Assembly (NCBI RefSeq): GCF_003970695.1
Contig: NZ_CP034570.1
Coordinates: 3,162,001-3,226,000, forward strand
DNA from: Maribacter sp. MJ134
GTDB taxonomy: Bacteria > Bacteroidota > Bacteroidia > Flavobacteriales > Flavobacteriaceae
Direction of reading: 5' to 3'
DNA: 64,000 nt
Shown here: piece after piece, positions 1-64,000 of the stretch
Layout of the letters: each line of letters begins with the position of its first letter
Position numbering within the stretch: position 1 is the first letter of the stretch
Notes under the pieces: model-generated
Database searches by the model: none
Told to the model about the DNA's origin: nothing
The model's input: only the letters and a program-made list of their open reading frames with translations
Translations under genes and position numbers: made by a program

Positions 1-459
1 GGCCTAATACTCACTTCCAAACAAGAGAAAAAAGCAACGCTTTTAATGGGAATAGGCGGTAGCTTGCTCATTATCGGACATCTCTGGGATATCATATTCC
101 CTATCAATAAAGCCTTATGGACCAGCAGTTTTGTGCTGGTTACCGCTGGATGGGCCAATTTGGTACTGGCTTTAATTTATTACCTGACGGATATAAAAAA
201 GCTAAAGTTCGGGAGCATATTCAGATATGCGGGAGCCAATGCCATTGTAGTGTATTTTCTATCGAGTTTTATCGCTAAAATCATGGGTCAGATAAAAGTG
301 GGCGATACGTCATTGCACGGCTGGCTTTTTCAAAATATATATGTACACGATTTCATATCGATGGAATTTTCTTCGCTCCTATACGGATTATCGGTCGTTG
401 CTTTTTACTGCTTTCTGGCATATTTCTTGTACCGGAAGAAGATATTCATAAAGGTATGA
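1..459 (+). CDS. DUF5009/heparan-alpha-glucosaminide N-acetyltransferase-like membrane protein (C-terminal part)
   Basis: The reading frame is open from the first base, so the gene begins upstream of the window and only about the last 152 residues are seen. The fragment is strongly hydrophobic, with about four membrane segments, including an LIIGHLWD stretch and a WTSSFVLVTAGWANL stretch typical of the C-terminal half of the COG4299/DUF5009 acyltransferase family. Family members are polytopic inner-membrane proteins related to enzymes that acetylate terminal glucosamine. The substrate here is unknown. The stop codon overlaps the ATG of the next gene, so they are probably co-transcribed. An internal ATG at 46 is unlikely to be the start. 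Confidence 0.75.
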   Translation, partial: GLILTSKQEKKATLLMGIGGSLLIIGHLWDIIFPINKALWTSSFVLVTAGWANLVLALIYYLTDIKKLKFGSIFRYAGANAIVVYFLSSFIAKIMGQIKVGDTSLHGWLFQNIYVHDFISMEFSSLLYGLSVVAFYCFLAYFLYRKKIFIKV

Positions 460-1037
460 TGGTAAAAACAAGATTTTCCCCACCGGTTATTGTATTTCTT
501 TTTTTAACATCGCTGAGCGGCATACATACCGTCACTTCTCAAGAAGATTATCAAGAAGGCTATGTGATTACCCTTAAAAATGACACCTTGTACGGCACTG
601 TGAGCGACCGTAAGCTTGGACCCTTTGGCGGAATACACGAGAAGGTAAAGCTGAAAGGGAAAGGATTGAAAAAGCGTTTTGCCCCAAAGAAAATTAGAGG
701 GTACCGCAAAGGGGGCACTACTTATAGGACAATGTTTTTGGACGGGGAATATGAATTTATGCGCGTAGAAACGGAAGGTCAGGTTTCACATTACGTATAT
801 GAACTTCAAGAACAGGGCGAAGAAATGATTATTGACGTAGATTACTTTGCAAAAGGAAATAGCTCCGATCTGGTGCGGGTGACCCAGGGTATATTTGGTA
901 TTAAACGCAAACGAATGATTGCGTTTTTTAGCGACTGCCCACCGTTAGTAGAAAAAATTAAAAATAAGGAGTTTAAATATGCTTTTGAACTGGTAGCTTT
1001 TTATAACGAATGGAAGAAAAACCCAAAAACGTCTTAG
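456..1037 (+). CDS. Exported hypothetical protein
   Basis: A 193-residue protein with an N-terminal signal peptide: a basic start, a hydrophobic core around residues 10-25, and a likely cleavage before QEDYQEG. The mature part is rich in beta-strand-like segments and lysine (for example VKLKGKGLKKRF). A motif of the kind YVITLKNDTLYGTVSDR is seen in many exported flavobacterial proteins of unknown role. The start overlaps the stop of the upstream acyltransferase gene by 4 bases, and the 3' end overlaps the DUF2237 gene by 28 bases, so the three look like one operon. I do not recognise a characterised family. Confidence 0.65.
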   Translation: MMVKTRFSPPVIVFLFLTSLSGIHTVTSQEDYQEGYVITLKNDTLYGTVSDRKLGPFGGIHEKVKLKGKGLKKRFAPKKIRGYRKGGTTYRTMFLDGEYEFMRVETEGQVSHYVYELQEQGEEMIIDVDYFAKGNSSDLVRVTQGIFGIKRKRMIAFFSDCPPLVEKIKNKEFKYAFELVAFYNEWKKNPKTS

Positions 1038-1375
1038 GAACGGACTTATGTTCTTGTTGCTTTGAACCCAAAACAGGCTTTTATAGAGATGGTTTCTGTA
1101 AAACGGGAGCCGAGGATTATGGTACCCATGTGGTCTGTGCGGTTATCACGGATGCGTTCCTATCCTTTACAAAATCGAAAGGAAACGATTTATCCACTCC
1201 TATACCCCAATGGTCTTTCCCGGGATTAAAGGCCGGGGATAAGTGGTGTCTCTGTATTATGCGCTGGTTGGAAGCAGAAAAAGCGGGGAAGGCACCAAAA
1301 ATTGTTTTGGAAGCAACCCATGAAAAAGCCCTAGAGTATACATCGATAGCTGTCTTAAAGCAATATCAAGCCTAA
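1010..1375 (+). CDS. DUF2237 family protein
   Basis: 121 residues that match the whole of the DUF2237 family: an N-terminal NVLGTDLCSCC block, the PKTGFYRDGFCKTG block, the GTHVVCAVITDAFL block, then GNDLSTPIPQWSFPGL and GDKWCLCIMRWLEA. The conserved cysteines and histidine suggest metal or substrate binding, but no biochemical role is established for the family. The start lies inside the previous gene (28-base overlap), which suggests translational coupling. Length is normal for the family. Confidence 0.85.
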   Translation: MEEKPKNVLGTDLCSCCFEPKTGFYRDGFCKTGAEDYGTHVVCAVITDAFLSFTKSKGNDLSTPIPQWSFPGLKAGDKWCLCIMRWLEAEKAGKAPKIVLEATHEKALEYTSIAVLKQYQA

Positions 1376-1394
1376 AAGGCACCTAGACCACCTT

Positions 1395-1402
1395 TATCTT
1401 TG
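1395..1402 (+). promoter_or_regulatory. Candidate -7 box (TATCTTTG) for the TonB receptor
   Basis: TATCTTTG matches the Bacteroidota -7 consensus TAnnTTTG exactly and lies about 70 bases before the receptor start, in the gap after the DUF2237 gene. No convincing TTG is present at the usual distance upstream, so the call rests on the -7 element and its position. Confidence 0.4.
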
Positions 1403-1472
1403 TGGGAATAGACAGTTTTTAACAGATTTTTAATGCTGCAAGTGCCGTCCCACATTATTTTTTGTTTAATAT

Positions 1473-3881
1473 TTGAACATAATTACTAAACAAAAAATAA
1501 TCGCCTTGAAATCAGTCGCTATCATTTTTGGAAAAACCTTCGGCATCTTCCTTTTCCTATGTTTATTTAGGGCGAACGTCCTAAGTGCCCAAGTAGCCGG
1601 AACACTTACAGGAGCAGTTTCCGATATTACCGGACAACCTATAATGGGAGCTTCGGTTTTTCTGAACGGTACTCAAAAAGGAACCATAACCAACGAAAAC
1701 GGAACGTATATCCTAGAGGATATTCCCCCGGCATCCTACAATCTAACGGTAAGTTATTTAGGCTTTGAAACACAGACCAAGTTCAATATTTTGGTAAAAT
1801 CCAAAGGCAATCCTGCTTACAACTTTAAACTTGTAGAGGCTACGGAAAATTTGGAGGAAGTGGTGGTCACTAATTCAAAAATTGGTAGGCCAAAAGAAAC
1901 CCCTTTATCTACCCAAAGTTTGTCCGCCGTAGAAATAGCGACCTACCCGGGCAGTAATAACGACGTGGTGCAGGTGGCACAGACCCTTCCGGGAGTTTCT
2001 CCTTCTGTAGGGGGTTTTAGGAATGATTTGATCATTCGTGGCGGCGCACCCAACGAAACGGTTTACTACCTAGACGGTATGGAGGTGCCCAATATCAATC
2101 ATTTTAGTACACAAGGAAGTGCGGGCGGACCCGTTGGGCTGTTGAATGTTTCCTTTATTGAGGATGTTACGCTATCCACTTCTGCATTTGGCGCGCAGTA
2201 TGACAATCCACTGTCGGGCGTACTGCAGTTTACGCAACGTAACGGAAACGACCGTGCGTTTGGAGGTAACTTCAGGGTAAGTGCCAGTGAGGCGGCATTG
2301 ACCTTGGAAGGACCCTTGTTCAAAAAAGATAACGAGCGGGCAAAAACCACATTTTTAGTATCGGCCAGAAGAAGTTATTTACAGGCCTTGTTTGCCTTGA
2401 TCGGCTTACCTTTTCGCCCGGCGTATTGGGATTATCAATATAAAATAAACCATGAACTGGACGACTACAATTCCCTTACCCTACTAGGGGTCGGTGCCAT
2501 AGACGACTTTACCTTGGCAGCTCCGGACGAGTTTGATTCTGGCCAACAAGCACAATTGGAACAAGCGCCTTTTATAGACCAGACCTCCAATACGATGGGT
2601 CTCACGTGGAAGAGCCGTTTTAAGGACGGCACGGGTTTTATGCAGACGACCTTGAGTAATAATAGATTGGCCAATGTTTTTACGAGGTTCGAGGATGCTG
2701 AAAACGAAACGGGTATCATTTTTAGGAACGATGCCGTAGAGTCCGAAACGAAACTGCGTTATCAGCTTACAAAATTTCATGAAGGTTGGAAGTTTTCTGG
2801 CGGATTTAACCTGCAGCATTCCTTTTATTCCAACGAAACTATCAATACAACGAACAATTTACTGTTCAATACGGAGATAGATTTTATAAAGTATGGGCTC
2901 TTTGCAAATACCACCAAGTCGTTTTTTGAGAACAAATTAGATGTGTCCTTCGGTGTACGAACCGATGCGGACAGTTTTACGGAAGGCAATAGCCTGGCAA
3001 GCACGCTTTCCCCTAGGTTGGGACTTTCGTACGAGTTCCAAAAGAATTGGAAACTCAATGGCTCGTTGGGGCGCTATTTCAAAATTCCGCCTTATACCAT
3101 GCTCGGTTTTCGGAACAACGATTTGGCTTTGGTCAACCGCGATTTAAAATACACTAGGAGCGATCATTATGTGTTTGGGTTACAGCATATTTTAGGCCCT
3201 GCGGCAAGTATCTCTGTAGAGGCGTTTTATAAAGATTACGATGATTATCCGGTATCGGTTTTGGATGGTGTTTCCATAGCGAACAAAGGCGGCGGTTTTG
3301 AGGTGCTTGGCAACGAGGAGGTAGCCTCTGTAGGTCGTGGGCGCACCTATGGGACCGAGCTGCAATTTCAACAAAAACTAACGAACAATTTTTACGGCAT
3401 CTTTTCCTACACCTATTTCTTTAGTGAGTTCACAGGCTTTGACAGAAACGTATTTTTACCCTCGGTATGGGACAGTCGTCATTTAGTTTCCTTCGTTGGA
3501 GGGTATAAACTAAAACGCAATTGGGAACTAAGCGCGCGATATCGTTTTGCAGGGCGCACCCCATTTGTGCCAACGGATTTGGAAAGAACCCTAGAGACCT
3601 ATCCCGATATTGTGCTAGACTATTCACGATTGGGAGAAGAAGACCTTGCTGTTTTCAGTCAGTTGGATATTCGAATCGATAAAAAATGGAACTTTAAAAA
3701 ACTATCCTTGAACGTGTTCTTCGAGGTACAGAACACCCTGTCGCAGAACAATCCACAACCGCCGGAATTTGGTCTCAATAGAGATGATATGGGGGCTGTA
3801 ATCAACCCCAGAAGTCTTGCTGAAATTCCGCAGGACGATGGGCAGTTTATTCCCAGTATTGGATTGGTGGTCGATTTTTAG
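1473..3881 (+). CDS. TonB-dependent receptor with CarboxypepD_reg-like domain
   Basis: An 802-residue outer-membrane receptor. A signal peptide (hydrophobic FGIFLFLCLF, cleavage near LSAQ) is followed by a carboxypeptidase-regulatory-like beta-sandwich (about residues 42-125, GAVSDITGQPIMGASVFLNG), a plug domain (about 140-250, with DLIIRGGAPNETVYYLDGMEVP) and a beta-barrel ending in the aromatic IGLVVDF. It would import a large or scarce substrate across the outer membrane using TonB energy; the substrate cannot be told from sequence and no SusD partner is present. The first possible start is TTG at 1473; a second TTG at 1506 is equally plausible. It is transcribed alone. Confidence 0.88.
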   Translation: MNIITKQKIIALKSVAIIFGKTFGIFLFLCLFRANVLSAQVAGTLTGAVSDITGQPIMGASVFLNGTQKGTITNENGTYILEDIPPASYNLTVSYLGFETQTKFNILVKSKGNPAYNFKLVEATENLEEVVVTNSKIGRPKETPLSTQSLSAVEIATYPGSNNDVVQVAQTLPGVSPSVGGFRNDLIIRGGAPNETVYYLDGMEVPNINHFSTQGSAGGPVGLLNVSFIEDVTLSTSAFGAQYDNPLSGVLQFTQRNGNDRAFGGNFRVSASEAALTLEGPLFKKDNERAKTTFLVSARRSYLQALFALIGLPFRPAYWDYQYKINHELDDYNSLTLLGVGAIDDFTLAAPDEFDSGQQAQLEQAPFIDQTSNTMGLTWKSRFKDGTGFMQTTLSNNRLANVFTRFEDAENETGIIFRNDAVESETKLRYQLTKFHEGWKFSGGFNLQHSFYSNETINTTNNLLFNTEIDFIKYGLFANTTKSFFENKLDVSFGVRTDADSFTEGNSLASTLSPRLGLSYEFQKNWKLNGSLGRYFKIPPYTMLGFRNNDLALVNRDLKYTRSDHYVFGLQHILGPAASISVEAFYKDYDDYPVSVLDGVSIANKGGGFEVLGNEEVASVGRGRTYGTELQFQQKLTNNFYGIFSYTYFFSEFTGFDRNVFLPSVWDSRHLVSFVGGYKLKRNWELSARYRFAGRTPFVPTDLERTLETYPDIVLDYSRLGEEDLAVFSQLDIRIDKKWNFKKLSLNVFFEVQNTLSQNNPQPPEFGLNRDDMGAVINPRSLAEIPQDDGQFIPSIGLVVDF

Positions 3882-3936
3882 CGAAAAAAGGGAGTACTAA
3901 GGTATAGCAGGTTCGGGAATTCTTCAATAGTGCCTA

Positions 3937-4524
3937 CTACCTACTCGCCATCAATTTGGCTACGTATTTTCCGATAACGTCGAACTCAAGATTTACTATT
4001 GTCCCTGGTTTATAGGTATTGAATCTGGTGTTTTCATAGGTATAGGGAATAATGGCCACCTGAAACGTGTTCAAACCAGAATTAACAACGGTTAAGCTGG
4101 TGCCATCAATGGTAATAGACCCTTTTTCAATGGTAGGGTTGCCTTTGGCAGCATCGTAGGTAAAGGAAAAGAACCAGCTTCCGTCTTTTTCTTCGACATG
4201 GGTACAGGTGCCTGTTTGGTCTACATGGCCTTGCACGATATGACCATCGAGTCTAGAACCAAGAATCATAGCGCGTTCCAAGTTTACCTTATGACCAACT
4301 TGTAAGGTTTCCAAGTTTGTTTTTTGCAGGGTTTCGTTTATAGCGGTGACGGTATAGGTATCACCGTCTAACGAAACAACGGTTAAACAAACACCGTTAT
4401 GGGCCACACTTTGGTCAATCTTTAGTTCAGGTGTAATGCTAGATTTTATGGTGATATCCAGATTAGAGCCTTTAGTATCTAGACGAACGACCTCTCCTAA
4501 GGTTTCAATTATACCGGTAAACAT
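3937..4524 (-). CDS. ribE: Riboflavin synthase (alpha subunit)
   Basis: 195 residues with the duplicated lumazine-binding architecture of riboflavin synthase: repeat 1 starts MFTGIIETLGEV and repeat 2 starts near GHIVQGHVDQTG. The conserved NGVCLTV and GTSLTVV segments of the two halves are present. The enzyme dismutates two 6,7-dimethyl-8-ribityllumazine molecules into riboflavin and a pyrimidine in the cytosol. Length is normal. It is transcribed away from pdxA, sharing the 138-base gap, and converges on the receptor gene. Confidence 0.95.
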   Translation of the reverse strand: MFTGIIETLGEVVRLDTKGSNLDITIKSSITPELKIDQSVAHNGVCLTVVSLDGDTYTVTAINETLQKTNLETLQVGHKVNLERAMILGSRLDGHIVQGHVDQTGTCTHVEEKDGSWFFSFTYDAAKGNPTIEKGSITIDGTSLTVVNSGLNTFQVAIIPYTYENTRFNTYKPGTIVNLEFDVIGKYVAKLMASR

Positions 4525-4662
4525 GTATCGTTTTTATTAAGTAATTTTGCGCTTTATCGGAAATATCCGAACGGTCTAAATAATACTGATGACGTTGCCT
4601 TCCTATTGCTGGGAAAAGCCATTTCAGGATTTTTAGATCAGACTACAAAGGTAAAGATTATC

Positions 4663-5709
4663 ATGAAGGAAAATAGGAAAATCAGGTTGGGGATATCGGT
4701 AGGAGATTTAAATGGTATCGGTTGTGAGGTAGCACTGAAAACATTTGAAGACAGTAGAATGTTAGATTTTTGCACCCCGGTCTTCTTTGCTTCTAACAAG
4801 ACCATCTCCTATCAACTAAAAGCCTTGAATATAAATATAGTATTCAACGGGGTACAGCAAGCGGACAAGGCAATAGACGGCAAGGTCAATATTGTGAATG
4901 TTTGGAAAGAGATTCCCAATGTTAAGTTTGGAGAAGCGACGGAGGAAGCAGGAAGTTTTGCGATTAAATCATTAAAAGCTGCAGTAGAAGCACTTAAAGA
5001 AGGCGCCATAGATGTACTTGTAACAGCTCCTATCAACAAGAACAATATTCAATCGGATGAATTTAATTTCCCGGGTCACACAGACTATTTGGCGCAAGAG
5101 CTAGAAGGAGAGAGCCTTATGTTCATGGTAACGGACAGTCTTAAGGTGGGTCTGCTAACGGACCACGTGGCGGTCAAGGATGTTTCCTCGGCAATAATTC
5201 CAAGGCTTATAAGGGATAAGGTAAATACGATAGAAAAATCCTTGATTATGGATTTTGGAATTCGAAAGCCGCGGATCGCTTTACTAGGCATTAATCCGCA
5301 TAGTGGCGACAATGGCGTCATTGGTAAGGAGGATGATGAAGTGTTAAGACCTGTAATACGGGAAATGGCCAACAACGGGCATTTGGTCTACGGACCTTAT
5401 TCTGCCGATAGTTTTTTCGGCTCCGATAGTTATAAAAAGTTTGACGCTATTTTGGCAGCTTATCATGACCAAGGGCTTATACCGTTTAAAACGCTGTCCT
5501 TTGGACAAGGGGTTAATTTTACCGCCGGTCTAAGCGCTGTGAGGACATCTCCGGACCATGGAACGGCTTACGAGATTGCAGGGAAAGGCCAAGCGGACCA
5601 TAGCTCCTTCAAGGAAGCTGTATTTACGGGCCTACAAATTTTTAGGAACAGAACAGAGTACAAAGAGCTCACCAGTAACGTGCTGAAGAAGCAGCGTGTA
5701 AAACGATAA
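4663..5709 (+). CDS. pdxA: 4-hydroxythreonine-4-phosphate dehydrogenase PdxA
   Basis: 348 residues from ATG 4663; an in-frame ATG at 4606 would add 19 residues that do not resemble the family. Diagnostic blocks are RLGISVGDLNGIGCEVALK at the N-terminus, the metal-binding FPGHTDYLAQ, the AAYHDQGLIPFKTL block and RTSPDHGTAYEIAGKG near the C-terminus. PdxA oxidises 4-phosphohydroxy-L-threonine with NAD on the DXP-dependent route to pyridoxal phosphate. Histidines in the HTDY, AYHDQ and PDHG blocks match the metal ligands. It is divergent from ribE. Confidence 0.94.
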   Translation: MKENRKIRLGISVGDLNGIGCEVALKTFEDSRMLDFCTPVFFASNKTISYQLKALNINIVFNGVQQADKAIDGKVNIVNVWKEIPNVKFGEATEEAGSFAIKSLKAAVEALKEGAIDVLVTAPINKNNIQSDEFNFPGHTDYLAQELEGESLMFMVTDSLKVGLLTDHVAVKDVSSAIIPRLIRDKVNTIEKSLIMDFGIRKPRIALLGINPHSGDNGVIGKEDDEVLRPVIREMANNGHLVYGPYSADSFFGSDSYKKFDAILAAYHDQGLIPFKTLSFGQGVNFTAGLSAVRTSPDHGTAYEIAGKGQADHSSFKEAVFTGLQIFRNRTEYKELTSNVLKKQRVKR

Positions 5710-5760
5710 TCCCCTAGTACTTATACCATAAAAGTTATGAAGATAAATAGTTGATAACTA

Positions 5761-5790
5761 TTGGCTTTTATCAAAATAATAGTATCTTTG
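5761..5790 (+). promoter_or_regulatory. Bacteroidota promoter of the DUF177-rpmF operon
   Basis: TTG at 5761-5763, then exactly 19 bases, then TATCTTTG at 5783-5790. This fits the Bacteroidota housekeeping consensus (TTTG-N19-TAnnTTTG) and lies 45 bases before the DUF177 start codon, predicting a leader of about 40 bases. Confidence 0.75.
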
Positions 5791-5835
5791 CACCCGCCTT
5801 TATGGCAATGAATTTTATAATTAAGTGTTGAGGTA

Positions 5836-6366
5836 ATGAAGCAAAAGGAGTTTAACATTCCTTTCTCAGGGTTAAAGCAAGGAAAGCACAACTTTAATTT
5901 TGAAATTGACAATACGTTCTTTGATTCTTTTGGATACGATGATTTTAATAGCGCTAACATTCAGTTAAATGTTGTCTTGAACAAGATGACCACGATAATG
6001 GAGTTAGATTTTAAAGCGTCTGGTTACGTTAATGTGAATTGTGATATTACCAGTGAACCTTACGATCAGGAAATTACATCGGCGTTGGAGCTAGTGGTCA
6101 AGTTTGGTGAGGAGTATAATGACGAGGATGATGAAATATTGATTCTACCCCACGGGGAGCATCAATTGAATATTTCACAATATGCCTACGAAATGCTGGT
6201 ACTTTCAGTACCCCAGAAAAGGGTACACCCGGGAATTGAGGACGGTACGTTACAATCAGAGGTCTTGGACAAACTTCAAGAACTTCAGCCAAAGGAAAAA
6301 AGAAACGATAAGGAAGAAAATGATCCCCGATGGGACGAATTGAAAAAACTATTAACGGATAAATAA
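5836..6366 (+). CDS. DUF177 (YceD) family protein
   Basis: 176 residues beginning MKQKEFNIPFSGLKQG, the usual opening of Bacteroidota DUF177 proteins. A central segment, LDFKASGYVNVNCDITSEP, corresponds to the family region that often carries CxxC; here only one cysteine is retained. The C-terminus is charged (KEKRNDKEENDPRWDELKKLL), including the WDxLKKL motif shared by the family. DUF177 genes sit before rpmF across bacteria and the plant homologue is needed for 23S rRNA processing, so a role in ribosome assembly is likely. It is 9 bases upstream of rpmF and driven by the promoter at 5761-5790. Confidence 0.9.
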   Translation: MKQKEFNIPFSGLKQGKHNFNFEIDNTFFDSFGYDDFNSANIQLNVVLNKMTTIMELDFKASGYVNVNCDITSEPYDQEITSALELVVKFGEEYNDEDDEILILPHGEHQLNISQYAYEMLVLSVPQKRVHPGIEDGTLQSEVLDKLQELQPKEKRNDKEENDPRWDELKKLLTDK

Positions 6367-6375
6367 AGTTTTATA

Positions 6376-6573
6376 ATGGCACATCCTAAAAGAAAAATTT
6401 CCAAAACTAGGAGAGACAAGAGAAGAACGCACTACAAGGCAGTTGCCCCAACTTTGGCTACTGATTCTACAACAGGTGAAATGCACTTGTACCATAGAGC
6501 GCACTGGCACGAAGGAAAATTATATTATAGAGGCCAAGTTTTAGTTGACAAGACCGAAGAGGCGGAAGCTTAA
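6376..6573 (+). CDS. rpmF: 50S ribosomal protein L32
   Basis: 65 residues with the invariant opening [17 protein letters not shown], then [20 protein letters not shown] and [14 protein letters not shown]. It lacks the zinc-binding CxxC pairs of classical L32 (the C-minus form usual in Bacteroidota): the position normally CxxCG reads TDSTTGE. It follows DUF177 and is closed by a strong terminator at 6595-6630. Confidence 0.97.
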
Positions 6574-6594
6574 ATTCCACTTCTTTTTACATAT

Positions 6595-6630
6595 AACTCC
6601 CACCTCAGTATGAGGTAGGGAGTTTTTTTT
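6595..6630 (+). terminator. Rho-independent terminator after rpmF
   Basis: A stem of about 12 pairs (ACTCCCACCTCA against TGAGGTAGGGAGT, with one bulged A) around a GTA loop, followed by a run of eight T. It ends the DUF177-rpmF transcript and separates it from fabH. Confidence 0.85.
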
Positions 6631-6809
6631 CGTTTTAAGGTCAATTTCATTTTCAGGTCCTTAGTATTATTATTTAAGAACCTTAAAGGTTTTTTAAATG
6701 CCAATTTTTTAAAAACAGGCTATTTTTAATTAAAAAGTCGATGAAAATCATTAATTTTCACAACTTTTGACGTGTTTTTGAACGTTTTTTACACAAAAGC
6801 AATTAAAAT

Positions 6810-7805
6810 ATGACCAAAATATCAGCAGCTATTACCGCTGTGGGTGGCTATGTTCCCCAATTCATCCTAACCAATAAAATGCTCGAGGGCATGGTAGACA
6901 CTAATGACGAGTGGATTACCAGTAGGACAGGAATCAAAGAAAGAAGAATCTTAAAACCTGAGGAGGGTCAAGGAACATCATACTTGGCAATCAAGGCCGC
7001 TCAACAACTTTTGGAAAAAGGAAACGTTAATCCGGAGGAAATAGATTTGGTCGTTGTGGCCACAGCTACTCCAGATAGTATGGTTGCCTCTACCGCTGCT
7101 TTTGTAGCTTCGGAAATAGGAGCTACCAACGCCTTTGCCTATGATTTATTAGCGGCATGTTCAAGTTTTCTTTTCGGGATGTCTTCCGTAGCGAGCCAAA
7201 TAGAATCTGGTCGGTACAAGAAGGTTTTACTAATTGGAGCAGATAAGATGTCCTCTATTTTAGATTATACCGATCGCACTACCTGTATTATATTCGGGGA
7301 CGGTGCCGGAGCCGTACTTTTTGAACCCAATGAAGAAGGTCTAGGGCTACAAGATGAGTATTTAAGGGCAGACGGTGCTGGACGCCAATTTTTAGGCATG
7401 GAAGGCGGCGGTTCCATAATGCCAGCTACCATTGAGAGCGTTAAGGCTAGAAAGCATTATATATTTCAGGACGGTAAAACGGTTTTCAAATTTGCGGTAT
7501 CCAACATGGCAGATGTTGCCGAGAAAATCATGACCAGAAATAAACTGACCGATGATGACGTATCTTGGTTAGTGCCACACCAAGCGAACAAAAGAATTAT
7601 TGATGCCACTGCAAAAAGAATGGGATTGGATCATTCCAAGGTAATGATGAACATTCAGCGTTATGGCAATACAACCTCAGCTACGTTACCGTTATTATTG
7701 AGCGATTATGAAAAACAGCTCAAAAAAGGAGATAATCTTGTCTTCGCTGCTTTTGGTGGCGGATTCACTTGGGGTTCTATCTATTTAAAATGGGCATACA
7801 ATTAA
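6810..7805 (+). CDS. fabH: 3-oxoacyl-ACP synthase III (KAS III)
   Basis: 331 residues with the full KAS III signature: the WITSRTGIKERRI block near the start, catalytic Cys117 in AACSSF, His257 in VPHQANKRIID and Asn287 in YGNTTSAT. The C-terminus has the usual FAAFGGGFTWGS. It condenses an acyl-CoA primer with malonyl-ACP to start fatty-acid synthesis; branched primers would be expected in this group but cannot be read from sequence. It leads a fabH-accB-accC cluster that supplies and uses malonyl units. The 236-base gap upstream, after the terminator, presumably holds its promoter, but I see no consensus box. Confidence 0.96.
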   Translation: MTKISAAITAVGGYVPQFILTNKMLEGMVDTNDEWITSRTGIKERRILKPEEGQGTSYLAIKAAQQLLEKGNVNPEEIDLVVVATATPDSMVASTAAFVASEIGATNAFAYDLLAACSSFLFGMSSVASQIESGRYKKVLLIGADKMSSILDYTDRTTCIIFGDGAGAVLFEPNEEGLGLQDEYLRADGAGRQFLGMEGGGSIMPATIESVKARKHYIFQDGKTVFKFAVSNMADVAEKIMTRNKLTDDDVSWLVPHQANKRIIDATAKRMGLDHSKVMMNIQRYGNTTSATLPLLLSDYEKQLKKGDNLVFAAFGGGFTWGSIYLKWAYN

Positions 7806-7836
7806 TTAAACCACCACTAAAAACACATTTGAAACT

Positions 7837-8331
7837 ATGGATATCAAAGAAATTCAAAGCCTCATTAAGTTTGTCGCAAAATCAGGAGCCAGTGAGGTAA
7901 AACTGGAAACGGATGATTTAAAGATTACGATACGCACCGGAGGTCACGGTGCTACCGAAACTACGTATGTGCAATCCATCCCAATGGCCCAGGCACCTAT
8001 GGCACCTGCCGTCCCTGCTGCGCCAGCTGTAGCGGAAACGCCTGCTGCGCCGCCAGCCGCTGCACAGGAAGAAGCGTCGGAAGAAGCTAAATATATTACG
8101 ATAAAATCACCGATCATCGGAACTTTTTATAGAAAGCCATCTCCAGATAAGCCAGTTTTTGTTGAGGTAGGAGATACAATTTCTTCCGGTGACGTACTTT
8201 GTGTTATCGAAGCAATGAAATTGTTCAACGATATAGAGTCGGAAATTTCAGGAAAAATAGTCAAAGTATTGGTAGACGATTCGTCTCCGGTGGAATTTGA
8301 TCAGCCACTATTTCTAGTAGACCCATCATAA
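7837..8331 (+). CDS. accB: Biotin carboxyl carrier protein of acetyl-CoA carboxylase
   Basis: 164 residues. The N-terminal 35 residues (MDIKEIQSLIKFVAKSG) form the carboxylase-interacting part, a proline/alanine-rich linker spans about 48-82, and the C-terminal biotinyl domain carries Lys128 in the EAMKL motif, the site of biotin attachment by BirA. The carrier shuttles CO2 from biotin carboxylase to the carboxyltransferase. It lies 31 bases after fabH and 92 bases before accC. Confidence 0.96.
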   Translation: MDIKEIQSLIKFVAKSGASEVKLETDDLKITIRTGGHGATETTYVQSIPMAQAPMAPAVPAAPAVAETPAAPPAAAQEEASEEAKYITIKSPIIGTFYRKPSPDKPVFVEVGDTISSGDVLCVIEAMKLFNDIESEISGKIVKVLVDDSSPVEFDQPLFLVDPS

Positions 8332-8423
8332 TCTTAAGTTTAGAAGTTTGAAGCGCCATGTTTAATGGGAGGCCATTAAATAAAAGGAACTACGAAACCA
8401 TAAACTCTTAAACTAAAAAGCAT

Positions 8424-9779
8424 ATGTTCAAAAAAATACTAATAGCGAATAGGGGAGAAATTGCACTCCGTGTTATTCGTACCTGCAAGGAAATGGGAAT
8501 TAAGACCGTAGCGGTCTACTCCAAGGCAGACGAAGAAAGTCTTCACGTACGTTTTGCAGATGAGGCCGTTTGTATAGGGCCTGCCGCGAGTAGCGAATCG
8601 TATTTGAAAATACCCAATATAATCGCCGCGGCAGAAATCACGAATGCAGATGCCATACATCCGGGTTATGGCTTTCTCTCTGAAAACTCCAAGTTTTCAA
8701 AAATTTGTGCGGAGCACGAAATCAAGTTTATTGGTGCCTCTGGTGAACAAATTGACCGTATGGGAGATAAGGCCACGGCCAAAGCTACGATGAAGGAAGC
8801 GGGAGTTCCTTGTGTGCCAGGTTCGGAAGGATTATTGAAGGACGTGGCCGATGCTAAGAAGACGGCTAAAAAAATGGGTTATCCCGTGATGATAAAAGCA
8901 ACTGCCGGCGGTGGAGGTAAAGGAATGCGCGCCGTTTGGAAAGAAGAGGAGATGGAAGAGCTTTTTGAAAGTGCGGTACAAGAATCTACAGCTGCTTTCG
9001 GTAATGGAGGTATGTACATGGAAAAACTTATTGAGGAACCACGCCACATAGAAATTCAGGTGGTAGGTGATCAGTATGGTAAAGCATGTCATTTATCCGA
9101 AAGAGACTGTTCCGTGCAGCGCAGGCATCAAAAACTTACGGAGGAAACACCTTCCCCATTTATGACGGACAAGTTACGGGACGCTATGGGTAAAGCTGCG
9201 GTCAAAGCCGCCGAATATATTAAATACGAAGGCGCTGGTACTGTTGAGTTTTTAGTGGATAAGCACCGAAAGTTTTATTTCATGGAGATGAATACCCGTA
9301 TTCAGGTAGAGCACCCTATAACGGAGCAGGTAATCGATTACGATTTAATTCGCGAGCAGATATTGGTAGCGGCCGGTGTACCGATTTCAGGTAAAAATTA
9401 TATACCAAAACTACATTCTATCGAGTGTAGAATAAATGCAGAAGACCCCTACAATAATTTTAGGCCTTCACCAGGAAAGATTACCACGTTGCATACCCCG
9501 GGAGGTCATGGGGTACGCATGGATACACATGTGTATAGTGGTTACAGTATTCCGCCAAACTATGACTCCATGATCGCTAAGTTGATTACTACTGCCCAAA
9601 CAAGGGAAGAGGCCATCAATAAAATGAAAAGAGCTTTGGACGAGTTTGTCATAGAAGGTATAAAAACTACCATTCCCTTCCATAGACAGTTAATGGACCA
9701 TCCGGATTACTTGGCAGGAAATTATACTACAGCCTTTATGAACGATTGGGTTATGGATCCAGAAACAAAGAGCAACTAA
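8424..9779 (+). CDS. accC: Biotin carboxylase subunit of acetyl-CoA carboxylase
   Basis: 451 residues starting [19 protein letters not shown]. An N-terminal Rossmann-like domain (1-115) is followed by an ATP-grasp domain with the glycine-rich [11 protein letters not shown] loop, HIEIQVVGD, and the catalytic core [14 protein letters not shown], then a biotin-carboxylase C-terminal domain with RINAEDP. It carboxylates biotin on AccB using ATP and bicarbonate. Size fits a stand-alone subunit. A terminator follows at once. Confidence 0.97.
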
Positions 9780-9785
9780 GTATCG

Positions 9786-9813
9786 ACTCCGGCCATATGG
9801 TCGGAGTTTTTTT
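9786..9813 (+). terminator. Terminator after accC
   Basis: An eight-pair stem, CTCCGGCC with GGTCGGAG (one G-T pair), around an ATAT loop, followed by seven T. It lies 7 bases after the accC stop and closes the fabH-accB-accC cluster. Confidence 0.8.
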
Positions 9814-10040
9814 ATGGTTTTCTCTATACTATTGCTTAGGTTAATTACAATGAGAAAGTCCCCAAGGCTAACTGAAAAACATTATTGATTTCGATTATTT
9901 AATAAAACGGCAATAGTATACAGCCAGGCTTTCCGCTGTATCTTTTTTGTACAAAATAAAAGCGAGGCACAAAAAAGGATGCCACTACAATCCCTAAAAC
10001 AAAATGGAATCTGTGCTTTAATTTATCACTTGCGTACCCT

Positions 10041-10048
10041 TATATTTG
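10041..10048 (+). promoter_or_regulatory. Candidate -7 box (TATATTTG) for the SUKH-like lipoprotein
   Basis: TATATTTG fits TAnnTTTG exactly and lies 31 bases before ATG 10079. It overlaps an in-frame TTG at 10046, which argues that the TTG is promoter DNA rather than the start codon. No clear TTG element lies 17-23 bases upstream. Confidence 0.45.
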
Positions 10049-10078
10049 AGTATCTTGGATAAAGCTAGAGATGTTAAA

Positions 10079-11281
10079 ATGAAATACTGGACCATACTCA
10101 CCTTAATAATCTTAACCACATCCTGCCTTAATAAAATGAGCATGCAGCGTATCCCTTACACTAAAGAACTGAAAAAGGTAAATTATTCAGATATTCATTT
10201 TAATTCCATTTCCTTGTCCCAGCTACCAGGGCCCTATTACAAAGACTATTCCCACCATAAAAACGCTACAGCAAGAAATTACAAGTCGTATGACACCATG
10301 GGTTTTAGGGATACCTTATTGGAAAAATTAGCCCATCATTTAGGAGATAGCGTACTTAAACTATTTTTCTTAACGCCAAAGGCGCAAGGGCTTCCTTACA
10401 AAGGGTTCGCTTATGTATCCAATAAGCATATAGTCCCAATGCATTTTGAGGATGGTGGTAATTTTGCGCTATGGATGGATATTATCTTTAAAAAGCAATA
10501 CGAAAGACTAGCAGAATATAAAGAGAACGGTCAGTTTAAAAAGCAACCAGAACTAAATCCCGATCCGCAGTTTATGCTCATCTTAGGAAAAGGACAATTT
10601 TCTCAAAAATGGGTAAATTCTGGAATGTTAATAGATGAAAGACCCTACGAGAATATGGGGGCCTATCTCTATAAAAATGCGCCTCAACAATATAACGAAG
10701 TAAAGATTACCAAGGAAAAACAACGCTATATTCAAAAGTATAGTAACACGTCGGGGGCAGATCTAGATGCGGGAAGTTTAAAGAAAACCTTTGCCGAATA
10801 TATCGGTCAAAGAAACTTGAAGCCAAACCCACCAAAAAATAATCAGAGTGTTTTTAAGGAATTTGAATCCTTAGCAAACTATACGTTTCCAAAAGAGCTA
10901 AAAGTGCTGTTTGAATTACACGGGGGAATCGAAAACACGGGGTTTTTAACCGCTGAAGAAATAGTACAGGAATGGAAGAACTGGAAAATAATCTACAATG
11001 ACCCCAATTGGATGCTTGCGGATTTAACCGGAAATAATCATCCCGATGGGAGAAAAACTATTGGCATTTATACCAACCCCTATTGGGTTCCTTTTTACAG
11101 TACCGGAGGCGGTAATTTTATCGCCATAGACTATGCGCCTGGGAGTAAAGGAACATCCGGACAGATCATTGCTTTCGGAGAAGATGAAACCAGAATTCGG
11201 TTGATAGCGGATAATATGTTAGATTTTCTAGAGCAATTAAAGCAGGACGATGAGGTATTGCGTAATGGATTTGATAAATAA
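10079..11281 (+). CDS. SMI1/KNR4 (SUKH)-like lipoprotein
   Basis: 400 residues from ATG 10079. A lipoprotein signal ends LTTSC, so the mature protein is probably anchored at Cys16. The C-terminal third (about residues 265-395) resembles the SMI1/KNR4 (SUKH) domain: FPKELKVLFELHGGIEN near its start, WKIIYNDPNWMLADL, then YWVPFYSTGGGNFIAIDYAPG, the conserved Wxxl...G..l.lDl pattern. The first ~260 residues match nothing I know but end in a lysine-rich helix. SUKH proteins often act as immunity proteins against toxins; a lipid-anchored version with an extra N-terminal region is unusual and its role is unknown. No toxin gene is adjacent. Confidence 0.7.
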   Translation: MKYWTILTLIILTTSCLNKMSMQRIPYTKELKKVNYSDIHFNSISLSQLPGPYYKDYSHHKNATARNYKSYDTMGFRDTLLEKLAHHLGDSVLKLFFLTPKAQGLPYKGFAYVSNKHIVPMHFEDGGNFALWMDIIFKKQYERLAEYKENGQFKKQPELNPDPQFMLILGKGQFSQKWVNSGMLIDERPYENMGAYLYKNAPQQYNEVKITKEKQRYIQKYSNTSGADLDAGSLKKTFAEYIGQRNLKPNPPKNNQSVFKEFESLANYTFPKELKVLFELHGGIENTGFLTAEEIVQEWKNWKIIYNDPNWMLADLTGNNHPDGRKTIGIYTNPYWVPFYSTGGGNFIAIDYAPGSKGTSGQIIAFGEDETRIRLIADNMLDFLEQLKQDDEVLRNGFDK

Positions 11282-11372
11282 CGTTATCGTATCTCAAATA
11301 AGAATTAGCTATCTGCGCCTTCGCTAGCTCTGCGCCTTGTCTCCTTATATCAGCTCAGTACAGTGAGGTTTT

Positions 11373-12458
11373 TTATTCTTTTTCTATCACCATGGGCGGT
11401 TCCATCTCTTCCCAGTCTTTACTGATAGCATTCAGCAATATAGAAAAGTCATCCTGGTCAATGAGGTTACTTTGACGATTTGGGAACAATGTTTCCATAG
11501 GAATACGGTGATTGGTAGCTATGGTAAACGTATAGTAAGTGGTAAGTAGCTTGTCCTTGCTATCCACTTGGGGAACATCTAAAATAACGGCATCACCAAA
11601 GGTACTGGCGTAATCGGGAACTATCCAAGGACGACTAGACTTTAGCACATCAACATCGCGCTTCAACGTTATCGCAACGTGGGGTATTCGTTTTTTGTTC
11701 GTGTACCATTGGTTATGAATAGCGTTGTAAGCATCATACGTCTCCTGTGCGGTTTTCACCACATCTAGACTATCTAGAGTAGCTGAGATGAGCTTTGTCG
11801 CTGTTTCGTTAAAAGATCCTTTGGTGCGCAAGGTTTTCATGCCTACATGAATACCAAGTAGGTTAGAATAGACATCCTCTACCGAAAAGCTGGAGAATTT
11901 TTCGGGCATAAAGGGCAGGGTGGATGCCCCGTACCAGGTAGAAATTTCATGCCATAGGGAAAAGTCGTACGCAATTTTCCCCGCTAGTAAAATACAATCA
12001 TCAGCATCCAACGTTGTAGGAATGTTCAAGTGTAAAGTCTTACGCCCGGCCTCCTTACGTAAGGGTATGGCTAAATCACCTTTTCCTTTACTTTCTAGAA
12101 TTAGGGTGTGCAAATAACGGGTCCAATCTATCTGATCTCTTAGGTGGCCTACATCAATAAAACCACCTCTACGGGTGTAAATAGTGCCCGTGCCCTCGCT
12201 TTTTTTACTCATGTAATGGTGGTCTTCCAATTCAGCTATGCTAATGACCTGATCAATTTTTACAAAGGGTACACCCCACAATTTTAAATCATAGCCAAAA
12301 GCACAACAGGCCCTTATAATGCGTGGAGGAATCTTATTTAGATTTACGAAGTCATCCGTCTTAGTTTGAGCATTGGCCGCCAATGGCCTTGAAGCAAACC
12401 CAACGAGCAATATTAGATTTAAGCATATTGGTCCTATTTTGTACAAGTAAGGCTTCAT
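11373..12458 (-). CDS. DUF4056-like exported protein
   Basis: 361 residues with a signal peptide (LILLVGFASRPLAANAQ). Conserved-looking blocks, IPPRIIRACCAFGYDL, then TRRGGFIDVGHLRDQIDW and WHEISTWYGASTLP, followed by FSSFSVEDVYSNLLG, correspond to the DUF4056 family, which has no known function. The His/Glu/Asp pattern (GHLRD, WHEIS) could bind a metal, which is speculation. It is the last gene of the carotenoid-like operon, 15 bases after the TPR-like gene. Confidence 0.65.
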   Translation of the reverse strand: MKPYLYKIGPICLNLILLVGFASRPLAANAQTKTDDFVNLNKIPPRIIRACCAFGYDLKLWGVPFVKIDQVISIAELEDHHYMSKKSEGTGTIYTRRGGFIDVGHLRDQIDWTRYLHTLILESKGKGDLAIPLRKEAGRKTLHLNIPTTLDADDCILLAGKIAYDFSLWHEISTWYGASTLPFMPEKFSSFSVEDVYSNLLGIHVGMKTLRTKGSFNETATKLISATLDSLDVVKTAQETYDAYNAIHNQWYTNKKRIPHVAITLKRDVDVLKSSRPWIVPDYASTFGDAVILDVPQVDSKDKLLTTYYTFTIATNHRIPMETLFPNRQSNLIDQDDFSILLNAISKDWEEMEPPMVIEKE

Positions 12459-12473
12459 ACGAATAGCAATAGC

Positions 12474-13232
12474 CTATTTTAGATTATGACGCTTCAACAA
12501 ATCCGGGTAGAGTTCATCTTCAACCCACATAAAGTTTGGAAATATCCGAATGATTTTCTCATAACATAATTTGGCCAATTGAATTTGGTCGGTTGCTTCG
12601 TAGGCTTGACCTAGGGCCGTCATGGTGTTAATGTACATCCAATTATTGACCACCAACCCCTGTTTTTCAAAACTTTCTACCGCCTTAATGTAATAGTCAA
12701 TTGCTTCGGCTTTATCACCTCCAAATGCAGACGGGCGGTAGTACATGGAGTTGCCCTTCTCAATATTTCCCTGAATATTTTCCGGGTCTAACTCTAAGGA
12801 TCTGTTAATGAATTTCATACTTCTAGGGCCTAGATATATTGCCTTTAGTTTTGTGATGCCGATAGTAAAAGCAATATAAGCTCCTTTATAGGCCAAAAGG
12901 GTAGCATTTTCTGGGGAATCTTCTAGTAGAGCCTCAATGATATCCTCCGATTTTTCAATATAACGTTCTGCCGTATCATATTTTTCAGCGCCTATCAGCC
13001 AAGCCGTGTAACCGTAATAATAACTGAGTAGCTCTAATTGTTGGGCTACATTACCCGGGTTTACATTTTTCTCACAAGTCTCCATTATTGCATACCACTT
13101 GTCCATTTTCCCACGGGAATAGGCCTTGTAAATGGAATCGCGATAAGCGTTTTGAGACAAACCCCATTGCGATGAAAGCAACAAAGTCAACATCACCAGC
13201 CCTAGTCTTGCAATATGTTGCGACCTTTCCAT
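12474..13232 (-). CDS. TPR-like exported protein
   Basis: 252 residues with a signal peptide (LGLVMLTLLLSSQWGLSQ). The mature part is helical with degenerate tetratricopeptide repeats, clearest at SLELDPENIQGNIEKGNSMY and ALGQAYEATDQIQLAKLCYEK. Such proteins act as periplasmic scaffolds; no partner is known. Its start overlaps the end of the glycosyltransferase gene by 31 bases, placing it in the same operon and suggesting coupling. Confidence 0.7.
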   Translation of the reverse strand: MERSQHIARLGLVMLTLLLSSQWGLSQNAYRDSIYKAYSRGKMDKWYAIMETCEKNVNPGNVAQQLELLSYYYGYTAWLIGAEKYDTAERYIEKSEDIIEALLEDSPENATLLAYKGAYIAFTIGITKLKAIYLGPRSMKFINRSLELDPENIQGNIEKGNSMYYRPSAFGGDKAEAIDYYIKAVESFEKQGLVVNNWMYINTMTALGQAYEATDQIQLAKLCYEKIIRIFPNFMWVEDELYPDLLKRHNLK

Positions 13233-14305
13233 AGTATTTTTCGCTGTTTATTATTTATAAGTCCTTTAATTATAATGAAAAGAAACACCAGATGTTGGGG
13301 TATGGCCAATAAAATGTTTTGAACTACAGGTTGTTTGCTGGCCAAACTTACAAATAATCGAATGGATAGTGTACCCACTACATAGGCAACAAGCCATCCT
13401 GCGCCCAGATAAAAATAGATTAAAAATGGCCCTAAAGTGGTTACCAGTCCAAAACAGACAGTGACCAATTTGCTGTCTCCAAAGAACTGAAAGATGTTTT
13501 TGGTGAAACCTACAATGGCGGTATCTAGGCTACCGTACATTCGGCAAGAAATATCGTTATCCCCTAAGCGCGTATCGCTCGCAAGGCCTTTTTCTTTGAA
13601 CATTCTTATAATAGCAATATCCTCTACTCTATGGGACTTAAAACTTTCGTGTGGCCATAAGGTTTTATAGGTGTTAGCTTTAAACATCATAAACTGTCCG
13701 TTTGCGGCCGAAAAGATGACGCTCTTGGATTTTCGAATAAGAAAAAGCGGAAGTAAGCTTAGTAAAATATAGTTCAAAAGCGGTACCGAAATCTTTTCTC
13801 CAAAAGATTTGAAAATTTGCCTTGGGAATATCGATAACAGATGCAACTTGTGCTTTTGAAGGTGACTTATACTACGTTCAATGATATCTTTGTTTACACT
13901 TACGTCTGCGTCCAAAAAGAGTAGGATATCTCCTTTAGCTTGCCCTGCGAGCTGGTGGCACGCATAATTCTTTCCCAGCCAACCTTGTGGAAGTTCTACT
14001 CCGTTCATTATCTTAATTGGGGCTTGCTTTGCAATCCATTGGGTGACGATACTTTCTGTATTATCGGTGGAATGGTCGTTATAGACGATAATTTCTAGCT
14101 TACCGTATTTTAGTTGTGATAGCTGTTTTAGTAGCACCCCAATGTTTTCCTCTTCATTCCGGGCAGGTATTAGTATGGAAACGAAAGGCGCTCCCGTTAC
14201 GTTGGCCACAACGGGTAAATAAGCGAACGAAAAATAGTTCGTAGCGGCGATTAATAACCGTACAATTACTAGGCTTATCATAAAAACACACAGGAACATT
14301 ATCAT
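13202..14305 (-). CDS. Glycosyltransferase family 2, CrtQ-like
   Basis: 367 residues. An N-terminal membrane segment precedes a GT-A domain with SILIPARNEEENIG, EIIVYNDHSTDNT, the GWLGKNYACHQLA block typical of CrtQ-type enzymes, and the metal-binding LLFLDADVSV. About three to four membrane segments lie in the second half. CrtQ glucosylates a C30 carotenoid acid in staphyloxanthin synthesis; here the neighbours (lycopene cyclase, CruF-like protein, acyltransferase) suggest a carotenoid or other lipid acceptor. The start overlaps the acyltransferase stop by 4 bases (ATGA). Confidence 0.82.
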   Translation of the reverse strand: MIMFLCVFMISLVIVRLLIAATNYFSFAYLPVVANVTGAPFVSILIPARNEEENIGVLLKQLSQLKYGKLEIIVYNDHSTDNTESIVTQWIAKQAPIKIMNGVELPQGWLGKNYACHQLAGQAKGDILLFLDADVSVNKDIIERSISHLQKHKLHLLSIFPRQIFKSFGEKISVPLLNYILLSLLPLFLIRKSKSVIFSAANGQFMMFKANTYKTLWPHESFKSHRVEDIAIIRMFKEKGLASDTRLGDNDISCRMYGSLDTAIVGFTKNIFQFFGDSKLVTVCFGLVTTLGPFLIYFYLGAGWLVAYVVGTLSIRLFVSLASKQPVVQNILLAIPQHLVFLFIIIKGLINNKQRKILWKGRNILQD

Positions 14306-14922
14306 GCGGCACCTTGTTTTAGGAAACAGGTTTTAGCAAAGTCATTGAAAGCACGTTCTACAGCTTCCGCCGTGGTATCCGCATCTACTGTTTGGGTTTC
14401 ATAGTAAACGTGGATATCTGGCCTAAGCTTTGTTCCGTAATGAATGAGGTTTACGTTGAACACCAATTGAAAATCGTTCTTGGCATTATCCAGAATATGG
14501 GAAAGTAGGCCCTTTTCAAATTTAAATTCACGCGTGTAAATACTGTTAATTTTCCCCTGCGGAAAAAACAGAAAAAGATTCTCTTTGTCTTCTAATAACT
14601 CAACAGCATAATCTAGACTGGCAAGGCTAGAACGTTTCCCTTTGCTGATGGAACATGCGCCAATTTTAGTTAAGATCATATTTTTACGCAGCTCTTTTTC
14701 TAACATCATAAAATGGAACTTCCGCTTAAAAACCTTAAGATTCAACAAGATTTGAATAAAGCCATCATAGAAAGAGAAATGGTTACCGATTAAGAGCATG
14801 GGGAGTCCTTTGTCTTCGTAATGTCCTATATACTTAATGCTGCTGAAAAAAAAGCCGATTAATACCTTTGTATAGTATTTGGAGAATTTTACAACGAAAT
14901 TATTATGATTGGCTCGTATCAT
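14302..14922 (-). CDS. PlsC-like acyltransferase
   Basis: 206 residues of the lysophospholipid acyltransferase family: the HX4D catalytic motif is NHFSFYDGF (about residues 47-55) and the substrate-binding motif is FFPQGKINS. A hydrophobic N-terminal helix anchors it to the inner membrane. In this operon it may acylate a glycosylated carotenoid, as CrtO does in staphyloxanthin synthesis, but a role in phospholipid or glycolipid synthesis is equally compatible with the sequence. It lies 3 bases after the CruF-like gene. Confidence 0.82.
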   Translation of the reverse strand: MIRANHNNFVVKFSKYYTKVLIGFFFSSIKYIGHYEDKGLPMLLIGNHFSFYDGFIQILLNLKVFKRKFHFMMLEKELRKNMILTKIGACSISKGKRSSLASLDYAVELLEDKENLFLFFPQGKINSIYTREFKFEKGLLSHILDNAKNDFQLVFNVNLIHYGTKLRPDIHVYYETQTVDADTTAEAVERAFNDFAKTCFLKQGAA

Positions 14923-14925
14923 ACT

Positions 14926-15576
14926 TTAATATTCGTTATAGATAGCGATAATTACAAAAAAGCCGATTTGTATAAAGAACAACCAGCGAGCAGGTCTATT
15001 CTGCGTATCGATATTGAATTTTTGAACGGCCCAATTAAACACCAAGGCCATCAGAAACCAGACAACGTAGTTACTTACTGGTGGATCGTTTCTGGAAAAC
15101 GACCACATATCCATTAAAGGCGCAACTTTTTCAAGTAAAATATCATAAAGTACCATGAGTAAGGCAGCACCTACGATAACAGGAATGTTCTTGGAGGTAT
15201 ATTTAGATACAATACTGTTGGAAGCGTAGGTTAAGAAGGTCCAATTAAGACCAATTATCAAGGGCACATCGGCAATTTTAAAACCTAGTCCCTCACCATA
15301 GACATAGGTGCCGAATAATTTACCAGTGGCCACCCCGATAACTTCAGTTATAAAACTCAATAGGAAAATACCTGCTAAAACCGAGACTACTTTCGGACTC
15401 CATTCCTTATGATGGGAAAAGATGGCCACAGCTACCAAGACCAGGGTGTACGGCGTAATTTGTATAAAAAGATTATGGGTTGGCGGTGTCAGGTACAATG
15501 CCAGGCCAACACTGTAGAATACTATAAAAGTAATCGGAAGCCCTTCTTGTATCAAGTATGTGAGTGTCCGACTCAT
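14926..15576 (-). CDS. Carotenoid biosynthesis protein (CruF/DUF422-like)
   Basis: 216 residues with about six to seven membrane segments. The EVIGVATGKLFGTYVYGEGLG region followed by VPLIIGLNWTFLTYAS and DILLEKVAPLMDMW matches the CruF/DUF422 family, membrane proteins that include carotenoid 1,2-hydratases (CruF, CrtC-type chemistry) . Acidic residues in E-V-I-G and D-x-L-x-E lie in predicted helices and are the likely active site. It overlaps the lycopene cyclase gene by 4 bases, which strengthens the carotenoid assignment. Confidence 0.82.
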   Translation of the reverse strand: MSRTLTYLIQEGLPITFIVFYSVGLALYLTPPTHNLFIQITPYTLVLVAVAIFSHHKEWSPKVVSVLAGIFLLSFITEVIGVATGKLFGTYVYGEGLGFKIADVPLIIGLNWTFLTYASNSIVSKYTSKNIPVIVGAALLMVLYDILLEKVAPLMDMWSFSRNDPPVSNYVVWFLMALVFNWAVQKFNIDTQNRPARWLFFIQIGFFVIIAIYNEY

Positions 15577-16256
15577 TTAGATTTCGTTTCAAAGATATGC
15601 GTTAATGCCAAAGGCAATAGAAGCAAAGAAAAATTATAGAACATATCCTCGAAAGGAATGGAAAAAATATGAATTCCCAAAATCACTTCCGGGTTATAGT
15701 CAAACACGGCTTGTTCAATTCCTGTTCCAGTTAATATGCCGTTTATGATAAAAAACGGGATAAGCAATATGGGATATATCGCTAGATAATGTTGAACAAC
15801 GTTTCTTGCAAAGTAATAGCTGAATAAAAGAACGGCAGGCAGAACAAGGAAGACAACCAATGTGTAGGTCAGATTCGTATGGAGCAGTGCGGTTATGACT
15901 GAAAAAATGGAGATTGTTAGCGTTAAAATTTTTGTCCACAGGAGACTAAACTTGAAATTAGGAAAATGAAAGCGAATGGCATAGAACGAAAACGCACAGG
16001 CATAAGGGATGACTATGAAGAAAAGGTATTCTTCCAAAGGTAATTTATTGATATAAATCCCGGAATTATAGATGGGATTAAAGAACCAATAACCCAAATG
16101 GGTAAAGATGATGTCCCAAACCACAAAAATCAACAGTGTTATTAAAATAGCGGGAATCAGGTATTTCCAACGCCTGTAAAGTCTAAGATTTTTCTCAAAA
16201 CTTAAAGCTAGAGGTCCGGCAAGTGAAATAAGAAGTATGATTAAATAGAGCGACAT
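15573..16256 (-). CDS. Lycopene cyclase, fused CrtYc-CrtYd type
   Basis: 227 residues with about seven membrane segments and two internally related halves, as in heterodimeric-type lycopene beta-cyclases that have fused. The signatures are LPLEEYLFFIVIPY in the first half and HIFSIPFEDMFYNFSLLL in the second, each with the acidic residues thought to be catalytic. It would cyclise the ends of lycopene in the inner membrane. It is the first gene of a six-gene minus-strand operon. The phytoene synthase and desaturase genes that normally accompany it in flavobacteria are not in the window. Confidence 0.85.
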   Translation of the reverse strand: MSLYLIILLISLAGPLALSFEKNLRLYRRWKYLIPAILITLLIFVVWDIIFTHLGYWFFNPIYNSGIYINKLPLEEYLFFIVIPYACAFSFYAIRFHFPNFKFSLLWTKILTLTISIFSVITALLHTNLTYTLVVFLVLPAVLLFSYYFARNVVQHYLAIYPILLIPFFIINGILTGTGIEQAVFDYNPEVILGIHIFSIPFEDMFYNFSLLLLPLALTHIFETKSK

Positions 16257-16646
16257 AGTTTGTTGTTTTCTTTTCCCTATGCCAGTGAAAATTTAATATT
16301 ATCGTGGGTAGACATTAGCACTCGTTGTTTAAGAAATTAGACGTCTGGATTCGCTGGATGCGTATTTTCTTTACAGGGGGTAAAGCTTACCTTGGAATCC
16401 TCGTTACCGTCCTGTGCGAAAGTAGTAATCTTTTTCAAAATCGCCTATTTTTTTGAGCCTGTGATTTACCCGATAGGCAGTTACATTAGGTATAGGCGAA
16501 AGCACCTTTACTATTAAATCGAAATAAAAAAAGTATCTTAAGCTTTTAATTTTTTGGACGTGTTTTTTATGAGGTGAGCTCATTAAATAAGGTCTTAAAA
16601 ACGCTAGGTAGAACGGATAACAACTGAAAATTAAACTACTGTAACA
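16257..16646. other. 390-base divergent intergenic region
   Basis: This gap separates the carotenoid-like operon (minus) from the 16647 gene (plus), so it must hold promoters for both. I see no exact TAnnTTTG box next to either start, no terminator, and no reading frame that resembles a gene. The stretch near 16480-16500 contains two related segments (GATAGGCAG and GTATAGGCG) that may be chance. Confidence 0.4.
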
Positions 16647-17192
16647 ATGAAATTCTCCATTATCATATGTTTACTCTCTTCTATGACATGGGCACAGCAG
16701 TTCCATACCGAGTTTGCGTATGAAAATAAGAACATCACTATTCAGAACAGCTACCCAAAAGGAGGACAAAAATATATAGCATCGGATGGGAAACCCTATA
16801 CTTTCGTGATTTTTTGGTCGCGAATAACCAATAAGACGAATCGTAAATTAAAATTAGCGCTTCATCTGCCAAATGATGCGTTCACAATACCTTCGTCGCC
16901 ACAAGTAAACTTCTATTTTTATGTGCCTAATCTGGAAATGACCTTTGAAAACGAATCCTTATCCAATTACGGATTGGATTTGGAATCCTATTTAAATGAA
17001 AACTGGAAATCCCCTTCTAACAAGGTAAAAACTATACTGCCAAGGGAGTCTTTTCTTTTTTATCATGTAGCGCTATCGGATAAGGGCGTAAATGGTGTTG
17101 TCCGAGCTGGCTTTGAGTTACAGGAAAATACGCTTTTCTATAAAATCAACGACCTTGAAATTAATTGTGGGGACATTAAATTCCTAGATTAA
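16647..17192 (+). CDS. Exported hypothetical protein
   Basis: 181 residues with a short signal peptide (FSIIICLLSSMTWAQ). The mature part is beta-rich; a segment YTFVIFWSRITNKTNRKLKLALHL suggests an immunoglobulin-like strand pattern, as in proteins that handle added terms on a periplasmic fold, but I recognise no family. Two Cys occur, one in the signal region and one near the C-terminus. It stands alone, 70 bases before an FAD oxidoreductase gene on the same strand. Confidence 0.6.
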   Translation: MKFSIIICLLSSMTWAQQFHTEFAYENKNITIQNSYPKGGQKYIASDGKPYTFVIFWSRITNKTNRKLKLALHLPNDAFTIPSSPQVNFYFYVPNLEMTFENESLSNYGLDLESYLNENWKSPSNKVKTILPRESFLFYHVALSDKGVNGVVRAGFELQENTLFYKINDLEINCGDIKFLD

Positions 17193-17262
17193 AATAAGAA
17201 AGGATAAGAAGGTTTAATTCGTTAGAGGATTTGTTAAAGAATGAAATACATAATTTCGTAGG

Positions 17263-18375
17263 ATGAACCTTAGCTACTGGGAGCGTAAATCTTGGATTTC
17301 GAATACCGACTTTACCATTGTGGGCAGTGGTATCGTTGGATTAAATTGTGCATTAGAACTTAGAGCACGCTATCCAAAGGCTAAAATTTTAGTTTTGGAA
17401 AAAGGAATTTTGCCTCAAGGGGCAAGTACAAAAAATGCAGGTTTTGCATGTTTTGGGAGTATTTCGGAAATCTTAGCTGATTTAAGAACACATTCGGAAG
17501 AGGAGTTGGCAGCTTTGGTTTCAGATAGGTGGAACGGTATACATTCGCTGAGAAAACTATTAGGAGATAAGGCAATAGGGTACGAACAACATGGGGGTCA
17601 TGAACTATTTTTAAAGCAAGATGCTAAAAGCTATCAGCACTGTATGGAGAATATCGGTAAGGCAAATGAGCTTTTGGCACCAATTTTTAAAGAAACTGTT
17701 TTTAGAGTATCTGAGAATAGTTTTGGATTCAATGGCATACAGCGGCAGTACATTTCCCATGCCTTAGAGAGCCAGATAGATACGGGGAAGATGATGCTAT
17801 CTCTGGTAGGTCTTGCTCAGAAATCCAATATTCAGGTATTGAATTCAATTATCGTAGAAGACTTCGTGGAAAATGGTCAAGGAGTATCCGTTAAAACGAA
17901 CCTATTTGAGTTTAATACAAAAAAATTACTTATCGCCACCAATGGTTTTGCGAATAGTCTTCTAGAGGAAAACGTATTGCCTGCTAGAGCGCAAATCATT
18001 ATTACAGCACCAATAAAGAATCTTTCTATTGAAGGCACTTTCCATTTGCAGGAGGGATATTATTATTTCCGGAATATTGACAATAGAATTTTACTGGGAG
18101 GAGGTAGAAATCTGGATTTTAAAGCAGAGGAAACAACTCAATTCGGAAACACACCATTAGTACTCAATAAATTGGAAGAACTTTTAAGAACAGTCATACT
18201 TCCTAATACTCCGTTTGAAATAGCACAGCAATGGAGCGGTATTATGGGAGTGGGTTCCCAAAAGAAACCCATTGTGAGGCAAATAGGTGCTAATACCGCT
18301 TGCGGAATACGTTTAGGAGGCATGGGCATTGCCATAGGGACTACTACAGGCAGGCAACTAGCGCATATTTTCTAG
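17263..18375 (+). CDS. NAD(P)/FAD-dependent oxidoreductase (DAO family)
   Basis: 370 residues. The N-terminal dinucleotide-binding motif is FTIVGSGIVGLNCALELR, followed by VLEKGILPQGASTKNAGFACFGS, the second FAD-binding stretch of glycine oxidase/DadA-type enzymes. The C-terminal RLGGMGIAIGTTTGRQLA closes the FAD site. Family members oxidise amino acids or similar amines; the substrate here is unknown. No partner gene is adjacent. Confidence 0.85.
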   Translation: MNLSYWERKSWISNTDFTIVGSGIVGLNCALELRARYPKAKILVLEKGILPQGASTKNAGFACFGSISEILADLRTHSEEELAALVSDRWNGIHSLRKLLGDKAIGYEQHGGHELFLKQDAKSYQHCMENIGKANELLAPIFKETVFRVSENSFGFNGIQRQYISHALESQIDTGKMMLSLVGLAQKSNIQVLNSIIVEDFVENGQGVSVKTNLFEFNTKKLLIATNGFANSLLEENVLPARAQIIITAPIKNLSIEGTFHLQEGYYYFRNIDNRILLGGGRNLDFKAEETTQFGNTPLVLNKLEELLRTVILPNTPFEIAQQWSGIMGVGSQKKPIVRQIGANTACGIRLGGMGIAIGTTTGRQLAHIF

Positions 18376-18551
18376 GAAGTTTAAGTCCGTTCATCCGTTT
18401 TATGGTATTCTTGTCTAGAAGTGCTGCGAGCTTTAATAATTCTTTATATATTGCCTGTCCTACAAAAGATAGAATAATTACACCCAAACCTTATTAGCAG
18501 AGCTTCCTACAGCCTATTCTATTCAATTCATAGAACATAGTTGAATACTGT

Positions 18552-19169
18552 ATGAAGAAAAATTATATCATGTGGACAGGGGGCGTTACCGTTAGTCTTC
18601 TTTTTTTAAGCTGCGGGGTAACGCAGAGCAAATACCAAAAGGAGTATAATAGGGTCTGGAAAGAGATGATTCAGTCCCAGGCATGGAAAGATTCTTTCAA
18701 AAATTCTTCAGGGAATGAAAATGCCGTGCTTTACGCTAGTACCGAGGATAATATTATAGCCCCAGAGGAAACAGAGGTCGCTAATTATGAAGCCTTGTTT
18801 GAAAAGCGTTACCAGTCCCTTGTCTCTAGAGCATATTTTAAGATTATTACCGAAGCAGAGAAAGCGGATGCACGCATCGCCGCCCAATATAAGTTGGTCA
18901 CAGAAAACGTTGCCGAAAAAGAATCATCGAGTAAGTCCTTCAAAATTAAAAAGGAGGCTATTTCAAAAAGGTTTAAAGCCCACAGGGCCATGCTAGAAGG
19001 TCTAAAGTCATGGAACATTTTCAGTGAGGACAGAACAGGAGACCTTTCTTATTTTAAGGCAGAGAACAGGTCGGATATTAAAAGATTGATGACCAATGGT
19101 GAGGACAGCGAAAAAATGGTTAATTTCTTGGTCTATAAATTGGCAGACCTCTACCACGTTGAAGAATAA
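18552..19169 (+). CDS. Hypothetical lipoprotein
   Basis: 205 residues with a lipobox: VSLLFLSCGVTQ, so Cys21 is probably lipidated. The rest is helical and very rich in Lys, Glu and Ala (for example AEKADARIAAQYKLVTENVA), suggesting a coiled coil. A single copy of no family I know. The 3' end overlaps the next gene's start. Confidence 0.6.
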   Translation: MKKNYIMWTGGVTVSLLFLSCGVTQSKYQKEYNRVWKEMIQSQAWKDSFKNSSGNENAVLYASTEDNIIAPEETEVANYEALFEKRYQSLVSRAYFKIITEAEKADARIAAQYKLVTENVAEKESSSKSFKIKKEAISKRFKAHRAMLEGLKSWNIFSEDRTGDLSYFKAENRSDIKRLMTNGEDSEKMVNFLVYKLADLYHVEE

Positions 19170-19629
19170 AATACCACTTCTAGAACTAAAACAACAAGCT
19201 TTTAATCATTGTCATGACTTTGTTAAGGGTCGCTTAGAGAGGTTGCAGCATCAGATGAAGGAAATTGAGACAGCGCTTACTTCCGAGACAAAGAGTAGTG
19301 CCGGGGACAAGCACGAGACTGGCCGGGCCATGTTGCAGTTAGAGCGTGAGAAGTTGGGAACACAGCTTGCCGAGGCAGAACAAATGCACGGAACATTACA
19401 AAAAGTGGCTACCACTACAGAACATAATCGTGCGGGTTTGGGCGCTGTTGTTGTCACGGATAAACAGTCGTACTACATTGCTATTTCTGCCGGAGCGCTC
19501 ACGTACAAAGAGGTATCACTATTTTGTATTTCTCCAGGCACTCCCATTGGTAAACTGCTGTTGGGCAAACAAACGGGAGACACGATTCAGTTCAATCAAA
19601 GTACATCCACGATACTCAATATCAGGTAA
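19159..19629 (+). CDS. GreA/GreB-like protein
   Basis: 157 residues from TTG 19159; an in-frame ATG at 19096 is possible but lies deep inside the lipoprotein gene and the added residues look unlike the family. The N-terminal half is an alpha-helical hairpin, with ALTSETKSSAGDKHETGRAM and a following LEREKLGTQLAEAEQ helix, and the C-terminal half resembles the GreA FKBP-like domain (YYIAISAG, SPGTPIGKLLLGKQTGD). Homologues in flavobacteria are often labelled 3-oxoacyl-ACP synthase, which nothing in the sequence supports. A role at RNA polymerase is likely by analogy, but the N-terminal acidic tip of GreA is not clearly conserved. Confidence 0.75.
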   Translation: MKNKIPLLELKQQAFNHCHDFVKGRLERLQHQMKEIETALTSETKSSAGDKHETGRAMLQLEREKLGTQLAEAEQMHGTLQKVATTTEHNRAGLGAVVVTDKQSYYIAISAGALTYKEVSLFCISPGTPIGKLLLGKQTGDTIQFNQSTSTILNIR

Positions 19630-19717
19630 CTACTATTTTATTTTAACGTTATTTTGGTCTAAAAAGCGATGGACATTTCCTATATTGAATGGAATTAATC
19701 AATAAAAACAGATAATC

Positions 19718-20089
19718 ATGACAACACAAGATGTAGCCAACAAATTAGTTCGTCTGTGCCGTGAAGGCAAATATGACGAGGCGTATGATATGTATGCAGA
19801 TGATGCCGTAAGCATTGAAATGCATAATTGGTCCATGGGTGAGCAAGTGACAAAAGGCAAGGCTAATATTTTAGAAGGATTTAAACAATGGTCCGATAAT
19901 ATTGAGGAAATGCATGGAGGCGATGTTGGAGAACCAACAGTTGCGGCAAATCATTTTGTAGTGCCCATGAGTAGTGATGTTACCTTTAAGCAGGGCGGTC
20001 GCGTAAAAATGGATGAACTATGTGTTTACGAGGTGGCCAATGGTAAAATACAACGCGCTCAGTTTTTCTACGATACGGAGAACATGTAA
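19718..20089 (+). CDS. SnoaL/NTF2-like domain protein
   Basis: 123 residues forming one NTF2-like fold: helices at the N-terminus (LVRLCREGKYDEAYDMYADDAVSIE) then a curved sheet ending ANGKIQRAQFFYD. Such proteins bind small hydrophobic molecules or act as isomerases; no catalytic residue can be assigned. It converges on arfB. Confidence 0.8.
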   Translation: MTTQDVANKLVRLCREGKYDEAYDMYADDAVSIEMHNWSMGEQVTKGKANILEGFKQWSDNIEEMHGGDVGEPTVAANHFVVPMSSDVTFKQGGRVKMDELCVYEVANGKIQRAQFFYDTENM

Positions 20090-20101
20090 AAAGGTGCGTA
20101 A

Positions 20102-20506
20102 TTAATCTAATCTTGGTTTGGAGCGGTTAACTTTTTTAAGTGCCGCTCTCTTTTTTGCCTGTAGTCGCTTTTCAATAGCACCTTTGGAGGGTTTGGTACG
20201 CTTTCTCTTTTTAGGCACTAGCAATGCTCTTTTTAAAAGTTCAAAAAAGCGTTTAATAACTAAATCCTTGTTTTTGTGTTGGCTACGAGATTCGTCGCAC
20301 TGTAGCGTAAGTACGTTCTCTTTAGAAAGTTTTGATTTGAGTTTAAAAAAAAGACGATTCTTCTCCGCTTCCGATAGCCCTTTAGAATGGGCGATATCAA
20401 AAACCAATTCAACTTTAGAAGAGACTTTATTGGCATGCTGGCCGCCAGGGCCACTACTGCGAATAGCCTTAAATTGCAGTTCTTGTAAGATGCTACTATT
20501 GTCCAA
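20102..20506 (-). CDS. arfB: Alternative ribosome-rescue factor ArfB
   Basis: 134 residues with the peptidyl-tRNA hydrolase GGQ motif in RSSGPGGQHANKVSSKVEL, the class I release-factor catalytic loop, and a basic tail (KRTKPSKGAIEKRLQAKKR) that enters the empty mRNA channel of stalled ribosomes. The protein lacks the codon-recognition domains of RF1/RF2 and has ArfB (YaeJ) length. It releases nascent chains on non-stop ribosomes. Confidence 0.9.
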   Translation of the reverse strand: MDNSSILQELQFKAIRSSGPGGQHANKVSSKVELVFDIAHSKGLSEAEKNRLFFKLKSKLSKENVLTLQCDESRSQHKNKDLVIKRFFELLKRALLVPKKRKRTKPSKGAIEKRLQAKKRAALKKVNRSKPRLD

Positions 20507-20577
20507 TACGGTTTGTCTTGTAGCAAAAGTAGGAAATCACTAGGTGACCTTACTTGTGATGGTGTCTATTATACTGT

Positions 20578-20649
20578 CTATTTTATAAAAACAGGAAGAA
20601 GTAACAATACAAATACGATAAGGGTAAGTGCCAAATGTAAACGTTTCAT
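20578..20649 (-). CDS. Putative 23-aa single-span membrane peptide
   Basis: A complete small reading frame (ATG at 20649, TAG at 20578) between the arfB and ABC ATPase genes. It encodes 23 residues: a basic start (MKRLHLAL) followed by a strongly hydrophobic segment (TLIVFVLLLLPVF) and a terminal Lys. The composition fits a single membrane span and the gap is otherwise empty. No promoter box is certain. Short hydrophobic frames can arise by chance, so this needs expression or conservation evidence. Confidence 0.35.
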   Translation of the reverse strand: MKRLHLALTLIVFVLLLLPVFIK

Positions 20650-20779
20650 AACTAATGACTTTAAAATTTCAAATGGTATAACGTACTAGACCTAAAAATA
20701 GTTTGTGGGAAATCACTTATTTCGACGAAAGCTCTATTATTTTTGCTCAATGGCATATAAAATATTAATAATCAGAAAA

Positions 20780-21769
20780 TTACAGAACAGAAGGTTGTTG
20801 TATACGTTGATTGATTGTTTCAATGGAAACATTAAGAAATACCTTTTTTTCGGCAGGTAAATCGCTTTCAGCATTAAAAAAAACGTTCTCACCATTATCC
20901 ATGAGTCCTTGTACCAGATAATAGTTGCCCATTGGATAGGATGTTTTTACCGTTGTCGGAATACCTGAGACTTCTGAAACGCGGAACTCGTGCGCATAGA
21001 CTATTATTCTTCTCTTGGTGTTTCCATAGGATTTAAGCACGTCTATAGCAATGCTCGTAGCTTCTCCAAAAAGGGACGCGATATAAAGGTCTTTAGGATT
21101 TTTATACAGCTCCATTGGTTTTCCTTTGGCAATTATGGTCTTGTCGCGCAAGACGAAAACACGATCGGTAAAAGGAAGAACATCATTAAAATCGTGGGTG
21201 GCAACGATACAGGTAATTCCGTTTTCTTTTAAATACATAAAAATACTTCTTCTTAAACTGTTTTTCAAAAAATTGTCTATATGTCCAAAGGGCTCGTCTA
21301 GCAGTAGTATATCAGGCTTCTGTGCCAGTACCCTCGCCAAGGCCACTCTTTGTTGTTGTCCGCCACTTAATGTATTTACCTTTTTATGGGCAAATTCAGT
21401 GAGTTCTATCATTTCCAGAAGTTCCGCCGTACGCGCTTTTAGTTCTTTGGGGTAGAATACAGAGAGGTATTGGCTAATATTTTCAGCAACCGTGGTAAAG
21501 GGCATCAAATCAAAGTCCTGTGACAAGTATTTCATGAAGGACGCTCCGGGAACCAAATGAAAGGCCGGACCAAGGACTGGCTTGTCTTCCCAAAAGACAG
21601 CTCCCTGTTCTAAATCCATTAGACCATAAATAATTTTCAACAAGGTGCTTTTCCCGCAGCCACTTTCACCGATAATGGCAACATGTTCCCTACGTTGTAT
21701 TCTAAGATGGATGTTTTCGAGAACGGGCAATTCATCATAGGTGTAAGAGACGTTTTCTATTCGCAGCAT
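20780..21769 (-). CDS. ABC transporter ATP-binding protein
   Basis: 329 residues: Walker A GESGCGKST, the LSGGQQQR signature, Walker B ILLLDEPFGHID and the ATHD switch histidine, with a C-terminal ~90-residue extension that resembles the regulatory tail of PotA/FbpC-type proteins. This would power import or export of a small substrate, but no permease gene is near, so the partner is encoded elsewhere. It follows prolyl oligopeptidase on the same strand after a terminator. Confidence 0.87.
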   Translation of the reverse strand: MLRIENVSYTYDELPVLENIHLRIQRREHVAIIGESGCGKSTLLKIIYGLMDLEQGAVFWEDKPVLGPAFHLVPGASFMKYLSQDFDLMPFTTVAENISQYLSVFYPKELKARTAELLEMIELTEFAHKKVNTLSGGQQQRVALARVLAQKPDILLLDEPFGHIDNFLKNSLRRSIFMYLKENGITCIVATHDFNDVLPFTDRVFVLRDKTIIAKGKPMELYKNPKDLYIASLFGEATSIAIDVLKSYGNTKRRIIVYAHEFRVSEVSGIPTTVKTSYPMGNYYLVQGLMDNGENVFFNAESDLPAEKKVFLNVSIETINQRIQQPSVL

Positions 21770-21800
21770 GGGGATATACTCTGTATTGGTTTTAAATGGA

Positions 21801-21832
21801 AAAATCCGTTACTATTACGAACGGATTTTCTT
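21801..21832 (-). terminator. Terminator after the prolyl oligopeptidase gene
   Basis: A ten-pair stem (AAAATCCGTT against AACGGATTTT) around a 9-base loop, followed on the minus strand by a T-rich stretch. It lies between the oligopeptidase stop and the ABC ATPase start and would end the oligopeptidase transcript. Confidence 0.7.
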
Positions 21833-21854
21833 GTAATTTATTGATGTATTCCTA

Positions 21855-24011
21855 TTAATCCTTAAATTCCTTTAATACCGCCTGATTGGGGAGTTCGCTA
21901 TAGCCCATATTATAAAGTGTAAATCCAAATATATCGGCGTACTGTTCTATGGTTTTACTCACAGGTGTTCCCGCACCATGACCAGCATTGGTCTCTATAC
22001 GGATAAGGGTTGGGGCCTCCCCGGCCTGTTTTTCCTGTAGTTCCGCAGCAAATTTGAAACTGTGGGCAGGGACCACACGGTCGTCATGATCTCCTGTGGT
22101 GACTAAGGTCGCAGGGTAAGACACACCTTCCTTTACATTGTGTACCGGCGAATATCCTTTGAGATAGTTGAACATTTCCTCGGTCTCCTCTGCAGTACCA
22201 TAATCATAGGCCCATCCAGCGCCTGCTGTGAAGGTATGATAGCGAAGCATGTCCATAACCCCAACGGCCGGTAAGGCAACTTGCATTAAGTCCGGTCTTT
22301 GCGTCATTGTGGCACCGACTAAAAGTCCACCGTTGGAACCTCCTCTAATAGCTAAATATTCGCTAGAAGTATAGTTCTTTGCGATAAGGTATTCCGCAGC
22401 AGCTATAAAATCATCGAACACGTTCTGCTTCTTGGTTTTAATCCCAGCGTCATGCCATTTTTTACCGTATTCTCCACCACCTCTAAGATTAGGCACGGCA
22501 TAGACACCACCTTGCTCCATCCAAACCGCATTTACAATACTGAACGAAGGCGTTAAACTTATATTAAAGCCACCATAACCATATAGGATGGTAGGATTTT
22601 TACCATTTAACACCAATCCTTTTTTATGCGTAATAATCATGGGTACTTTAGTCCCATCCTTTGAGGTATAAAAGACCTGTGTAGATTCATAATCGGCGGG
22701 ATTAAAATCTATTTCTGGCTTCCAATATTGTTCGTATTCACCAGTTTCTACATTGTATTTATAGGAGGAACCAGGGGTATTATAGTTAGTAAAAGAAAAA
22801 TAGAATTCCTTGTCTTCTTTTTTACCGCCAAAACCACTTGCGCTACCAACTCCGGGGAGTTTTACTTCTCTCACAAGTTTTCCGTCGTAGTCATATTGCA
22901 GTACTTTTGAAATAGCATCGACCATATATTCTGCGAAGAAATAACCGCCACCCGTATTAGGGCTTAATACGTTTTCTGTTTCGGCAATAAAATCTACCCA
23001 ATTCTCGTGACTTGGATTTACGGCGTCCACGGTCACAATTTTTTGATTAGGAGCATTTCTGTTGGTGACTACATACAGTTTAGGACCTACATTATCTATG
23101 ATGTAATTGTCGGAATCGGTGTCCTCTACCATTGGAATTAAAAGTCCGTTAGGATCTTCCAAATCCTGTATAAAAAGTTTATTTCCCGATGTTGAAACGG
23201 AAGCGGATATAATGAGAAATCTATCATCCTCGGTAACACTGGCACCAACATAGCGGTGCTTTTCCAAAGGCTTACCTCCGTAAACCAGTTCGTCTTCTTT
23301 CTGGGGGGTTCCTAGTTTGTGGTAATATACTTTGTGCTGGTCCGTTTTGGCAGATAATTCGCTTCCTTTTGGCTTATCATAACTGGAATAATAAAAACCC
23401 TCCTTGCCACGCCAAGAAATTCCGCTGAACTTAATATCAACCAACGTGTCTTCGACAATTTCCCTGGTTTCCGTGTCTATTACGATAGCCTTACGCCAGT
23501 CGCTTCCACCCTCGGAAATAAGATAGGTAGCCAAGGAGCCGTCCTTGGTAAAACGTAACCCTGCCAAAGAGGTAGTACCATCTTCGGAAAATGTATTAGG
23601 ATTCAGGAATATTTCAGGTTCCTCGTCACCTTTTTGTCTGTAGACTACGTATTGGTTTTGTAGACCGTCGTTCTTGTAGAAATACGTATAATCTCCTTCT
23701 TTAAAGGGAGAACCCAATTTTTCATAATTCCATAATTTAGACAATCGGTCTTTTAAATCATCTCTGAACGGAATATTATCCAAGAAACCAAAGGTTGTGC
23801 TGTTCTGTTCCTTTACCCAAGCCTCGGTCTCCGCACTGCGGTCATCTTCAAGCCAGCGATAGGGGTCCTGAACATCGGTTCCGAAATACGTATCTATGGT
23901 ATCAACTTTCTTAGTGGTCGGGTAGTTCACAGCGATGGGTTCTCTTTTAGCTTCGTTAGTACAGGCGGCAAGCAATGCGGCTGTCAAAAAACAGGGGATT
24001 AAATTTTTCAT
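21855..24011 (-). CDS. Prolyl oligopeptidase family serine peptidase (lipoprotein)
   Basis: 718 residues. A lipobox (LLAACTNE) directs it to the envelope. The N-terminal beta-propeller begins at residues ~70-100, and the C-terminal hydrolase domain has the catalytic Ser in GGSNGGLL, Asp in [13 protein letters not shown] and His in NAGHGAGTP. The enzyme cleaves short proline-containing peptides after proline. Length is normal for the S9A family. Its stand-alone terminator and no consensus promoter box at the start are noted. Confidence 0.92.
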
Positions 24012-24044
24012 CTTTCTTAGAAATTAGTCGCACTAAAAATAGCA

Positions 24045-24083
24045 TAAAAAAACCTTCGGGACAGGGATGTTCTGAAGGTTTTA
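24045..24083 (-). terminator. Terminator after asd
   Basis: On the minus strand a nine-pair stem (AAAACCTTC against GAAGGTTTT) encloses a 13-14 base loop and is followed by a run of T. It lies between the asd stop and the oligopeptidase start. Confidence 0.7.
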
Positions 24084-24104
24084 ACACTGTTTTGTAGATT
24101 ATAA

Positions 24105-25094
24105 TCATACCAATTCATGCGCTACCAAATACTCTGCTATTTGCACAGCGTTCGTAGCAGCTCCCTTTCTAAGGTTGTCCGCAACGATCCACATATTTAA
24201 CGTGTTGCGTTGTGTCTCGTCCCTACGGATACGACCCACAAAAACCTCATCCTTATCATGGGCGTATATGGGCATGGGGTAGGTATTGGTATCCGGGTTA
24301 TCCTGAACCGTAACGCCAGGGGTTTCGTTCAACAATTGACGAACGTCGTTGAGTTGAAAATCATTCAAGAATTCTACATTAACGGATTCAGAGTGACCGC
24401 CAGAAGTAGGAATACGTACTGCGGTGGCAGAGATGGAAAAGCTTCTATCATCCAATATTTTTTGAGGTTCCCGTGCCAGTTTCATTTCCTCTTTGGTATA
24501 CCCGTTTTCCATAAACACATCGCAATGGGGTAGCGCGTTGCGACCAATGGGATAAGGATAGGCCATTTCTCCCTGAACACCAGCTATCTCGTTCTCTAAT
24601 TGTTGTACCGCTTTTACGCCGGTTCCCGAAACAGACTGGTAGGTAGAAATTACCACGCGCTTCATTTTATACTTCTCGTGAAGCGGTGCCAAGGCCATGA
24701 CCAATTGTATGGTAGAACAGTTGGGGTTGGCAATAATCTTGTCCGTTTTGGTGAGTTCAGCAGCATTTATTTCGGGTACTACCAGTTTTTTAGTGGGGTC
24801 CATACGCCATGCCGAGGAGTTATCGATGACCGTGGTACCAGCTTCTGCAAATTTTGGAGCCCACACTAGAGAAGTATCGCCACCGGCAGAAAAAATTGCG
24901 ATATCCGGTCTAGCGGCTACGGCATCCGCCAAACCGATAATGGTATATTCCTTTTCTTTGTAGGCTAATTTTTTGCCCACGGAACGTTCCGAAGCAACCA
25001 ATAATAACTCCGTTATCGGAAAATTTCGTTCCGCCAATACTTTCAACATTACCTCGCCAACCATTCCTGTGGCGCCTACTACTGCTACTTTCAT
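24105..25094 (-). CDS. asd: Aspartate-semialdehyde dehydrogenase
   Basis: 329 residues with the N-terminal NADP motif VAVVGATGMVGEVMLKVL, the catalytic cysteine in IIANPNCSTIQLVMAL and the active-site His in GGHSESVNVEF. It reduces aspartyl phosphate to aspartate semialdehyde, feeding lysine, diaminopimelate, threonine and methionine synthesis. A textbook promoter lies just upstream (25117-25146). Confidence 0.96.
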   Translation of the reverse strand: MKVAVVGATGMVGEVMLKVLAERNFPITELLLVASERSVGKKLAYKEKEYTIIGLADAVAARPDIAIFSAGGDTSLVWAPKFAEAGTTVIDNSSAWRMDPTKKLVVPEINAAELTKTDKIIANPNCSTIQLVMALAPLHEKYKMKRVVISTYQSVSGTGVKAVQQLENEIAGVQGEMAYPYPIGRNALPHCDVFMENGYTKEEMKLAREPQKILDDRSFSISATAVRIPTSGGHSESVNVEFLNDFQLNDVRQLLNETPGVTVQDNPDTNTYPMPIYAHDKDEVFVGRIRRDETQRNTLNMWIVADNLRKGAATNAVQIAEYLVAHELV

Positions 25095-25116
25095 CTGAAC
25101 ATATTAAATTAAAGGG

Positions 25117-25146
25117 CAAAAATAGGTATTCATGGGAGTTGTACAA
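25117..25146 (-). promoter_or_regulatory. Bacteroidota promoter of asd
   Basis: Read on the minus strand: TTG (25144-25146), exactly 19 bases, then TATTTTTG (25117-25124), a perfect match to the consensus. It lies 23 bases before the asd ATG, predicting a very short leader. Confidence 0.75.
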
Positions 25147-25272
25147 GTGAAATAAAATAGAATCATTAAAATATAACAAAAAGTTATATTTAAAACAAAT
25201 TTAATAGAACGAAGGCTCGACCAGATAGATCAAATAACACTTATGGCGCGCACTTTCTATAGGTTAGGGGCT

Positions 25273-25317
25273 AAAAAAGAACCGTCATCATCGTTTGCGA
25301 AACGATAATGACGGTTT
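25273..25317 (-). terminator. Terminator after mscL
   Basis: A long stem, ACCGTCATTATCGTTTC against GAAACGATAATGACGGT with one mismatch, around a 1-3 base loop, followed on the minus strand by a T-rich TTCTTTTTT. It lies about 55 bases past the mscL stop. Confidence 0.8.
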
Positions 25318-25371
25318 AAAGTTAGCTGCAGTGCAGCGGCTTGTCCCGAAAACATTTCAGGATATACCTAT

Positions 25372-25773
25372 TTACTTTTTCAGAGCGTCTCTAATTTCCA
25401 TGAGAAGTTCTTCAGCAGTTGGTCCTGCCGGTGCTTCTGGGGCTGGTGGCGTTTTTGTTTTGTTGTAAGCTTTTACAATCATGAACATTACGAAACCTAC
25501 GATAATCAAGTTAACTATAGTGTTTACCCAAGCACCCCAACGGATTGCATTTTCTGGAGTAGTTACACTACCATCTGCGGCGACAATTGCCTCGTCCAAA
25601 ACAATTTTCATTTCTGAAAAGTCAATTCCTCCCGCGAAATGACCAACAACAGGCATTACAATATCGGCAACGAAGCCGTTCACAACTAGGCCAACTGCTC
25701 CTGCAAGAATAACAGCAACCGCAAAATCAATGACATTTCCTGTCATTATAAAATTTTTGAATTCTTTTAACAT
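25372..25773 (-). CDS. mscL: Large-conductance mechanosensitive channel MscL
   Basis: 133 residues: the amphipathic N-terminus (MLKEFKNFIMTGNVIDFAVA), the pore helix TM1 with FAVAVILAGAVGLVVNGFVADIVMPVVG, a second span (TIVNLIIVGFVMFMIVKAYN) and a C-terminal helix (ELLMEIRDALKK). It opens under membrane tension and releases solutes on hypo-osmotic shock. Length is typical. Confidence 0.95.
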   Translation of the reverse strand: MLKEFKNFIMTGNVIDFAVAVILAGAVGLVVNGFVADIVMPVVGHFAGGIDFSEMKIVLDEAIVAADGSVTTPENAIRWGAWVNTIVNLIIVGFVMFMIVKAYNKTKTPPAPEAPAGPTAEELLMEIRDALKK

Positions 25774-25860
25774 GATTTAGTGTTTTAAAAATGGTTATTA
25801 TTAAGTGAGTGCAATGTAAGAAAAAAAACGGATTCTTAAAAAAACGTTAATTCTTGAAAT

Positions 25861-26967
25861 TTAGTCCAATACTACTCGCTTTACACGCGGAGATATAGCT
25901 GTTAGCAGCTCGTAAGAGATAGTATTCGCTTTTTCCGCAAAGTTTTGCGCGGATAATTGAGGTCCAAAGACTATGACTTCATCACCTTCCTCACAATCGA
26001 TATCCGTAATATCTATCATAATCATATCCATACAGACATTACCTACGATAAAGGCTTTTTTACCTTTAACTAGAACATATGTTTTTCCGTTACCGTATTG
26101 GCGGCCAATACCGTCTGCATGTCCCAAGGGTAGTGTGGCTATGGCCCTATAATCTTTTGATGTATAGGCTCTATTGTATCCAACACTTTCATTTGGCTCT
26201 ATTCTATGAATTTGTGAAATGACCGTCTTAAGTGTTGCTACTGGTTTTAATTCCGAGTCTATTTTTGGTTCGTTTCCATAACCGTAAAGGCCAATACCGC
26301 TCCTAACCATTTCAAATTGTGCCTCGGAATAATTAATAATGCCAGAGGTATTCAATAGATGCCGAAAAGGCTCATACCCTAGTTTATTATTGAGTTCTAG
26401 AGCAATACTCTTAAAATTTTCAATCTGTTTAATTGTAAATGATCTCTCGTTCAGATCTTCTGATGCCGCAAGATGCGAAAAAATGGATACCACGCTTATT
26501 TCTGAACGCCTATGGAGTTGTTGTGCAATAAAATCCACATCATTTTCCCAAAAGCCCAACCGGTTTAACCCCGTATTGAATTTTAGATGTACCGGGTAAT
26601 CTTTCTGATTTTCCTCTTTAGCGATCTCTAAGAATTCTTTTAAGACTTTTGGAGAATAAATACTTGGTTCCAAGCAACACGCTATAACTGTTTTAAAGTT
26701 AATAGGTTGAGGATGCAGTACCAATATGGGTTTGGTTATACCAGCATTGCGCAAGGCTGCGCCCTCATTTACATAAGCTACGGCAAAATAATCAACTTCT
26801 AAATCTTGAAGTTTTAGCGCAATTCTTTCGACGGCACTGCCATAACCAAAAGCCTTTACTACGGCCAAAAATTTAGTTTCCCGCATTAATCTGGAACGTA
26901 AATAGACGTAGTTATGAGCTAAAGCTTTTAGGTCTATTTCTAGAACGGTTTCTCCGTAATTAGACAT
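25861..26967 (-). CDS. alr: Alanine racemase
   Basis: 368 residues: the PLP lysine in LAVVKAFGYGSA near the N-terminus, the substrate-side tyrosine block SVGYNRAYTSK (general base) in the second half, and MDMIMIDITDID. It makes D-alanine for peptidoglycan. It is a stand-alone racemase rather than a MurF fusion. It overlaps tdk by 8 bases, so the two are co-transcribed. Confidence 0.94.
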   Translation of the reverse strand: MSNYGETVLEIDLKALAHNYVYLRSRLMRETKFLAVVKAFGYGSAVERIALKLQDLEVDYFAVAYVNEGAALRNAGITKPILVLHPQPINFKTVIACCLEPSIYSPKVLKEFLEIAKEENQKDYPVHLKFNTGLNRLGFWENDVDFIAQQLHRRSEISVVSIFSHLAASEDLNERSFTIKQIENFKSIALELNNKLGYEPFRHLLNTSGIINYSEAQFEMVRSGIGLYGYGNEPKIDSELKPVATLKTVISQIHRIEPNESVGYNRAYTSKDYRAIATLPLGHADGIGRQYGNGKTYVLVKGKKAFIVGNVCMDMIMIDITDIDCEEGDEVIVFGPQLSAQNFAEKANTISYELLTAISPRVKRVVLD

Positions 26968-27604
26968 TGGAATCTTTTTTAGAAGCTTTCACCTCTTCTG
27001 AGGCTACGTTCATATCCTTTACCTTTTCCTTAAGCATAGCTTTATAGAACGCCCCCCTACTCAAGGGCTCGTACTCTTCTGTTTCGCCGAGCATTACTAA
27101 TTTGTTGTTATTGGACTTTCTAAAGCTGTAGTTAGCTAAATTTCCTGTTCTGGTACAAATAGCATGTACTTTGGTCACATATTCTGCAGTTGCCATCAGC
27201 GCGGGCATGGGGCCAAAAGGGTTTCCTTTAAAATCCATATCCAGCCCGGCGACAATCACGCGGATGCCTTTATTCGCCAAATCGTTACAGACTGTCACAA
27301 TCTCATCGTCAAAGAATTGGGCTTCGTCTATTCCAATGACATCACAGGTATCGGCCAGTATTCGAATATTGGCTGCGGCAGGAACCGGTGTAGAACGTAT
27401 TTCGTTAGCATCGTGGGACACCACCATCTCATCATCATACCGGGTGTCTACCATGGGTTTAAAAATCTCTACGTTGAGTTTAGCGAACTTTGCCCGTTTT
27501 AAACGTCTTATCAATTCCTCGGTCTTACCAGAAAACATGGATCCGGCGATAACCTCTATCCAACCGAACTGTTCCTTATGGTTAACCGTATTTTCGAGAA
27601 ACAT
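26960..27604 (-). CDS. tdk: Thymidine kinase
   Basis: 214 residues of type II thymidine kinase: P-loop GSMFSGKTEELIRRL, the DEAQFFDDEIV catalytic Glu block, the lasso GLDMDFKGNPFG and YEPLSRG. The zinc-binding cysteines are only partly present: the classic CxxC reads CTRTGNLANYSFR and the later Cys/His pair is absent, so this enzyme probably lacks the structural zinc site, as in other Bacteroidota members. It salvages thymidine to dTMP. It leads a two-gene unit with alr. Confidence 0.92.
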   Translation of the reverse strand: MFLENTVNHKEQFGWIEVIAGSMFSGKTEELIRRLKRAKFAKLNVEIFKPMVDTRYDDEMVVSHDANEIRSTPVPAAANIRILADTCDVIGIDEAQFFDDEIVTVCNDLANKGIRVIVAGLDMDFKGNPFGPMPALMATAEYVTKVHAICTRTGNLANYSFRKSNNNKLVMLGETEEYEPLSRGAFYKAMLKEKVKDMNVASEEVKASKKDSNV

Positions 27605-27961
27605 TTTGTAATTTTAGAGACTAAATTAGAAAATCACCGTTGAATTTTCTACCGTTTATTTTGATGCGGAACAAGGCAGAAATTCAAAGGACCGTATAGT
27701 TGTCGTTCTAAATTTAAACGAAGTTATGTGCAAAAAGAGACATAAAAAAACAAACAGTGAATTTTTAAAAAGTCTCTTGAACTAAAATAAGCTGTTTTTT
27801 CGTTCTAGATTATGGAATGCTAAAGTTATTTGAAAAAGGGGTATAATTATTCGGGAATAGACTAATTTGTATGCTGCAAAGTTCTCCTGAATACGATATC
27901 ATATAAAAAAGATAAAAGTGGTTACTGATACTAACCGCCAGTAGCAGATAAAAAGTGTTAG
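27605..27961. other. 357-base divergent intergenic region (tdk / 27962)
   Basis: The gap drives tdk-alr leftward and the 27962 gene rightward. No exact TAnnTTTG box with a TTG partner stands out on either strand. It contains a perfect 7-base inverted repeat, AAGAGAC (27735-27741) and GTCTCTT (27772-27778), 30 bases apart, whose role is unclear. No gene-like frame is seen. Confidence 0.4.
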
Positions 27962-28651
27962 ATGAAAAGAAAGTTAAAACAGGAATTGGTAAAAATGTCA
28001 ACGGACATTATCACCTCTCGGGATATAAATGAAATCACGGAACTCTATGAGGCGGCCAAAAAATTATACGAAAAAATAGCCGTACTCAAATTTATTGAGG
28101 AAGAGCTTAACGATATACAGGTTGATGTTTCCAAAAGTGTTATTGCGGAAAAATTTGAACAAATGGCCGGCGCCGTTCTCAATGCCAACGCCTCAGTACC
28201 GGAAAATAATCCACACGAAGAAGACATTATGACTCCGGGGATGGATACGATTAAGGATATGGTTTCAGAAATGCCAAGTTCGGATAACTTGGAGGAAGTG
28301 CTTAGCGAGTTCATGGGAAAGCCAGATTTAATCAAGAACGATAAAGAGTTGTTTATGCCTTCTAAGGAAACTCTTGAAGCTACCCAAGAAACCCCCAAGT
28401 CCTTGAACGACCGACTTGGAAATAAAGATTTAAAAGTTGACCTTAACAACAGATTAGCTTTCGTGAAACATCTTTTTAATGATAGTACGGAAGATTACAA
28501 TAGGGTGTTATCTCAGTTAAATACAATTGATACAGAAGAGCGTTCTATTGCGTTCATAAAGAATATGGTAAAACCGGACTATAATAATTGGGAAGGAAAA
28601 GAAGAGTACGAGTTACGTTTTATGGAATTGATAGAACGAAGATTCGCTTAA
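27962..28651 (+). CDS. Conserved hypothetical cytosolic protein
   Basis: 229 residues, no signal peptide and no membrane segment. It is acidic and helical, with a heptad-like N-terminal half (ELYEAAKKLYEKIAVLKFIEEEL), a low-complexity middle and a C-terminal block (LNNRLAFVKHLFNDSTEDYNR) that is conserved among flavobacterial proteins I have seen near rsmI. The start could be ATG 27962 or the in-frame ATG 27995. No function is known. Confidence 0.7.
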   Translation: MKRKLKQELVKMSTDIITSRDINEITELYEAAKKLYEKIAVLKFIEEELNDIQVDVSKSVIAEKFEQMAGAVLNANASVPENNPHEEDIMTPGMDTIKDMVSEMPSSDNLEEVLSEFMGKPDLIKNDKELFMPSKETLEATQETPKSLNDRLGNKDLKVDLNNRLAFVKHLFNDSTEDYNRVLSQLNTIDTEERSIAFIKNMVKPDYNNWEGKEEYELRFMELIERRFA

Positions 28652-28675
28652 TACGCAGTCAAGATTTAGAATAGA

Positions 28676-28701
28676 GCCCGACAAAATTGTTGGGTTTTTT
28701 T
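28676..28701 (+). terminator. Terminator after the 27962 gene
   Basis: Stem CCCGACAA with TTGTTGGG (one G-T pair) around a short AAT-type loop, followed by a T run. It lies 25 bases past the stop codon. Confidence 0.75.
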
Positions 28702-28739
28702 GTTTCACCAATGCAAAGACAACAATCAATACAAAGTAT

Positions 28740-29096
28740 ATGAAAACAACAAAAATCCTGTACTATTCGGCTACTGCGGTCCTAACGGCTATTATGTGCT
28801 TCTCGGTTTTCAATTATTTCTTCAATCATGAAATGATCGTGGGATTTTTTGAGAACATGGGGTACCCTACCTATCTGATTTATCCATTGGCTATCGCTAA
28901 AATATTGGGTTTAATCGCTATTTGGGGTAATTTTTCCAAATGGCTTAAAGAATGGGCCTATGCAGGATTTTTTTATGATGTGGTCTTAGCTTTTTTTGCC
29001 CATTATATGGTGAGTGATGGTCAGCACATGTTTGCGGTCATCGCTTTTTGCGCAGTTATAATTTCATATTTTACAGGAAAGCAAGTAAGGCCTTAA
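28740..29096 (+). CDS. DoxX-like membrane protein
   Basis: 118 residues with four membrane segments, including GFFENMGYPTYLIYPLAIAKI and WAYAGFFYDVVLAFFAHY, matching the DoxX-like (DoxD-like) family. Members include quinone-linked oxidoreductase subunits and other small membrane proteins whose role is uncertain. It lies 9 bases before rsmI. Confidence 0.82.
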   Translation: MKTTKILYYSATAVLTAIMCFSVFNYFFNHEMIVGFFENMGYPTYLIYPLAIAKILGLIAIWGNFSKWLKEWAYAGFFYDVVLAFFAHYMVSDGQHMFAVIAFCAVIISYFTGKQVRP

Positions 29097-29105
29097 CTTT
29101 GTGCT

Positions 29106-29777
29106 ATGGGAAAATTATACTTAGTTCCAACGCCTATTGGTAATCTTGAGGATATGACCCTTAGGGCCATTCGTATTTTAAAAGAAGTAGACCTCATACT
29201 TGCTGAAGATACCCGAACCAGCGGAAAGCTATTACAACATTTTGAGATTGGCACCCCAATGCATAGTCATCATATGCACAATGAACATAGAAGTATAACT
29301 AATCTTATCACTAAATTAAAAGGAGGAGCCAACTTGGCGCTTATTTCCGACGCGGGCACACCTGCGATTTCTGACCCAGGTTTTTTATTGACCCGAGCTT
29401 GTTTGGAAAATGACATTGCCGTAGAATGTTTGCCAGGAGCAACAGCTTTTGTACCCGCCTTGGTCAATAGCGGGCTGCCAAACGATAAGTTTGTTTTTGA
29501 AGGATTCTTGCCCGTAAAAAAAGGCAGGCAAACCCGGTTGAAGCTGTTGGCGGAAGAAACGAGAACCATTATTTTTTACGAATCGCCCCATAAGTTGGTG
29601 AAAACCTTGACCAATTTTGTGGAGTATTTTGGAGCGGACAGACCTATTTCCGTCTCTAGAGAGCTCACTAAATTATACGAAGAGACGGTTAGGGGAACGG
29701 CTGAAGAAGTATTAAAGCACTACACTGAAAAATCACCGAAAGGAGAAATCGTTATTGTTGTCGGGGGCAAGAAATAG
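29106..29777 (+). CDS. rsmI: 16S rRNA 2'-O-ribose C1402 methyltransferase
   Basis: 223 residues of the tetrapyrrole-methylase fold: GKLYLVPTPIGNLEDMTLRA, the ILAEDTRTSGKLL block, LISDAGTPAISDPGFLL and CLPGATAFVPALVNSGLP. It adds a 2'-O-methyl group to C1402 in the decoding centre of the 16S rRNA. Shorter than the E. coli enzyme, as is common in Bacteroidota. It lies 9 bases after the DoxX-like gene. Confidence 0.94.
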   Translation: MGKLYLVPTPIGNLEDMTLRAIRILKEVDLILAEDTRTSGKLLQHFEIGTPMHSHHMHNEHRSITNLITKLKGGANLALISDAGTPAISDPGFLLTRACLENDIAVECLPGATAFVPALVNSGLPNDKFVFEGFLPVKKGRQTRLKLLAEETRTIIFYESPHKLVKTLTNFVEYFGADRPISVSRELTKLYEETVRGTAEEVLKHYTEKSPKGEIVIVVGGKK

Positions 29778-29794
29778 TTTCTTACATTGAACCC

Positions 29795-30925
29795 ATGTTA
29801 GCACCTTGGATTATCTCTACATTTACGGTCATAGCCGTTTATTATCTAGACCGATGGGAGAACAAGCATGTTAAATCCTTGTTTGATTGGGTGCCTGCAA
29901 TTCTTTTGGCCTATATTATTCCTGCTATCGTCTCGTATATTTTGAATGCCGACTATTCTCAGGCAAGTATCCATAATTTTAGTAAAGACTATTTCATTCC
30001 CTTGGCCATTATTGCGGTCATGAGTAGTTTGTCCCTAGGTCAGCTAAAGGCAATTGGTCTAAAACCTATAGTAGTATTTGCCTCTGGTTCATTATTTATT
30101 GCCGTGTTTCCCGTGCTGTTAATGTGGGCGTTTTCCGATACGGAACTTATTTCAAAAACCATGGTGTTGGAAGACTATTGGATGGGAATACCGCCTATTG
30201 TTGGCAGTTGGATTGGTGGCAGCACCAGTCAGTTGGTTTTAAAAGAACTTGTAGAATGCCCTGAGAATATTTTCCTTACGGTTTTGGTAATGGATAATAT
30301 TCTGGTGAACGTTTGGACCATTCTCATGTTTCAAGGTATCAAGAAAAGTGATAAGCTCAATTCATGGTTCAAGATATCCGACATCGCCATTCCAGAAAAT
30401 ATTCGTGCAGAAAAAGGCGCAAAATTGAATCCGTGGCTAAGCACCTGCATACTTCTTGGATTTGTAGTATTGTCCAATTTTTTGCTGGACAGTTTTGTAG
30501 TCAAAGTAGTATTGCTTTCGTTCGTAGGTTTGGCACTAAGTAATTTTATATCGCGATGGAATTTTAAATTCGCTTTAAGAGCAGGAGGTATTTTAATTAT
30601 TATCGTGATGGCCGTTTTGGGATTAAAACTGCAGTTGGCCACTTTGGGCTTTAATGTTCCGTTTCTTGGTTTCTTAACCGTTTGGCTTGTTGGTCATTTT
30701 ATATTTATGTTACTAATTGCCAAATTACTGAACGTGAATATGGCCTGGGTGCCCATTGCCAGTATGGCCAATGTGGGAGGTATTGCCACGGCCCCGGCGG
30801 TTACGGCCGCCTATAATATCAAATGGATGCCACATGCTATTGTACTGGCAATCTTAAGTATGGCCACGGGAACATTTTGGGGTATGTTAACGATTTGGTT
30901 ATTAAAGAATTTTGTGACTTTTTAG
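29795..30925 (+). CDS. DUF819 family membrane protein
   Basis: 376 residues, about ten to eleven membrane segments in two related halves. The IPPIVGSWIGGSTSQLVLKEL block in the first half and the VPIASMANVGGIATAPAVTAAY block in the second are the DUF819 signature. The family belongs to a transporter-like superfamily, but no substrate is known. It lies 17 bases after rsmI. Confidence 0.85.
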   Translation: MLAPWIISTFTVIAVYYLDRWENKHVKSLFDWVPAILLAYIIPAIVSYILNADYSQASIHNFSKDYFIPLAIIAVMSSLSLGQLKAIGLKPIVVFASGSLFIAVFPVLLMWAFSDTELISKTMVLEDYWMGIPPIVGSWIGGSTSQLVLKELVECPENIFLTVLVMDNILVNVWTILMFQGIKKSDKLNSWFKISDIAIPENIRAEKGAKLNPWLSTCILLGFVVLSNFLLDSFVVKVVLLSFVGLALSNFISRWNFKFALRAGGILIIIVMAVLGLKLQLATLGFNVPFLGFLTVWLVGHFIFMLLIAKLLNVNMAWVPIASMANVGGIATAPAVTAAYNIKWMPHAIVLAILSMATGTFWGMLTIWLLKNFVTF

Positions 30926-30934
30926 AAAAAGTAT

Positions 30935-31516
30935 ATGAAAGAATTACTCTCAGAAATTAGAGCTTGTCAGGTATGTGCGCCACACCTTCCATTAGAGCCT
31001 AGACCTATTATAGCTGGAAACAAGAATTCAAAAATTATATTGGTGAGTCAGGCTCCCGGGAAGAAGGCGCATGACCATAATAAGGCTTGGGACGATCCTA
31101 GCGGAAGAAAATTACGAGAATGGTTGGGCGTAACAGCAGAACTATTTTATAATCCAGATAACTTTGCGGTGCTACCAATGGGTTTTTGTTTTCCAGGTAA
31201 GGCCAAAACAGGAGATTTACCTCCGAGAAAGGAATGTGCTCCGCTTTGGCACAATTTGGTTTGGGAGCAATTTAAAAATGTACAGTTAATACTTTTGATC
31301 GGGAAGTATGCTCAGGGCCAATATTTAAAGGAAACCGCTAAAAGAAATTTGACCGAAAACGTGCGGTCCTTTCAAGAGTTTCTACCTAAATATTTTCTGC
31401 TGCCCCACCCTTCCCCTGTGAACCGTTTTTGGATACGTAAAAACCCCTGGTTTGAAGATGAGGTTGTGGGAGAGTTAAGGGCACTAGTGCGTGCAATTCT
31501 AGCTGAAACGGTATAA
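30935..31516 (+). CDS. Uracil-DNA glycosylase family protein
   Basis: 193 residues: an N-terminal CQVCAPHLPL Cys pair, the substrate-pocket block ILVSQAPGKKAHDH, the DDPSGRKLREWLG block, VLPMGFCFPGK and the C-terminal LPHPSPVNRFW motif. This matches the UDG superfamily (COG1573-like); only one Cys pair is visible, so a 4Fe-4S cluster is doubtful. It would remove uracil or a related base from DNA. It lies 9 bases after the DUF819 gene. Confidence 0.83.
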   Translation: MKELLSEIRACQVCAPHLPLEPRPIIAGNKNSKIILVSQAPGKKAHDHNKAWDDPSGRKLREWLGVTAELFYNPDNFAVLPMGFCFPGKAKTGDLPPRKECAPLWHNLVWEQFKNVQLILLIGKYAQGQYLKETAKRNLTENVRSFQEFLPKYFLLPHPSPVNRFWIRKNPWFEDEVVGELRALVRAILAETV

Positions 31517-31552
31517 TTAATTTTCTTTTAGCTAGTACTGTAGAAAATGAAA

Positions 31553-31648
31553 TTGTCGACAAAAAAAGACATTTTTTGTAATTTTTGTCTACAGAAAAAG
31601 ACATTTTATTAAATTTTTGTCGATATGAAAAGACAATTTTTTATATTT
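31553..31648 (+). repeat. Three tandem 32-bp imperfect repeats with internal TGTC...GACA dyads
   Basis: Three units begin TTGTC at 31553, 31585 and 31617 with a period of exactly 32 bases. Units 1 and 2 agree at about 27 of 32 positions, units 1 and 3 at about 25. Every unit holds TGTC-N10-GACA as a dyad, followed by AT-rich sequence. The array runs straight into the candidate -7 box of the ATPase gene, so it may be an operator array for that gene. A plain AT-rich tract would not keep such a fixed period and dyad. Confidence 0.75.
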
Positions 31649-31649
31649 G
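31617..31649 (+). promoter_or_regulatory. Candidate promoter of the AAA_14 ATPase gene
   Basis: TATATTTG at 31642-31649 fits the -7 consensus exactly. The TTG that opens the third 32-bp repeat (31617-31619) is 22 bases upstream, at the long end of the allowed spacing. The start codon follows 20 bases after the box. The promoter is thus embedded in the repeat array. Confidence 0.55.
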
Positions 31650-31668
31650 AGTAGTAAATTTCACCTAA

Positions 31669-32868
31669 ATGGACGAATTATTCTCAACTCAGGAGCAACT
31701 TTTGGAACATGTTAGTAGTAAACAACGCTATCTTCTAACAACAATAGACTGGAGCGATAGGCTCATTGCAATTAAAGGGGCTAGAGGTTCGGGTAAAACA
31801 ACGCTATTAATTCAACATATAAAATTTAATTTAACCAAAGAAGCGGTACCGCTTTATGTTTCCTTAGACAATCTTTACTTTATAGACCATACCTTAATAG
31901 AACTTGCAAAGGAATTTGTGCTTCAAGGCGGGACACATCTTTTCTTGGACGAAGTACATAAATATCCTCAGTGGTCCAGAGAACTAAAATTGGTTTACGA
32001 TCAATTCCCTAAACTCAAAACAGTATTCACTTCGTCATCAATGCTGGAAATTTATAAAGGTGAATCAGATTTAAGTAGAAGAGTTGTAAATTATCACTTA
32101 AAAGAACTTTCATTTAGGGAATTTATTCTTTTTACAAAGGGTTATCATTTGCCAAAAGTAAGCTTGCAAGAATTACTTGAAGAGCACCATAATATAGCCA
32201 AAAAAGTAAAAGAAGACTTGCAGCATCCTCTTAAAGATTTTAAGGCTTATTTGGATTATGGTTGTTATCCTTATTTCTTAGAAGGAACAAATAACTATTT
32301 GCAAAAATTGCTACAAACCATTAATCTAATATTGGAAATAGACTTCAACGCTATTGAAAACATACCCTATTCCGATAGCAGAAGAATAAAAAAGTTGCTA
32401 GTAGCCATAGCGCAATCGGCACCCTTTTCTCCTAATGTTTCAAAACTTAGTGAGCGTTTGGGTATGTCAAGGGATTTTTTGTTGAATTCAATAAAGTTGC
32501 TAGAAAGGGCGGATTTGGTTATAGAACTGTTTAAACCAACCAAAGGAATAGGGGCATTTACCAAACCTGAAAAAATATATCTAAATAACACTAATTTAAT
32601 AAGCGCTTTGAGTAGGCATATTCAAGAAATTGGCACTATAAGAGAAACCTTTTTTGCCAATCAGTTCAAGAACTTAAATGATCGTGAAATTCACTTAGCC
32701 GAAAAAGGAGATTTTTTAATTGATAGAAAGTACATATTTGAAATTGGAGGCAAAGGAAAATCCACAAATCAGATTAAAGGATTAAAAAATGCTTATGTGG
32801 TGCGAGACGATATTGAAATAGGGAATTTAAATAGTATCCCTTTATACCTGTTCGGTTTACTTTATTGA
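31669..32868 (+). CDS. AAA_14/DUF4143 family ATPase
   Basis: 399 residues. The N-terminal AAA domain has Walker A GARGSGKTT (about residues 37-45) and Walker B THLFLDEVHKYPQW, then sensor-like TVFTSSSMLEI and LKELSFREFILF. The C-terminal part (about 250-399) is a winged-helix DUF4143-like region, with LSERLGMSRDFLLNSIKLLERADLV and a final IGGKGKSTNQIKGL that resembles the nuclease-like fold (E-x-K) of the family. Family members are frequent in bacteria and archaea and their function is unproven; a toxin/defence or DNA-handling role is often suggested. It is preceded by the three-repeat array and followed by converging small genes. No partner gene is seen. Confidence 0.85.
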   Translation: MDELFSTQEQLLEHVSSKQRYLLTTIDWSDRLIAIKGARGSGKTTLLIQHIKFNLTKEAVPLYVSLDNLYFIDHTLIELAKEFVLQGGTHLFLDEVHKYPQWSRELKLVYDQFPKLKTVFTSSSMLEIYKGESDLSRRVVNYHLKELSFREFILFTKGYHLPKVSLQELLEEHHNIAKKVKEDLQHPLKDFKAYLDYGCYPYFLEGTNNYLQKLLQTINLILEIDFNAIENIPYSDSRRIKKLLVAIAQSAPFSPNVSKLSERLGMSRDFLLNSIKLLERADLVIELFKPTKGIGAFTKPEKIYLNNTNLISALSRHIQEIGTIRETFFANQFKNLNDREIHLAEKGDFLIDRKYIFEIGGKGKSTNQIKGLKNAYVVRDDIEIGNLNSIPLYLFGLLY

Positions 32869-32896
32869 AAAATTCTCGTCCTTACAAAAAGCGTTA

Positions 32897-33061
32897 TTAT
32901 CTAAAAATACTTCTAATTTCCAACACTCTTTCAGGAAAGAAAAGTAGCAATATAATAGAGGGTATTACGATAGGGAGGATGACCCAAAAAACCAATAAAC
33001 GAATTGATTTGTAAAGATATTTACCTGTGAAGTTTGGTAGTATTTTAATTTCTGGATTCAT
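32897..33061 (-). CDS. Small membrane protein (54 aa)
   Basis: A complete frame (ATG 33061, TAA 32897) encoding 54 residues: a polar start (MNPEIKILPNFTGKYLYKSI), one hydrophobic helix (about residues 22-42, VFWVILPIVIPSIILLLFF) and a short charged end. Its ATG lies inside the 3' end of the upstream 65-aa gene (17-base overlap, other frame), the coupling pattern of real bacterial operons. It converges on the ATPase gene. No family is known to me. Confidence 0.5.
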   Translation of the reverse strand: MNPEIKILPNFTGKYLYKSIRLLVFWVILPIVIPSIILLLFFPERVLEIRSIFR

Positions 33062-33242
33062 GTCTTACAATTTTATGCATGACCTTAGTTATTAAAGAGG
33101 TCCTTTTTCTTTCAATTTTCCCAATCTCTTTTAAAGTTGCTTTAGGATAGGCAAAACGATAAAACAATAGTCTAAGTAATTTCTTTATATCCATCACATG
33201 CAATAAAAGTGCTATTCCTACCAGTATATAATATACCTCCAT
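33045..33242 (-). CDS. Small membrane-anchored protein (65 aa)
   Basis: 65 residues: one N-terminal membrane helix (about 4-18, YYILVGIALLLHVM), then a basic cytosolic tail (KKLLRLLFYRFAYPKATLKEIGKIERKRTS). It forms an overlapping pair with the 54-aa gene and both lie opposite the ATPase gene. The pair may act at the membrane; no family or toxin resemblance is certain. Confidence 0.5.
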   Translation of the reverse strand: MEVYYILVGIALLLHVMDIKKLLRLLFYRFAYPKATLKEIGKIERKRTSLITKVMHKIVRHESRN

Positions 33243-33488
33243 AACCTAAAATTATATTTATTCGAATTTCGTGTATCTCATGATATCTCCGTGTAACATG
33301 AAGAAAAGACGATAATAAAATTTAACTTCCATTACATCCGAAAAAACAAAACAATTCTAAACGCTAAAAAAAGAAGCTTTTTTGTCTGTTTTAAATTCTT
33401 GTTCTCAGGTCTATATCATGTACATTCAAAATTAGTGAGTCAATTCTAATCCAATAGGGGAATAATTTCCAGTATGGCATTTTAAAAG

Positions 33489-33515
33489 AAAAACCCCGCC
33501 AATCGGCAGGGTTTT
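33489..33515 (-). terminator. Terminator after the CMD-family gene
   Basis: The stem AACCCTGCC with GGCGGGGTT around GATT is followed on the minus strand by a T-rich stretch; on the plus strand it is followed by a T run too, so it may work in both directions. It lies 26 bases beyond the stop of the 33542 gene. Confidence 0.7.
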
Positions 33516-33541
33516 ATTTTTTTATCTAAAAGTCCAGTTAT

Positions 33542-34144
33542 CTAATAACGAGAACCGTCATGTTTCCCTTTCTCCCAACCATGTTTGCCCAAATATTGGT
33601 TGGCACTATCTACGGCACCTTCTTCAATATCCGTTCCTTGGCTGTCGTTCCATCGGTTAAGATATCCAAAGAGTGATATTACCCCGAGCATTTCTACAAT
33701 TTCGCCTTCGTCCCAATGTGTATAGAGTCGGGCTTTAATCTCCGCATCAACGGCGTTGGGTACTTGTGATGCCTGTAAAGAAAAATCCAGAGCGGCACGT
33801 TCCGCTTCGGAAAAAGCGGGGTGAGTACGGTACTCCCAAATATTATCCAGTTGCTCCTGTTCTGCACCATAACGCTCAGCAGCACGTATGGCATGCGCCT
33901 GACAATAGCGGCAACCCGTAGCATTACTACTTACCCAGGCGATCATCCGTTTTAAGGCCGAAGTTACACGACCTTCATTGGCCATTACTGCCATATTAAG
34001 GTTTATAAATGCCTTGGAGATGGCCGGTCTATGTTGCATGGTAAGTATAGAATTTGGGCAGAAACCAAGCGTTTCGTTAAAAAATTTGGCCAATTCTGCA
34101 GTTTCTGGGCTGTGACTAGGGTCAAGCGGTTTTACTAAGGGCAT
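33542..34144 (-). CDS. Carboxymuconolactone decarboxylase/peroxidase-related protein
   Basis: 200 residues with the AhpD/CMD core: SSNATGCRYCQAHAIRAAERYG carries the redox CxxC with the neighbouring His, preceded by ALKRMIAWV. The family includes AhpD-like thiol peroxidases and decarboxylases; the CxxC-x3-H pattern favours a peroxidase-related function. A DoD-like C-terminal extension (LGKHGWEKGKHDG) is polar. It is divergent from an osmC gene, another peroxide-handling family, which supports a redox role. Confidence 0.85.
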   Translation of the reverse strand: MPLVKPLDPSHSPETAELAKFFNETLGFCPNSILTMQHRPAISKAFINLNMAVMANEGRVTSALKRMIAWVSSNATGCRYCQAHAIRAAERYGAEQEQLDNIWEYRTHPAFSEAERAALDFSLQASQVPNAVDAEIKARLYTHWDEGEIVEMLGVISLFGYLNRWNDSQGTDIEEGAVDSANQYLGKHGWEKGKHDGSRY

Positions 34145-34216
34145 ATAAAGATTTTATTATACGAAAACCTCTTGTTCCGTTGCTTAGCATCGAGAAGTTT
34201 TCTAGTTAGATAATTG

Positions 34217-34224
34217 TATTTTTG
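34217..34224 (+). promoter_or_regulatory. Candidate -7 box (TATTTTTG) for osmC-like gene
   Basis: TATTTTTG matches TAnnTTTG exactly and lies 24 bases before the OsmC-family start codon. No clear TTG partner at 17-23 bases upstream is seen, so the call is moderate. Confidence 0.45.
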
Positions 34225-34247
34225 TAATCTACAAGAAACAAAAAATT

Positions 34248-34676
34248 ATGGGTACAACAAATCATATCAGCACCAAATGGTTAGGAAATATGGCTTTTGA
34301 GAGCAATAATCCTTCTGGACATCATGTAAAGATAGATATCGCCACAGAAGATGGTGGGGATAGTAGTGGGCTGCGGCCAAAAGCGCTCATGCTTTCTTCT
34401 TTAGCGGGTTGTTCAGGATTGGATATTGCAGGACTCATCAAGAAAATGAAGCTAGAGGTCGATGAATTTCATATCGAAACCATTGCCAATCTTACCGATG
34501 AGCATCCGAAGTATTATTATAAAGTAGAAATCGAGTACCATTTTCATGGAAGTAACCTAAAAGAGGACAAATTACAACGTGCAGTAGATTTATCCGTAGA
34601 GAAATATTGTGGGGTCATGGAAATGTTCAGACGGTTTGCCGAGTTGGAGATTAAAACCGTGTTTCATAACAAGTAA
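34248..34676 (+). CDS. OsmC family protein
   Basis: 142 residues covering an OsmC/Ohr domain: the GLRPKALMLSSLAGCSGLDI block holds the peroxidatic Cys and the C-terminal VDLSVEKYCGVMEMFRR the second Cys of the family. It would reduce organic hydroperoxides with two cysteines. It is divergent from the CMD-family gene and is followed by the repeat-flanked four-helix-bundle gene. Confidence 0.88.
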   Translation: MGTTNHISTKWLGNMAFESNNPSGHHVKIDIATEDGGDSSGLRPKALMLSSLAGCSGLDIAGLIKKMKLEVDEFHIETIANLTDEHPKYYYKVEIEYHFHGSNLKEDKLQRAVDLSVEKYCGVMEMFRRFAELEIKTVFHNK

Positions 34677-34680
34677 AAAA

Positions 34681-34709
34681 GTTCAAGCGCAAGTATCAAG
34701 TTCAAATTC
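34681..34709 (+). repeat. Left inverted repeat of the four-helix-bundle cassette
   Basis: This arm, GTTCAAGCGCAAGTATCAAG and following bases, agrees with the reverse complement of the right arm (35096-35124) at about 23 of 29 positions, with a 12-base identical core CAAGTATCAAGT. The arm starts 5 bases after the OsmC stop. Internally it is made of CAAG-type repeats. Confidence 0.7.
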
Positions 34710-34714
34710 AAAAT

Positions 34715-35065
34715 ATGACGGATAAAAAATTTGATTTAGAAGATAGACTTGTTGATTTTGCGGGAGCTATTGTTATATTTTGTAAAGATTTGCCTTCTGA
34801 TATGACGGGGCAGTATTATGGAAATCAATTATTAAGGTCTGGTGGTAGTTCTGCCTTAAATTTTGGTGAGGCTCAAGGAACGAATACTAAAAGAGATTAC
34901 ATTAATAAAGCAAGCATTTGTCTTAAAGAACTAAAAGAATCAAGAGTAAACCTGAAAATCTTACATAAAGTTGAATACGGTATTACTAGTAAAAGGGATA
35001 ACTTACTTGATGAAGTAGAACAACTTATTCGAATTATTGCAACAATAATTAAAAATAAAAAATAA
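34715..35065 (+). CDS. Four-helix-bundle protein (23S rRNA IVS-protein/S23-like family)
   Basis: 116 residues forming one helical bundle: DLEDRLVDFAGAIVIFCKDL opens the fold, GNQLLRSGGSSALNFGEAQG is the family block, then KRDYINKASICLKELKESRVNL. The family includes proteins encoded by 23S rRNA intervening sequences and is related to Avd proteins of diversity-generating retroelements; no general function is known. It is a lone gene set between inverted repeats in the osmC-recJ gap. Confidence 0.85.
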   Translation: MTDKKFDLEDRLVDFAGAIVIFCKDLPSDMTGQYYGNQLLRSGGSSALNFGEAQGTNTKRDYINKASICLKELKESRVNLKILHKVEYGITSKRDNLLDEVEQLIRIIATIIKNKK

Positions 35066-35095
35066 AGTGTTGAGTCGGCTTTTGCATAAATGGAC

Positions 35096-35124
35096 TTGCA
35101 CTTGATACTTGAACTTGCACTTAC
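35096..35124 (-). repeat. Right inverted repeat of the four-helix-bundle cassette
   Basis: TTGCACTTGATACTTGAACT and flanking bases form the partner of the left arm (34681-34709), on the opposite strand. It ends 3 bases before the recJ start codon, so the whole element occupies the gap without touching either neighbour. Confidence 0.7.
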
Positions 35125-35127
35125 AGA

Positions 35128-36816
35128 ATGCGCTGGACCATTAAACCAAAACCAGATTCCGAAGCTATTGACCAATTGGCCAAAGAGCTTCGTGTGGATA
35201 CATTGGTAGCGCAGCTATTGTTACAAAGAGGAATTAGCACTTACGAGGAAGCCAAAAACTTTTTTAGACCCCAATTAGAAGATCTACATGACCCGTTCTT
35301 GATGAAGGACATGGATGTCGCAGTAGAAAGAATAGCCACCGCCATTGCCAATAACGAGAACATTTTGGTTTTTGGAGATTATGATGTAGATGGAACAACG
35401 GCTGTTGCTTTGGTGTCTTCCTATTTGTTAAGTTACTATCCCAATGTGGCAACGTATATTCCCGACCGTTATGATGAGGGTTATGGCGTTTCCTATAAGG
35501 GTATCGATTTTGCCGAGGATAACGGTTTCTCGCTTATTATAGCCTTGGATTGTGGCGTAAAAGCCATTGAAAAGGTGGCTTATGCAAAAGAAAAGGAAAT
35601 TGATTTTATAATTTGTGATCACCACAGGCCTGGTAAAAATTTACCGGATGCGGTGGCCGTTTTGGACCCGAAAAGAGAAGATTGCAGCTATCCGTATGAC
35701 GAATTATGCGGTTGTGGCGTGGGTTTTAAATTAATTCAGGCCTTGGGTTCGCGTAGGGGAGAAACCATTTACGACATTACCCAATATCTTGATCTAGTGG
35801 CGACTGCAATAGGGGCGGATATTGTACCAATAACTGGGGAAAATAGAATTTTGGCCTATTACGGTCTAAAGGTCATCAACGAACAACCTCGTATAGGTTT
35901 TAAGGCCATTATAGACCAAATAAACAAGGCCACGCTAACCATTACAGATGTGGTCTTCATCATTGCTCCAAGAATTAATGCGGCCGGAAGAATGAAACAT
36001 GGCCAACATGCCGTTAATCTGCTCGTAGAAACAGATTTAAACAAAGCCTCGAAGTTTGCTGCCGAGATTGAAAAATTTAATACGGACAGGAGAGGGTTGG
36101 ACCAAGAAATTACCCAAGAAGCATTGGTCCAAATTCAAAGAAACGAGGAGCAAGAGGGATTCACTTCCGTAGTGTATAAAGATACTTGGCATAAGGGAGT
36201 TATAGGCATCGTAGCATCGCGCCTAACGGAAACGTATTACAGGCCTACATTGGTATTTACCAAAAGTGGTGATAAGTTGGCCGCATCTGCACGTTCCGTT
36301 AAAGGCTTTGATGTTTATAATGCCTTGGAAGGTTGTTCGGACTATATAGAACAGTTTGGAGGACATAAATACGCCGCAGGCCTAACATTGTCAGCGAACC
36401 AATATCAAAATTTTAAACATCAATTTGAAAAAGTGGTCAAAGAGACTATTGACCCGCAGTTACTGACTCCGGAAATCTCGGTGGACGCCGTAATAACATT
36501 AAAGGACATTACCCCAAAATTATTGCGTATTCTTAACCAGTTCGCCCCTTTTGGACCGGGGAATATGAGCCCGGTTTTTATGGCGGAAAATTTGGTGGAT
36601 ACAGGTTACGCAAAAGGCGTAGGACAAGATGAAGCGCATTTAAAACTTTCGGTTACCCAGTACGATAGTCATAAAATTGGGGGTATAGGCTTTAATCTTG
36701 GGGATAAGCTAAACCTGGTAACGAGCAGAAAACCTTTCAGCGCAGTATTCTCAATTGATGAGAATGAGTGGCAGGGAAATGTGAGCCTTCAATTAAAGCT
36801 AAGGGATATTAAATGA
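35128..36816 (+). CDS. recJ: Single-stranded-DNA-specific exonuclease RecJ
   Basis: 562 residues: the DHH-family motifs are DYDVDGTTAVALV (about residues 89-101), DCGVKAIE and CDHHRPGK, then the DHHA1 domain with the ARSVKGFDVYNALEG block and GGHKYAAGLTLS, and the OB-like C-terminus with PFGPGNMSPVF. It degrades single-stranded DNA 5' to 3' in recombination and repair. It overlaps the VOC gene by 4 bases, so it leads a recJ-VOC-MFS unit. Confidence 0.95.
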   Translation: MRWTIKPKPDSEAIDQLAKELRVDTLVAQLLLQRGISTYEEAKNFFRPQLEDLHDPFLMKDMDVAVERIATAIANNENILVFGDYDVDGTTAVALVSSYLLSYYPNVATYIPDRYDEGYGVSYKGIDFAEDNGFSLIIALDCGVKAIEKVAYAKEKEIDFIICDHHRPGKNLPDAVAVLDPKREDCSYPYDELCGCGVGFKLIQALGSRRGETIYDITQYLDLVATAIGADIVPITGENRILAYYGLKVINEQPRIGFKAIIDQINKATLTITDVVFIIAPRINAAGRMKHGQHAVNLLVETDLNKASKFAAEIEKFNTDRRGLDQEITQEALVQIQRNEEQEGFTSVVYKDTWHKGVIGIVASRLTETYYRPTLVFTKSGDKLAASARSVKGFDVYNALEGCSDYIEQFGGHKYAAGLTLSANQYQNFKHQFEKVVKETIDPQLLTPEISVDAVITLKDITPKLLRILNQFAPFGPGNMSPVFMAENLVDTGYAKGVGQDEAHLKLSVTQYDSHKIGGIGFNLGDKLNLVTSRKPFSAVFSIDENEWQGNVSLQLKLRDIK

Positions 36817-37199
36817 AGATAGAACACTTGGCCATTTGGGTAACGGATTTGGAGAAGACACGTAGTTTCTACGAAAAATATTTCGGGGCCACTGCGGGAG
36901 ATAGATACCACAACCCCACAAAGAACTTCTCTTCGTATTTCATAAGTTTTAAAGAGGGTGCTAGATTAGAATTGATGCAGAAACCGGAAATACTTGGGCT
37001 TGCTAATCCTGCCCAAGAACATATAGGGATAAGTCACTTTGCAATTGCTGTAGGTTCTAAGGAAAAAGTAGATTCTTTGACGGAAAAACTGAGAACGGAT
37101 GGTTATACAGTAGCCGGAGAACCCAGAACGACGGGAGATGGTTATTATGAGAGCGTTGTCCTGGACCCAGAGCAAAATAGAATTGAAATTACTATTTAG
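36813..37199 (+). CDS. VOC family protein
   Basis: 128 residues with two beta-alpha-beta-beta-beta modules of the vicinal oxygen chelate fold: EHLAIWVTDLEKTRSFYEKYFG opens the first, and the second ends ESVVLDPEQNRIEITI with the metal-ligand Glu. The His near the N-terminus and C-terminal Glu match glyoxalase-type metal ligands. The substrate is unknown. It overlaps recJ by 4 bases and precedes an MFS gene by 3. Confidence 0.85.
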   Translation: MKIEHLAIWVTDLEKTRSFYEKYFGATAGDRYHNPTKNFSSYFISFKEGARLELMQKPEILGLANPAQEHIGISHFAIAVGSKEKVDSLTEKLRTDGYTVAGEPRTTGDGYYESVVLDPEQNRIEITI

Positions 37200-37202
37200 C
37201 AG

Positions 37203-38474
37203 ATGAGCAAAGAAATAGACCCGTATGCCGCATTACGTTTCAAGGAATTCAATATATTTTTAGGAGTACGTTTTGCAATGGTTTTTGCTTGGTCTATGCA
37301 GTTTATTGTTATAGAATGGCAAGTGTATTCCATGACCAAAGACCCCTTGTCATTAGGTATCATAGGGTTAATGGAGGTTATCCCGGCGGTGGGTATGGCC
37401 TTGTTTGCAGGTCATATTGTGGACCAAAAGGAAAAACGAAATCTTTTGATCAAATGCATTCTTGGTTTTTCTGTAGTTAGTTTTGGTCTTTTTATGCTGA
37501 GTTTACCAAGCATGGAATCTGAAATGGAGACAAAGAACATTTTATACGGCATCTATTTTTTGGTATTTATAGGTGGTTTGGTCAGGGCTTTTTTAGGCCC
37601 TACAATTTTTTCCTTGATCGCTTTAATAGTGCCCAAAAGAATTTACCCAAATGCCGCAACGTGGAGTAGTTCTACATGGCAATTTGCCTCTGTACTGGGT
37701 CCGGCATTAGCTGGGTTTTCTATAAGCCTCATAGGGGTACATTGGTCTATGTGTGTCATCTTTGGGTTTTCTATTCTGGCCTTATTACTTCTATTAAAGA
37801 TTCCTAAAAAACCCATATTGAATGCAAAAATAGGAGAACCGGTTTTCCAAAGTTTAAAGGAGGGCTTACAGTTTGTCTTTAGAACAAAAGCAGTCTTTGG
37901 AGCCCTTACCTTGGATATGATTGCCGTTCTTTTTGGTGGTGCGGTGGCATTATTACCCGTTTTTGCCCAAGATATCCTTCAAGTGGGTTCAGAAGGATTC
38001 GGTATTTTAAGGGCGGCACCGGCAGTTGGGGCATCTATTACCATGTTAGGTTCCACTAGATTTCCACTACATCGAAATGCGGGTAAAAAACTACTCTGGG
38101 CAGTAGCAGGTTTTGGAGTATGTATTATTGTTTTTGGCTTATCCCCGTATTTTTGGGTATCTGTTATTGCACTGTTCCTAAGCGGAGCGGTAGATGGGGT
38201 GTCCATGATTATACGCCAGACCATACTTCAACTAAAAACGCCAGACAATATGCGTGGTAGGGTAGCTTCGGTAAATTCTATGTTCGTTGGTTCTTCCAAT
38301 GAATTGGGAGCTTTTGAAAGTGGAGTAACCGCAAAACTTATGGGAACGGTAACGGCCGTAGTATTCGGAGGCGCCATGACACTTTTAACCGTAGGGGTCA
38401 CCGCTTTCGTATCTCCATCCTTTAGAAGATTGGATTTACAGAAAGATATTGACGAGCACGAGAAGGAGATTTAA
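37203..38474 (+). CDS. MFS transporter
   Basis: 423 residues with about 11-12 membrane segments. The VDQKEKRNLLIKC loop after TM2-3 and AATWSSSTWQFASVLGPALAG in TM5 match the EntS-like (MFS_3) branch of the superfamily. It likely exports a small molecule; no substrate is indicated by context. It follows VOC by 3 bases, and a terminator follows. Confidence 0.87.
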   Translation: MSKEIDPYAALRFKEFNIFLGVRFAMVFAWSMQFIVIEWQVYSMTKDPLSLGIIGLMEVIPAVGMALFAGHIVDQKEKRNLLIKCILGFSVVSFGLFMLSLPSMESEMETKNILYGIYFLVFIGGLVRAFLGPTIFSLIALIVPKRIYPNAATWSSSTWQFASVLGPALAGFSISLIGVHWSMCVIFGFSILALLLLLKIPKKPILNAKIGEPVFQSLKEGLQFVFRTKAVFGALTLDMIAVLFGGAVALLPVFAQDILQVGSEGFGILRAAPAVGASITMLGSTRFPLHRNAGKKLLWAVAGFGVCIIVFGLSPYFWVSVIALFLSGAVDGVSMIIRQTILQLKTPDNMRGRVASVNSMFVGSSNELGAFESGVTAKLMGTVTAVVFGGAMTLLTVGVTAFVSPSFRRLDLQKDIDEHEKEI

Positions 38475-38486
38475 TCATACAAATCA

Positions 38487-38517
38487 AAAAAGCCCCTCTT
38501 GGGAGAAGGGCTATTTT
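38487..38517 (+). terminator. Terminator between MFS and LpxH-like genes
   Basis: An A-run, then stem AGCCCCTCT with AGAAGGGCT (one or two imperfect pairs) around TGGG, then T-rich DNA. It sits between convergent genes and could act on both. Confidence 0.55.
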
Positions 38518-38705
38518 GTAATGTAGGTAAATTAAGATTTGGGTCATTAAGATCGGTTTTTGTAGGTACTGTGAAGATTTGGAATCAACACTAAAACTTA
38601 ATAACACTGTAAAGATATATGCATCCTAGCTACTTTCTAAATTATTGTTGTGAAACCTTCAAAATATGTTGTAAGAAAAAGATTACAAATAATTTAGATG
38701 ATGAA

Positions 38706-39482
38706 CTACTCCGTTTTACCCTTATATGCTCTAAGCGATAAGCTATCACCATCAAATACAGCATAGGTATAGTAATTGATCCAATCTCCTAAGTTGGTGT
38801 ACTTGGACTTTTCGTTTAAATCGATTTCTAAAGGAAGATGCCGGTGTCCAAAAATGAAGTGGTCGTAATGTTGTGTTTCCAATTTTCTTTTGGCGTATTG
38901 TACTAACCATTCCTTATCTGCTCCAAGGAACTTGGCGTCCTCGTCTCCAGAAATAAGTTTGTTCTTAACAGAGAAGTACTGGGCAAGTTTAACACCTAAA
39001 TCCGGATGTAACCATCTAAAGAACCATTTTGCAACCGGATTGGTAAATACTTTTTTCATCCGTTTATATCCTTTGTCATGCGGTCCAAGGCCATCTCCAT
39101 GGCCTATAAAGAAAGAAATCCCGTTAATGGTGTACTGCTGTGGCCTATGAAAAACGGGAATATTCAATTCTTCTTCAAAATAACCGTTCATCCAAAGATC
39201 GTGATTACCAACAAAATAAAAGATAGGAATACCTGCATCTGAGATTTCGGCCAACTTCCCTAGTGTACGGGTAAAACCTTTAGGGACTACGGTTTTATAT
39301 TCCATCCAGAAATCAAACAGATCACCAAGTAAAAAGATGGCACCCGCATCTGCCTTTATCTCATCTAACCAAGCGACAAATTTTTTTTCTCTGGGATAGC
39401 TTTGCTCCATCGTCGGTGCTCCCAAGTGATTATCACTGGCAAAATACACTTTCTTTCCTCCGGTTAGCTCTAAAGTTGTCAT
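38706..39482 (-). CDS. LpxH-like UDP-2,3-diacylglucosamine diphosphatase
   Basis: 258 residues of a metallophosphoesterase: metal-ligand blocks YFASDNHLG, LLGDLFDFW, YFVGNHDLW, FFIGHGDGLG and FIFGHRHLP appear in the standard order. This matches LpxH-type enzymes, which make lipid X in lipid A synthesis; the group's exact lipid substrate in flavobacteria is inferred from homology only. A TATATTTG box (39492-39499) lies 10 bases before the start. Confidence 0.85.
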   Translation of the reverse strand: MTTLELTGGKKVYFASDNHLGAPTMEQSYPREKKFVAWLDEIKADAGAIFLLGDLFDFWMEYKTVVPKGFTRTLGKLAEISDAGIPIFYFVGNHDLWMNGYFEEELNIPVFHRPQQYTINGISFFIGHGDGLGPHDKGYKRMKKVFTNPVAKWFFRWLHPDLGVKLAQYFSVKNKLISGDEDAKFLGADKEWLVQYAKRKLETQHYDHFIFGHRHLPLEIDLNEKSKYTNLGDWINYYTYAVFDGDSLSLRAYKGKTE

Positions 39483-39491
39483 ACGAGTTTA

Positions 39492-39499
39492 CAAATATA
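39492..39499 (-). promoter_or_regulatory. Candidate -7 box (TATATTTG) for the LpxH-like gene
   Basis: Minus-strand TATATTTG lies 10 bases upstream of the ATG, implying an almost leaderless transcript if real. No TTG partner at standard spacing is present. Confidence 0.4.
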
Positions 39500-39628
39500 A
39501 CGGAATAGTCTTTTGTGCTATTAAAAGCGTCAACTTTCATTTCTAAAGAGCAAAACAAATGATGAGTTGAGCAATATATTATGAGAGCTAAACGGTAGGC
39601 ATATAGTTACCGCATTAAAATTAGACAT

Positions 39629-40078
39629 ATGAATAACGATATTAAGACAATTGAGAACAAGATTAAAGCGATAATCGAGAAAAACGAAGATTCCGTAAAG
39701 GGCTTTGAAAAGGCTTCTGAAAATGCGAAGGAAATAGGAATCAAAGCTTATTTTGAAAAGCGAGCGGACCAACGAAGACTGTTCGTAAAAACACTGCACA
39801 ATGCTGTTCCAGAACTTAAAACCGAAAATGCCGACGATGGCACTGCAAAAGGAAGTATTCATAGGACCTGGATGGACGTAAAAGCTTTTTTCTCCGGAGA
39901 CAATGATGAAGCCATGTTAGAGGAAGCTGTACGGGGAGACAAATCTGCCATTTCAGAATACAATGAAATGTTGGCAGAAACAATGATACCTCATAGGGTG
40001 AAGGAAATTATTAGAGAACAAAGGGATGCCATACAAAACGATTTGGAAACCTCTAAAATCCTAGAGGAGATAGCATAG
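39629..40078 (+). CDS. PA2169-family four-helix-bundle (DUF2383) protein
   Basis: 149 residues forming a ferritin-like four-helix bundle: ENKIKAIIEKNEDSVKGFEKASENA at the start, AYFEKRADQRRLFVKTLH in helix 2, GSIHRTWMDVKAFFSG in helix 3, and LEEAVRGDKSAISEYNEML in helix 4. This matches the DUF2383/PA2169 family, induced by stress in other bacteria; function unknown. The Glu/His pattern might bind iron, which is speculation. Confidence 0.85.
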   Translation: MNNDIKTIENKIKAIIEKNEDSVKGFEKASENAKEIGIKAYFEKRADQRRLFVKTLHNAVPELKTENADDGTAKGSIHRTWMDVKAFFSGDNDEAMLEEAVRGDKSAISEYNEMLAETMIPHRVKEIIREQRDAIQNDLETSKILEEIA

Positions 40079-40110
40079 GCCTCATATGTTTATTATATGA
40101 TGAAATTAAA

Positions 40111-40143
40111 AAAATCGGGGCTTTTGTGGCTCCGATTTTTTTA
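40111..40143 (+). terminator. Terminator after the DUF2383 gene
   Basis: Stem AAATCGGGGC with GGCTCCGATTT (mismatched near the loop) around TTTTGT, then a T run. It ends the DUF2383 transcript and faces the converging queD gene. Confidence 0.7.
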
Positions 40144-40259
40144 TTCTATTACGTAAAGTGATTATGTATGAAAAGCTACATTTATCATGTTCCGGCGACT
40201 GTGTCCAAATAAAATATGAGCTTTCCTTTTAATACATTGTAGGCTCGCCCCCGAGTCAT

Positions 40260-40712
40260 TTACTGGTTATCGCTGGCAAACCACTCCGCAAAAGAGGTTT
40301 CGGTCTCCTGTAATTTTAAGGAAAATAACTTTATGTTTTCTGGAAGGCGAGCCGTTATTTTGGCTGCAAAATCTATGACCATATTTTCACTGGTGGGCTG
40401 GTAATCCGCTAAAATAACGTTATGTCCCCTATCGGTCAGTTCCTTGGCCAATTCAACATGAGGTGTGTTTTTATTAAAGACCGTGGCGTGATCAAACTTA
40501 TTTACAATTTCCTCTTTGACTATTTTCTTTAAATCACCAAAATCTATGACCATCCCTAATTTCACATGGGCGGTATCCGTAATAGGTGTGCCTATTACCG
40601 TTACAGAAAGCTTATAACTATGGCCATGTACATTTCTACATTTACCGTCGTAGCCATAAAGGGCATGACCCGTTTCAAAATTGAATTGTTTGGTGATTCT
40701 AATAGTTGACAT
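40260..40712 (-). CDS. queD: 6-carboxytetrahydropterin synthase (QueD/PTPS family)
   Basis: 150 residues from ATG 40712; an in-frame TTG at 40733 is overlapped by the candidate promoter box and is unlikely. The zinc-binding histidines appear in FNFETGHALYG and NVHGHSYKL, the catalytic Cys in GKCRNVHGH, and VIDFGDLKKIVKE follows. The enzyme converts dihydroneopterin triphosphate to 6-carboxytetrahydropterin for queuosine synthesis. Length is normal. Confidence 0.9.
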   Translation of the reverse strand: MSTIRITKQFNFETGHALYGYDGKCRNVHGHSYKLSVTVIGTPITDTAHVKLGMVIDFGDLKKIVKEEIVNKFDHATVFNKNTPHVELAKELTDRGHNVILADYQPTSENMVIDFAAKITARLPENIKLFSLKLQETETSFAEWFASDNQ

Positions 40713-40730
40713 TACGATACAATTAGCTGG

Positions 40731-40738
40731 CAAAGGTA
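40731..40738 (-). promoter_or_regulatory. Candidate -7 box (TACCTTTG) for queD
   Basis: Minus-strand TACCTTTG lies 19 bases before the ATG of queD and fits TAnnTTTG exactly. No TTG at the standard distance was found. Its location supports the ATG start over the more upstream TTG. Confidence 0.45.
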
Positions 40739-40777
40739 GGAATTCTTAGATAAGGGTCCGTGTTTAAATAATAATGC

Positions 40778-41206
40778 TTAGCTACTGCTATATAATAAAT
40801 AGGAGCCACCAATAATTAGAAAAGGAGCCGCGATCATTAATAGGATAACAGACCATCGATACAATCCCCAGAAAGAGACGGTCCTTGCTTTCTTTGGATT
40901 GGTTCTATCATATATAAGTTGTACTTTTTCTCCTATTTCATAAGCAGGAGGGCTAGAACTTATACCACTTTTAAACGTTTGTTTGTTCTGTGACCTGTCC
41001 GTGAACTCAAAAACAGGTGTATACATGGTGCTACTATCGCTCCGATGCGTAGAGAACTCTGTAACCACAGCTGTAGTTTTTATTCCCTTTTCCAGTAGAT
41101 TTCGAGTTTTCTGAAATTGGTTAAATGCACCATAAGCTAGGAATGCTCCTATAAGAAAGAGAAAAGTATAAAAGATGACCCACAGCATAGTTTTGTTCTT
41201 GGACAT
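40778..41206 (-). CDS. DUF3592 domain membrane protein
   Basis: 142 residues: an N-terminal membrane span (FYTFLFLIGAFLAYGAF), an extracytoplasmic beta-rich domain with TTAVVTEFSTHR and YTPVFEFTD, AYEIGEKVQLIYDRTNPKKA, and a second span (SVILLMIAAPFLIIGGSYLLY). This is the DUF3592 arrangement. No function is established. It is preceded at 5 bases by a 37-aa membrane-peptide gene on the same strand. Confidence 0.83.
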   Translation of the reverse strand: MSKNKTMLWVIFYTFLFLIGAFLAYGAFNQFQKTRNLLEKGIKTTAVVTEFSTHRSDSSTMYTPVFEFTDRSQNKQTFKSGISSSPPAYEIGEKVQLIYDRTNPKKARTVSFWGLYRWSVILLMIAAPFLIIGGSYLLYSSS

Positions 41207-41211
41207 CTTTT

Positions 41212-41325
41212 TTAGCGCTTGAACTTGCGGCGGGTCCTTACTCTATTTACAAAATAGATAACCACAACGAACAAAGCCAAAATTGGAAAGACAAGGTCGC
41301 CGTTTAAAAAATTGAAAAACTCCAT
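41212..41325 (-). CDS. Putative 37-aa single-span membrane peptide
   Basis: A complete frame (ATG 41325, TAA 41212) of 37 residues: MEFFNFLNGD, a hydrophobic span (LVFPILALFVVVIYFV) and a very basic tail (NRVRTRRKFKR) that predicts a cytosolic C-terminus. It ends 5 bases before the DUF3592 gene, so the two may be co-translated. Such short basic-tailed spans are common in real small proteins but also occur by chance. Confidence 0.45.
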   Translation of the reverse strand: MEFFNFLNGDLVFPILALFVVVIYFVNRVRTRRKFKR

Positions 41326-41372
41326 TATGAATAAATTTAACACTAGAACGAAAATTGATAACTGTTATTGCA

Positions 41373-42140
41373 CTATTTCTTGAACTTTGATATAGCTTTT
41401 ATGGTAAAATCGGAAAGCGCTAATTTGCCTGTTAAAGCTGCGCGTTCCAGAAGTAGTTTATCCCAATGGGATGTATCTCTCCATAGCACTTTTTTTAACT
41501 CCGTTAACGCCTCTGGGTTATATTCCGATAATTTCTGTGTAAAGAAATCTAATTCTTTATCCATTTCGTTAATATCGTCGAATACTTTTGAAAACAGCCC
41601 TTTTTCTTTGGCCCAGTAAGCATTTTTCCACTCCGTAGGGGCAAGGCTCAGCTCAGAAATTGCTGCAACACCTATTTTTCTTTCTACTGCCGGTGCAATG
41701 ACCAATGGGGCAATACCGATGGAGAGTTCGGAAAGGCGTATGGCAGAAGCTTCCGTAGCAAAAACATAATCACAGGCAGCGGCTAGACCTACTCCGCCGC
41801 CAACAGTTTTGCCTTGAACCCGCCCCACAATGACCTTAGAACAATTACGCATCGCATTGATGACATTTGCGAAGCCGCTGAAAAAGGTTTTCCCGTCCTC
41901 CAAAGTAGCGACCGCCATAAGTTCGTCGAATGATGCCCCGGCGCAAAAGGCCCTATCCCCCTCCGATTTTAAAAGAATCACTGAAACGGTACTATGCTGT
42001 GAAAGCTTATCTAGTTCCGCCGTTAGACGACCTAATAGTTCAGAAGTAAATGAATTACTAGCCGGATGTCCAAACTCCACGATAGCGACCTTACCATCTA
42101 TTTTGGTATAAAGACTTCCACTCTTCCTATCGGTTCCCAT
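41373..42140 (-). CDS. Enoyl-CoA hydratase/isomerase family protein
   Basis: 255 residues of the crotonase fold: KSEGDRAFCAGASFDELMA is the oxyanion-hole block, VGRVQGKTVGGGVGLAAACDYVFAT the second, then ELSIGIAPLVIAP. The protein would act on acyl-CoA thioesters; the precise reaction is not clear because the catalytic glutamates of hydratases are not obvious. It lies next to the MATE gene on the same strand with 69 bases between. Confidence 0.87.
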   Translation of the reverse strand: MGTDRKSGSLYTKIDGKVAIVEFGHPASNSFTSELLGRLTAELDKLSQHSTVSVILLKSEGDRAFCAGASFDELMAVATLEDGKTFFSGFANVINAMRNCSKVIVGRVQGKTVGGGVGLAAACDYVFATEASAIRLSELSIGIAPLVIAPAVERKIGVAAISELSLAPTEWKNAYWAKEKGLFSKVFDDINEMDKELDFFTQKLSEYNPEALTELKKVLWRDTSHWDKLLLERAALTGKLALSDFTIKAISKFKK

Positions 42141-42209
42141 ATGTTCAAATTAAGATGTTATTCCGTATGTTCGGTAACCTATTTAAAATAGGCCTTACCC
42201 TTTTCAAAA

Positions 42210-43544
42210 TTAGGTGTTTTGTAATAAGGGCCGAAACTTTTTTCTGAACTTCCAAACCAGTGCACCCCCTCTTATCAGCATCCATATTGTAAAAGAAATC
42301 CATATTCCCGTTAAATCCCATCCAAGATATTTTCCTATAAAAAGTGCAGGGACAAAACCTAAGAACGTTGCGGACAGTAGTGTATTTCTCAAGTATTTCA
42401 TTTCCCCCAACCCTTTGAATAATCCATCTAAAACAAAAGCCAAGGTATTCATGGGAAGCCCAAGGATAACGATAAAAAATATGGTGTAGAAGGTATTTAG
42501 GACAAGTGTTTCTTTGGAAAAGAGACTACCGATGGGATAATAAAATACAAACCCAAGTACCATTAAAACTAGACTTACCCATAATCCGTACTGGGTTATT
42601 TTCTTTGCCAGGTACCACAATCCGTTATAGTCCTTGGCCCCCAAAAGTCTTCCTCCCATAATATTGCCCGCAGCGCCATAACCATCAATGAAGAAAGCGG
42701 AAAATAGCCAAATGTTTATGGCTATGGTGTGGGCGCCAATATAGGCATCACCCAGAGCGGTAGCTTCCCTCACGGCCAGGATGAGCGCGGTATTCAAGGC
42801 AATGGCCCTAACGAAGAGATTTAAGCTCATGACCACCAAGCGCCCCAGTTCTGGATGGATGGGAAGTTTAAGTTTAAGACTCATATCGGTTTTAGTAAGC
42901 AACAGCACAAAAGCCATGATGGCCATAACCGCTTGGGCAATTAAACTAGCGTAGGCCGCACCGTCTAAATATAGCGGTTCTACTATACCGTCTATTCCGT
43001 AGACTAGAATTACATCTAAGATTACATTTAAAACGGCCCCCGTAATAGCAATGACCATGGGCCAAAACGTATTTTGAAGCCCTCTGAAAATACCCATGAC
43101 GGCAAATACAAAAAGTGTCAACGGAAAACCCCAAACCCTAATGGAATAATAGCTGATACAGTATTGTAAAATTTTTCCAGTGGCATTTAAAAGCTGAAAA
43201 ATTTCTTCAACAATAAAGATGGTAGAAAGTAGGATCAGAATGCTAAGCCCTATATTAAGAAAAATGGCTTGTGCCGGCAATGTTTTTACTTCCGCTAATT
43301 TTCCCGCCCCCAGATACTGGGAAATAATAGCGGAGATGGCACTACGGGTCTGTCCTAGAATCCATATCAACATGGAAAGAAATGAACCAACGATTCCGGC
43401 TGCGGCCAAAGATTCAATACCGTCAACGGGAATGTTACCCACAATGGCAGTATCCGTTATTGATAGCAAAGGTTCCGCAATCCCTGCTATGGTTGCAGGA
43501 ATGGCAAGTTTGTTTATCGATTTAAAGTTGATGGCGGTCTTCAA
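42210..43544 (-). CDS. MATE family efflux transporter
   Basis: 444 residues, 12 membrane segments. The N-terminal block NKLAIPATIAGIAEPLLSITDTAIVG is typical of MATE proteins, and AAAGIVGSF and GAGKLAEVKTL follow. It exports cationic compounds by Na+ or H+ antiport; the substrate is unknown. It lies 9 bases after the GNAT gene, probably co-transcribed. Confidence 0.9.
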   Translation of the reverse strand: MKTAINFKSINKLAIPATIAGIAEPLLSITDTAIVGNIPVDGIESLAAAGIVGSFLSMLIWILGQTRSAISAIISQYLGAGKLAEVKTLPAQAIFLNIGLSILILLSTIFIVEEIFQLLNATGKILQYCISYYSIRVWGFPLTLFVFAVMGIFRGLQNTFWPMVIAITGAVLNVILDVILVYGIDGIVEPLYLDGAAYASLIAQAVMAIMAFVLLLTKTDMSLKLKLPIHPELGRLVVMSLNLFVRAIALNTALILAVREATALGDAYIGAHTIAINIWLFSAFFIDGYGAAGNIMGGRLLGAKDYNGLWYLAKKITQYGLWVSLVLMVLGFVFYYPIGSLFSKETLVLNTFYTIFFIVILGLPMNTLAFVLDGLFKGLGEMKYLRNTLLSATFLGFVPALFIGKYLGWDLTGIWISFTIWMLIRGGALVWKFRKKFRPLLQNT

Positions 43545-43553
43545 AAAATAAAA

Positions 43554-44051
43554 TTAAAGAACTAGTTCGTAACAGTAAAAGGGATACTTGCTCTGATTTG
43601 GATAATAAATAGCCTCCAATTTTTGATAGCCCCTTGTTTCATAAAATTTTTGATTTCGTTTATTCTGGCCAAAGGTATCTAAACGAACGGATACATAATT
43701 GTTGGTACGGGCATATTCTTCGGCAAAATTCATTAATCTTTGCGCAAAGCCTTTTCCTTGCTGAGACGGGTGCACCGCAAGTCTATGAATATAGATGTTG
43801 TTATTTTTGGTTAGCCATTTTACATTTTCGTACGCTTTGTCCATCACCGAAGAAATGACGATGCAACCAATAAGGTTACCTTCTTCCTTTACAACATAAA
43901 GTTCATTACGTTTGCAATCGACTAGGAATTGGGCGCTACTGGGATAAGTAGTAGTCCATTGAAATATGGCTTTGGACTCCATATGCAATCTACAAGCGGT
44001 TGTTAATTCAAGAATATCCGGAATTTCGGATATCTTTGCATGTTGAATCAT
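43554..44051 (-). CDS. GNAT family N-acetyltransferase
   Basis: 165 residues from ATG 44051 (MIQHAKISEIPDILEL); the longer frame upstream is not GNAT-like and overlaps the universal stress protein gene. The acetyl-CoA-binding block is IYIHRLAVHPSQQGKGFAQRLMN, and VSVRLDTFGQNKRNQKFYETRGYQ is the C-terminal block with the conserved Asn and Tyr. It transfers an acetyl group to a small amine or a protein N-terminus; target unknown. Confidence 0.87.
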   Translation of the reverse strand: MIQHAKISEIPDILELTTACRLHMESKAIFQWTTTYPSSAQFLVDCKRNELYVVKEEGNLIGCIVISSVMDKAYENVKWLTKNNNIYIHRLAVHPSQQGKGFAQRLMNFAEEYARTNNYVSVRLDTFGQNKRNQKFYETRGYQKLEAIYYPNQSKYPFYCYELVL

Positions 44052-44103
44052 AAAACGGATTTGTTTTAATTGTAAATTTAGGGGAATAATCAACAATTGT
44101 ATT

Positions 44104-44901
44104 ATGACTAATATTCTAGTTCCTATAGGTAATTCTACCGATGCGCACCACACTTTACAGTACGCTGTAGATTTTGCTTCAGATTTTGGAGCGAAGGTCT
44201 TTGTGATGGAGGTTTTCAACGCAAAATCAAAAACGGGCACGCTTGCTAACGTTTCGGAGAAAATTGCGGAAAGTAGTAAAGAGCGTTTAAAAGAGGTAAT
44301 CGCTCAAATTGATGCGAAACAAACTGATATTAAAATTGCTTCCTATAATGGGGAGCTCGTAGACGGCTTAAATGAAATAGATAAGGAGCTAGGTATAGAT
44401 TTAATAGTTTTGGCTCCTAGAAGTCATGACATACAGGAAGAATTGTTTCTAGGATATACTTCAGGTAGAATAATAAAACAAACGGATATACCCACATTGG
44501 TAGTGCCGAGGGGAACAACGTACGTTCCTTTTAAAAATGTATTGGTGGCCTTTAAATCGGGTATTTTGAAAAGGAAGAGAACCATAGACCCATTGGTTAC
44601 CATAACCAATAAGCACAGGGCCAAGGTAAATCTATTGCTGGTAAAGACCCCAGGCTATTCCGATGAAGATTTAATGGTAAATACGGCCCTCATGGATATT
44701 AGCTCCCAGCTCACGATTACGGAGAACGCCACTACATATCAAGGTGTTTTAGAACATTTTCAGTCGAAACATCCCGACTTACTATGCGTATTTAGACGTA
44801 AGCGAGGCTTTTTCAAGAAGCTATGGGAAAAGAGCACAATTTTAAAAGCGGAGTTTTCGGCTCCAGTGCCGGTACTTATCTTGAGTTCTAAGAAAGACTA
44901 A
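44104..44901 (+). CDS. Universal stress protein family
   Basis: 265 residues with two tandem Usp domains: the first opens TNILVPIGNSTDAHHTLQYAVDFA and holds GYTSGRIIKQTDIPTLVVPRG; the second is more divergent (FKNVLVAFKSGILKRKRTIDP). The ATP-binding G-x2-G-x9-G motif is only partly seen. Such proteins help survival in stress. It is the last protein gene before tRNA-Ala. Confidence 0.83.
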   Translation: MTNILVPIGNSTDAHHTLQYAVDFASDFGAKVFVMEVFNAKSKTGTLANVSEKIAESSKERLKEVIAQIDAKQTDIKIASYNGELVDGLNEIDKELGIDLIVLAPRSHDIQEELFLGYTSGRIIKQTDIPTLVVPRGTTYVPFKNVLVAFKSGILKRKRTIDPLVTITNKHRAKVNLLLVKTPGYSDEDLMVNTALMDISSQLTITENATTYQGVLEHFQSKHPDLLCVFRRKRGFFKKLWEKSTILKAEFSAPVPVLILSSKKD

Positions 44902-44951
44902 TCAGGATTTTGATAGCATGTTAAAAAGTATTTCCTTTGCCGCGGTGAAAA

Positions 44952-45028
<77 letters not shown>

Positions 45029-45039
45029 AGTATGACGGG

Positions 45040-45065
45040 GCTTCCAAGAAATTGGAAGCTTTTTT
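45040..45065 (+). terminator. Terminator after tRNA-Ala
   Basis: A perfect eight-pair stem (GCTTCCAA with TTGGAAGC) around GAAA, followed by six T. Confidence 0.85.
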
Positions 45066-45074
45066 AATTTAGCG

Positions 45075-45093
45075 TTGCACGCAGATTGCACGC
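45075..45093 (+). repeat. Paired TTGCACGC direct repeats (11-bp period) beside tRNA-Ala
   Basis: TTGCACGC at 45075-45082 and again at 45086-45093, 3 bases apart, just past the tRNA terminator. Such short direct repeats near a tRNA can be attachment-site or integrase-arm sequences, but the matching copy at a far island end is not in the window. Confidence 0.4.
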
Positions 45094-45122
45094 GGTTTTT
45101 AATGTGTTTTCTTTAAAGGGCT

Positions 45123-45995
45123 ATGTACACAGCTAAGCAGTTTTATGACCATTTTCAAGTGAATTATTTTGATTATAAGCAATCAAATAATGAGTTCCTT
45201 CTGAGTAGAAGTTCTAAAGCGATGGAAAAGTTATGCAAAGATATCGTTGGCTATGATGAAAAATCTTATAAGAGAGCAATAAAGATTGATGTCCGTCTGA
45301 CTTATTTGATGGCAGTTGATACTCTATTTGAGTTAGTATTTGCTTTGTTACCAGATAAAAAAGGAAACCTTAGAGACAAAGAAATTGTTTCTACCCTGTC
45401 AAGTGGGAAACAATATTATTCTGAACTCAGGGAATATGTTAATAATAGGGAGAGCAGATTTGATATTTTAAAAGACCAAGTTAATTATACCGGAGGTAAA
45501 AGCTGTACTGCCCTTCGCTATATTTTTTATGATGGACTCTTTGAAACGGAACATGAGAAAGAAATTGTTGAGAGTGTTGATGCTATATCTGAAGCTTTAA
45601 AATTCTTTGGAAAGGAGATAAACGAAAATCGGGATGAACTTAATGCCTACAAACATGGATTGAGGGTTGTTCCTTTTTTTAATACAATGTCCTTTAAAGA
45701 CCCTAAAACTGGAAAAGGACTCGAAATTGACATGAGTGAATCCATAAGCTTTTTAACTGAAAACAAGAGTGAAAGGACAATCCATGCAAAACCACTTGAT
45801 TATAAAAAAGACATTGCCCTAACAATCTACGTTACACATCTTATCAACAACATTATCGCATTAAGACAAAGACAACTTACTACTGCAAAAAACTTTCAAA
45901 CAAGTATATCGGCCTTAAAAAAAACATCCCTGGATGAAGCAAGGAAATCGAATATACAAATGGGGAATTTCAAACTTAATTTACCTATTGCTTAA
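45123..45995 (+). CDS. Hypothetical protein (290 aa)
   Basis: 290 residues, no signal peptide, helical. The ENRDELNAYKHGLRV stretch (about residues 182-196) resembles, loosely, the R...H motif of HEPN-type proteins, but the spacing (7 residues) differs from RX4-6H, so I do not assign it. Its composition and AT-rich coding fit the accessory block. It is the first gene after tRNA-Ala and converges on the pentapeptide-repeat gene (11-base overlap at the 3' ends). Confidence 0.6.
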   Translation: MYTAKQFYDHFQVNYFDYKQSNNEFLLSRSSKAMEKLCKDIVGYDEKSYKRAIKIDVRLTYLMAVDTLFELVFALLPDKKGNLRDKEIVSTLSSGKQYYSELREYVNNRESRFDILKDQVNYTGGKSCTALRYIFYDGLFETEHEKEIVESVDAISEALKFFGKEINENRDELNAYKHGLRVVPFFNTMSFKDPKTGKGLEIDMSESISFLTENKSERTIHAKPLDYKKDIALTIYVTHLINNIIALRQRQLTTAKNFQTSISALKKTSLDEARKSNIQMGNFKLNLPIA

Positions 45996-47229
45996 ATCTT
46001 TTGCGAAGAGCCATCACAAAGAAAGTTATTAAGGTACCACCGATTAGGAACTCTACATTACGAGCGATTAACCAATAGCCGTTAAATGGGTTTTGTGTAT
46101 CAATAATTGTAAATGGCATCGCTCCTTTAACACCTCTTTGGATTGCTTTCAATAGGTTAAAATCTATAAAGTAATAGATTATGCTAAAAGTACAAATTAA
46201 ACAAATCAGACTTACTAGAGGCCGTTTGAAGCTCTGTGTATACCCTCCAAAAAAACCATAAAACCAATAAATAAACCATTGGAAATAATCTCTTTCATTC
46301 CAAAGGCTTTGTTGCCTTATTTTCATTTCACTTACATAGGCAAAACCTGAAAGTTCCCAGTTTTTACTATTGTCAAAGTTCTTTTTTAACTGGCGGTAAT
46401 TATATTCCAAGTCACCGAGGCTATAATTTACATCATCGTCAAGGTAAATATTAGCTTCCCTTAAATAGAATTCTTCTCTTAGAATAATGCGGTCATTACC
46501 TTGCCAATTACAGTTTAAAAAAGCAGCGTCTTGAATATCACATTTATAAAATGAAATTGCCTTCATATTACATTGCCTAAACATGATATTGTTTTTGAAT
46601 GCAAAATCAATAAATATCAAAATATTATTGGGAGTAGATTCTATGTTTTCAAATAATACTTCATTATCCCCAACGATGATTCTTTTAAAAACACACTTTT
46701 TAAAATTAGTATCAATGAAGTTGGCATCCGATTGAAAACTAGACCTATAAAAGTAGGTTTCATCCTTAAATGTCGTTTTATAAAAGAAAGTATCATTAAA
46801 AAACCCACATCTACTGAAAATGGCACTTCCTTTAAATAATGCAAAATTAAAGTTGGATTCAGATAAGAATTTGACCCCCAAAAAACTCGCGGTATTAAAG
46901 AAGGCTACAAATTTGAAATCTATGAAACCTAAAAAAGTAGAGTAGTCAAAATAAATAGATTCTTTAAATTCGGAAAGCTCACCTTCCTTCCAAAAATTAA
47001 CATCTTTTTTTTTGGGATCATTCCTTTTTCTTGCAAAGTAATCCTCCTCGAATTCGGGAAAGACATATCCAATGAATTCGAAATCTTTTTTATCTATTTT
47101 ATACTCGCGGATACGCCTCCAAAATTCAGCAACCTTATTTTTGTCCCACTTCTTTTCCCCTTTGGCATTGGTAGCATACCACTCGGATTTATCACTCTTG
47201 AAATAATTTTCTAACTCTTCGTTTTGCAT
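45985..47229 (-). CDS. Pentapeptide-repeat membrane protein
   Basis: 414 residues. After an N-terminal Lys/Glu-rich part (1-90), residues ~95-240 form pentapeptide-repeat-like units with F at the centre of each (SFLGVKFLSESNFNFALF, FYRSSFQSDANFIDTNFKKC). A helical stretch (DLEYNYRQLKKNFDNSKNWE) follows, then two membrane segments (FGGYTQSFKRPLVSLICLIC and LIGGTLITFFVMAL), as in pentapeptide-repeat/ion-channel-like proteins. Function unknown; some act in DNA mimicry or defence, but that is speculation. It is convergent with the 290-aa gene. Confidence 0.7.
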   Translation of the reverse strand: MQNEELENYFKSDKSEWYATNAKGEKKWDKNKVAEFWRRIREYKIDKKDFEFIGYVFPEFEEDYFARKRNDPKKKDVNFWKEGELSEFKESIYFDYSTFLGFIDFKFVAFFNTASFLGVKFLSESNFNFALFKGSAIFSRCGFFNDTFFYKTTFKDETYFYRSSFQSDANFIDTNFKKCVFKRIIVGDNEVLFENIESTPNNILIFIDFAFKNNIMFRQCNMKAISFYKCDIQDAAFLNCNWQGNDRIILREEFYLREANIYLDDDVNYSLGDLEYNYRQLKKNFDNSKNWELSGFAYVSEMKIRQQSLWNERDYFQWFIYWFYGFFGGYTQSFKRPLVSLICLICTFSIIYYFIDFNLLKAIQRGVKGAMPFTIIDTQNPFNGYWLIARNVEFLIGGTLITFFVMALRKRFKQ

Positions 47230-47322
47230 GTTATGCCCTAGCTTTTCATCTAATAATATAATGGTATTTGGTTATATTAAGACCTTAATTTAGTCAATTG
47301 GTTTCGATAAAACCTTGTTCTC

Positions 47323-47544
47323 ATGGAATATCCTCTGCATAGAATCCGCCTATTGGAAAAACACCTATCAACAAAAGAAGTCGCCTTGGTATTGTGCAAA
47401 TCTACTAGTTGGGTAAGAATACATAAGAACCTGTTTGATTGGAAAAGGAAGGGTAGGCGAAATCTAAAATATGAACTTACTTCTGTAATTCAGGTTTATT
47501 GGAAGTACTACCATCAGAACCTTTTAAATCAAGACTTGTGGTAA
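47323..47544 (+). CDS. Small helix-turn-helix-like protein
   Basis: 73 residues. The STKEVALVLCKSTSWVRIHK stretch reads like a helix-turn-helix of the MerR/excisionase type (recognition helix around SWVRIHKN), with a basic tail (WKRKGRRNLKYE). Its 3' end overlaps the converging AbiE-associated gene by 16 bases. It could regulate this region or be an excisionase-like remnant of an island, but no integrase is near. Confidence 0.45.
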   Translation: MEYPLHRIRLLEKHLSTKEVALVLCKSTSWVRIHKNLFDWKRKGRRNLKYELTSVIQVYWKYYHQNLLNQDLW

Positions 47545-48314
47545 TACGGCCGTGTATCAAAGTTCTCGACAATATATTTTTGATCTTCAGCTTTTTTCAA
47601 CTTAACAATACCATCCACCAAATATTCGTATTGTGGATTTGCATCATAATTTTCACCTTTCCAATAACTTTTTATTAAATGGATATTTTTATTGCGCTCA
47701 TAGGCATCAATCCACTTTGAGTCTGCCTTGTGCACTTTGATAAAATCAACTTCTACTGGTGCAATGCGGAAATTTTTTCGATTAGAAAACATGTTTTTGA
47801 GCATGGTTCTACCATCGATATTGTCTTCGGCAAGAAATAAACAAGTGAACCTACTAGGGAGGTTAGAATCAATCAATCTTCTTATTTTTTCAAATTCTAT
47901 TTCAAGCTCTGCAATCCTATGAATTTTTTCAATATCCGTATCTGAATAGAGTTTAGTGTTGGTGATGCCTAATCCAATTTTGAGGCCGTTTCTTGCCCAG
48001 TTCGATAAGGCAACATATTGAAATCTTGGCCCAACAAACCCAAGTTTCGTTGAATCCAAATCTGTTAAAAGACTATCTGGGTTAGCGTTGTAAAGTGGAT
48101 ATTCCTCATTCTTGAAGGTATGATAATGTGCTATTAAAGGTGATGTAAGTTGATTCGTATTTATAAGATTAAAACATACTAGAGGCTCATCTAAGTCAAT
48201 AAAATAAATGAATTCTTTCGCTTTTAAGGAATAAAAAGATTGTTTGAGCATAATCAGGCAAGATATATCATATGATTCCTTTAGAATTCCGTTATTAATA
48301 TGGATTTTAACCAC
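47529..48314 (-). CDS. AbiE-associated protein of unknown function (DUF2441-like?)
   Basis: 261 residues, no signal. The order of motifs (SRFTCLFLAEDNIDGRTMLK, FRIAPVEVDFIKVHKADSKW, and the late KSYWKGENYD followed by EYLVDGIVKL) loosely resembles DUF2441-type ADP-ribosyltransferase-like proteins, but I am not sure. Its start lies inside the end of the AbiEii gene (34-base overlap), so it belongs to the same operon as a third gene. Role unknown; a toxin-modulating or effector role is a fair guess. Confidence 0.6.
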   Translation of the reverse strand: MVKIHINNGILKESYDISCLIMLKQSFYSLKAKEFIYFIDLDEPLVCFNLINTNQLTSPLIAHYHTFKNEEYPLYNANPDSLLTDLDSTKLGFVGPRFQYVALSNWARNGLKIGLGITNTKLYSDTDIEKIHRIAELEIEFEKIRRLIDSNLPSRFTCLFLAEDNIDGRTMLKNMFSNRKNFRIAPVEVDFIKVHKADSKWIDAYERNKNIHLIKSYWKGENYDANPQYEYLVDGIVKLKKAEDQKYIVENFDTRPYYHKS

Positions 48315-49069
48315 CCAAAAGCAGCCTCTTGATCATACTTGATTTCAGGCCTCAATAAAGCCTCCATATCCCCGATAAAATTTGGGTCTTTTTCTTTTTC
48401 CTCAATATTCAACAAGAACTCCTTTTTGCTTGGCGGCTTGCCTACGGAAAAAGACATGTATTCATTGAAGCATTTTAGAATTAGTTCATGGTCTAATTCC
48501 AGATGCAATCTGGCATAGTCTAAATCGAAGAGGTCTCGCCCTTTGCTACGTTGGTATAATGCCCTCAATTTGGTGCCTAGTAATTCATTGATGTTATAAG
48601 TCCTGATGGAAGCACTTCCTGAAAACCACTCACTTTTTACTTCAAATGGGAATTCTACCCAAGGCAATACATTGAAGTGTTCCTTGCAATTGATTTCCAG
48701 CTTTAGCCTTCGGGGTTCTTCTTCATATTCCGAAGTGAAGCGGTAAAGTATCTTTGCACCATGGCCCTTTACTTGGGTTCGCCGATCTTGTTCAAAGAAA
48801 TCTATTACTTCGCCGATACGCTTCATAATTGGTTTTATTGGCCCCTCTTTGATCTGTACTAGGTCGATATCCTCAGAATATCGTGGTGCGGGATTAAGAT
48901 AAAGTTTGTGCAATGCGGTACCGCCCCTAAACGCTAGATTTTCATTTAAAAAATCATCTGAGAAAATTGCCACCAAAGCTCTACTAATGACCAAATCTTG
49001 TTCGACCTGGGCAAATTCTTTCCATGGGGCATATTCGCGCCATTGTGCTATGTATGGTTTTGGAATCAT
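48281..49069 (-). CDS. AbiEii/AbiGii family nucleotidyltransferase toxin
   Basis: 262 residues of the AbiEii fold: the nucleotidyltransferase motif is AFRGGTALHKLY followed by PRYSEDIDLVQ (GGT...DxD), and a second conserved block TKLRALYQRSKGRDLFDLDYA holds the K and D residues of the family. Known AbiEii/MenT enzymes block translation by adding nucleotides to tRNA. It overlaps the AbiEi gene by 4 bases and the third gene by 34, giving a tight operon. Confidence 0.88.
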   Translation of the reverse strand: MIPKPYIAQWREYAPWKEFAQVEQDLVISRALVAIFSDDFLNENLAFRGGTALHKLYLNPAPRYSEDIDLVQIKEGPIKPIMKRIGEVIDFFEQDRRTQVKGHGAKILYRFTSEYEEEPRRLKLEINCKEHFNVLPWVEFPFEVKSEWFSGSASIRTYNINELLGTKLRALYQRSKGRDLFDLDYARLHLELDHELILKCFNEYMSFSVGKPPSKKEFLLNIEEKEKDPNFIGDMEALLRPEIKYDQEAAFGWLKSILITEF

Positions 49070-49857
49070 AAGTCGCTCTCCAATTTTAGATTAACATCGA
49101 CTTTCCATTTGTTATCTACTGCGCCCGGACGTTGTTTTGAATTGGGCTGTAACAATACGGGATATATTTTTTGTTTTGCCAAGTCTTCAAAAATCTGTTC
49201 GCATAAACTATTATCTGCATCTATTTCGGAAATTAAAAATCCCAAACGTTGTAGTGTAGCTTTTTGGCTATACCAGTTCAACAAATCGGTCAAGTCGTCT
49301 GCGGTAACCGCTTCCAATAATTCTTCTATTGTGGAAAGCATCCGATTAAGTCCTCCTAATTTATTCTGATAATGAACAAGGTCGAGCAGCGTTAAAGCGG
49401 GACTTGAAATTTGATAAACTCCGGCATCCGACTTTTCGAAAAGGATGTTTTTTTTCGGCCATGCCGACGTGGTTAAAAATCGGATATCGAATGGCGGTTT
49501 TTGTATGTCCAAAGGTTTTGGTGCTTGTGTCATTACATAGTCCCGTTGAATTTGTTGATGGCTTGCACCATAGACCTTTGCCGCACTATAAAAACCCAAA
49601 TAGTAGCTGCGTTCGAGGAATACAAAAAGTTTATGGATATAGAGATTTATAGGCAACTTTCCCAGATTGGAATACCTTGGCGTAAATATGACATAGAAAT
49701 TCTGCCGGAGGTTAAAGACTTCCTTCTTTTCTATAAGGCGAGCCAATTCCCTTAGAATTGCAGTTTTCCCCTTGTCGGTTTCCTGCAACAGCTCATCCAT
49801 AGAGAAGGCATATTCCTCTACGGACAAGAGTTTTTTAATGTATTCGGCAACCGTCAT
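49066..49857 (-). CDS. AbiEi-type antitoxin
   Basis: 263 residues: an N-terminal winged-helix (MDELLQETDKGKTAILRELARL, about residues 20-60) then the AbiEi C-terminal domain with LGFYSAAKVYGASHQQIQRDY and the ISSPALTLLDLVHYQNKLGG block. Such antitoxins bind DNA and repress their own operon. A candidate operator dyad lies at 49878-49896. Confidence 0.87.
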   Translation of the reverse strand: MTVAEYIKKLLSVEEYAFSMDELLQETDKGKTAILRELARLIEKKEVFNLRQNFYVIFTPRYSNLGKLPINLYIHKLFVFLERSYYLGFYSAAKVYGASHQQIQRDYVMTQAPKPLDIQKPPFDIRFLTTSAWPKKNILFEKSDAGVYQISSPALTLLDLVHYQNKLGGLNRMLSTIEELLEAVTADDLTDLLNWYSQKATLQRLGFLISEIDADNSLCEQIFEDLAKQKIYPVLLQPNSKQRPGAVDNKWKVDVNLKLESDL

Positions 49858-49877
49858 TGTAGTAATTATTTGAGCAA

Positions 49878-49896
49878 TATACCGAAAAAAGGTATA
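49878..49896 (-). promoter_or_regulatory. Candidate AbiEi operator dyad
   Basis: TATACC (49878-49883), seven bases, GGTATA (49891-49896) form a perfect inverted repeat centred about 30 bases before the AbiEi ATG. AbiEi antitoxins are known to bind inverted repeats in their own promoters. A near-consensus -7 element overlaps the dyad. Confidence 0.5.
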
Positions 49897-50054
49897 ACAC
49901 TAAAATAAATACTACAAAATTTACACTTCTATTAATTATATAATTTAAGTAAATAGACAGAATCAATAAAAGTGATTCACGGAACGGATGCTTTTATAGA
50001 AAATATTGAGGGTCAATTTATTGAAAGACGCGAAAAACTCCTGAGGATACTATG

Positions 50055-50736
50055 TTACATGCTGGCTTTTCCATCCTGCTTTGTTCCTGAAGCGACGAAA
50101 ACACCGCCACGGTTGAAAGAATCATCTACTTTGAAATCCGAGACTTTGGTCTTTTAAATATTGCCAAATTGGTCTGTCCACTTCTCCTTTTCCAATCCAT
50201 TTGACAAATTGGCCTCTTAAACTTGGTTTTTCAAGATACCAGTCCAAAATCACGATTCTACCCTTTGGGCTTAACATTGACACCATGTTATCGATTATGT
50301 TCCGCCATTCTGGTAATCCTGAAAGTCCAAGGTCGCAAAAAATGGCGTCGATTTTAATTTGTCCTTTTCGCTCCGAATATTTAACAAGCCAATTTTGGTC
50401 TATCTTGGTTGCGTTATACAATTCCAGATCAATATTTGTCCATCTGTTTTTTTCGGTTTTCCGTTTTGCTTGGTCGAGCATTCCGCCGGATAGGTCAATT
50501 CCTATAATCAGTCCCGAATTTTCCAGATAGCTCTGAAAATATTTGAAATTCACTCCGGTTCCGCAAGGTAAGTTCAATACAGTTTGTCCTTTTTTTAATT
50601 CAAGTTCCTCAATCGCATATTTTCTAGCGTTTTTGTAGTACCAATTTGAGATATAATCATAGATTTTCGAAATCTTATCGTAGTAGCGGATTGCCTTTTC
50701 CTGCTCCTTTTTTGTTCCGTTCATTTTTGTTGCCAT
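50055..50736 (-). pseudogene. Class I SAM-dependent methyltransferase, apparently frameshifted near the 3' end
   Basis: The first frame (50122-50736) codes 204 residues with a UbiE-like SAM-binding core: VLNLPCGTGVNFKYF (motif I), LIIGIDLSGGMLDQAKRK, then PKGRIVILDWYLEKPS. It stops after LGFQSR. In the next frame at the same point, bases 50055-50135 read FKVDDSFNRGGVFVASGTKQ and a stop, the normal C-terminus of these enzymes. One extra T in a TTT run (50134-50136 on the plus strand as AAA) would explain it. The gene may be inactive, or the base may be a sequencing error. It is the last gene before the metal block. Confidence 0.7.
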
Positions 50737-50899
50737 CGTGATTTTCGTTCAGCTTGCATGTAACGCCATAATATGTGTGCTGGTAGGTATCTTGAAATTT
50801 TGTTGATAATACCAATAATTTAAGTTTTATAATGAAGGTGGTCCATAAAACAACCATTATACAGGGCTGCAATTTCAAAGGTCTTTTTATATTAGTGGT

Positions 50900-52864
50900 C
50901 TATTGCCACTTCATCCGCTGCAACCGAACCGCGTTGAAAATAGCCAAAAGCGCCACGCCCACATCTGCAAAAACCGCTTCCCACATCGTTGCCAAGCCAC
51001 CTGCACCCAGAATAAGCACTATTATTTTTACCCCGAAAGCCAGACCGATATTCTGCCATACGATACTCCGCGTTGAACGTCCAATTTTAATCGCCCTTGC
51101 AATCTTGCTCGGTTGGTCGGTCTGGATAATTACATCCGCAGTTTCGATGGCCACATCGCTGCCCAGACCTCCCATCGCAATACCCACATCACTCGCAGCC
51201 AATACGGGTGCATCATTGATGCCGTCGCCTATAAAAGCAACTTTTGTTTTGGGTTGTTTTTTGAGTTCTTCGACTTCGTTCAATTTGTCCTCGGGCAACA
51301 ATCCGCCTTTCGCCCAATCAATATTTAGTTCATTGGAGACTTGCTGCGTAATGGAATCTTTGTCGCCAGAAAGCATTATGATTTTTGTAATTCCCGCATC
51401 CCTAATTTGTTTTATGGCCTGGTGCGCATCTTCCTTAAGTTCATCTGCAATGGTCACATAGCCTGCAAATTTCCCATCAATGGCAACCATTACAATGGAT
51501 TCCACGATACTGTCCGTTTCCATGGGCACCTCTATGTTTTTCGAGGTCATCAATGCCTTGTTGCCCACCAAAACGGTTTGTCCGTTGACCGTTCCCTTTA
51601 ATCCCTTTCCGGCAACCTCTGAAACATCGGTAGCCTTATAATCCAAACCATCCGCTTTATATTCCAGTATCGCCTTGGCAATGGGATGGGTGGATTGTTC
51701 TTCCATCGCCATCAGGTATTTCATAAACTCAGCTTCGTCAAATGTGATGGAATTGATTTCCTTGATTTTAAAAACCCCTTTCGTAACGGTTCCGGTCTTG
51801 TCCATTACGACCGTATTTACCTTGGTCATGGCATCCAAAAACGATGCACCCTTAAACAATATTCCATTTCGGGATGCCGCACCAAGTCCACCGAAATATC
51901 CTAATGGAATGGAAATGACCAATGCGCAGGGGCAGGAAATCACTAGGAATATCAGGGCACGGTAGAGCCAATTCGTGAACACATAGTCGTCCACAAAAAA
52001 GTAAGGCAGAAGGGTCAGGCCAATGGCAAGGTACACAACGATTGGTGTATATATCCTTGCGAACTTTCGTATAAATAATTCTGTCTTTGATTTTCTTGCA
52101 GTCGCATTCTGTACCATATCCAGAATTCGGGCAATGGAACTGTCCTTAAATTTTTTATTGGTTTCCACTTCAATGACACCATTGAGGTTGATGCTTCCAG
52201 CAAAAACTTTTTCGTCTTTTGCAATGGTGTCGGGTTTGCTTTCACCAGTTATTGCGGCTGTATTCAGCGATGCCTTTTCGGATAACAAAATGCCGTCCAA
52301 GGGAATTTTTTCGCCCACACGCACCTGTATCCTTTCTCCAATCTCGACTGTTTCGGGGTTGACCGCAACAAAATTCCCATCACGATAAACCAACGCTTCA
52401 TCAGGTCGTGCGTCCAACAAAGCCTTAATGTTTCCCTTCGCACGATTAACCGCTGCACTTTGGAACAGTTCACCCACGGCATAAAATAGCATTACTGCCA
52501 CACCTTCGGGGTATTCGCCTATGGCAAATGCACCCAAAGTAGCAATTGACATCAAGAAGAACTCGGTAAAGAAATCTCCGTTCTTGATACTGTTCCAACC
52601 TTCCCTAATCACGGGAAATCCAACCGGAATATAGGCCACCGTGTACCATACAATCCTGATCCATCCTTTGAAAAATGGAAATACATCAAAGTAATCGACG
52701 GCAATCCCTACTGTCAGCATCACAAAGCTGAAAATAGCTGGCAAATAGGTTCTAAAATTTGAAATTTCTTTAGGACTGCTGTGGTTATGTCCGTCATCGT
52801 GTGCATGTTCGCCCTGATGTTTTTTGGGGTCTATGTCCTGCAAGTTTACTTTTTTCTTTTTCAT
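50900..52864 (-). CDS. P1B-type ATPase (Zn/Cd/Pb exporter type)
   Basis: 654 residues from ATG 52864; the earlier in-frame ATG 52897 is inside the regulator gap and less likely. There is no ferredoxin-like HMA domain; the N-terminus is His-rich (HQGEHAHDDGHNHSSP). The transmembrane metal site is CPC in ISCPCALVISIP; the phosphorylated Asp is in VMDKTGTVTKG; GDGINDAPVLAASDVGIAMG completes the ATPase core. The CPC plus the C-terminal composition places it in the P1B-2 (Zn/Cd/Pb) group, which exports divalent metals. It is the last gene of the zinc-type operon. Confidence 0.9.
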   Translation of the reverse strand: MKKKKVNLQDIDPKKHQGEHAHDDGHNHSSPKEISNFRTYLPAIFSFVMLTVGIAVDYFDVFPFFKGWIRIVWYTVAYIPVGFPVIREGWNSIKNGDFFTEFFLMSIATLGAFAIGEYPEGVAVMLFYAVGELFQSAAVNRAKGNIKALLDARPDEALVYRDGNFVAVNPETVEIGERIQVRVGEKIPLDGILLSEKASLNTAAITGESKPDTIAKDEKVFAGSINLNGVIEVETNKKFKDSSIARILDMVQNATARKSKTELFIRKFARIYTPIVVYLAIGLTLLPYFFVDDYVFTNWLYRALIFLVISCPCALVISIPLGYFGGLGAASRNGILFKGASFLDAMTKVNTVVMDKTGTVTKGVFKIKEINSITFDEAEFMKYLMAMEEQSTHPIAKAILEYKADGLDYKATDVSEVAGKGLKGTVNGQTVLVGNKALMTSKNIEVPMETDSIVESIVMVAIDGKFAGYVTIADELKEDAHQAIKQIRDAGITKIIMLSGDKDSITQQVSNELNIDWAKGGLLPEDKLNEVEELKKQPKTKVAFIGDGINDAPVLAASDVGIAMGGLGSDVAIETADVIIQTDQPSKIARAIKIGRSTRSIVWQNIGLAFGVKIIVLILGAGGLATMWEAVFADVGVALLAIFNAVRLQRMKWQ

Positions 52865-52873
52865 AATTACTGC

Positions 52874-52897
52874 AAGAATGCAAAAATAAGAATGCAA
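52874..52897 (-). promoter_or_regulatory. Direct repeat AAGAATGCAA before the Zn-type ATPase gene
   Basis: AAGAATGCAA (52874-52883 and 52888-52897) is repeated with a 14-base period in the 44-base gap between the regulator and ATPase genes. On the minus strand it reads TTGCATTCTT twice. Similar TTGCA motifs occur before the operon start, so it could be a binding site for the Fur-family regulator. Confidence 0.45.
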
Positions 52898-52908
52898 CGG
52901 AAGTGCAT

Positions 52909-53325
52909 TTATTGTCCGCTACACTTGTCGCATACTCCCTTTAAAACTAAATTCGCATCTTCGGCCACAAAGCCTTTCGGCAGGTTGATATGTGGAATTT
53001 TCTGTTCGGTCAGGCACACTGTTTCACCGCAATTGCCACAGTGAAAGTGCAGGTGCAGATCTCGCTCCAGTTCACAGTTGCAACCTTCTTCACATAATGC
53101 ATATTTCGTCATTCCCGTACCATCATCTATCTGGTGGACAATGGCCTTGTCCTCAAAGGTCTTAAGGGTTCTGTATAGTGTTGTCCTGTCCGCCTTTGCA
53201 AAGGCGTTTTCAATGTCCGATAAGGTTTTGGCAGCATTGCTCCTGGCCAAGAATTGGAAGACCAACAAACGCATTGCTGTAGGGCGCACCCCTTTTTCTT
53301 CCATAAATTTATCTGCTTGTATCAT
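52909..53325 (-). CDS. Fur-family transcriptional regulator (Zur-like)
   Basis: 138 residues: N-terminal winged helix (MRLLVFQFLARSNAAKTLSD and RTTLYRTLKTFEDKAIVHQI), then a metal-binding C-terminal domain with HLHFHCGNCGETVCL and a final CDKCSGQ CxxC pair, the structural zinc site. Members sense iron, zinc or peroxide; the adjacent zinc-type ATPase suggests Zur. It lies between the TonB receptor (11 bases) and the ATPase (44 bases) genes on one strand, so the three share one transcript. Confidence 0.87.
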   Translation of the reverse strand: MIQADKFMEEKGVRPTAMRLLVFQFLARSNAAKTLSDIENAFAKADRTTLYRTLKTFEDKAIVHQIDDGTGMTKYALCEEGCNCELERDLHLHFHCGNCGETVCLTEQKIPHINLPKGFVAEDANLVLKGVCDKCSGQ

Positions 53326-53336
53326 GGTATCGTTGA

Positions 53337-55517
53337 TTAATCATTGTCTTCGTTTCCAAATGGTTTCAAAATAAGGCCTACACTAAATATAAATCCATCC
53401 GTTGGGGCATAGATTTCCGGAAAGGTAGGGTTTTCATGGGGTGGCAGTACCAGAGGAGAGAAACGGCTTTGCCTCCTGTCCGTGAAATTTTCAAAATTAA
53501 TGAATGTACTTCCCCACTTAAAGTTACGCATCAACAACAATCCCATGGTAACGAAATCAGTAGTTTCTGTTCCATTGGAGAGCAATTGCTTTCCAGTGTA
53601 ATAGGTCTCATAACCGACACGCCATTTTTCGGATTCGTACATCAAAACGCTTCCAGCATTATGCTTAGCGGTCAAAGGTTTTTGGGGATTGCCCGGCAAA
53701 TAGTTTAATCTTGTATCGATAAGGGCATAATTCAGGAACCATCGAAAATCCTTATAGGTAAATTTGATGTTCGTCTCCGCACCCTTACTCAATATTTCCC
53801 CGGCTGCATTTTCGAACTGGAACAAACCACTATCCAAAGAATTGAGCAACAATCCGTTTCTGATAGCAGTCAAATAGAACAATTGGTTGACGGAAAAGCC
53901 CACTTCGTCCGAAAGTCTCGTCCGGTAATTGAAATCAAGGTTAAGGCCATAGGATCGTTCAGCTTTCAAGCTTTCCCTATCGATTGGAAGCACATCCCTA
54001 AAATTGATGAATTCAGCCTCCTCCGTAAAAATATCGGGTATTTTATAGCCAAGACCACCACCGAATCTGCTTGAAAAATTGGTGTTGGATTTATACAACA
54101 ATGAGATTCTAGGTAAAGGAAAAAATCCCCAATCCTCGGCATAATCGGTGCGTATGCCTGTTTCAAGAATCCATCGCTCTGAAAGGTCATGGATACTATT
54201 TGCGAAAAGGCCATAAGTATTATCATTCTGGTCACGTTCCAAGGGATTATCCAATTCATCAAATGATGTGGTATAAAGGTTGGCCCCCAACACCCAATCC
54301 GATTTTAGGCCCTGTCTCTGATAGGAAGCTTCGGTAAAAGTGTTCCATTGTGTTCCTTTGAATGACAAATCAGGTATTTCTAGACTTCTGTCAAAAAAAG
54401 AGATGCTGTTCTTGACCGAAATGGATTGGGTCGAATCCAACTTGGTTTCGAAGACAGCTTGTGTGCTAATCCGTTTGGACAGGTTCTCTTCGGTATATTG
54501 ATGAATCCCGTTCTCGCCCTCCTTAATTTTTGTGATATCCCCACCTTGTCTATCATCATAGGTTCCGTTGACTCCAAACCAAATTGTGGTATTCCCGGAA
54601 GGGTAATAGAAAAGTTTGGGATTAAAACTTAAGGAACGTGTTCGAGGTAAGTTGCTGAACCCATCATCCTCTGGGTCAAAAACTTTTTGTAAATGACCAG
54701 AGCCGTAAAGTGTCCATCCCCATTTATCTTTTCGTTCGCCATAGAAAACGTTGGCGGTGCTTCCCAAGGCTTGGGTCTGTGTTAGCATAATATCCAGTTC
54801 TGGGTCTTCATTCGGGGTTTTGGATACCATATTGACCAAACCGGCTATGGCACCGCCACCGTACAAAGTGGAAGAACTTCCCTTTACGATTTCAAACTGC
54901 CTCAGATCTAATGGCGGTATTTGTAAAATGCTCAATCCGCTTGAGAAACCTCCGTATAGTGGAAATCCATCCCTTAGGAGTTGGGTATAACGACCGTCCA
55001 ATCCTTGGATCCGAATATTGGTATTGGCACTACTCAATGAGGTTTGCTGCATCTGGATTCCCGTACTTTCCCGCAGTACCATAGAAATGTTCGTTGGGTT
55101 CATTACAGCCTTTTCCCCCAACTCCTCGACCCCAATGAACTCTATTCGGGTCGGTATTCTTTTTATGGTACGGGTACTTCTTGTGGACTGCACTACCACT
55201 TCGTCCAGGGCGTTGGCACCTTCCTTAAGATAAAAGACCAATTCGACACTTGTAGGTACAATGATATTGGTTTGCAATGTCTCAAAACCCAAATAGGAGA
55301 TTTGAAGATTGTATGGGCCATCTGGCACATCCTCTAACAAGGCTACACCATCAAAATCTGTCGTTGTCCCTTTATTCAGGCTTTCGATATAGACGGTCGC
55401 CCCAAGCAATGGCTCTTTTTCTTCTGCTGTAAAAATCTTGATTTCCAAAGTGTTCTGTGCATAACTGAATACACAGAACATAAGCATAAGCCATATGCTT
55501 ATCCCGTATTTATTCAT
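53337..55517 (-). CDS. TonB-dependent receptor (metal operon)
   Basis: 726 residues from ATG 55517; an 18-residue upstream extension is unlikely. A signal peptide (ISIWLMLMFCVFSYAQ) precedes a carboxypeptidase-regulatory-like domain (KEPLLGATVYIESLNKGTTT), a plug domain (GLDGRYTQLLRDGFPLYGG, near residue 170) and a barrel ending FSVGLILKPFG. It lies in one operon with a Fur-family regulator and a metal ATPase, so it most likely takes up a metal chelate, for example zinc when regulated by Zur. The substrate is not proven. Confidence 0.88.
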   Translation of the reverse strand: MNKYGISIWLMLMFCVFSYAQNTLEIKIFTAEEKEPLLGATVYIESLNKGTTTDFDGVALLEDVPDGPYNLQISYLGFETLQTNIIVPTSVELVFYLKEGANALDEVVVQSTRSTRTIKRIPTRIEFIGVEELGEKAVMNPTNISMVLRESTGIQMQQTSLSSANTNIRIQGLDGRYTQLLRDGFPLYGGFSSGLSILQIPPLDLRQFEIVKGSSSTLYGGGAIAGLVNMVSKTPNEDPELDIMLTQTQALGSTANVFYGERKDKWGWTLYGSGHLQKVFDPEDDGFSNLPRTRSLSFNPKLFYYPSGNTTIWFGVNGTYDDRQGGDITKIKEGENGIHQYTEENLSKRISTQAVFETKLDSTQSISVKNSISFFDRSLEIPDLSFKGTQWNTFTEASYQRQGLKSDWVLGANLYTTSFDELDNPLERDQNDNTYGLFANSIHDLSERWILETGIRTDYAEDWGFFPLPRISLLYKSNTNFSSRFGGGLGYKIPDIFTEEAEFINFRDVLPIDRESLKAERSYGLNLDFNYRTRLSDEVGFSVNQLFYLTAIRNGLLLNSLDSGLFQFENAAGEILSKGAETNIKFTYKDFRWFLNYALIDTRLNYLPGNPQKPLTAKHNAGSVLMYESEKWRVGYETYYTGKQLLSNGTETTDFVTMGLLLMRNFKWGSTFINFENFTDRRQSRFSPLVLPPHENPTFPEIYAPTDGFIFSVGLILKPFGNEDND

Positions 55518-55577
55518 TTTAATTTTAATTGAATTGACTAAATTTTTAGGAGAACGATCATTTGATCGCATAGGTAA

Positions 55578-55895
55578 TTAGCCAATAATCCGTGGGGGTT
55601 GAAAGAGGGAGAACACTAGGTCTTCGCTGACACTTTCAAAATGGGAAAAACATTCTTGGGCAATCGTGGGTTCGATAGGTTTAAAAATATCCAAACCAAA
55701 AACAAGGGTATGGGAATGACAGCAATGGCACTGACAAAAAGGCGAGCAAAGTTCACAATCGCCGTGTTCTTGGTTCTGGTCGAAATCCACTTGAAACTCT
55801 GTTGTAACCGAATCGGAAATTTGACCATCATCTCCACAAGGCACTACATTGAGTGCCAAAAAATAAAGGGATAGTATGACCGCTAAAAATTTCAT
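55578..55895 (-). CDS. Cys-rich exported protein (DUF6660-like)
   Basis: 105 residues: a signal peptide (LAVILSLYFLALNVVPCG), then a mature part with a cysteine/histidine cluster, CELCSPFCQCHCCHSHTLVFG, consistent with metal binding in the periplasm. It resembles the DUF6660 family often found beside TonB receptors in flavobacteria. It is the first gene of the zinc-type operon, 60 bases before the receptor. Confidence 0.72.
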   Translation of the reverse strand: MKFLAVILSLYFLALNVVPCGDDGQISDSVTTEFQVDFDQNQEHGDCELCSPFCQCHCCHSHTLVFGLDIFKPIEPTIAQECFSHFESVSEDLVFSLFQPPRIIG

Positions 55896-55899
55896 AGTG

Positions 55900-55907
55900 C
55901 AAAGATA
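55900..55907 (-). promoter_or_regulatory. Candidate -7 box (TATCTTTG) of the zinc-type operon
   Basis: On the minus strand TATCTTTG lies 4 bases before the DUF6660-like ATG and fits the -7 consensus exactly. Two TTGCA motifs lie just upstream (around 55920-55937), inside a partial palindrome TCCAGT-GCA-ACTGGA at 55916-55930. Confidence 0.5.
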
Positions 55908-55915
55908 ACCGATTT

Positions 55916-55930
55916 CCAGTGCAACTGGAT
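55916..55930. promoter_or_regulatory. Candidate operator palindrome TCCAGT-N3-ACTGGA
   Basis: A perfect 6-3-6 inverted repeat placed just upstream of the -7 box at 55900-55907, between the divergent-looking metal operons. It overlaps one of the TTGCA motifs. It could be the operator of the Fur-family regulator or of another sensor. Confidence 0.45.
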
Positions 55931-55992
55931 TGCAAAGAATAGCTTTTCGTATAATCCCATAAGGGGCTTTTTGGACAATGCTTTTCCTTCAT

Positions 55993-57273
55993 TTACTCAA
56001 TCCCCTCATGCCCTTCATGCCCAGTCATAGTCTTTCCGCCTTCATCGTTCATCATAGATTTTTTACCCTTCAATTGCGCTGCGGCATCAACGGTAAAAGT
56101 TCCATTGGTCACGATTTCATCGCCGTATTCCAAGCCTGAAAGAACGATGTAGCCACCGTTAACCGCATCTCCAATGGAAATTTCCCGCATCTCAAAAGTA
56201 GGGCTGTTGGGGTCGGTCTTGACGTAAACTACTGAACGTTCGCCGGTCCATAGGACGGCACTTTCTGGAATTACTAGGGTGTCATCCTTTTTATCTGATG
56301 TCAAAGCCAACGAACCCGCTACGAACATTCCCGGTTTTAATTGCCCGTTTAGGTTGTTCAAAACGGCACGGACTTCGATGGTTCTTGTGGAGGAATTGAG
56401 TATTGGGTCAATAAAAGAAATCTTGGCATTGAATTTTTTATCGGGATAGGACTTGGTAACAATATCGATATTCTGCCCTTCCTTCAAAAGGGAAACCTGA
56501 TTTTCATAGGCATCGAAAACGGCCCATACGGTTCCCAAATTGGCTATTTTAAAAAGGGGCGAACCCTTTTTTACATAGTCCCCGGCCTCGACCATAATCT
56601 CGGATACCGTGCCGGAAACATTTGCATAAATCGGAAAATTCTCTTGTACCTTGCCCGGTGCCTCAATCTGCCCGATCTGTTTTTCGGAAAGTTTCCAAAG
56701 CTTCAATTTGTTTCGTACCGCTTTATATAATTCAGGTTGCGATTCCTTTAGACTGGCAGCGGTGATCAATTCCTGTTGCGCGGAAACCAATTCGGGGGAA
56801 TAAAGTGTAGCGAGTTGCTCCCCATTTCGGACTTCTTCGCCCTCGGAATTGACAAACAGTTTCTCGATACGGCCATCAAAATAAGAGGCCTGGGTCGCGA
56901 CCGCTTTTTCATTTTCTTCTATGGTTCCCGAAAGTTTGAGGGTGTTATCTTTTGAAGTACCTGAACCGACGGTCGTAGTCCTAATATCTGCCAACGACAT
57001 AGCATTTTTTGTCATTTTGAACTGGCCCATGGCCATGCCCTCATCATTTGATTCCGCGGGAATCAAATCCATGCCACAAATGGGGCAATCGCCCGGTTCA
57101 GGCTGCATGATCTGGGGGTGCATCGAACACGTCCACATTTCGCCCGATTCCATTTCTTGGGTGTGGTCGTGTTCGGGGTTCATTCCATCGTTAGAATTAC
57201 TACCAAAAATGAGCCAGCCACAAAGTAGCCCTACCAGTACTGCAATAGCGATATAAATGATGTTTTTGTTCAT
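55993..57273 (-). CDS. RND efflux periplasmic adaptor (CusB-like)
   Basis: 426 residues from ATG 57273 (the earlier in-frame TTG at 57291 would overlap DUF305). An N-terminal anchor (IIYIAIAVLVGLLCGWLIFG) precedes a heavy-metal-binding domain, WTCSMHPQIMQPEPGDCPIC, then the membrane-fusion core: a lipoyl-like AGDYVKKGSPLFKIA block and beta-barrel. It would bridge the CusA-like pump and TolC-like protein and deliver metal from its own Cys/Met sites. It is the last gene of the copper-type operon. Confidence 0.9.
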   Translation of the reverse strand: MNKNIIYIAIAVLVGLLCGWLIFGSNSNDGMNPEHDHTQEMESGEMWTCSMHPQIMQPEPGDCPICGMDLIPAESNDEGMAMGQFKMTKNAMSLADIRTTTVGSGTSKDNTLKLSGTIEENEKAVATQASYFDGRIEKLFVNSEGEEVRNGEQLATLYSPELVSAQQELITAASLKESQPELYKAVRNKLKLWKLSEKQIGQIEAPGKVQENFPIYANVSGTVSEIMVEAGDYVKKGSPLFKIANLGTVWAVFDAYENQVSLLKEGQNIDIVTKSYPDKKFNAKISFIDPILNSSTRTIEVRAVLNNLNGQLKPGMFVAGSLALTSDKKDDTLVIPESAVLWTGERSVVYVKTDPNSPTFEMREISIGDAVNGGYIVLSGLEYGDEIVTNGTFTVDAAAQLKGKKSMMNDEGGKTMTGHEGHEGIE

Positions 57274-57277
57274 AATT

Positions 57278-57757
57278 TTATTCGTTTTCAAGACGTTCGA
57301 TCATCTGTTTCATTTCCTCAATTTCCTTACGTTGCGCTTTGATAATATCCTCAGCTAATTTCTTAACCTCTGGATCTTGAATATCGGCGCGTTCACTTGT
57401 CAATATAGCTATCGAGTGATGCGGTATCATCGCTTTCATCCAAAGCACGTCGCCAACGATAGGTGCTTGAACTCTCACTAAACCTAACGCACCTAAGAAA
57501 AGAACCAAACTGCCTACGAGTATACCTATATTCTTCTTTTTGTCGTTGTACATTTTGCGCATAAAGAACCACATTATCACAGCCATTGCAGCGATGCCCA
57601 AGCAAACCATATAGAAACGGGTCAAGCTAAAAAATACATGGTCTAAGGAATACGTGTTTAAATGCATCGTAATGTACATCGCTACAAATGAGCAAGCAAG
57701 CATCATGAAGAATGTCTTATAGTTTCCGTCTTTTGAATGTTGTTTTGAATTTTCCAT
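57278..57757 (-). CDS. DUF305 membrane protein
   Basis: 159 residues: two to three membrane segments (FFMMLACSFVAMYITMHLN, YMVCLGIAAMAVIMWFFM, IGILVGSLVLFLGALGLV) and a C-terminal DUF305-type helix, MIPHHSIAILTSERADIQ, then DPEVKKLAEDIIKAQRKEIEEM. The His-His motif (MIPHHS) is the mark of the family, often linked to copper handling. It lies between copA (24 bases) and the adaptor gene (4 bases). Confidence 0.85.
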   Translation of the reverse strand: MENSKQHSKDGNYKTFFMMLACSFVAMYITMHLNTYSLDHVFFSLTRFYMVCLGIAAMAVIMWFFMRKMYNDKKKNIGILVGSLVLFLGALGLVRVQAPIVGDVLWMKAMIPHHSIAILTSERADIQDPEVKKLAEDIIKAQRKEIEEMKQMIERLENE

Positions 57758-57781
57758 TTTTTAGGTTTTATGTTCATTAAA

Positions 57782-60286
57782 TTATTTAATTGATATTGTC
57801 CGTAATCTAAGGGCATTGGCTATGACCGATACGGAACTGAAACTCATGGCCAAGGCTGCTATCATAGGGGAAAGCAGAATTCCGAAAAACGGATAAAGAA
57901 CCCCTGCGGCAATCGGTACGCCCAAAGTGTTATAAATAAGGGCGAAGAACAGGTTCTGCTTGATATTCCTCATTACGGCATCGCTCAGGTTTTTTGCTTT
58001 AACGATGCCATTTAAATCGCCTTTTACCAAAGTAATCGCCGCGCTCTCGATGGCGACATCTGTACCTGTTCCCATGGCAATGCCCACATCGCTTTTTGCC
58101 AATGCAGGGGCATCGTTGATGCCATCGCCGGCCATTGCGACCACTTTACCGCTTTCCTGAAGTTTTTCGACTTCCCTTAGTTTGTCCCCTGGTAACATTC
58201 CTGCCTTAAAATCGGCGAGGTTCAGTTCGCTGGCCACGGCCTGTGCCGTATCATGATTATCGCCCGTAAGCATAATCACATCAATACCTTTTTCCTGTAA
58301 CTCCTTGATAGCCTTGGCACTTGTTTTCTTGATTTTGTCCCCAATGACAACATAGCCCGAAACCGTTCCGTCAATGGCGATATACGAAACCGTCTTTCCC
58401 TGTTTTTGGTAGGTTTTAGCCTCGTCCTTCATTTCCGACGAAATGGTCGAATTGGCATAGTCCATCATTTTAGGATTGCCCAAATCCAACTTTTTGCCAT
58501 CGACTTTTCCCTCTACACCTTTTCCGGTTACCGCACTGAATCCATCGACCTTTTTGATTTCCGTATTTTGTTCCTTTCCATAGCTTACGGTCGCTTCCGC
58601 CAGTGGATGCTCACTATTGCTGTTCAATGAGACGATATACTGCAATATCTCTTCCTCGGAATAGGTGTTGCCGAACACACCTATCTTTTCTACGGCGGGT
58701 TTTCCTTCGGTAATGGTTCCCGTTTTGTCCACGATAAGCGTATTGACCTTGTTCATTTTTTCCAAGGCTTCGGCATTCTTGATGAGTACACCGTTCTGCG
58801 CTCCTTTGCCCACACCGACCATTACGGACATCGGCGTTGCCAATCCCAATGCACAGGGGCAGGCGATGATGAGTACGGCGATGGCGTTGACCAAAGCAAA
58901 GACGTAGGCCGGATCAGGCCCCCAAACTGCCCAAACGATAAATGTGATTATCGCGATCAGTACTACAATGGGCACAAAATATGCGGATACCGTATCGGCC
59001 AAGTTTTGTATGGGTGCACGGCTACGGCTGGCATCGTTTACCATGTGGATGATTTGCGAGAGCAAGGTGTCCGAACCTACTTTCTCCGCCTTCATCAAAA
59101 AAGACTGGTTTCCGTTTATCGTTCCGCTACTGACCTTATTATCTACCGATTTATTGACCGGAATAGGTTCGCCCGTAATCATCGATTCATCCACGGACGT
59201 ACTCCCCTCGGTCACTATGCCATCCACAGGAATTTTGTCCCCCGGCTTTACCTTTAGAATATCGCCCAATGCTATTTTGTCAATGGATACTTCCACTTCT
59301 TCGCCATCGACAATTTTAACGGCTTTGTTCGGGGCGAGTTTCAGCAGTTCCTTTACCGCCGAGTTGGTCTTGCTGTGAGCGCGGGCTTCCAACAGTTGGC
59401 CTAACAGTACCAAGGTCAGAATAACGGTAGCCGCCTCAAAATAGACATGGACTGCCCCTGATTCCGTCTTGAACTCTGATGGGAATATATCAGGGAACAC
59501 CATACCGACCACACTGAATAGCCAAGCTACCCCTGCACCGATACCGATAAGCGTGAACATATTTAGATTCCACGTTTTGATACTGCGGCAGGCCCGTTCG
59601 AAGAACATCCAAGTGGCGTAGAACACCACGGGAATCGATAGTACAAACTGAATCCAATTCCAGTTTTTCTGTTCCAAGATATCGTATAACGGATTGTTGG
59701 TAATCATTTCACTCATCGCGATCAGGAAGATCGGCAATGTAAACGCTGCGGCAACCCAGAACTTTTTAAGTAACTTTCTATAGGTCTTCTCCTCTGCGGA
59801 AATGTCGGGTTGCATTGGCACCAGATCCATACCACATATTGGGCAGCTTCCCGGTTCGTCCTTAACCACTTCGGGATGCATCGGGCATGTCCATTGTTCG
59901 GAAGATAAAACGGACAGATTTTGTTCCTCGACCAAATCCATTCCGCATACGGGACAATCGCCCGGTTTGTCATAGGTTTTGTCGCCTTCGCAATGCATCG
60001 GACAATAGAAGGTTCCCGTTCCCTTTCCTTGGAAGGTATCTTCTTTTTTGCTTTGATGTTCGTGCTGATGCTCCCCGTTTTGATGGATGCTGTACTGACC
60101 GCCATCATTCTTTAAGGCTTCCTGCAATTTTTCGATGGGGATATGTTTTTCCATCTCAATGTTAGCTTCCGATTTTCCCAAATCGACAGAAACTTGGGTC
60201 ACACCTTCCACTTCGGAAAGTGTTTTCTCCACATGGCTTCGACAGCCGTTGCAGGTCATTCCGTGTATGTGATAGGTGTGTTTCAT
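57782..60286 (-). CDS. copA: Copper-translocating P-type ATPase CopA
   Basis: 834 residues. An N-terminal HMA domain has the CxxC metal site in HGMTCNGCRSHVEK (Cys12, Cys15). Two heavy-metal-binding (YHS-like) domains follow, FYCPMHCEGDKTYDKPGDCPVC and a second, WTCPMHPEVVKDEPGSCPIC. The transmembrane core has CPC in IACPCALGLATP, phosphorylation Asp in IVDKTGTITEG, and GDGINDAPALAKSDVGIAMG. The pattern is Cu(I) (P1B-1) export. The doubled YHS-like domains are an unusual extra for a short CopA. It is 3 bases from the DUF3347 gene. Confidence 0.92.
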   Translation of the reverse strand: MKHTYHIHGMTCNGCRSHVEKTLSEVEGVTQVSVDLGKSEANIEMEKHIPIEKLQEALKNDGGQYSIHQNGEHQHEHQSKKEDTFQGKGTGTFYCPMHCEGDKTYDKPGDCPVCGMDLVEEQNLSVLSSEQWTCPMHPEVVKDEPGSCPICGMDLVPMQPDISAEEKTYRKLLKKFWVAAAFTLPIFLIAMSEMITNNPLYDILEQKNWNWIQFVLSIPVVFYATWMFFERACRSIKTWNLNMFTLIGIGAGVAWLFSVVGMVFPDIFPSEFKTESGAVHVYFEAATVILTLVLLGQLLEARAHSKTNSAVKELLKLAPNKAVKIVDGEEVEVSIDKIALGDILKVKPGDKIPVDGIVTEGSTSVDESMITGEPIPVNKSVDNKVSSGTINGNQSFLMKAEKVGSDTLLSQIIHMVNDASRSRAPIQNLADTVSAYFVPIVVLIAIITFIVWAVWGPDPAYVFALVNAIAVLIIACPCALGLATPMSVMVGVGKGAQNGVLIKNAEALEKMNKVNTLIVDKTGTITEGKPAVEKIGVFGNTYSEEEILQYIVSLNSNSEHPLAEATVSYGKEQNTEIKKVDGFSAVTGKGVEGKVDGKKLDLGNPKMMDYANSTISSEMKDEAKTYQKQGKTVSYIAIDGTVSGYVVIGDKIKKTSAKAIKELQEKGIDVIMLTGDNHDTAQAVASELNLADFKAGMLPGDKLREVEKLQESGKVVAMAGDGINDAPALAKSDVGIAMGTGTDVAIESAAITLVKGDLNGIVKAKNLSDAVMRNIKQNLFFALIYNTLGVPIAAGVLYPFFGILLSPMIAALAMSFSSVSVIANALRLRTISIK

Positions 60287-60289
60287 ATT

Positions 60290-60844
60290 TTACTTTTTTA
60301 TGGTTTCAGTAACCTTTCCACACTTCAACATTTTATCCCCGTAGTATGGATTCTTTATTTCCTCCACATTGGAAATCCAGTAACCGCCCTTACCGTCAAA
60401 TGCCATTGGGCAAAACTGTTTGTAGATTGCCCCTTCGGAAATCGATTCCTTGAACATCGGCTCCACCTTTTCGGTAAATTGGGAAAAGAACTCCCGTTGC
60501 TTTTCAATATCATCGGCTTCGGCCATGGCCATTGCCATCGATTTCATTTCTTCCCGTTCTTCTGAAAAACTCTCCGCCAGATTTCCCGCGGCCGTTTGTA
60601 CTTCCCCAGCATCGGAATTGACCAAGGCCATACGGATCTGTTGATAGTTATGGAAAACCTTGCCCGTCATGCCATCCGAAAAGGACGCATCTGCCATCTC
60701 AGCCGTATTCTCCTTCTTGGTTTCTATTTCTTCAGGAGTACTGATTTTGGCATCCTGTTTATTCTTTGTTTCCCCACATGAAGCCAAAGTGATCAGTGTT
60801 ATTGTTGCGATTGTCAGTGTTACATTTCGTTTCATTTTTTTCAT
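60290..60844 (-). CDS. DUF3347-domain lipoprotein
   Basis: 184 residues: lipobox LITLASCGE, then a helical DUF3347 region (VFHNYQQIRMALVNSDAGEVQ at about 70-90, and EEREEMKSMAMAMAEADDIEK) and a C-terminal QFCPMAFDGKGGYWISN metal-type motif with Cys and Met residues. DUF3347 proteins are found with copper efflux genes and probably bind copper. The C-terminal YYGDKMLKCGK adds a second Cys. The start ATG is 50 bases from the TolC-like stop. Confidence 0.84.
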   Translation of the reverse strand: MKKMKRNVTLTIATITLITLASCGETKNKQDAKISTPEEIETKKENTAEMADASFSDGMTGKVFHNYQQIRMALVNSDAGEVQTAAGNLAESFSEEREEMKSMAMAMAEADDIEKQREFFSQFTEKVEPMFKESISEGAIYKQFCPMAFDGKGGYWISNVEEIKNPYYGDKMLKCGKVTETIKK

Positions 60845-60894
60845 TTTTAGAATTTATATTAGAGATCGATAATCAGTTATTTGTATTCAGTTTT

Positions 60895-62112
60895 TTATTG
60901 ATTCGTTACATAGTTTATGATGCTCATTTGGACATAGTAATTTTTGACGGCCTCTATTCCGTTCATCTGAAATTTCAGTTGCAGTTCCTGAATGTCCAAC
61001 ACATCATTGAAGTCTATGGTTCCCGTTTCATAATTCTTGATCAGGATTTCCTCGGCGTCGTTTGCCCGTTCCAGATTCTTTAGCTGCGTTTCGTATTTGA
61101 TCCGTGCAGCTTCTCGACTATTAATAGCATCGCTCAAAAAGGTTTCCAATAGGTTTTTTCGATTCTCTTTTTGGGCGTTGATCTCCTCTTGTCGCAATTC
61201 GTTCTGTACGGTTTTCGATTTGTATTTATTGTTGAAAATGGGAACGGACAAGGACACCATCGGCATCAAGATGTCCTTACCATTGTCGCTGAAATTCATT
61301 CCGGCCCTATCGGCTACGGGAATATAATCCAATCCAAAACCGAGATTGGGATTGGCTTCTTTTTGGTTCAGGATTTCCGATTGCGCTATGGATTCATAGA
61401 GCCTATCATACTTCTCCAATTCGGGATGCACTTCCAATCGGGACTGTTGAATTTCAGTTGGTTCATATATTGTTAGAGAATCGACAAGCTCGATAGCGAA
61501 GGAATCTTCCCTGTTCAGCAGCTTATTGAACCTTGTCCTTTCTGTTTGATACTCTTGTTCCAAGACCAATTTGTTTTCTTCCAGTTCATTTTGGCGAATC
61601 TGAAGGCGAAGGACATCCACCGCCGATGCCTTGCCCACTTCTACGGAAGTCAATGCCAATCTTTCATAGGTTTTTAGGAGCTGGATATTTTCATCCAAAA
61701 CCTTTTGTTTTTCCTTGATCGCGAAAAGTGCATAATAGGATTGGGACACCGACAGGCGTAATTTTCGTTTGGTAATCGCGATATCCAGATAATCCACTTC
61801 GGCCAACGAGCTGGCATAATTCTCCCGAGCGGTAATGGTACCGAACCAAGGCAGCATTTGTTTGATGGAAAACCGTGCCTTTTGTGCGCCTGTTCTTGTT
61901 TCGGGTTCGCTAACGAAAACACCCGCACTTAACTCTGTATTGGGCAGGGCATCCGCTTCAGCGATTTTTTCCTTCGCAATATTGTACTTGATTTCAAAGG
62001 CCTGTACCTCGGGATTGTTGTTTTCCGCCTCTTGGATATAGGAGTCCAAGGTCTGGGCATTTGCAGCCAAAACCGATAAAAACCCAAGTGCTATTGTCGC
62101 TATTCTTTTCAT
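60895..62112 (-). CDS. TolC family outer-membrane protein
   Basis: 405 residues with a signal peptide (TIALGFLSVLAANAQ) and the TolC helical-hairpin repeat pattern: NNPEVQAFEIKYNIAKEKIAEADALPN in the first half and the similar SLSVPIFNNKYKSKTVQNELRQEEIN in the second. It would form the outer-membrane channel of the RND pump. Its start overlaps the RND gene stop by 4 bases. Confidence 0.9.
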   Translation of the reverse strand: MKRIATIALGFLSVLAANAQTLDSYIQEAENNNPEVQAFEIKYNIAKEKIAEADALPNTELSAGVFVSEPETRTGAQKARFSIKQMLPWFGTITARENYASSLAEVDYLDIAITKRKLRLSVSQSYYALFAIKEKQKVLDENIQLLKTYERLALTSVEVGKASAVDVLRLQIRQNELEENKLVLEQEYQTERTRFNKLLNREDSFAIELVDSLTIYEPTEIQQSRLEVHPELEKYDRLYESIAQSEILNQKEANPNLGFGLDYIPVADRAGMNFSDNGKDILMPMVSLSVPIFNNKYKSKTVQNELRQEEINAQKENRKNLLETFLSDAINSREAARIKYETQLKNLERANDAEEILIKNYETGTIDFNDVLDIQELQLKFQMNGIEAVKNYYVQMSIINYVTNQ

Positions 62113-64000
62113 GCGTTTTGTCTTTTAAGTTGCCATTCGCTTTTCCAACTGTACAATACCGGAACGACCAACAGGGTTATAAGGGCGATCAACATACCCC
62201 CAAAAGAGGGAATTGCCATGGGGATCATGATGTCGCTTCCCCTTCCCGTTGATGTCAGTACCGGCAACAATGCTAGAATAGTTGTTGCCGTGGTCATCAA
62301 GCAAGGGCGTATTCGTTTTTCCCCTGCTTCGACGACCGAAGCTCGAACCGCTTCCAAGGTATCGGGTTTATTTCGGTCAAAAGTCTGGGTCAGGTAGGTG
62401 GCCATGACCACCCCGTCATCCGTTGCAATTCCGAAAAGGGCGATAAAGCCTACCCATACGGCCACACTCAAATTGATGGTATGCATCTGGAACAGGTCAC
62501 GAAGATTTTCCCCAAAGAAATTGAAGTTGAGGAACCAATCCTGTCCGTAAAACCATATCATCAAAAACCCTCCCGCAAAAGCGACCGCGATTCCCGTGAA
62601 TACCATGAACGAGGTCGCTACGGAACGAAACTGGAAATAAAGAATCAGGAAGATGATGACCAAGGCAAGGGGCACGACCACGGACAAGGTTTTTTCAGCC
62701 CGTAGTTGATTTTCATAGGTTCCCGTAAATTGATAGTTGATGCCTTTGGGTACTACCAATTCGCCATTGTCGATTTTTTGTTGGATAAGGGCTTGGGCGT
62801 TCTCTACCACATTTACTTCCGCAAAACCATCGAGTTTATCAAAAAGCACATAGCCCACCAAGAAAGTATCCTCACTTTTGATGACCTGCGGCCCCTTCTC
62901 ATATCGGATGCTGACCAGTTCGCTCAATGGGACCGGACTGCCCTTGGCCACAGGAACATAGATGTTCTTGATATCCGTTGGATTCTCCCTTAGCTCACGT
63001 GGGTAGCGAACACGGACTCCATATCGTTCCCTTCCCTCGACGGTCTGGGTCAGGGTCATCCCTCCAACGGCCACTTCAAGCACCCGTTGTACATCTTCGA
63101 TTTGGATACCGTATCTGGCAAGTGCTTCCCTATTAATATCGATCAAGAGATAAGGTTTGCCAACAATCCTATCGGCAAATACCGCTTCATCCTTAACACC
63201 TTCAGCTTCTTTTAGAATATTTTCCAATTTAAGCCCAAAAGCTTCGATTTGTTTTAAATCTTGACCCTTGACCTTAATGCCCATTGGTGCACGCATTCCT
63301 GTTTGCAGCATGACCAATCTGGTTTCGATAGGCTGTAATTTGGGTGCGGAAGTAACTCCCGGCAATCTCGTTACCCGAACGATTTCATTCCAGATATCAT
63401 CGGGGGACTGTATCTCCGGTCGCCAGTTGCGGTAGTATTCCCCACCGGAATCTGGAACCAGATCCTCCAAACCGATTTCCGAAAACGATTCAATATCGGA
63501 CTCATTATACTCGGATGTAATATCGTCAAGCTGTGTATTCGGGTTCAGGATGAAATTCCCATCATTTAGGGCAAAAAGTCCGTCCTCGTTAACTTTGAAG
63601 CGTTGTCGTTTTCCATCTTTGCTCAACATGTATTCGGACTTGTACTGAATCATGTTCTCGTACATGGACATTGGTGCGGGGTCGAGCGCAGATTCCGTTC
63701 GACCGGCCTTGCCGACCACAGTTTCAATTTCAGGGATGCTGGCAACGGCCATATCCAACTGCTGTAGTACCCTCTTGTTTTCTTCCACTCCGGCATGGGG
63801 AAGGGATGTCGGCATCAATAGAAACGAACCCTCATTGAGTGCTGGCATAAATTCCTTACCCGTATTTTGCATAATAAGTACCCCAAAAACAACGATAGCC
63901 GTTGGAATGGAAAGGAACAATAGTTTGTTGCGCAACGCCCAGCGAAGGATCCTTGTATAATTTTTTCTAAAGAGGATGAAAAACCCTAACAGCCCAAAAC
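62109..64000 (-). CDS. Heavy-metal RND efflux pump, CusA/CzcA type (C-terminal part)
   Basis: The frame is open to the window edge, giving about 630 C-terminal residues of a normally ~1,250-residue pump. The visible part includes a membrane segment (LLFLSIPTAIVVFGVLIM), the periplasmic block TGKEFMPALNEGSFLLMPTSL, porter-domain blocks (RLVMLQTGMRAPMGIKVKGQ), the TM region with ALVIIFLILYFQF and GIATDDGVVMATYLTQTF, and PCLMTTATTILALLPVL. This matches the CusA/CzcA (HME) branch, which exports Cu/Ag or Zn/Co/Cd; the copper ATPase and CusB-like adaptor next to it favour Cu(I)/Ag(I). Confidence 0.92.
   Translation of the reverse strand, partial: FGLLGFFILFRKNYTRILRWALRNKLLFLSIPTAIVVFGVLIMQNTGKEFMPALNEGSFLLMPTSLPHAGVEENKRVLQQLDMAVASIPEIETVVGKAGRTESALDPAPMSMYENMIQYKSEYMLSKDGKRQRFKVNEDGLFALNDGNFILNPNTQLDDITSEYNESDIESFSEIGLEDLVPDSGGEYYRNWRPEIQSPDDIWNEIVRVTRLPGVTSAPKLQPIETRLVMLQTGMRAPMGIKVKGQDLKQIEAFGLKLENILKEAEGVKDEAVFADRIVGKPYLLIDINREALARYGIQIEDVQRVLEVAVGGMTLTQTVEGRERYGVRVRYPRELRENPTDIKNIYVPVAKGSPVPLSELVSIRYEKGPQVIKSEDTFLVGYVLFDKLDGFAEVNVVENAQALIQQKIDNGELVVPKGINYQFTGTYENQLRAEKTLSVVVPLALVIIFLILYFQFRSVATSFMVFTGIAVAFAGGFLMIWFYGQDWFLNFNFFGENLRDLFQMHTINLSVAVWVGFIALFGIATDDGVVMATYLTQTFDRNKPDTLEAVRASVVEAGEKRIRPCLMTTATTILALLPVLTSTGRGSDIMIPMAIPSFGGMLIALITLLVVPVLYSWKSEWQLKRQNA

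Follow-up and report, generated by a model that had tools for sequence, protein, structure and literature searches.

What binds a row of phased dyads lying directly ahead of an orphan ATPase gene, and does this row serve the gene itself? The question is raised by a locus of Maribacter sp. MJ134 within the stretch of 64,000 nucleotides that was analysed as a whole, hereafter the window. The array consists of three direct 32-bp units, with start-to-start steps of 32 and 32 bp, each holding one 18-bp TGTC-N10-GACA dyad (Table 1). TTGTC and AAAAGACA are in register across the three units, the pattern TTGTC-N6-AAAAGACA being matched 3/3 with zero mismatches, and the tandem score is equalled by 0/200 dinucleotide shuffles (p = 0.005). 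These units had been proposed in a first-pass annotation made from the letters alone, and the three-unit 32-bp dyad array at the ATPase promoter is confirmed as real.

Table 1. Positions of the array, the promoter box and the ATPase gene with its domains, counted from the first nucleotide of the window
Feature	Position	Strand	Remarks
Repeat unit 1	31553-31584	+	dyad TGTC-N10-GACA at 31554-31571
Repeat unit 2	31585-31616	+	dyad at 31586-31603; 84% identity to unit 1
Repeat unit 3	31617-31648	+	dyad at 31618-31635; 78% identity to unit 1
TATATTTG	31642-31649	+	fits the TAnnTTTG -7 box
AAA_14 ATPase, 399 aa	31669-32868	+	resembles PADLOC PDC-S01
AAA_14 domain, residues 30-152	31756-32124	+	Pfam match
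Putative winged helix, residues 234-287	32368-32529	+	three helices and a strand in the structure model
Putative recognition helix, residues 268-280	32470-32508	+	part of the putative winged helix
C-terminal alpha/beta domain, residues 321-399	32629-32865	+	invariant D348, E358, G360, G361, K364

It is the combination of units that is unusual. The dyads are imperfect, with exact outer TGTC/GACA arms and an A-rich, asymmetric interior, and the best single 18-bp dyad of the window, taken alone, is not significant against shuffles (p = 0.11). With up to two mismatches, TTGTC-N6-AAAAGACA has 6 matches in the 64-kb window for 3.3 expected, i.e., near expectation, so that single weak units are not rare while the exact triplet is. 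Many unrelated copies in the genome would, according to the annotation, speak against an operator; a 23-mer derived from the three units has, at up to three mismatches, three sites in the 4,016,247-base genome, all within the array, without further copies (its reversed control has 4 matches). The shorter pattern TTGTC-N7-AAAGACA (12 letters) has eight exact genomic matches, five of them outside the array, and its 44 matches at up to one mismatch are not clearly above the 33 of its control.

The gene adjoining the array had been labelled AAA_14/DUF4143. The first half of this label holds, the protein passing Pfam AAA_14 (PF13173) with 89.2 bits for a curated cut-off of 27, whereas DUF4143 (PF13635) was not reported for it in the Pfam search at E ≤ 0.001; among its relatives, L043 and L054 pass DUF4143 and L039 does not. 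Seven PADLOC PDC-S01 models are also matched, with a best E of 3.9e-22 (PDLC04789, residues 29-306), as judged by E-value since no curated cut-off is given for PADLOC models. From these matches, the ATPase appears to belong to PDC-S01, a very common defence candidate. In the AlphaFold2 model (mean pLDDT 89.1), an AAA+ domain is followed by helices 234-250, 257-264, and 268-280, a strand at 284-287, and an alpha/beta C-terminus; the helices of 234-280 together with the strand can be read, in this model, as a winged helix or helix-turn-helix-like segment. The best PDB matches of the whole model in Foldseek are AAA+ proteins (RuvB, clamp loaders, DnaA), together with some STAND proteins. This whole-model search did not single out a PD-(D/E)XK domain in the C-terminus, in which D348, E358, and K364 are invariant.

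No plus-strand ORF of at least 60 aa can be found between the UDG gene, which ends at 31516, and the ATPase gene, nor from 32868 to 34248. The distribution of the ATPase is patchy. At E ≤ 0.001, five of 40 genomes (its own among them) have a match, and besides the protein itself only a single match, from the same order, attains 50% identity; at E ≤ 1e-40, the order yields a match in 21 of the 395 genomes covered, again counting its own.

Whether such arrays accompany the family can be asked from genes collected by homology and not by repeats. A home-made AAA_14 profile matched 246 ORFs, of which 229 passed the rules (at least 330 aa, a Walker A near the start, an ATG, and 140 nt upstream) and 204 were kept after removal of near-identical ones; 137 neighbour genes, 134 of them non-redundant, served as controls. 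Significant tandem repeats (p ≤ 0.05) were found in 113/204 AAA_14 upstreams vs 12/134 neighbour genes, and the best lag was 32 or 33 bp in 114/204 vs 13/134 (Fisher p about 2e-19 and 3e-19, respectively). Among the 113 significant arrays, the lag was 32/33 in 85, 23 in 11, and 39-41 in eight. A significant array was absent from 91/204 upstreams. By group, as filed in the sequence records, significant arrays occur in 84/140 Bacteroidota and 29/64 others, and with one gene per 35%-identity cluster an average of 11.7 of 21 are significant and 9.8 of 21 have a lag of 32/33.

The subsets of this pool behave as follows: 50/86 upstreams are significant in the Bacteroidota subset (86 of 90 loci scored), 26/62 in ten genomes reached via homologue loci and mostly filed under other phyla (62 of 70 loci scored, some of them already present in earlier sets, a redundancy removed on pooling), and 14/19 at the level of the order (19 of 28 loci scored, nine lacking a gene by rule, and L182 and L191 sharing one upstream). 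Among the 36 close relatives examined first, a tandem repeat was significant in 25 and a single dyad in 14, and when lags of 26-42 bp were allowed, the best was 32/33 in 35 of 42 ATPase upstreams vs 23 of 138 neighbour genes. The four strongest matches of that first neighbour control included AAA_14 genes, two of them confirmed, which were taken out of the pooled control.

Arrays at lag 32 or 33 can also be found on three bacterial plasmids and one phage contig with an estimated start. Of three archaeal plasmid genes with 24-29% identity to the window protein, those of Methanosphaera and Methanomethylovorans have an array at lag 32 (p = 0.002 each) and that of the Thermococcus plasmid has none (p = 0.44). 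Several loci call for separate mention. The phage contig (L270; MT839230, an unverified phage scaffold) carries an ATPase relative with a strong 33-bp array. In the genome of L059 (filed as Spirochaetales), eight AAA_14 matches lie within 16 kb on both strands (G550:C19:67030-82805), forming a paralogue cluster whose tested members mostly lack a significant array. L037 is filed as Beijerinckiaceae with an ATPase like that of Pedobacter (L039), and its contig is possibly mis-binned.

Could chance, or the ordinary repetition of AT-rich promoters, be sufficient to generate these arrays? The 12 significant controls and the weakness of the best single dyad of the window would fit, yet none of these controls (0/12) has a lag of 32/33. 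A search for a different ATPase family supplied 36 loci, of which 20 were testable: two had significant arrays, at lags 23 and 30, none of the 20 had a significant 32/33 array, and in three the best lag was 32 without reaching significance; 11 of these 20 match the home-made AAA_14 profile at E ≤ 1e-6, which indicates that the profile is lax. PF09820, sought as a control of this kind, was too rare (6/61 genomes). Chance is thus disfavoured by the family-wide test, and also by the fit of spacing to the protein tree and by the UDG-locus comparison detailed below, to the point of being hardly credible.

Regarding the promoter, TATATTTG, into which the array reaches, fits TAnnTTTG, which we take to be the -7 box consensus of Bacteroidota promoters. 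The box starts 22 nt past the TTG of unit 3 (31617-31619), which, by the same consensus, is presumably a possible -33 element. Across the family, the second array copy ends a median of 17 nt ahead of the start codon, start codons being set by rule rather than annotation except in the archaeal/plasmid set and the Thermus gene, and estimated in phage contig L270. A TAnnTTTG box lies within the last 80 nt in 36 of 84 array-bearing Bacteroidota upstreams, where 6.4 are expected in shuffles (neighbour genes, 17/104), and in 25 of the 84 it is inside or abuts the array. The phased, promoter-overlapping operator array of the first-pass annotation is supported, and arrays of this kind are common in the family.

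The repeats might instead act as RNA, in the form of leader hairpins, a terminator, or an attenuator. The arrays of L028, L037, and L046 do fold better than shuffles (z of -2.7 to -3.9), as inverted repeats must, but z is -1.9 for the window, -1.0 for L020, and +0.6 for L021; neither a terminator-like site nor an Rfam match was found, and the units of the window lie upstream of the TATATTTG box. We regard a role as RNA as very improbable.

While the geometry is kept among homologues, the sequence is not. The annotation had envisaged the same repeats upstream of homologues: arrays can indeed be found at many of them, with 18-bp dyads such as TGTT...AACA, TGCA...TGCA, TGCT...AGCA, or TGAC...GTCA, and the word itself is not conserved. 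Together with the lack of further genomic copies of the 23-mer, this decides the refutation test set in the annotation in favour of the array. In 37 arrays from five genomes, copies within an array agree on average at 15.5-18.2 of 22 positions, whereas the best match in the upstreams of paralogues reaches 14.2-14.7 of 22 vs 13.5-14.7 in shuffled upstreams; own copies having been picked for likeness, the fair comparison is that between paralogue and shuffle. The words are private to each gene, paralogue upstreams matching about like shuffled DNA. What is looked for in a self-operator, namely phased dyads at the gene's own promoter and private to it, is found here. Dyad symmetry within the unit is significant in 62/113 arrays, with an even centre in 49 of the 62. 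Exact counts of 4- or 5-bp arms show an excess at several inner spacings (8, 10, 14, and others) and no sharp peak at N10, which is hence described for close homologues only.

Some arrays depart from this scheme. L008 (on the reverse strand, ahead of the ATPase gene) and L151 have direct repeats with TTGTTACA at lag 33 and no clear dyads, so that asymmetric sites may be what certain AAA_14 subfamilies recognize. The near-identical ATPases of L027 and L028 have arrays one 33-bp unit apart, suggesting that copy number changes quickly. In L182 and L191 (G461), the ATPase frame is broken by a stop, with an intact array (lag 32) ahead of it.

The array is tied to its gene in two further ways. Spacing class (23, 32-33, or 40) follows the protein tree, with 6 changes vs a shuffled mean of 19.4 (0/200 shuffles as low), as does the finer distinction between 32 and 33 (22 changes vs 29.7 shuffled). 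In addition, among 28 UDG loci drawn from 26 genomes of the genus, TGTY-N10-RACA dyads beside the UDG gene are confined to L286, the one locus with the ATPase, where there are two. They are absent from all 27 loci lacking it, four of which reach p ≤ 0.05 in the tandem score at other lags (21, 24, 28, and 45). The ATPase of L286 is 80% identical to that of the window, yet the dyad words differ. A word that varies by gene at constant spacing suggests that these genes are bound and controlled by their own products.

A separate host regulator could instead bind the array and control the ATPase gene; RptR (PMC12255303) is a known example of a distinct repressor acting on defence genes. However, if one regulator were shared, the word should be uniform, so that words private to each gene count against it, as do the lack of a second genomic site for the 23-mer and a spacing that tracks the tree of the ATPase. 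We consider such a regulator unlikely.

Is the ATPase itself the binding protein? Covariation between the putative recognition helix and the dyad was examined in 38 of 85 close relatives, namely those with at least three of four half-sites beginning TG, the other 47 being left out. With ancestry ignored, S267 is accompanied by T at dyad position 3 (16/17 vs 5/21), H267 by C at position 3 (6/6 vs 6/32), and D269 by C at position 4 (4/4 vs 2/34). In independent pairs, the directions are 3.4 same and 0.1 opposite of 6 for S267-T, 3 and 0 of 4 for H267-C, and 2.4 and 0 of 3 for D269-C, each too few for significance. Partial Mantel tests of dyad vs recognition helix are non-significant for 34, 23, and 19 genes (p = 0.31, 0.26, and 0.14), significance being reached only when the set is restricted to the best 17 arrays (p = 0.003). 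The covariation, non-significant once ancestry is controlled, is suggestive. Column variability was rejected as a signal of specificity: columns 269, 273, and 276 are at the 87th-96th percentile, but so are 285, 286, and 290 in the strand and loop that follow. Since the ancestry-controlled tests are mostly non-significant, we infer self-binding as the best-supported reading and do not count it as a result.

Taken as a whole, the interpretation given in the annotation is partly supported, and it can be hypothesized that the array is the operator of the ATPase gene, bound by the ATPase through its putative winged helix so that the gene represses itself, a reading we hold to be probable though well short of certain. 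ATPase dimers would grip the 18-bp dyads by means of this domain, and dimers on adjacent dyads, 32 bp or about three turns apart, would sit on the same side of the double helix, in mutual contact. Covering the promoter, they would shut down the ATPase gene, and a change in the nucleotide state of the ATPase, or its engagement elsewhere, might lift the repression; a stress or phage trigger, as raised in the annotation, is conjectural. With its own word for each family member, cross-regulation among paralogues would be avoided. Cooperating dimers repressing their own promoter are the simplest reading, activation being less likely.

The ATPase might instead bind the array for another purpose, the latter being an assembly or sensing site, i.e., an iteron-like self-address, or a site of promoter activation and not of repression. 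Phased arrays in steps of 23, 32-33, and 40 bp next to an AAA+ motor would suit such a site, as would the RuvB, clamp loader, and DnaA folds among the best PDB matches; against it, the arrays sit at the promoter, near the start codon, like operators, and we find this purpose rather improbable. A broader proposal, which we advance as doubtful, would unite the bacterial and archaeal AAA_14/PDC-S01 genes in a single large class of self-addressed motors. Each protein would read only its own phased array, with a step of about two, three, or four turns set by subfamily. The words would diversify, insulating paralogues and incoming relatives, and the array would be, beyond an operator, an address of self-recognition used to sense or exclude competing DNA.

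A recognisable, private site adjoining the gene makes the family testable, in terms of what the ATPase binds, what releases it, and which residues confer specificity, and private arrays would provide a natural series of matched protein-DNA specificities. PDC-S01, in which an ATPase is said to be joined to a domain of PD-(D/E)XK type, ranks fourth among the commonest defences of prokaryotes according to PMC12988326, with 9,986 cases in archaea and 29,494 in bacteria, its anti-phage role being unvalidated; in a rumen data set, no other single locus is reported to be as frequent (10,358; PMC13356809). In Thermus thermophilus, TT_P0211 (AAA 14, DUF4143) is reported to be 6.6-fold higher in the joint presence of plasmid and Argonaute (PMC4406477). 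On pTT27 of this species, an AAA_14 ATPase (L263:19854-21074, minus strand), which is probably TT_P0211 to judge by where it lies and how it is annotated, shows a perfect dyad of 17 bp directly before its start and no significant tandem array upstream (p = 0.57).

No comparable AAA_14 operator array was found in searches of the open-access literature, and several known systems offer partial likenesses. Iteron arrays of plasmid replication initiators are phased tandem sites beside the gene of a self-controlling DNA-binding protein, which the ATPase is here a candidate to be. The window gene differs in being a chromosomal orphan on a 4.0-Mb contig, with dyads at the promoter and no origin known; a plasmid iteron array proper was rejected, the single 4,016,247-base contig not being a plasmid and the adjoining gene being AAA_14 and not a replication gene. 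Autoregulated toxin-antitoxin operons and the controller proteins of restriction-modification systems have private self-operators at their own promoter, and the operator-like sites of the window resemble these, although they belong to a single AAA+ gene, apparently without a partner. As for PDC-S01, the single-gene defence candidate of PADLOC, seven of whose models match the window protein, no operator array is mentioned in the sections of PMC12988326 and PMC13356809 that describe it. RptR-type repressors of defence islands share with the present case the transcriptional control of defence genes; unlike RptR, which is a separate repressor in the section of PMC12255303 concerned, the regulated protein of the window itself has a likely DNA-binding domain.
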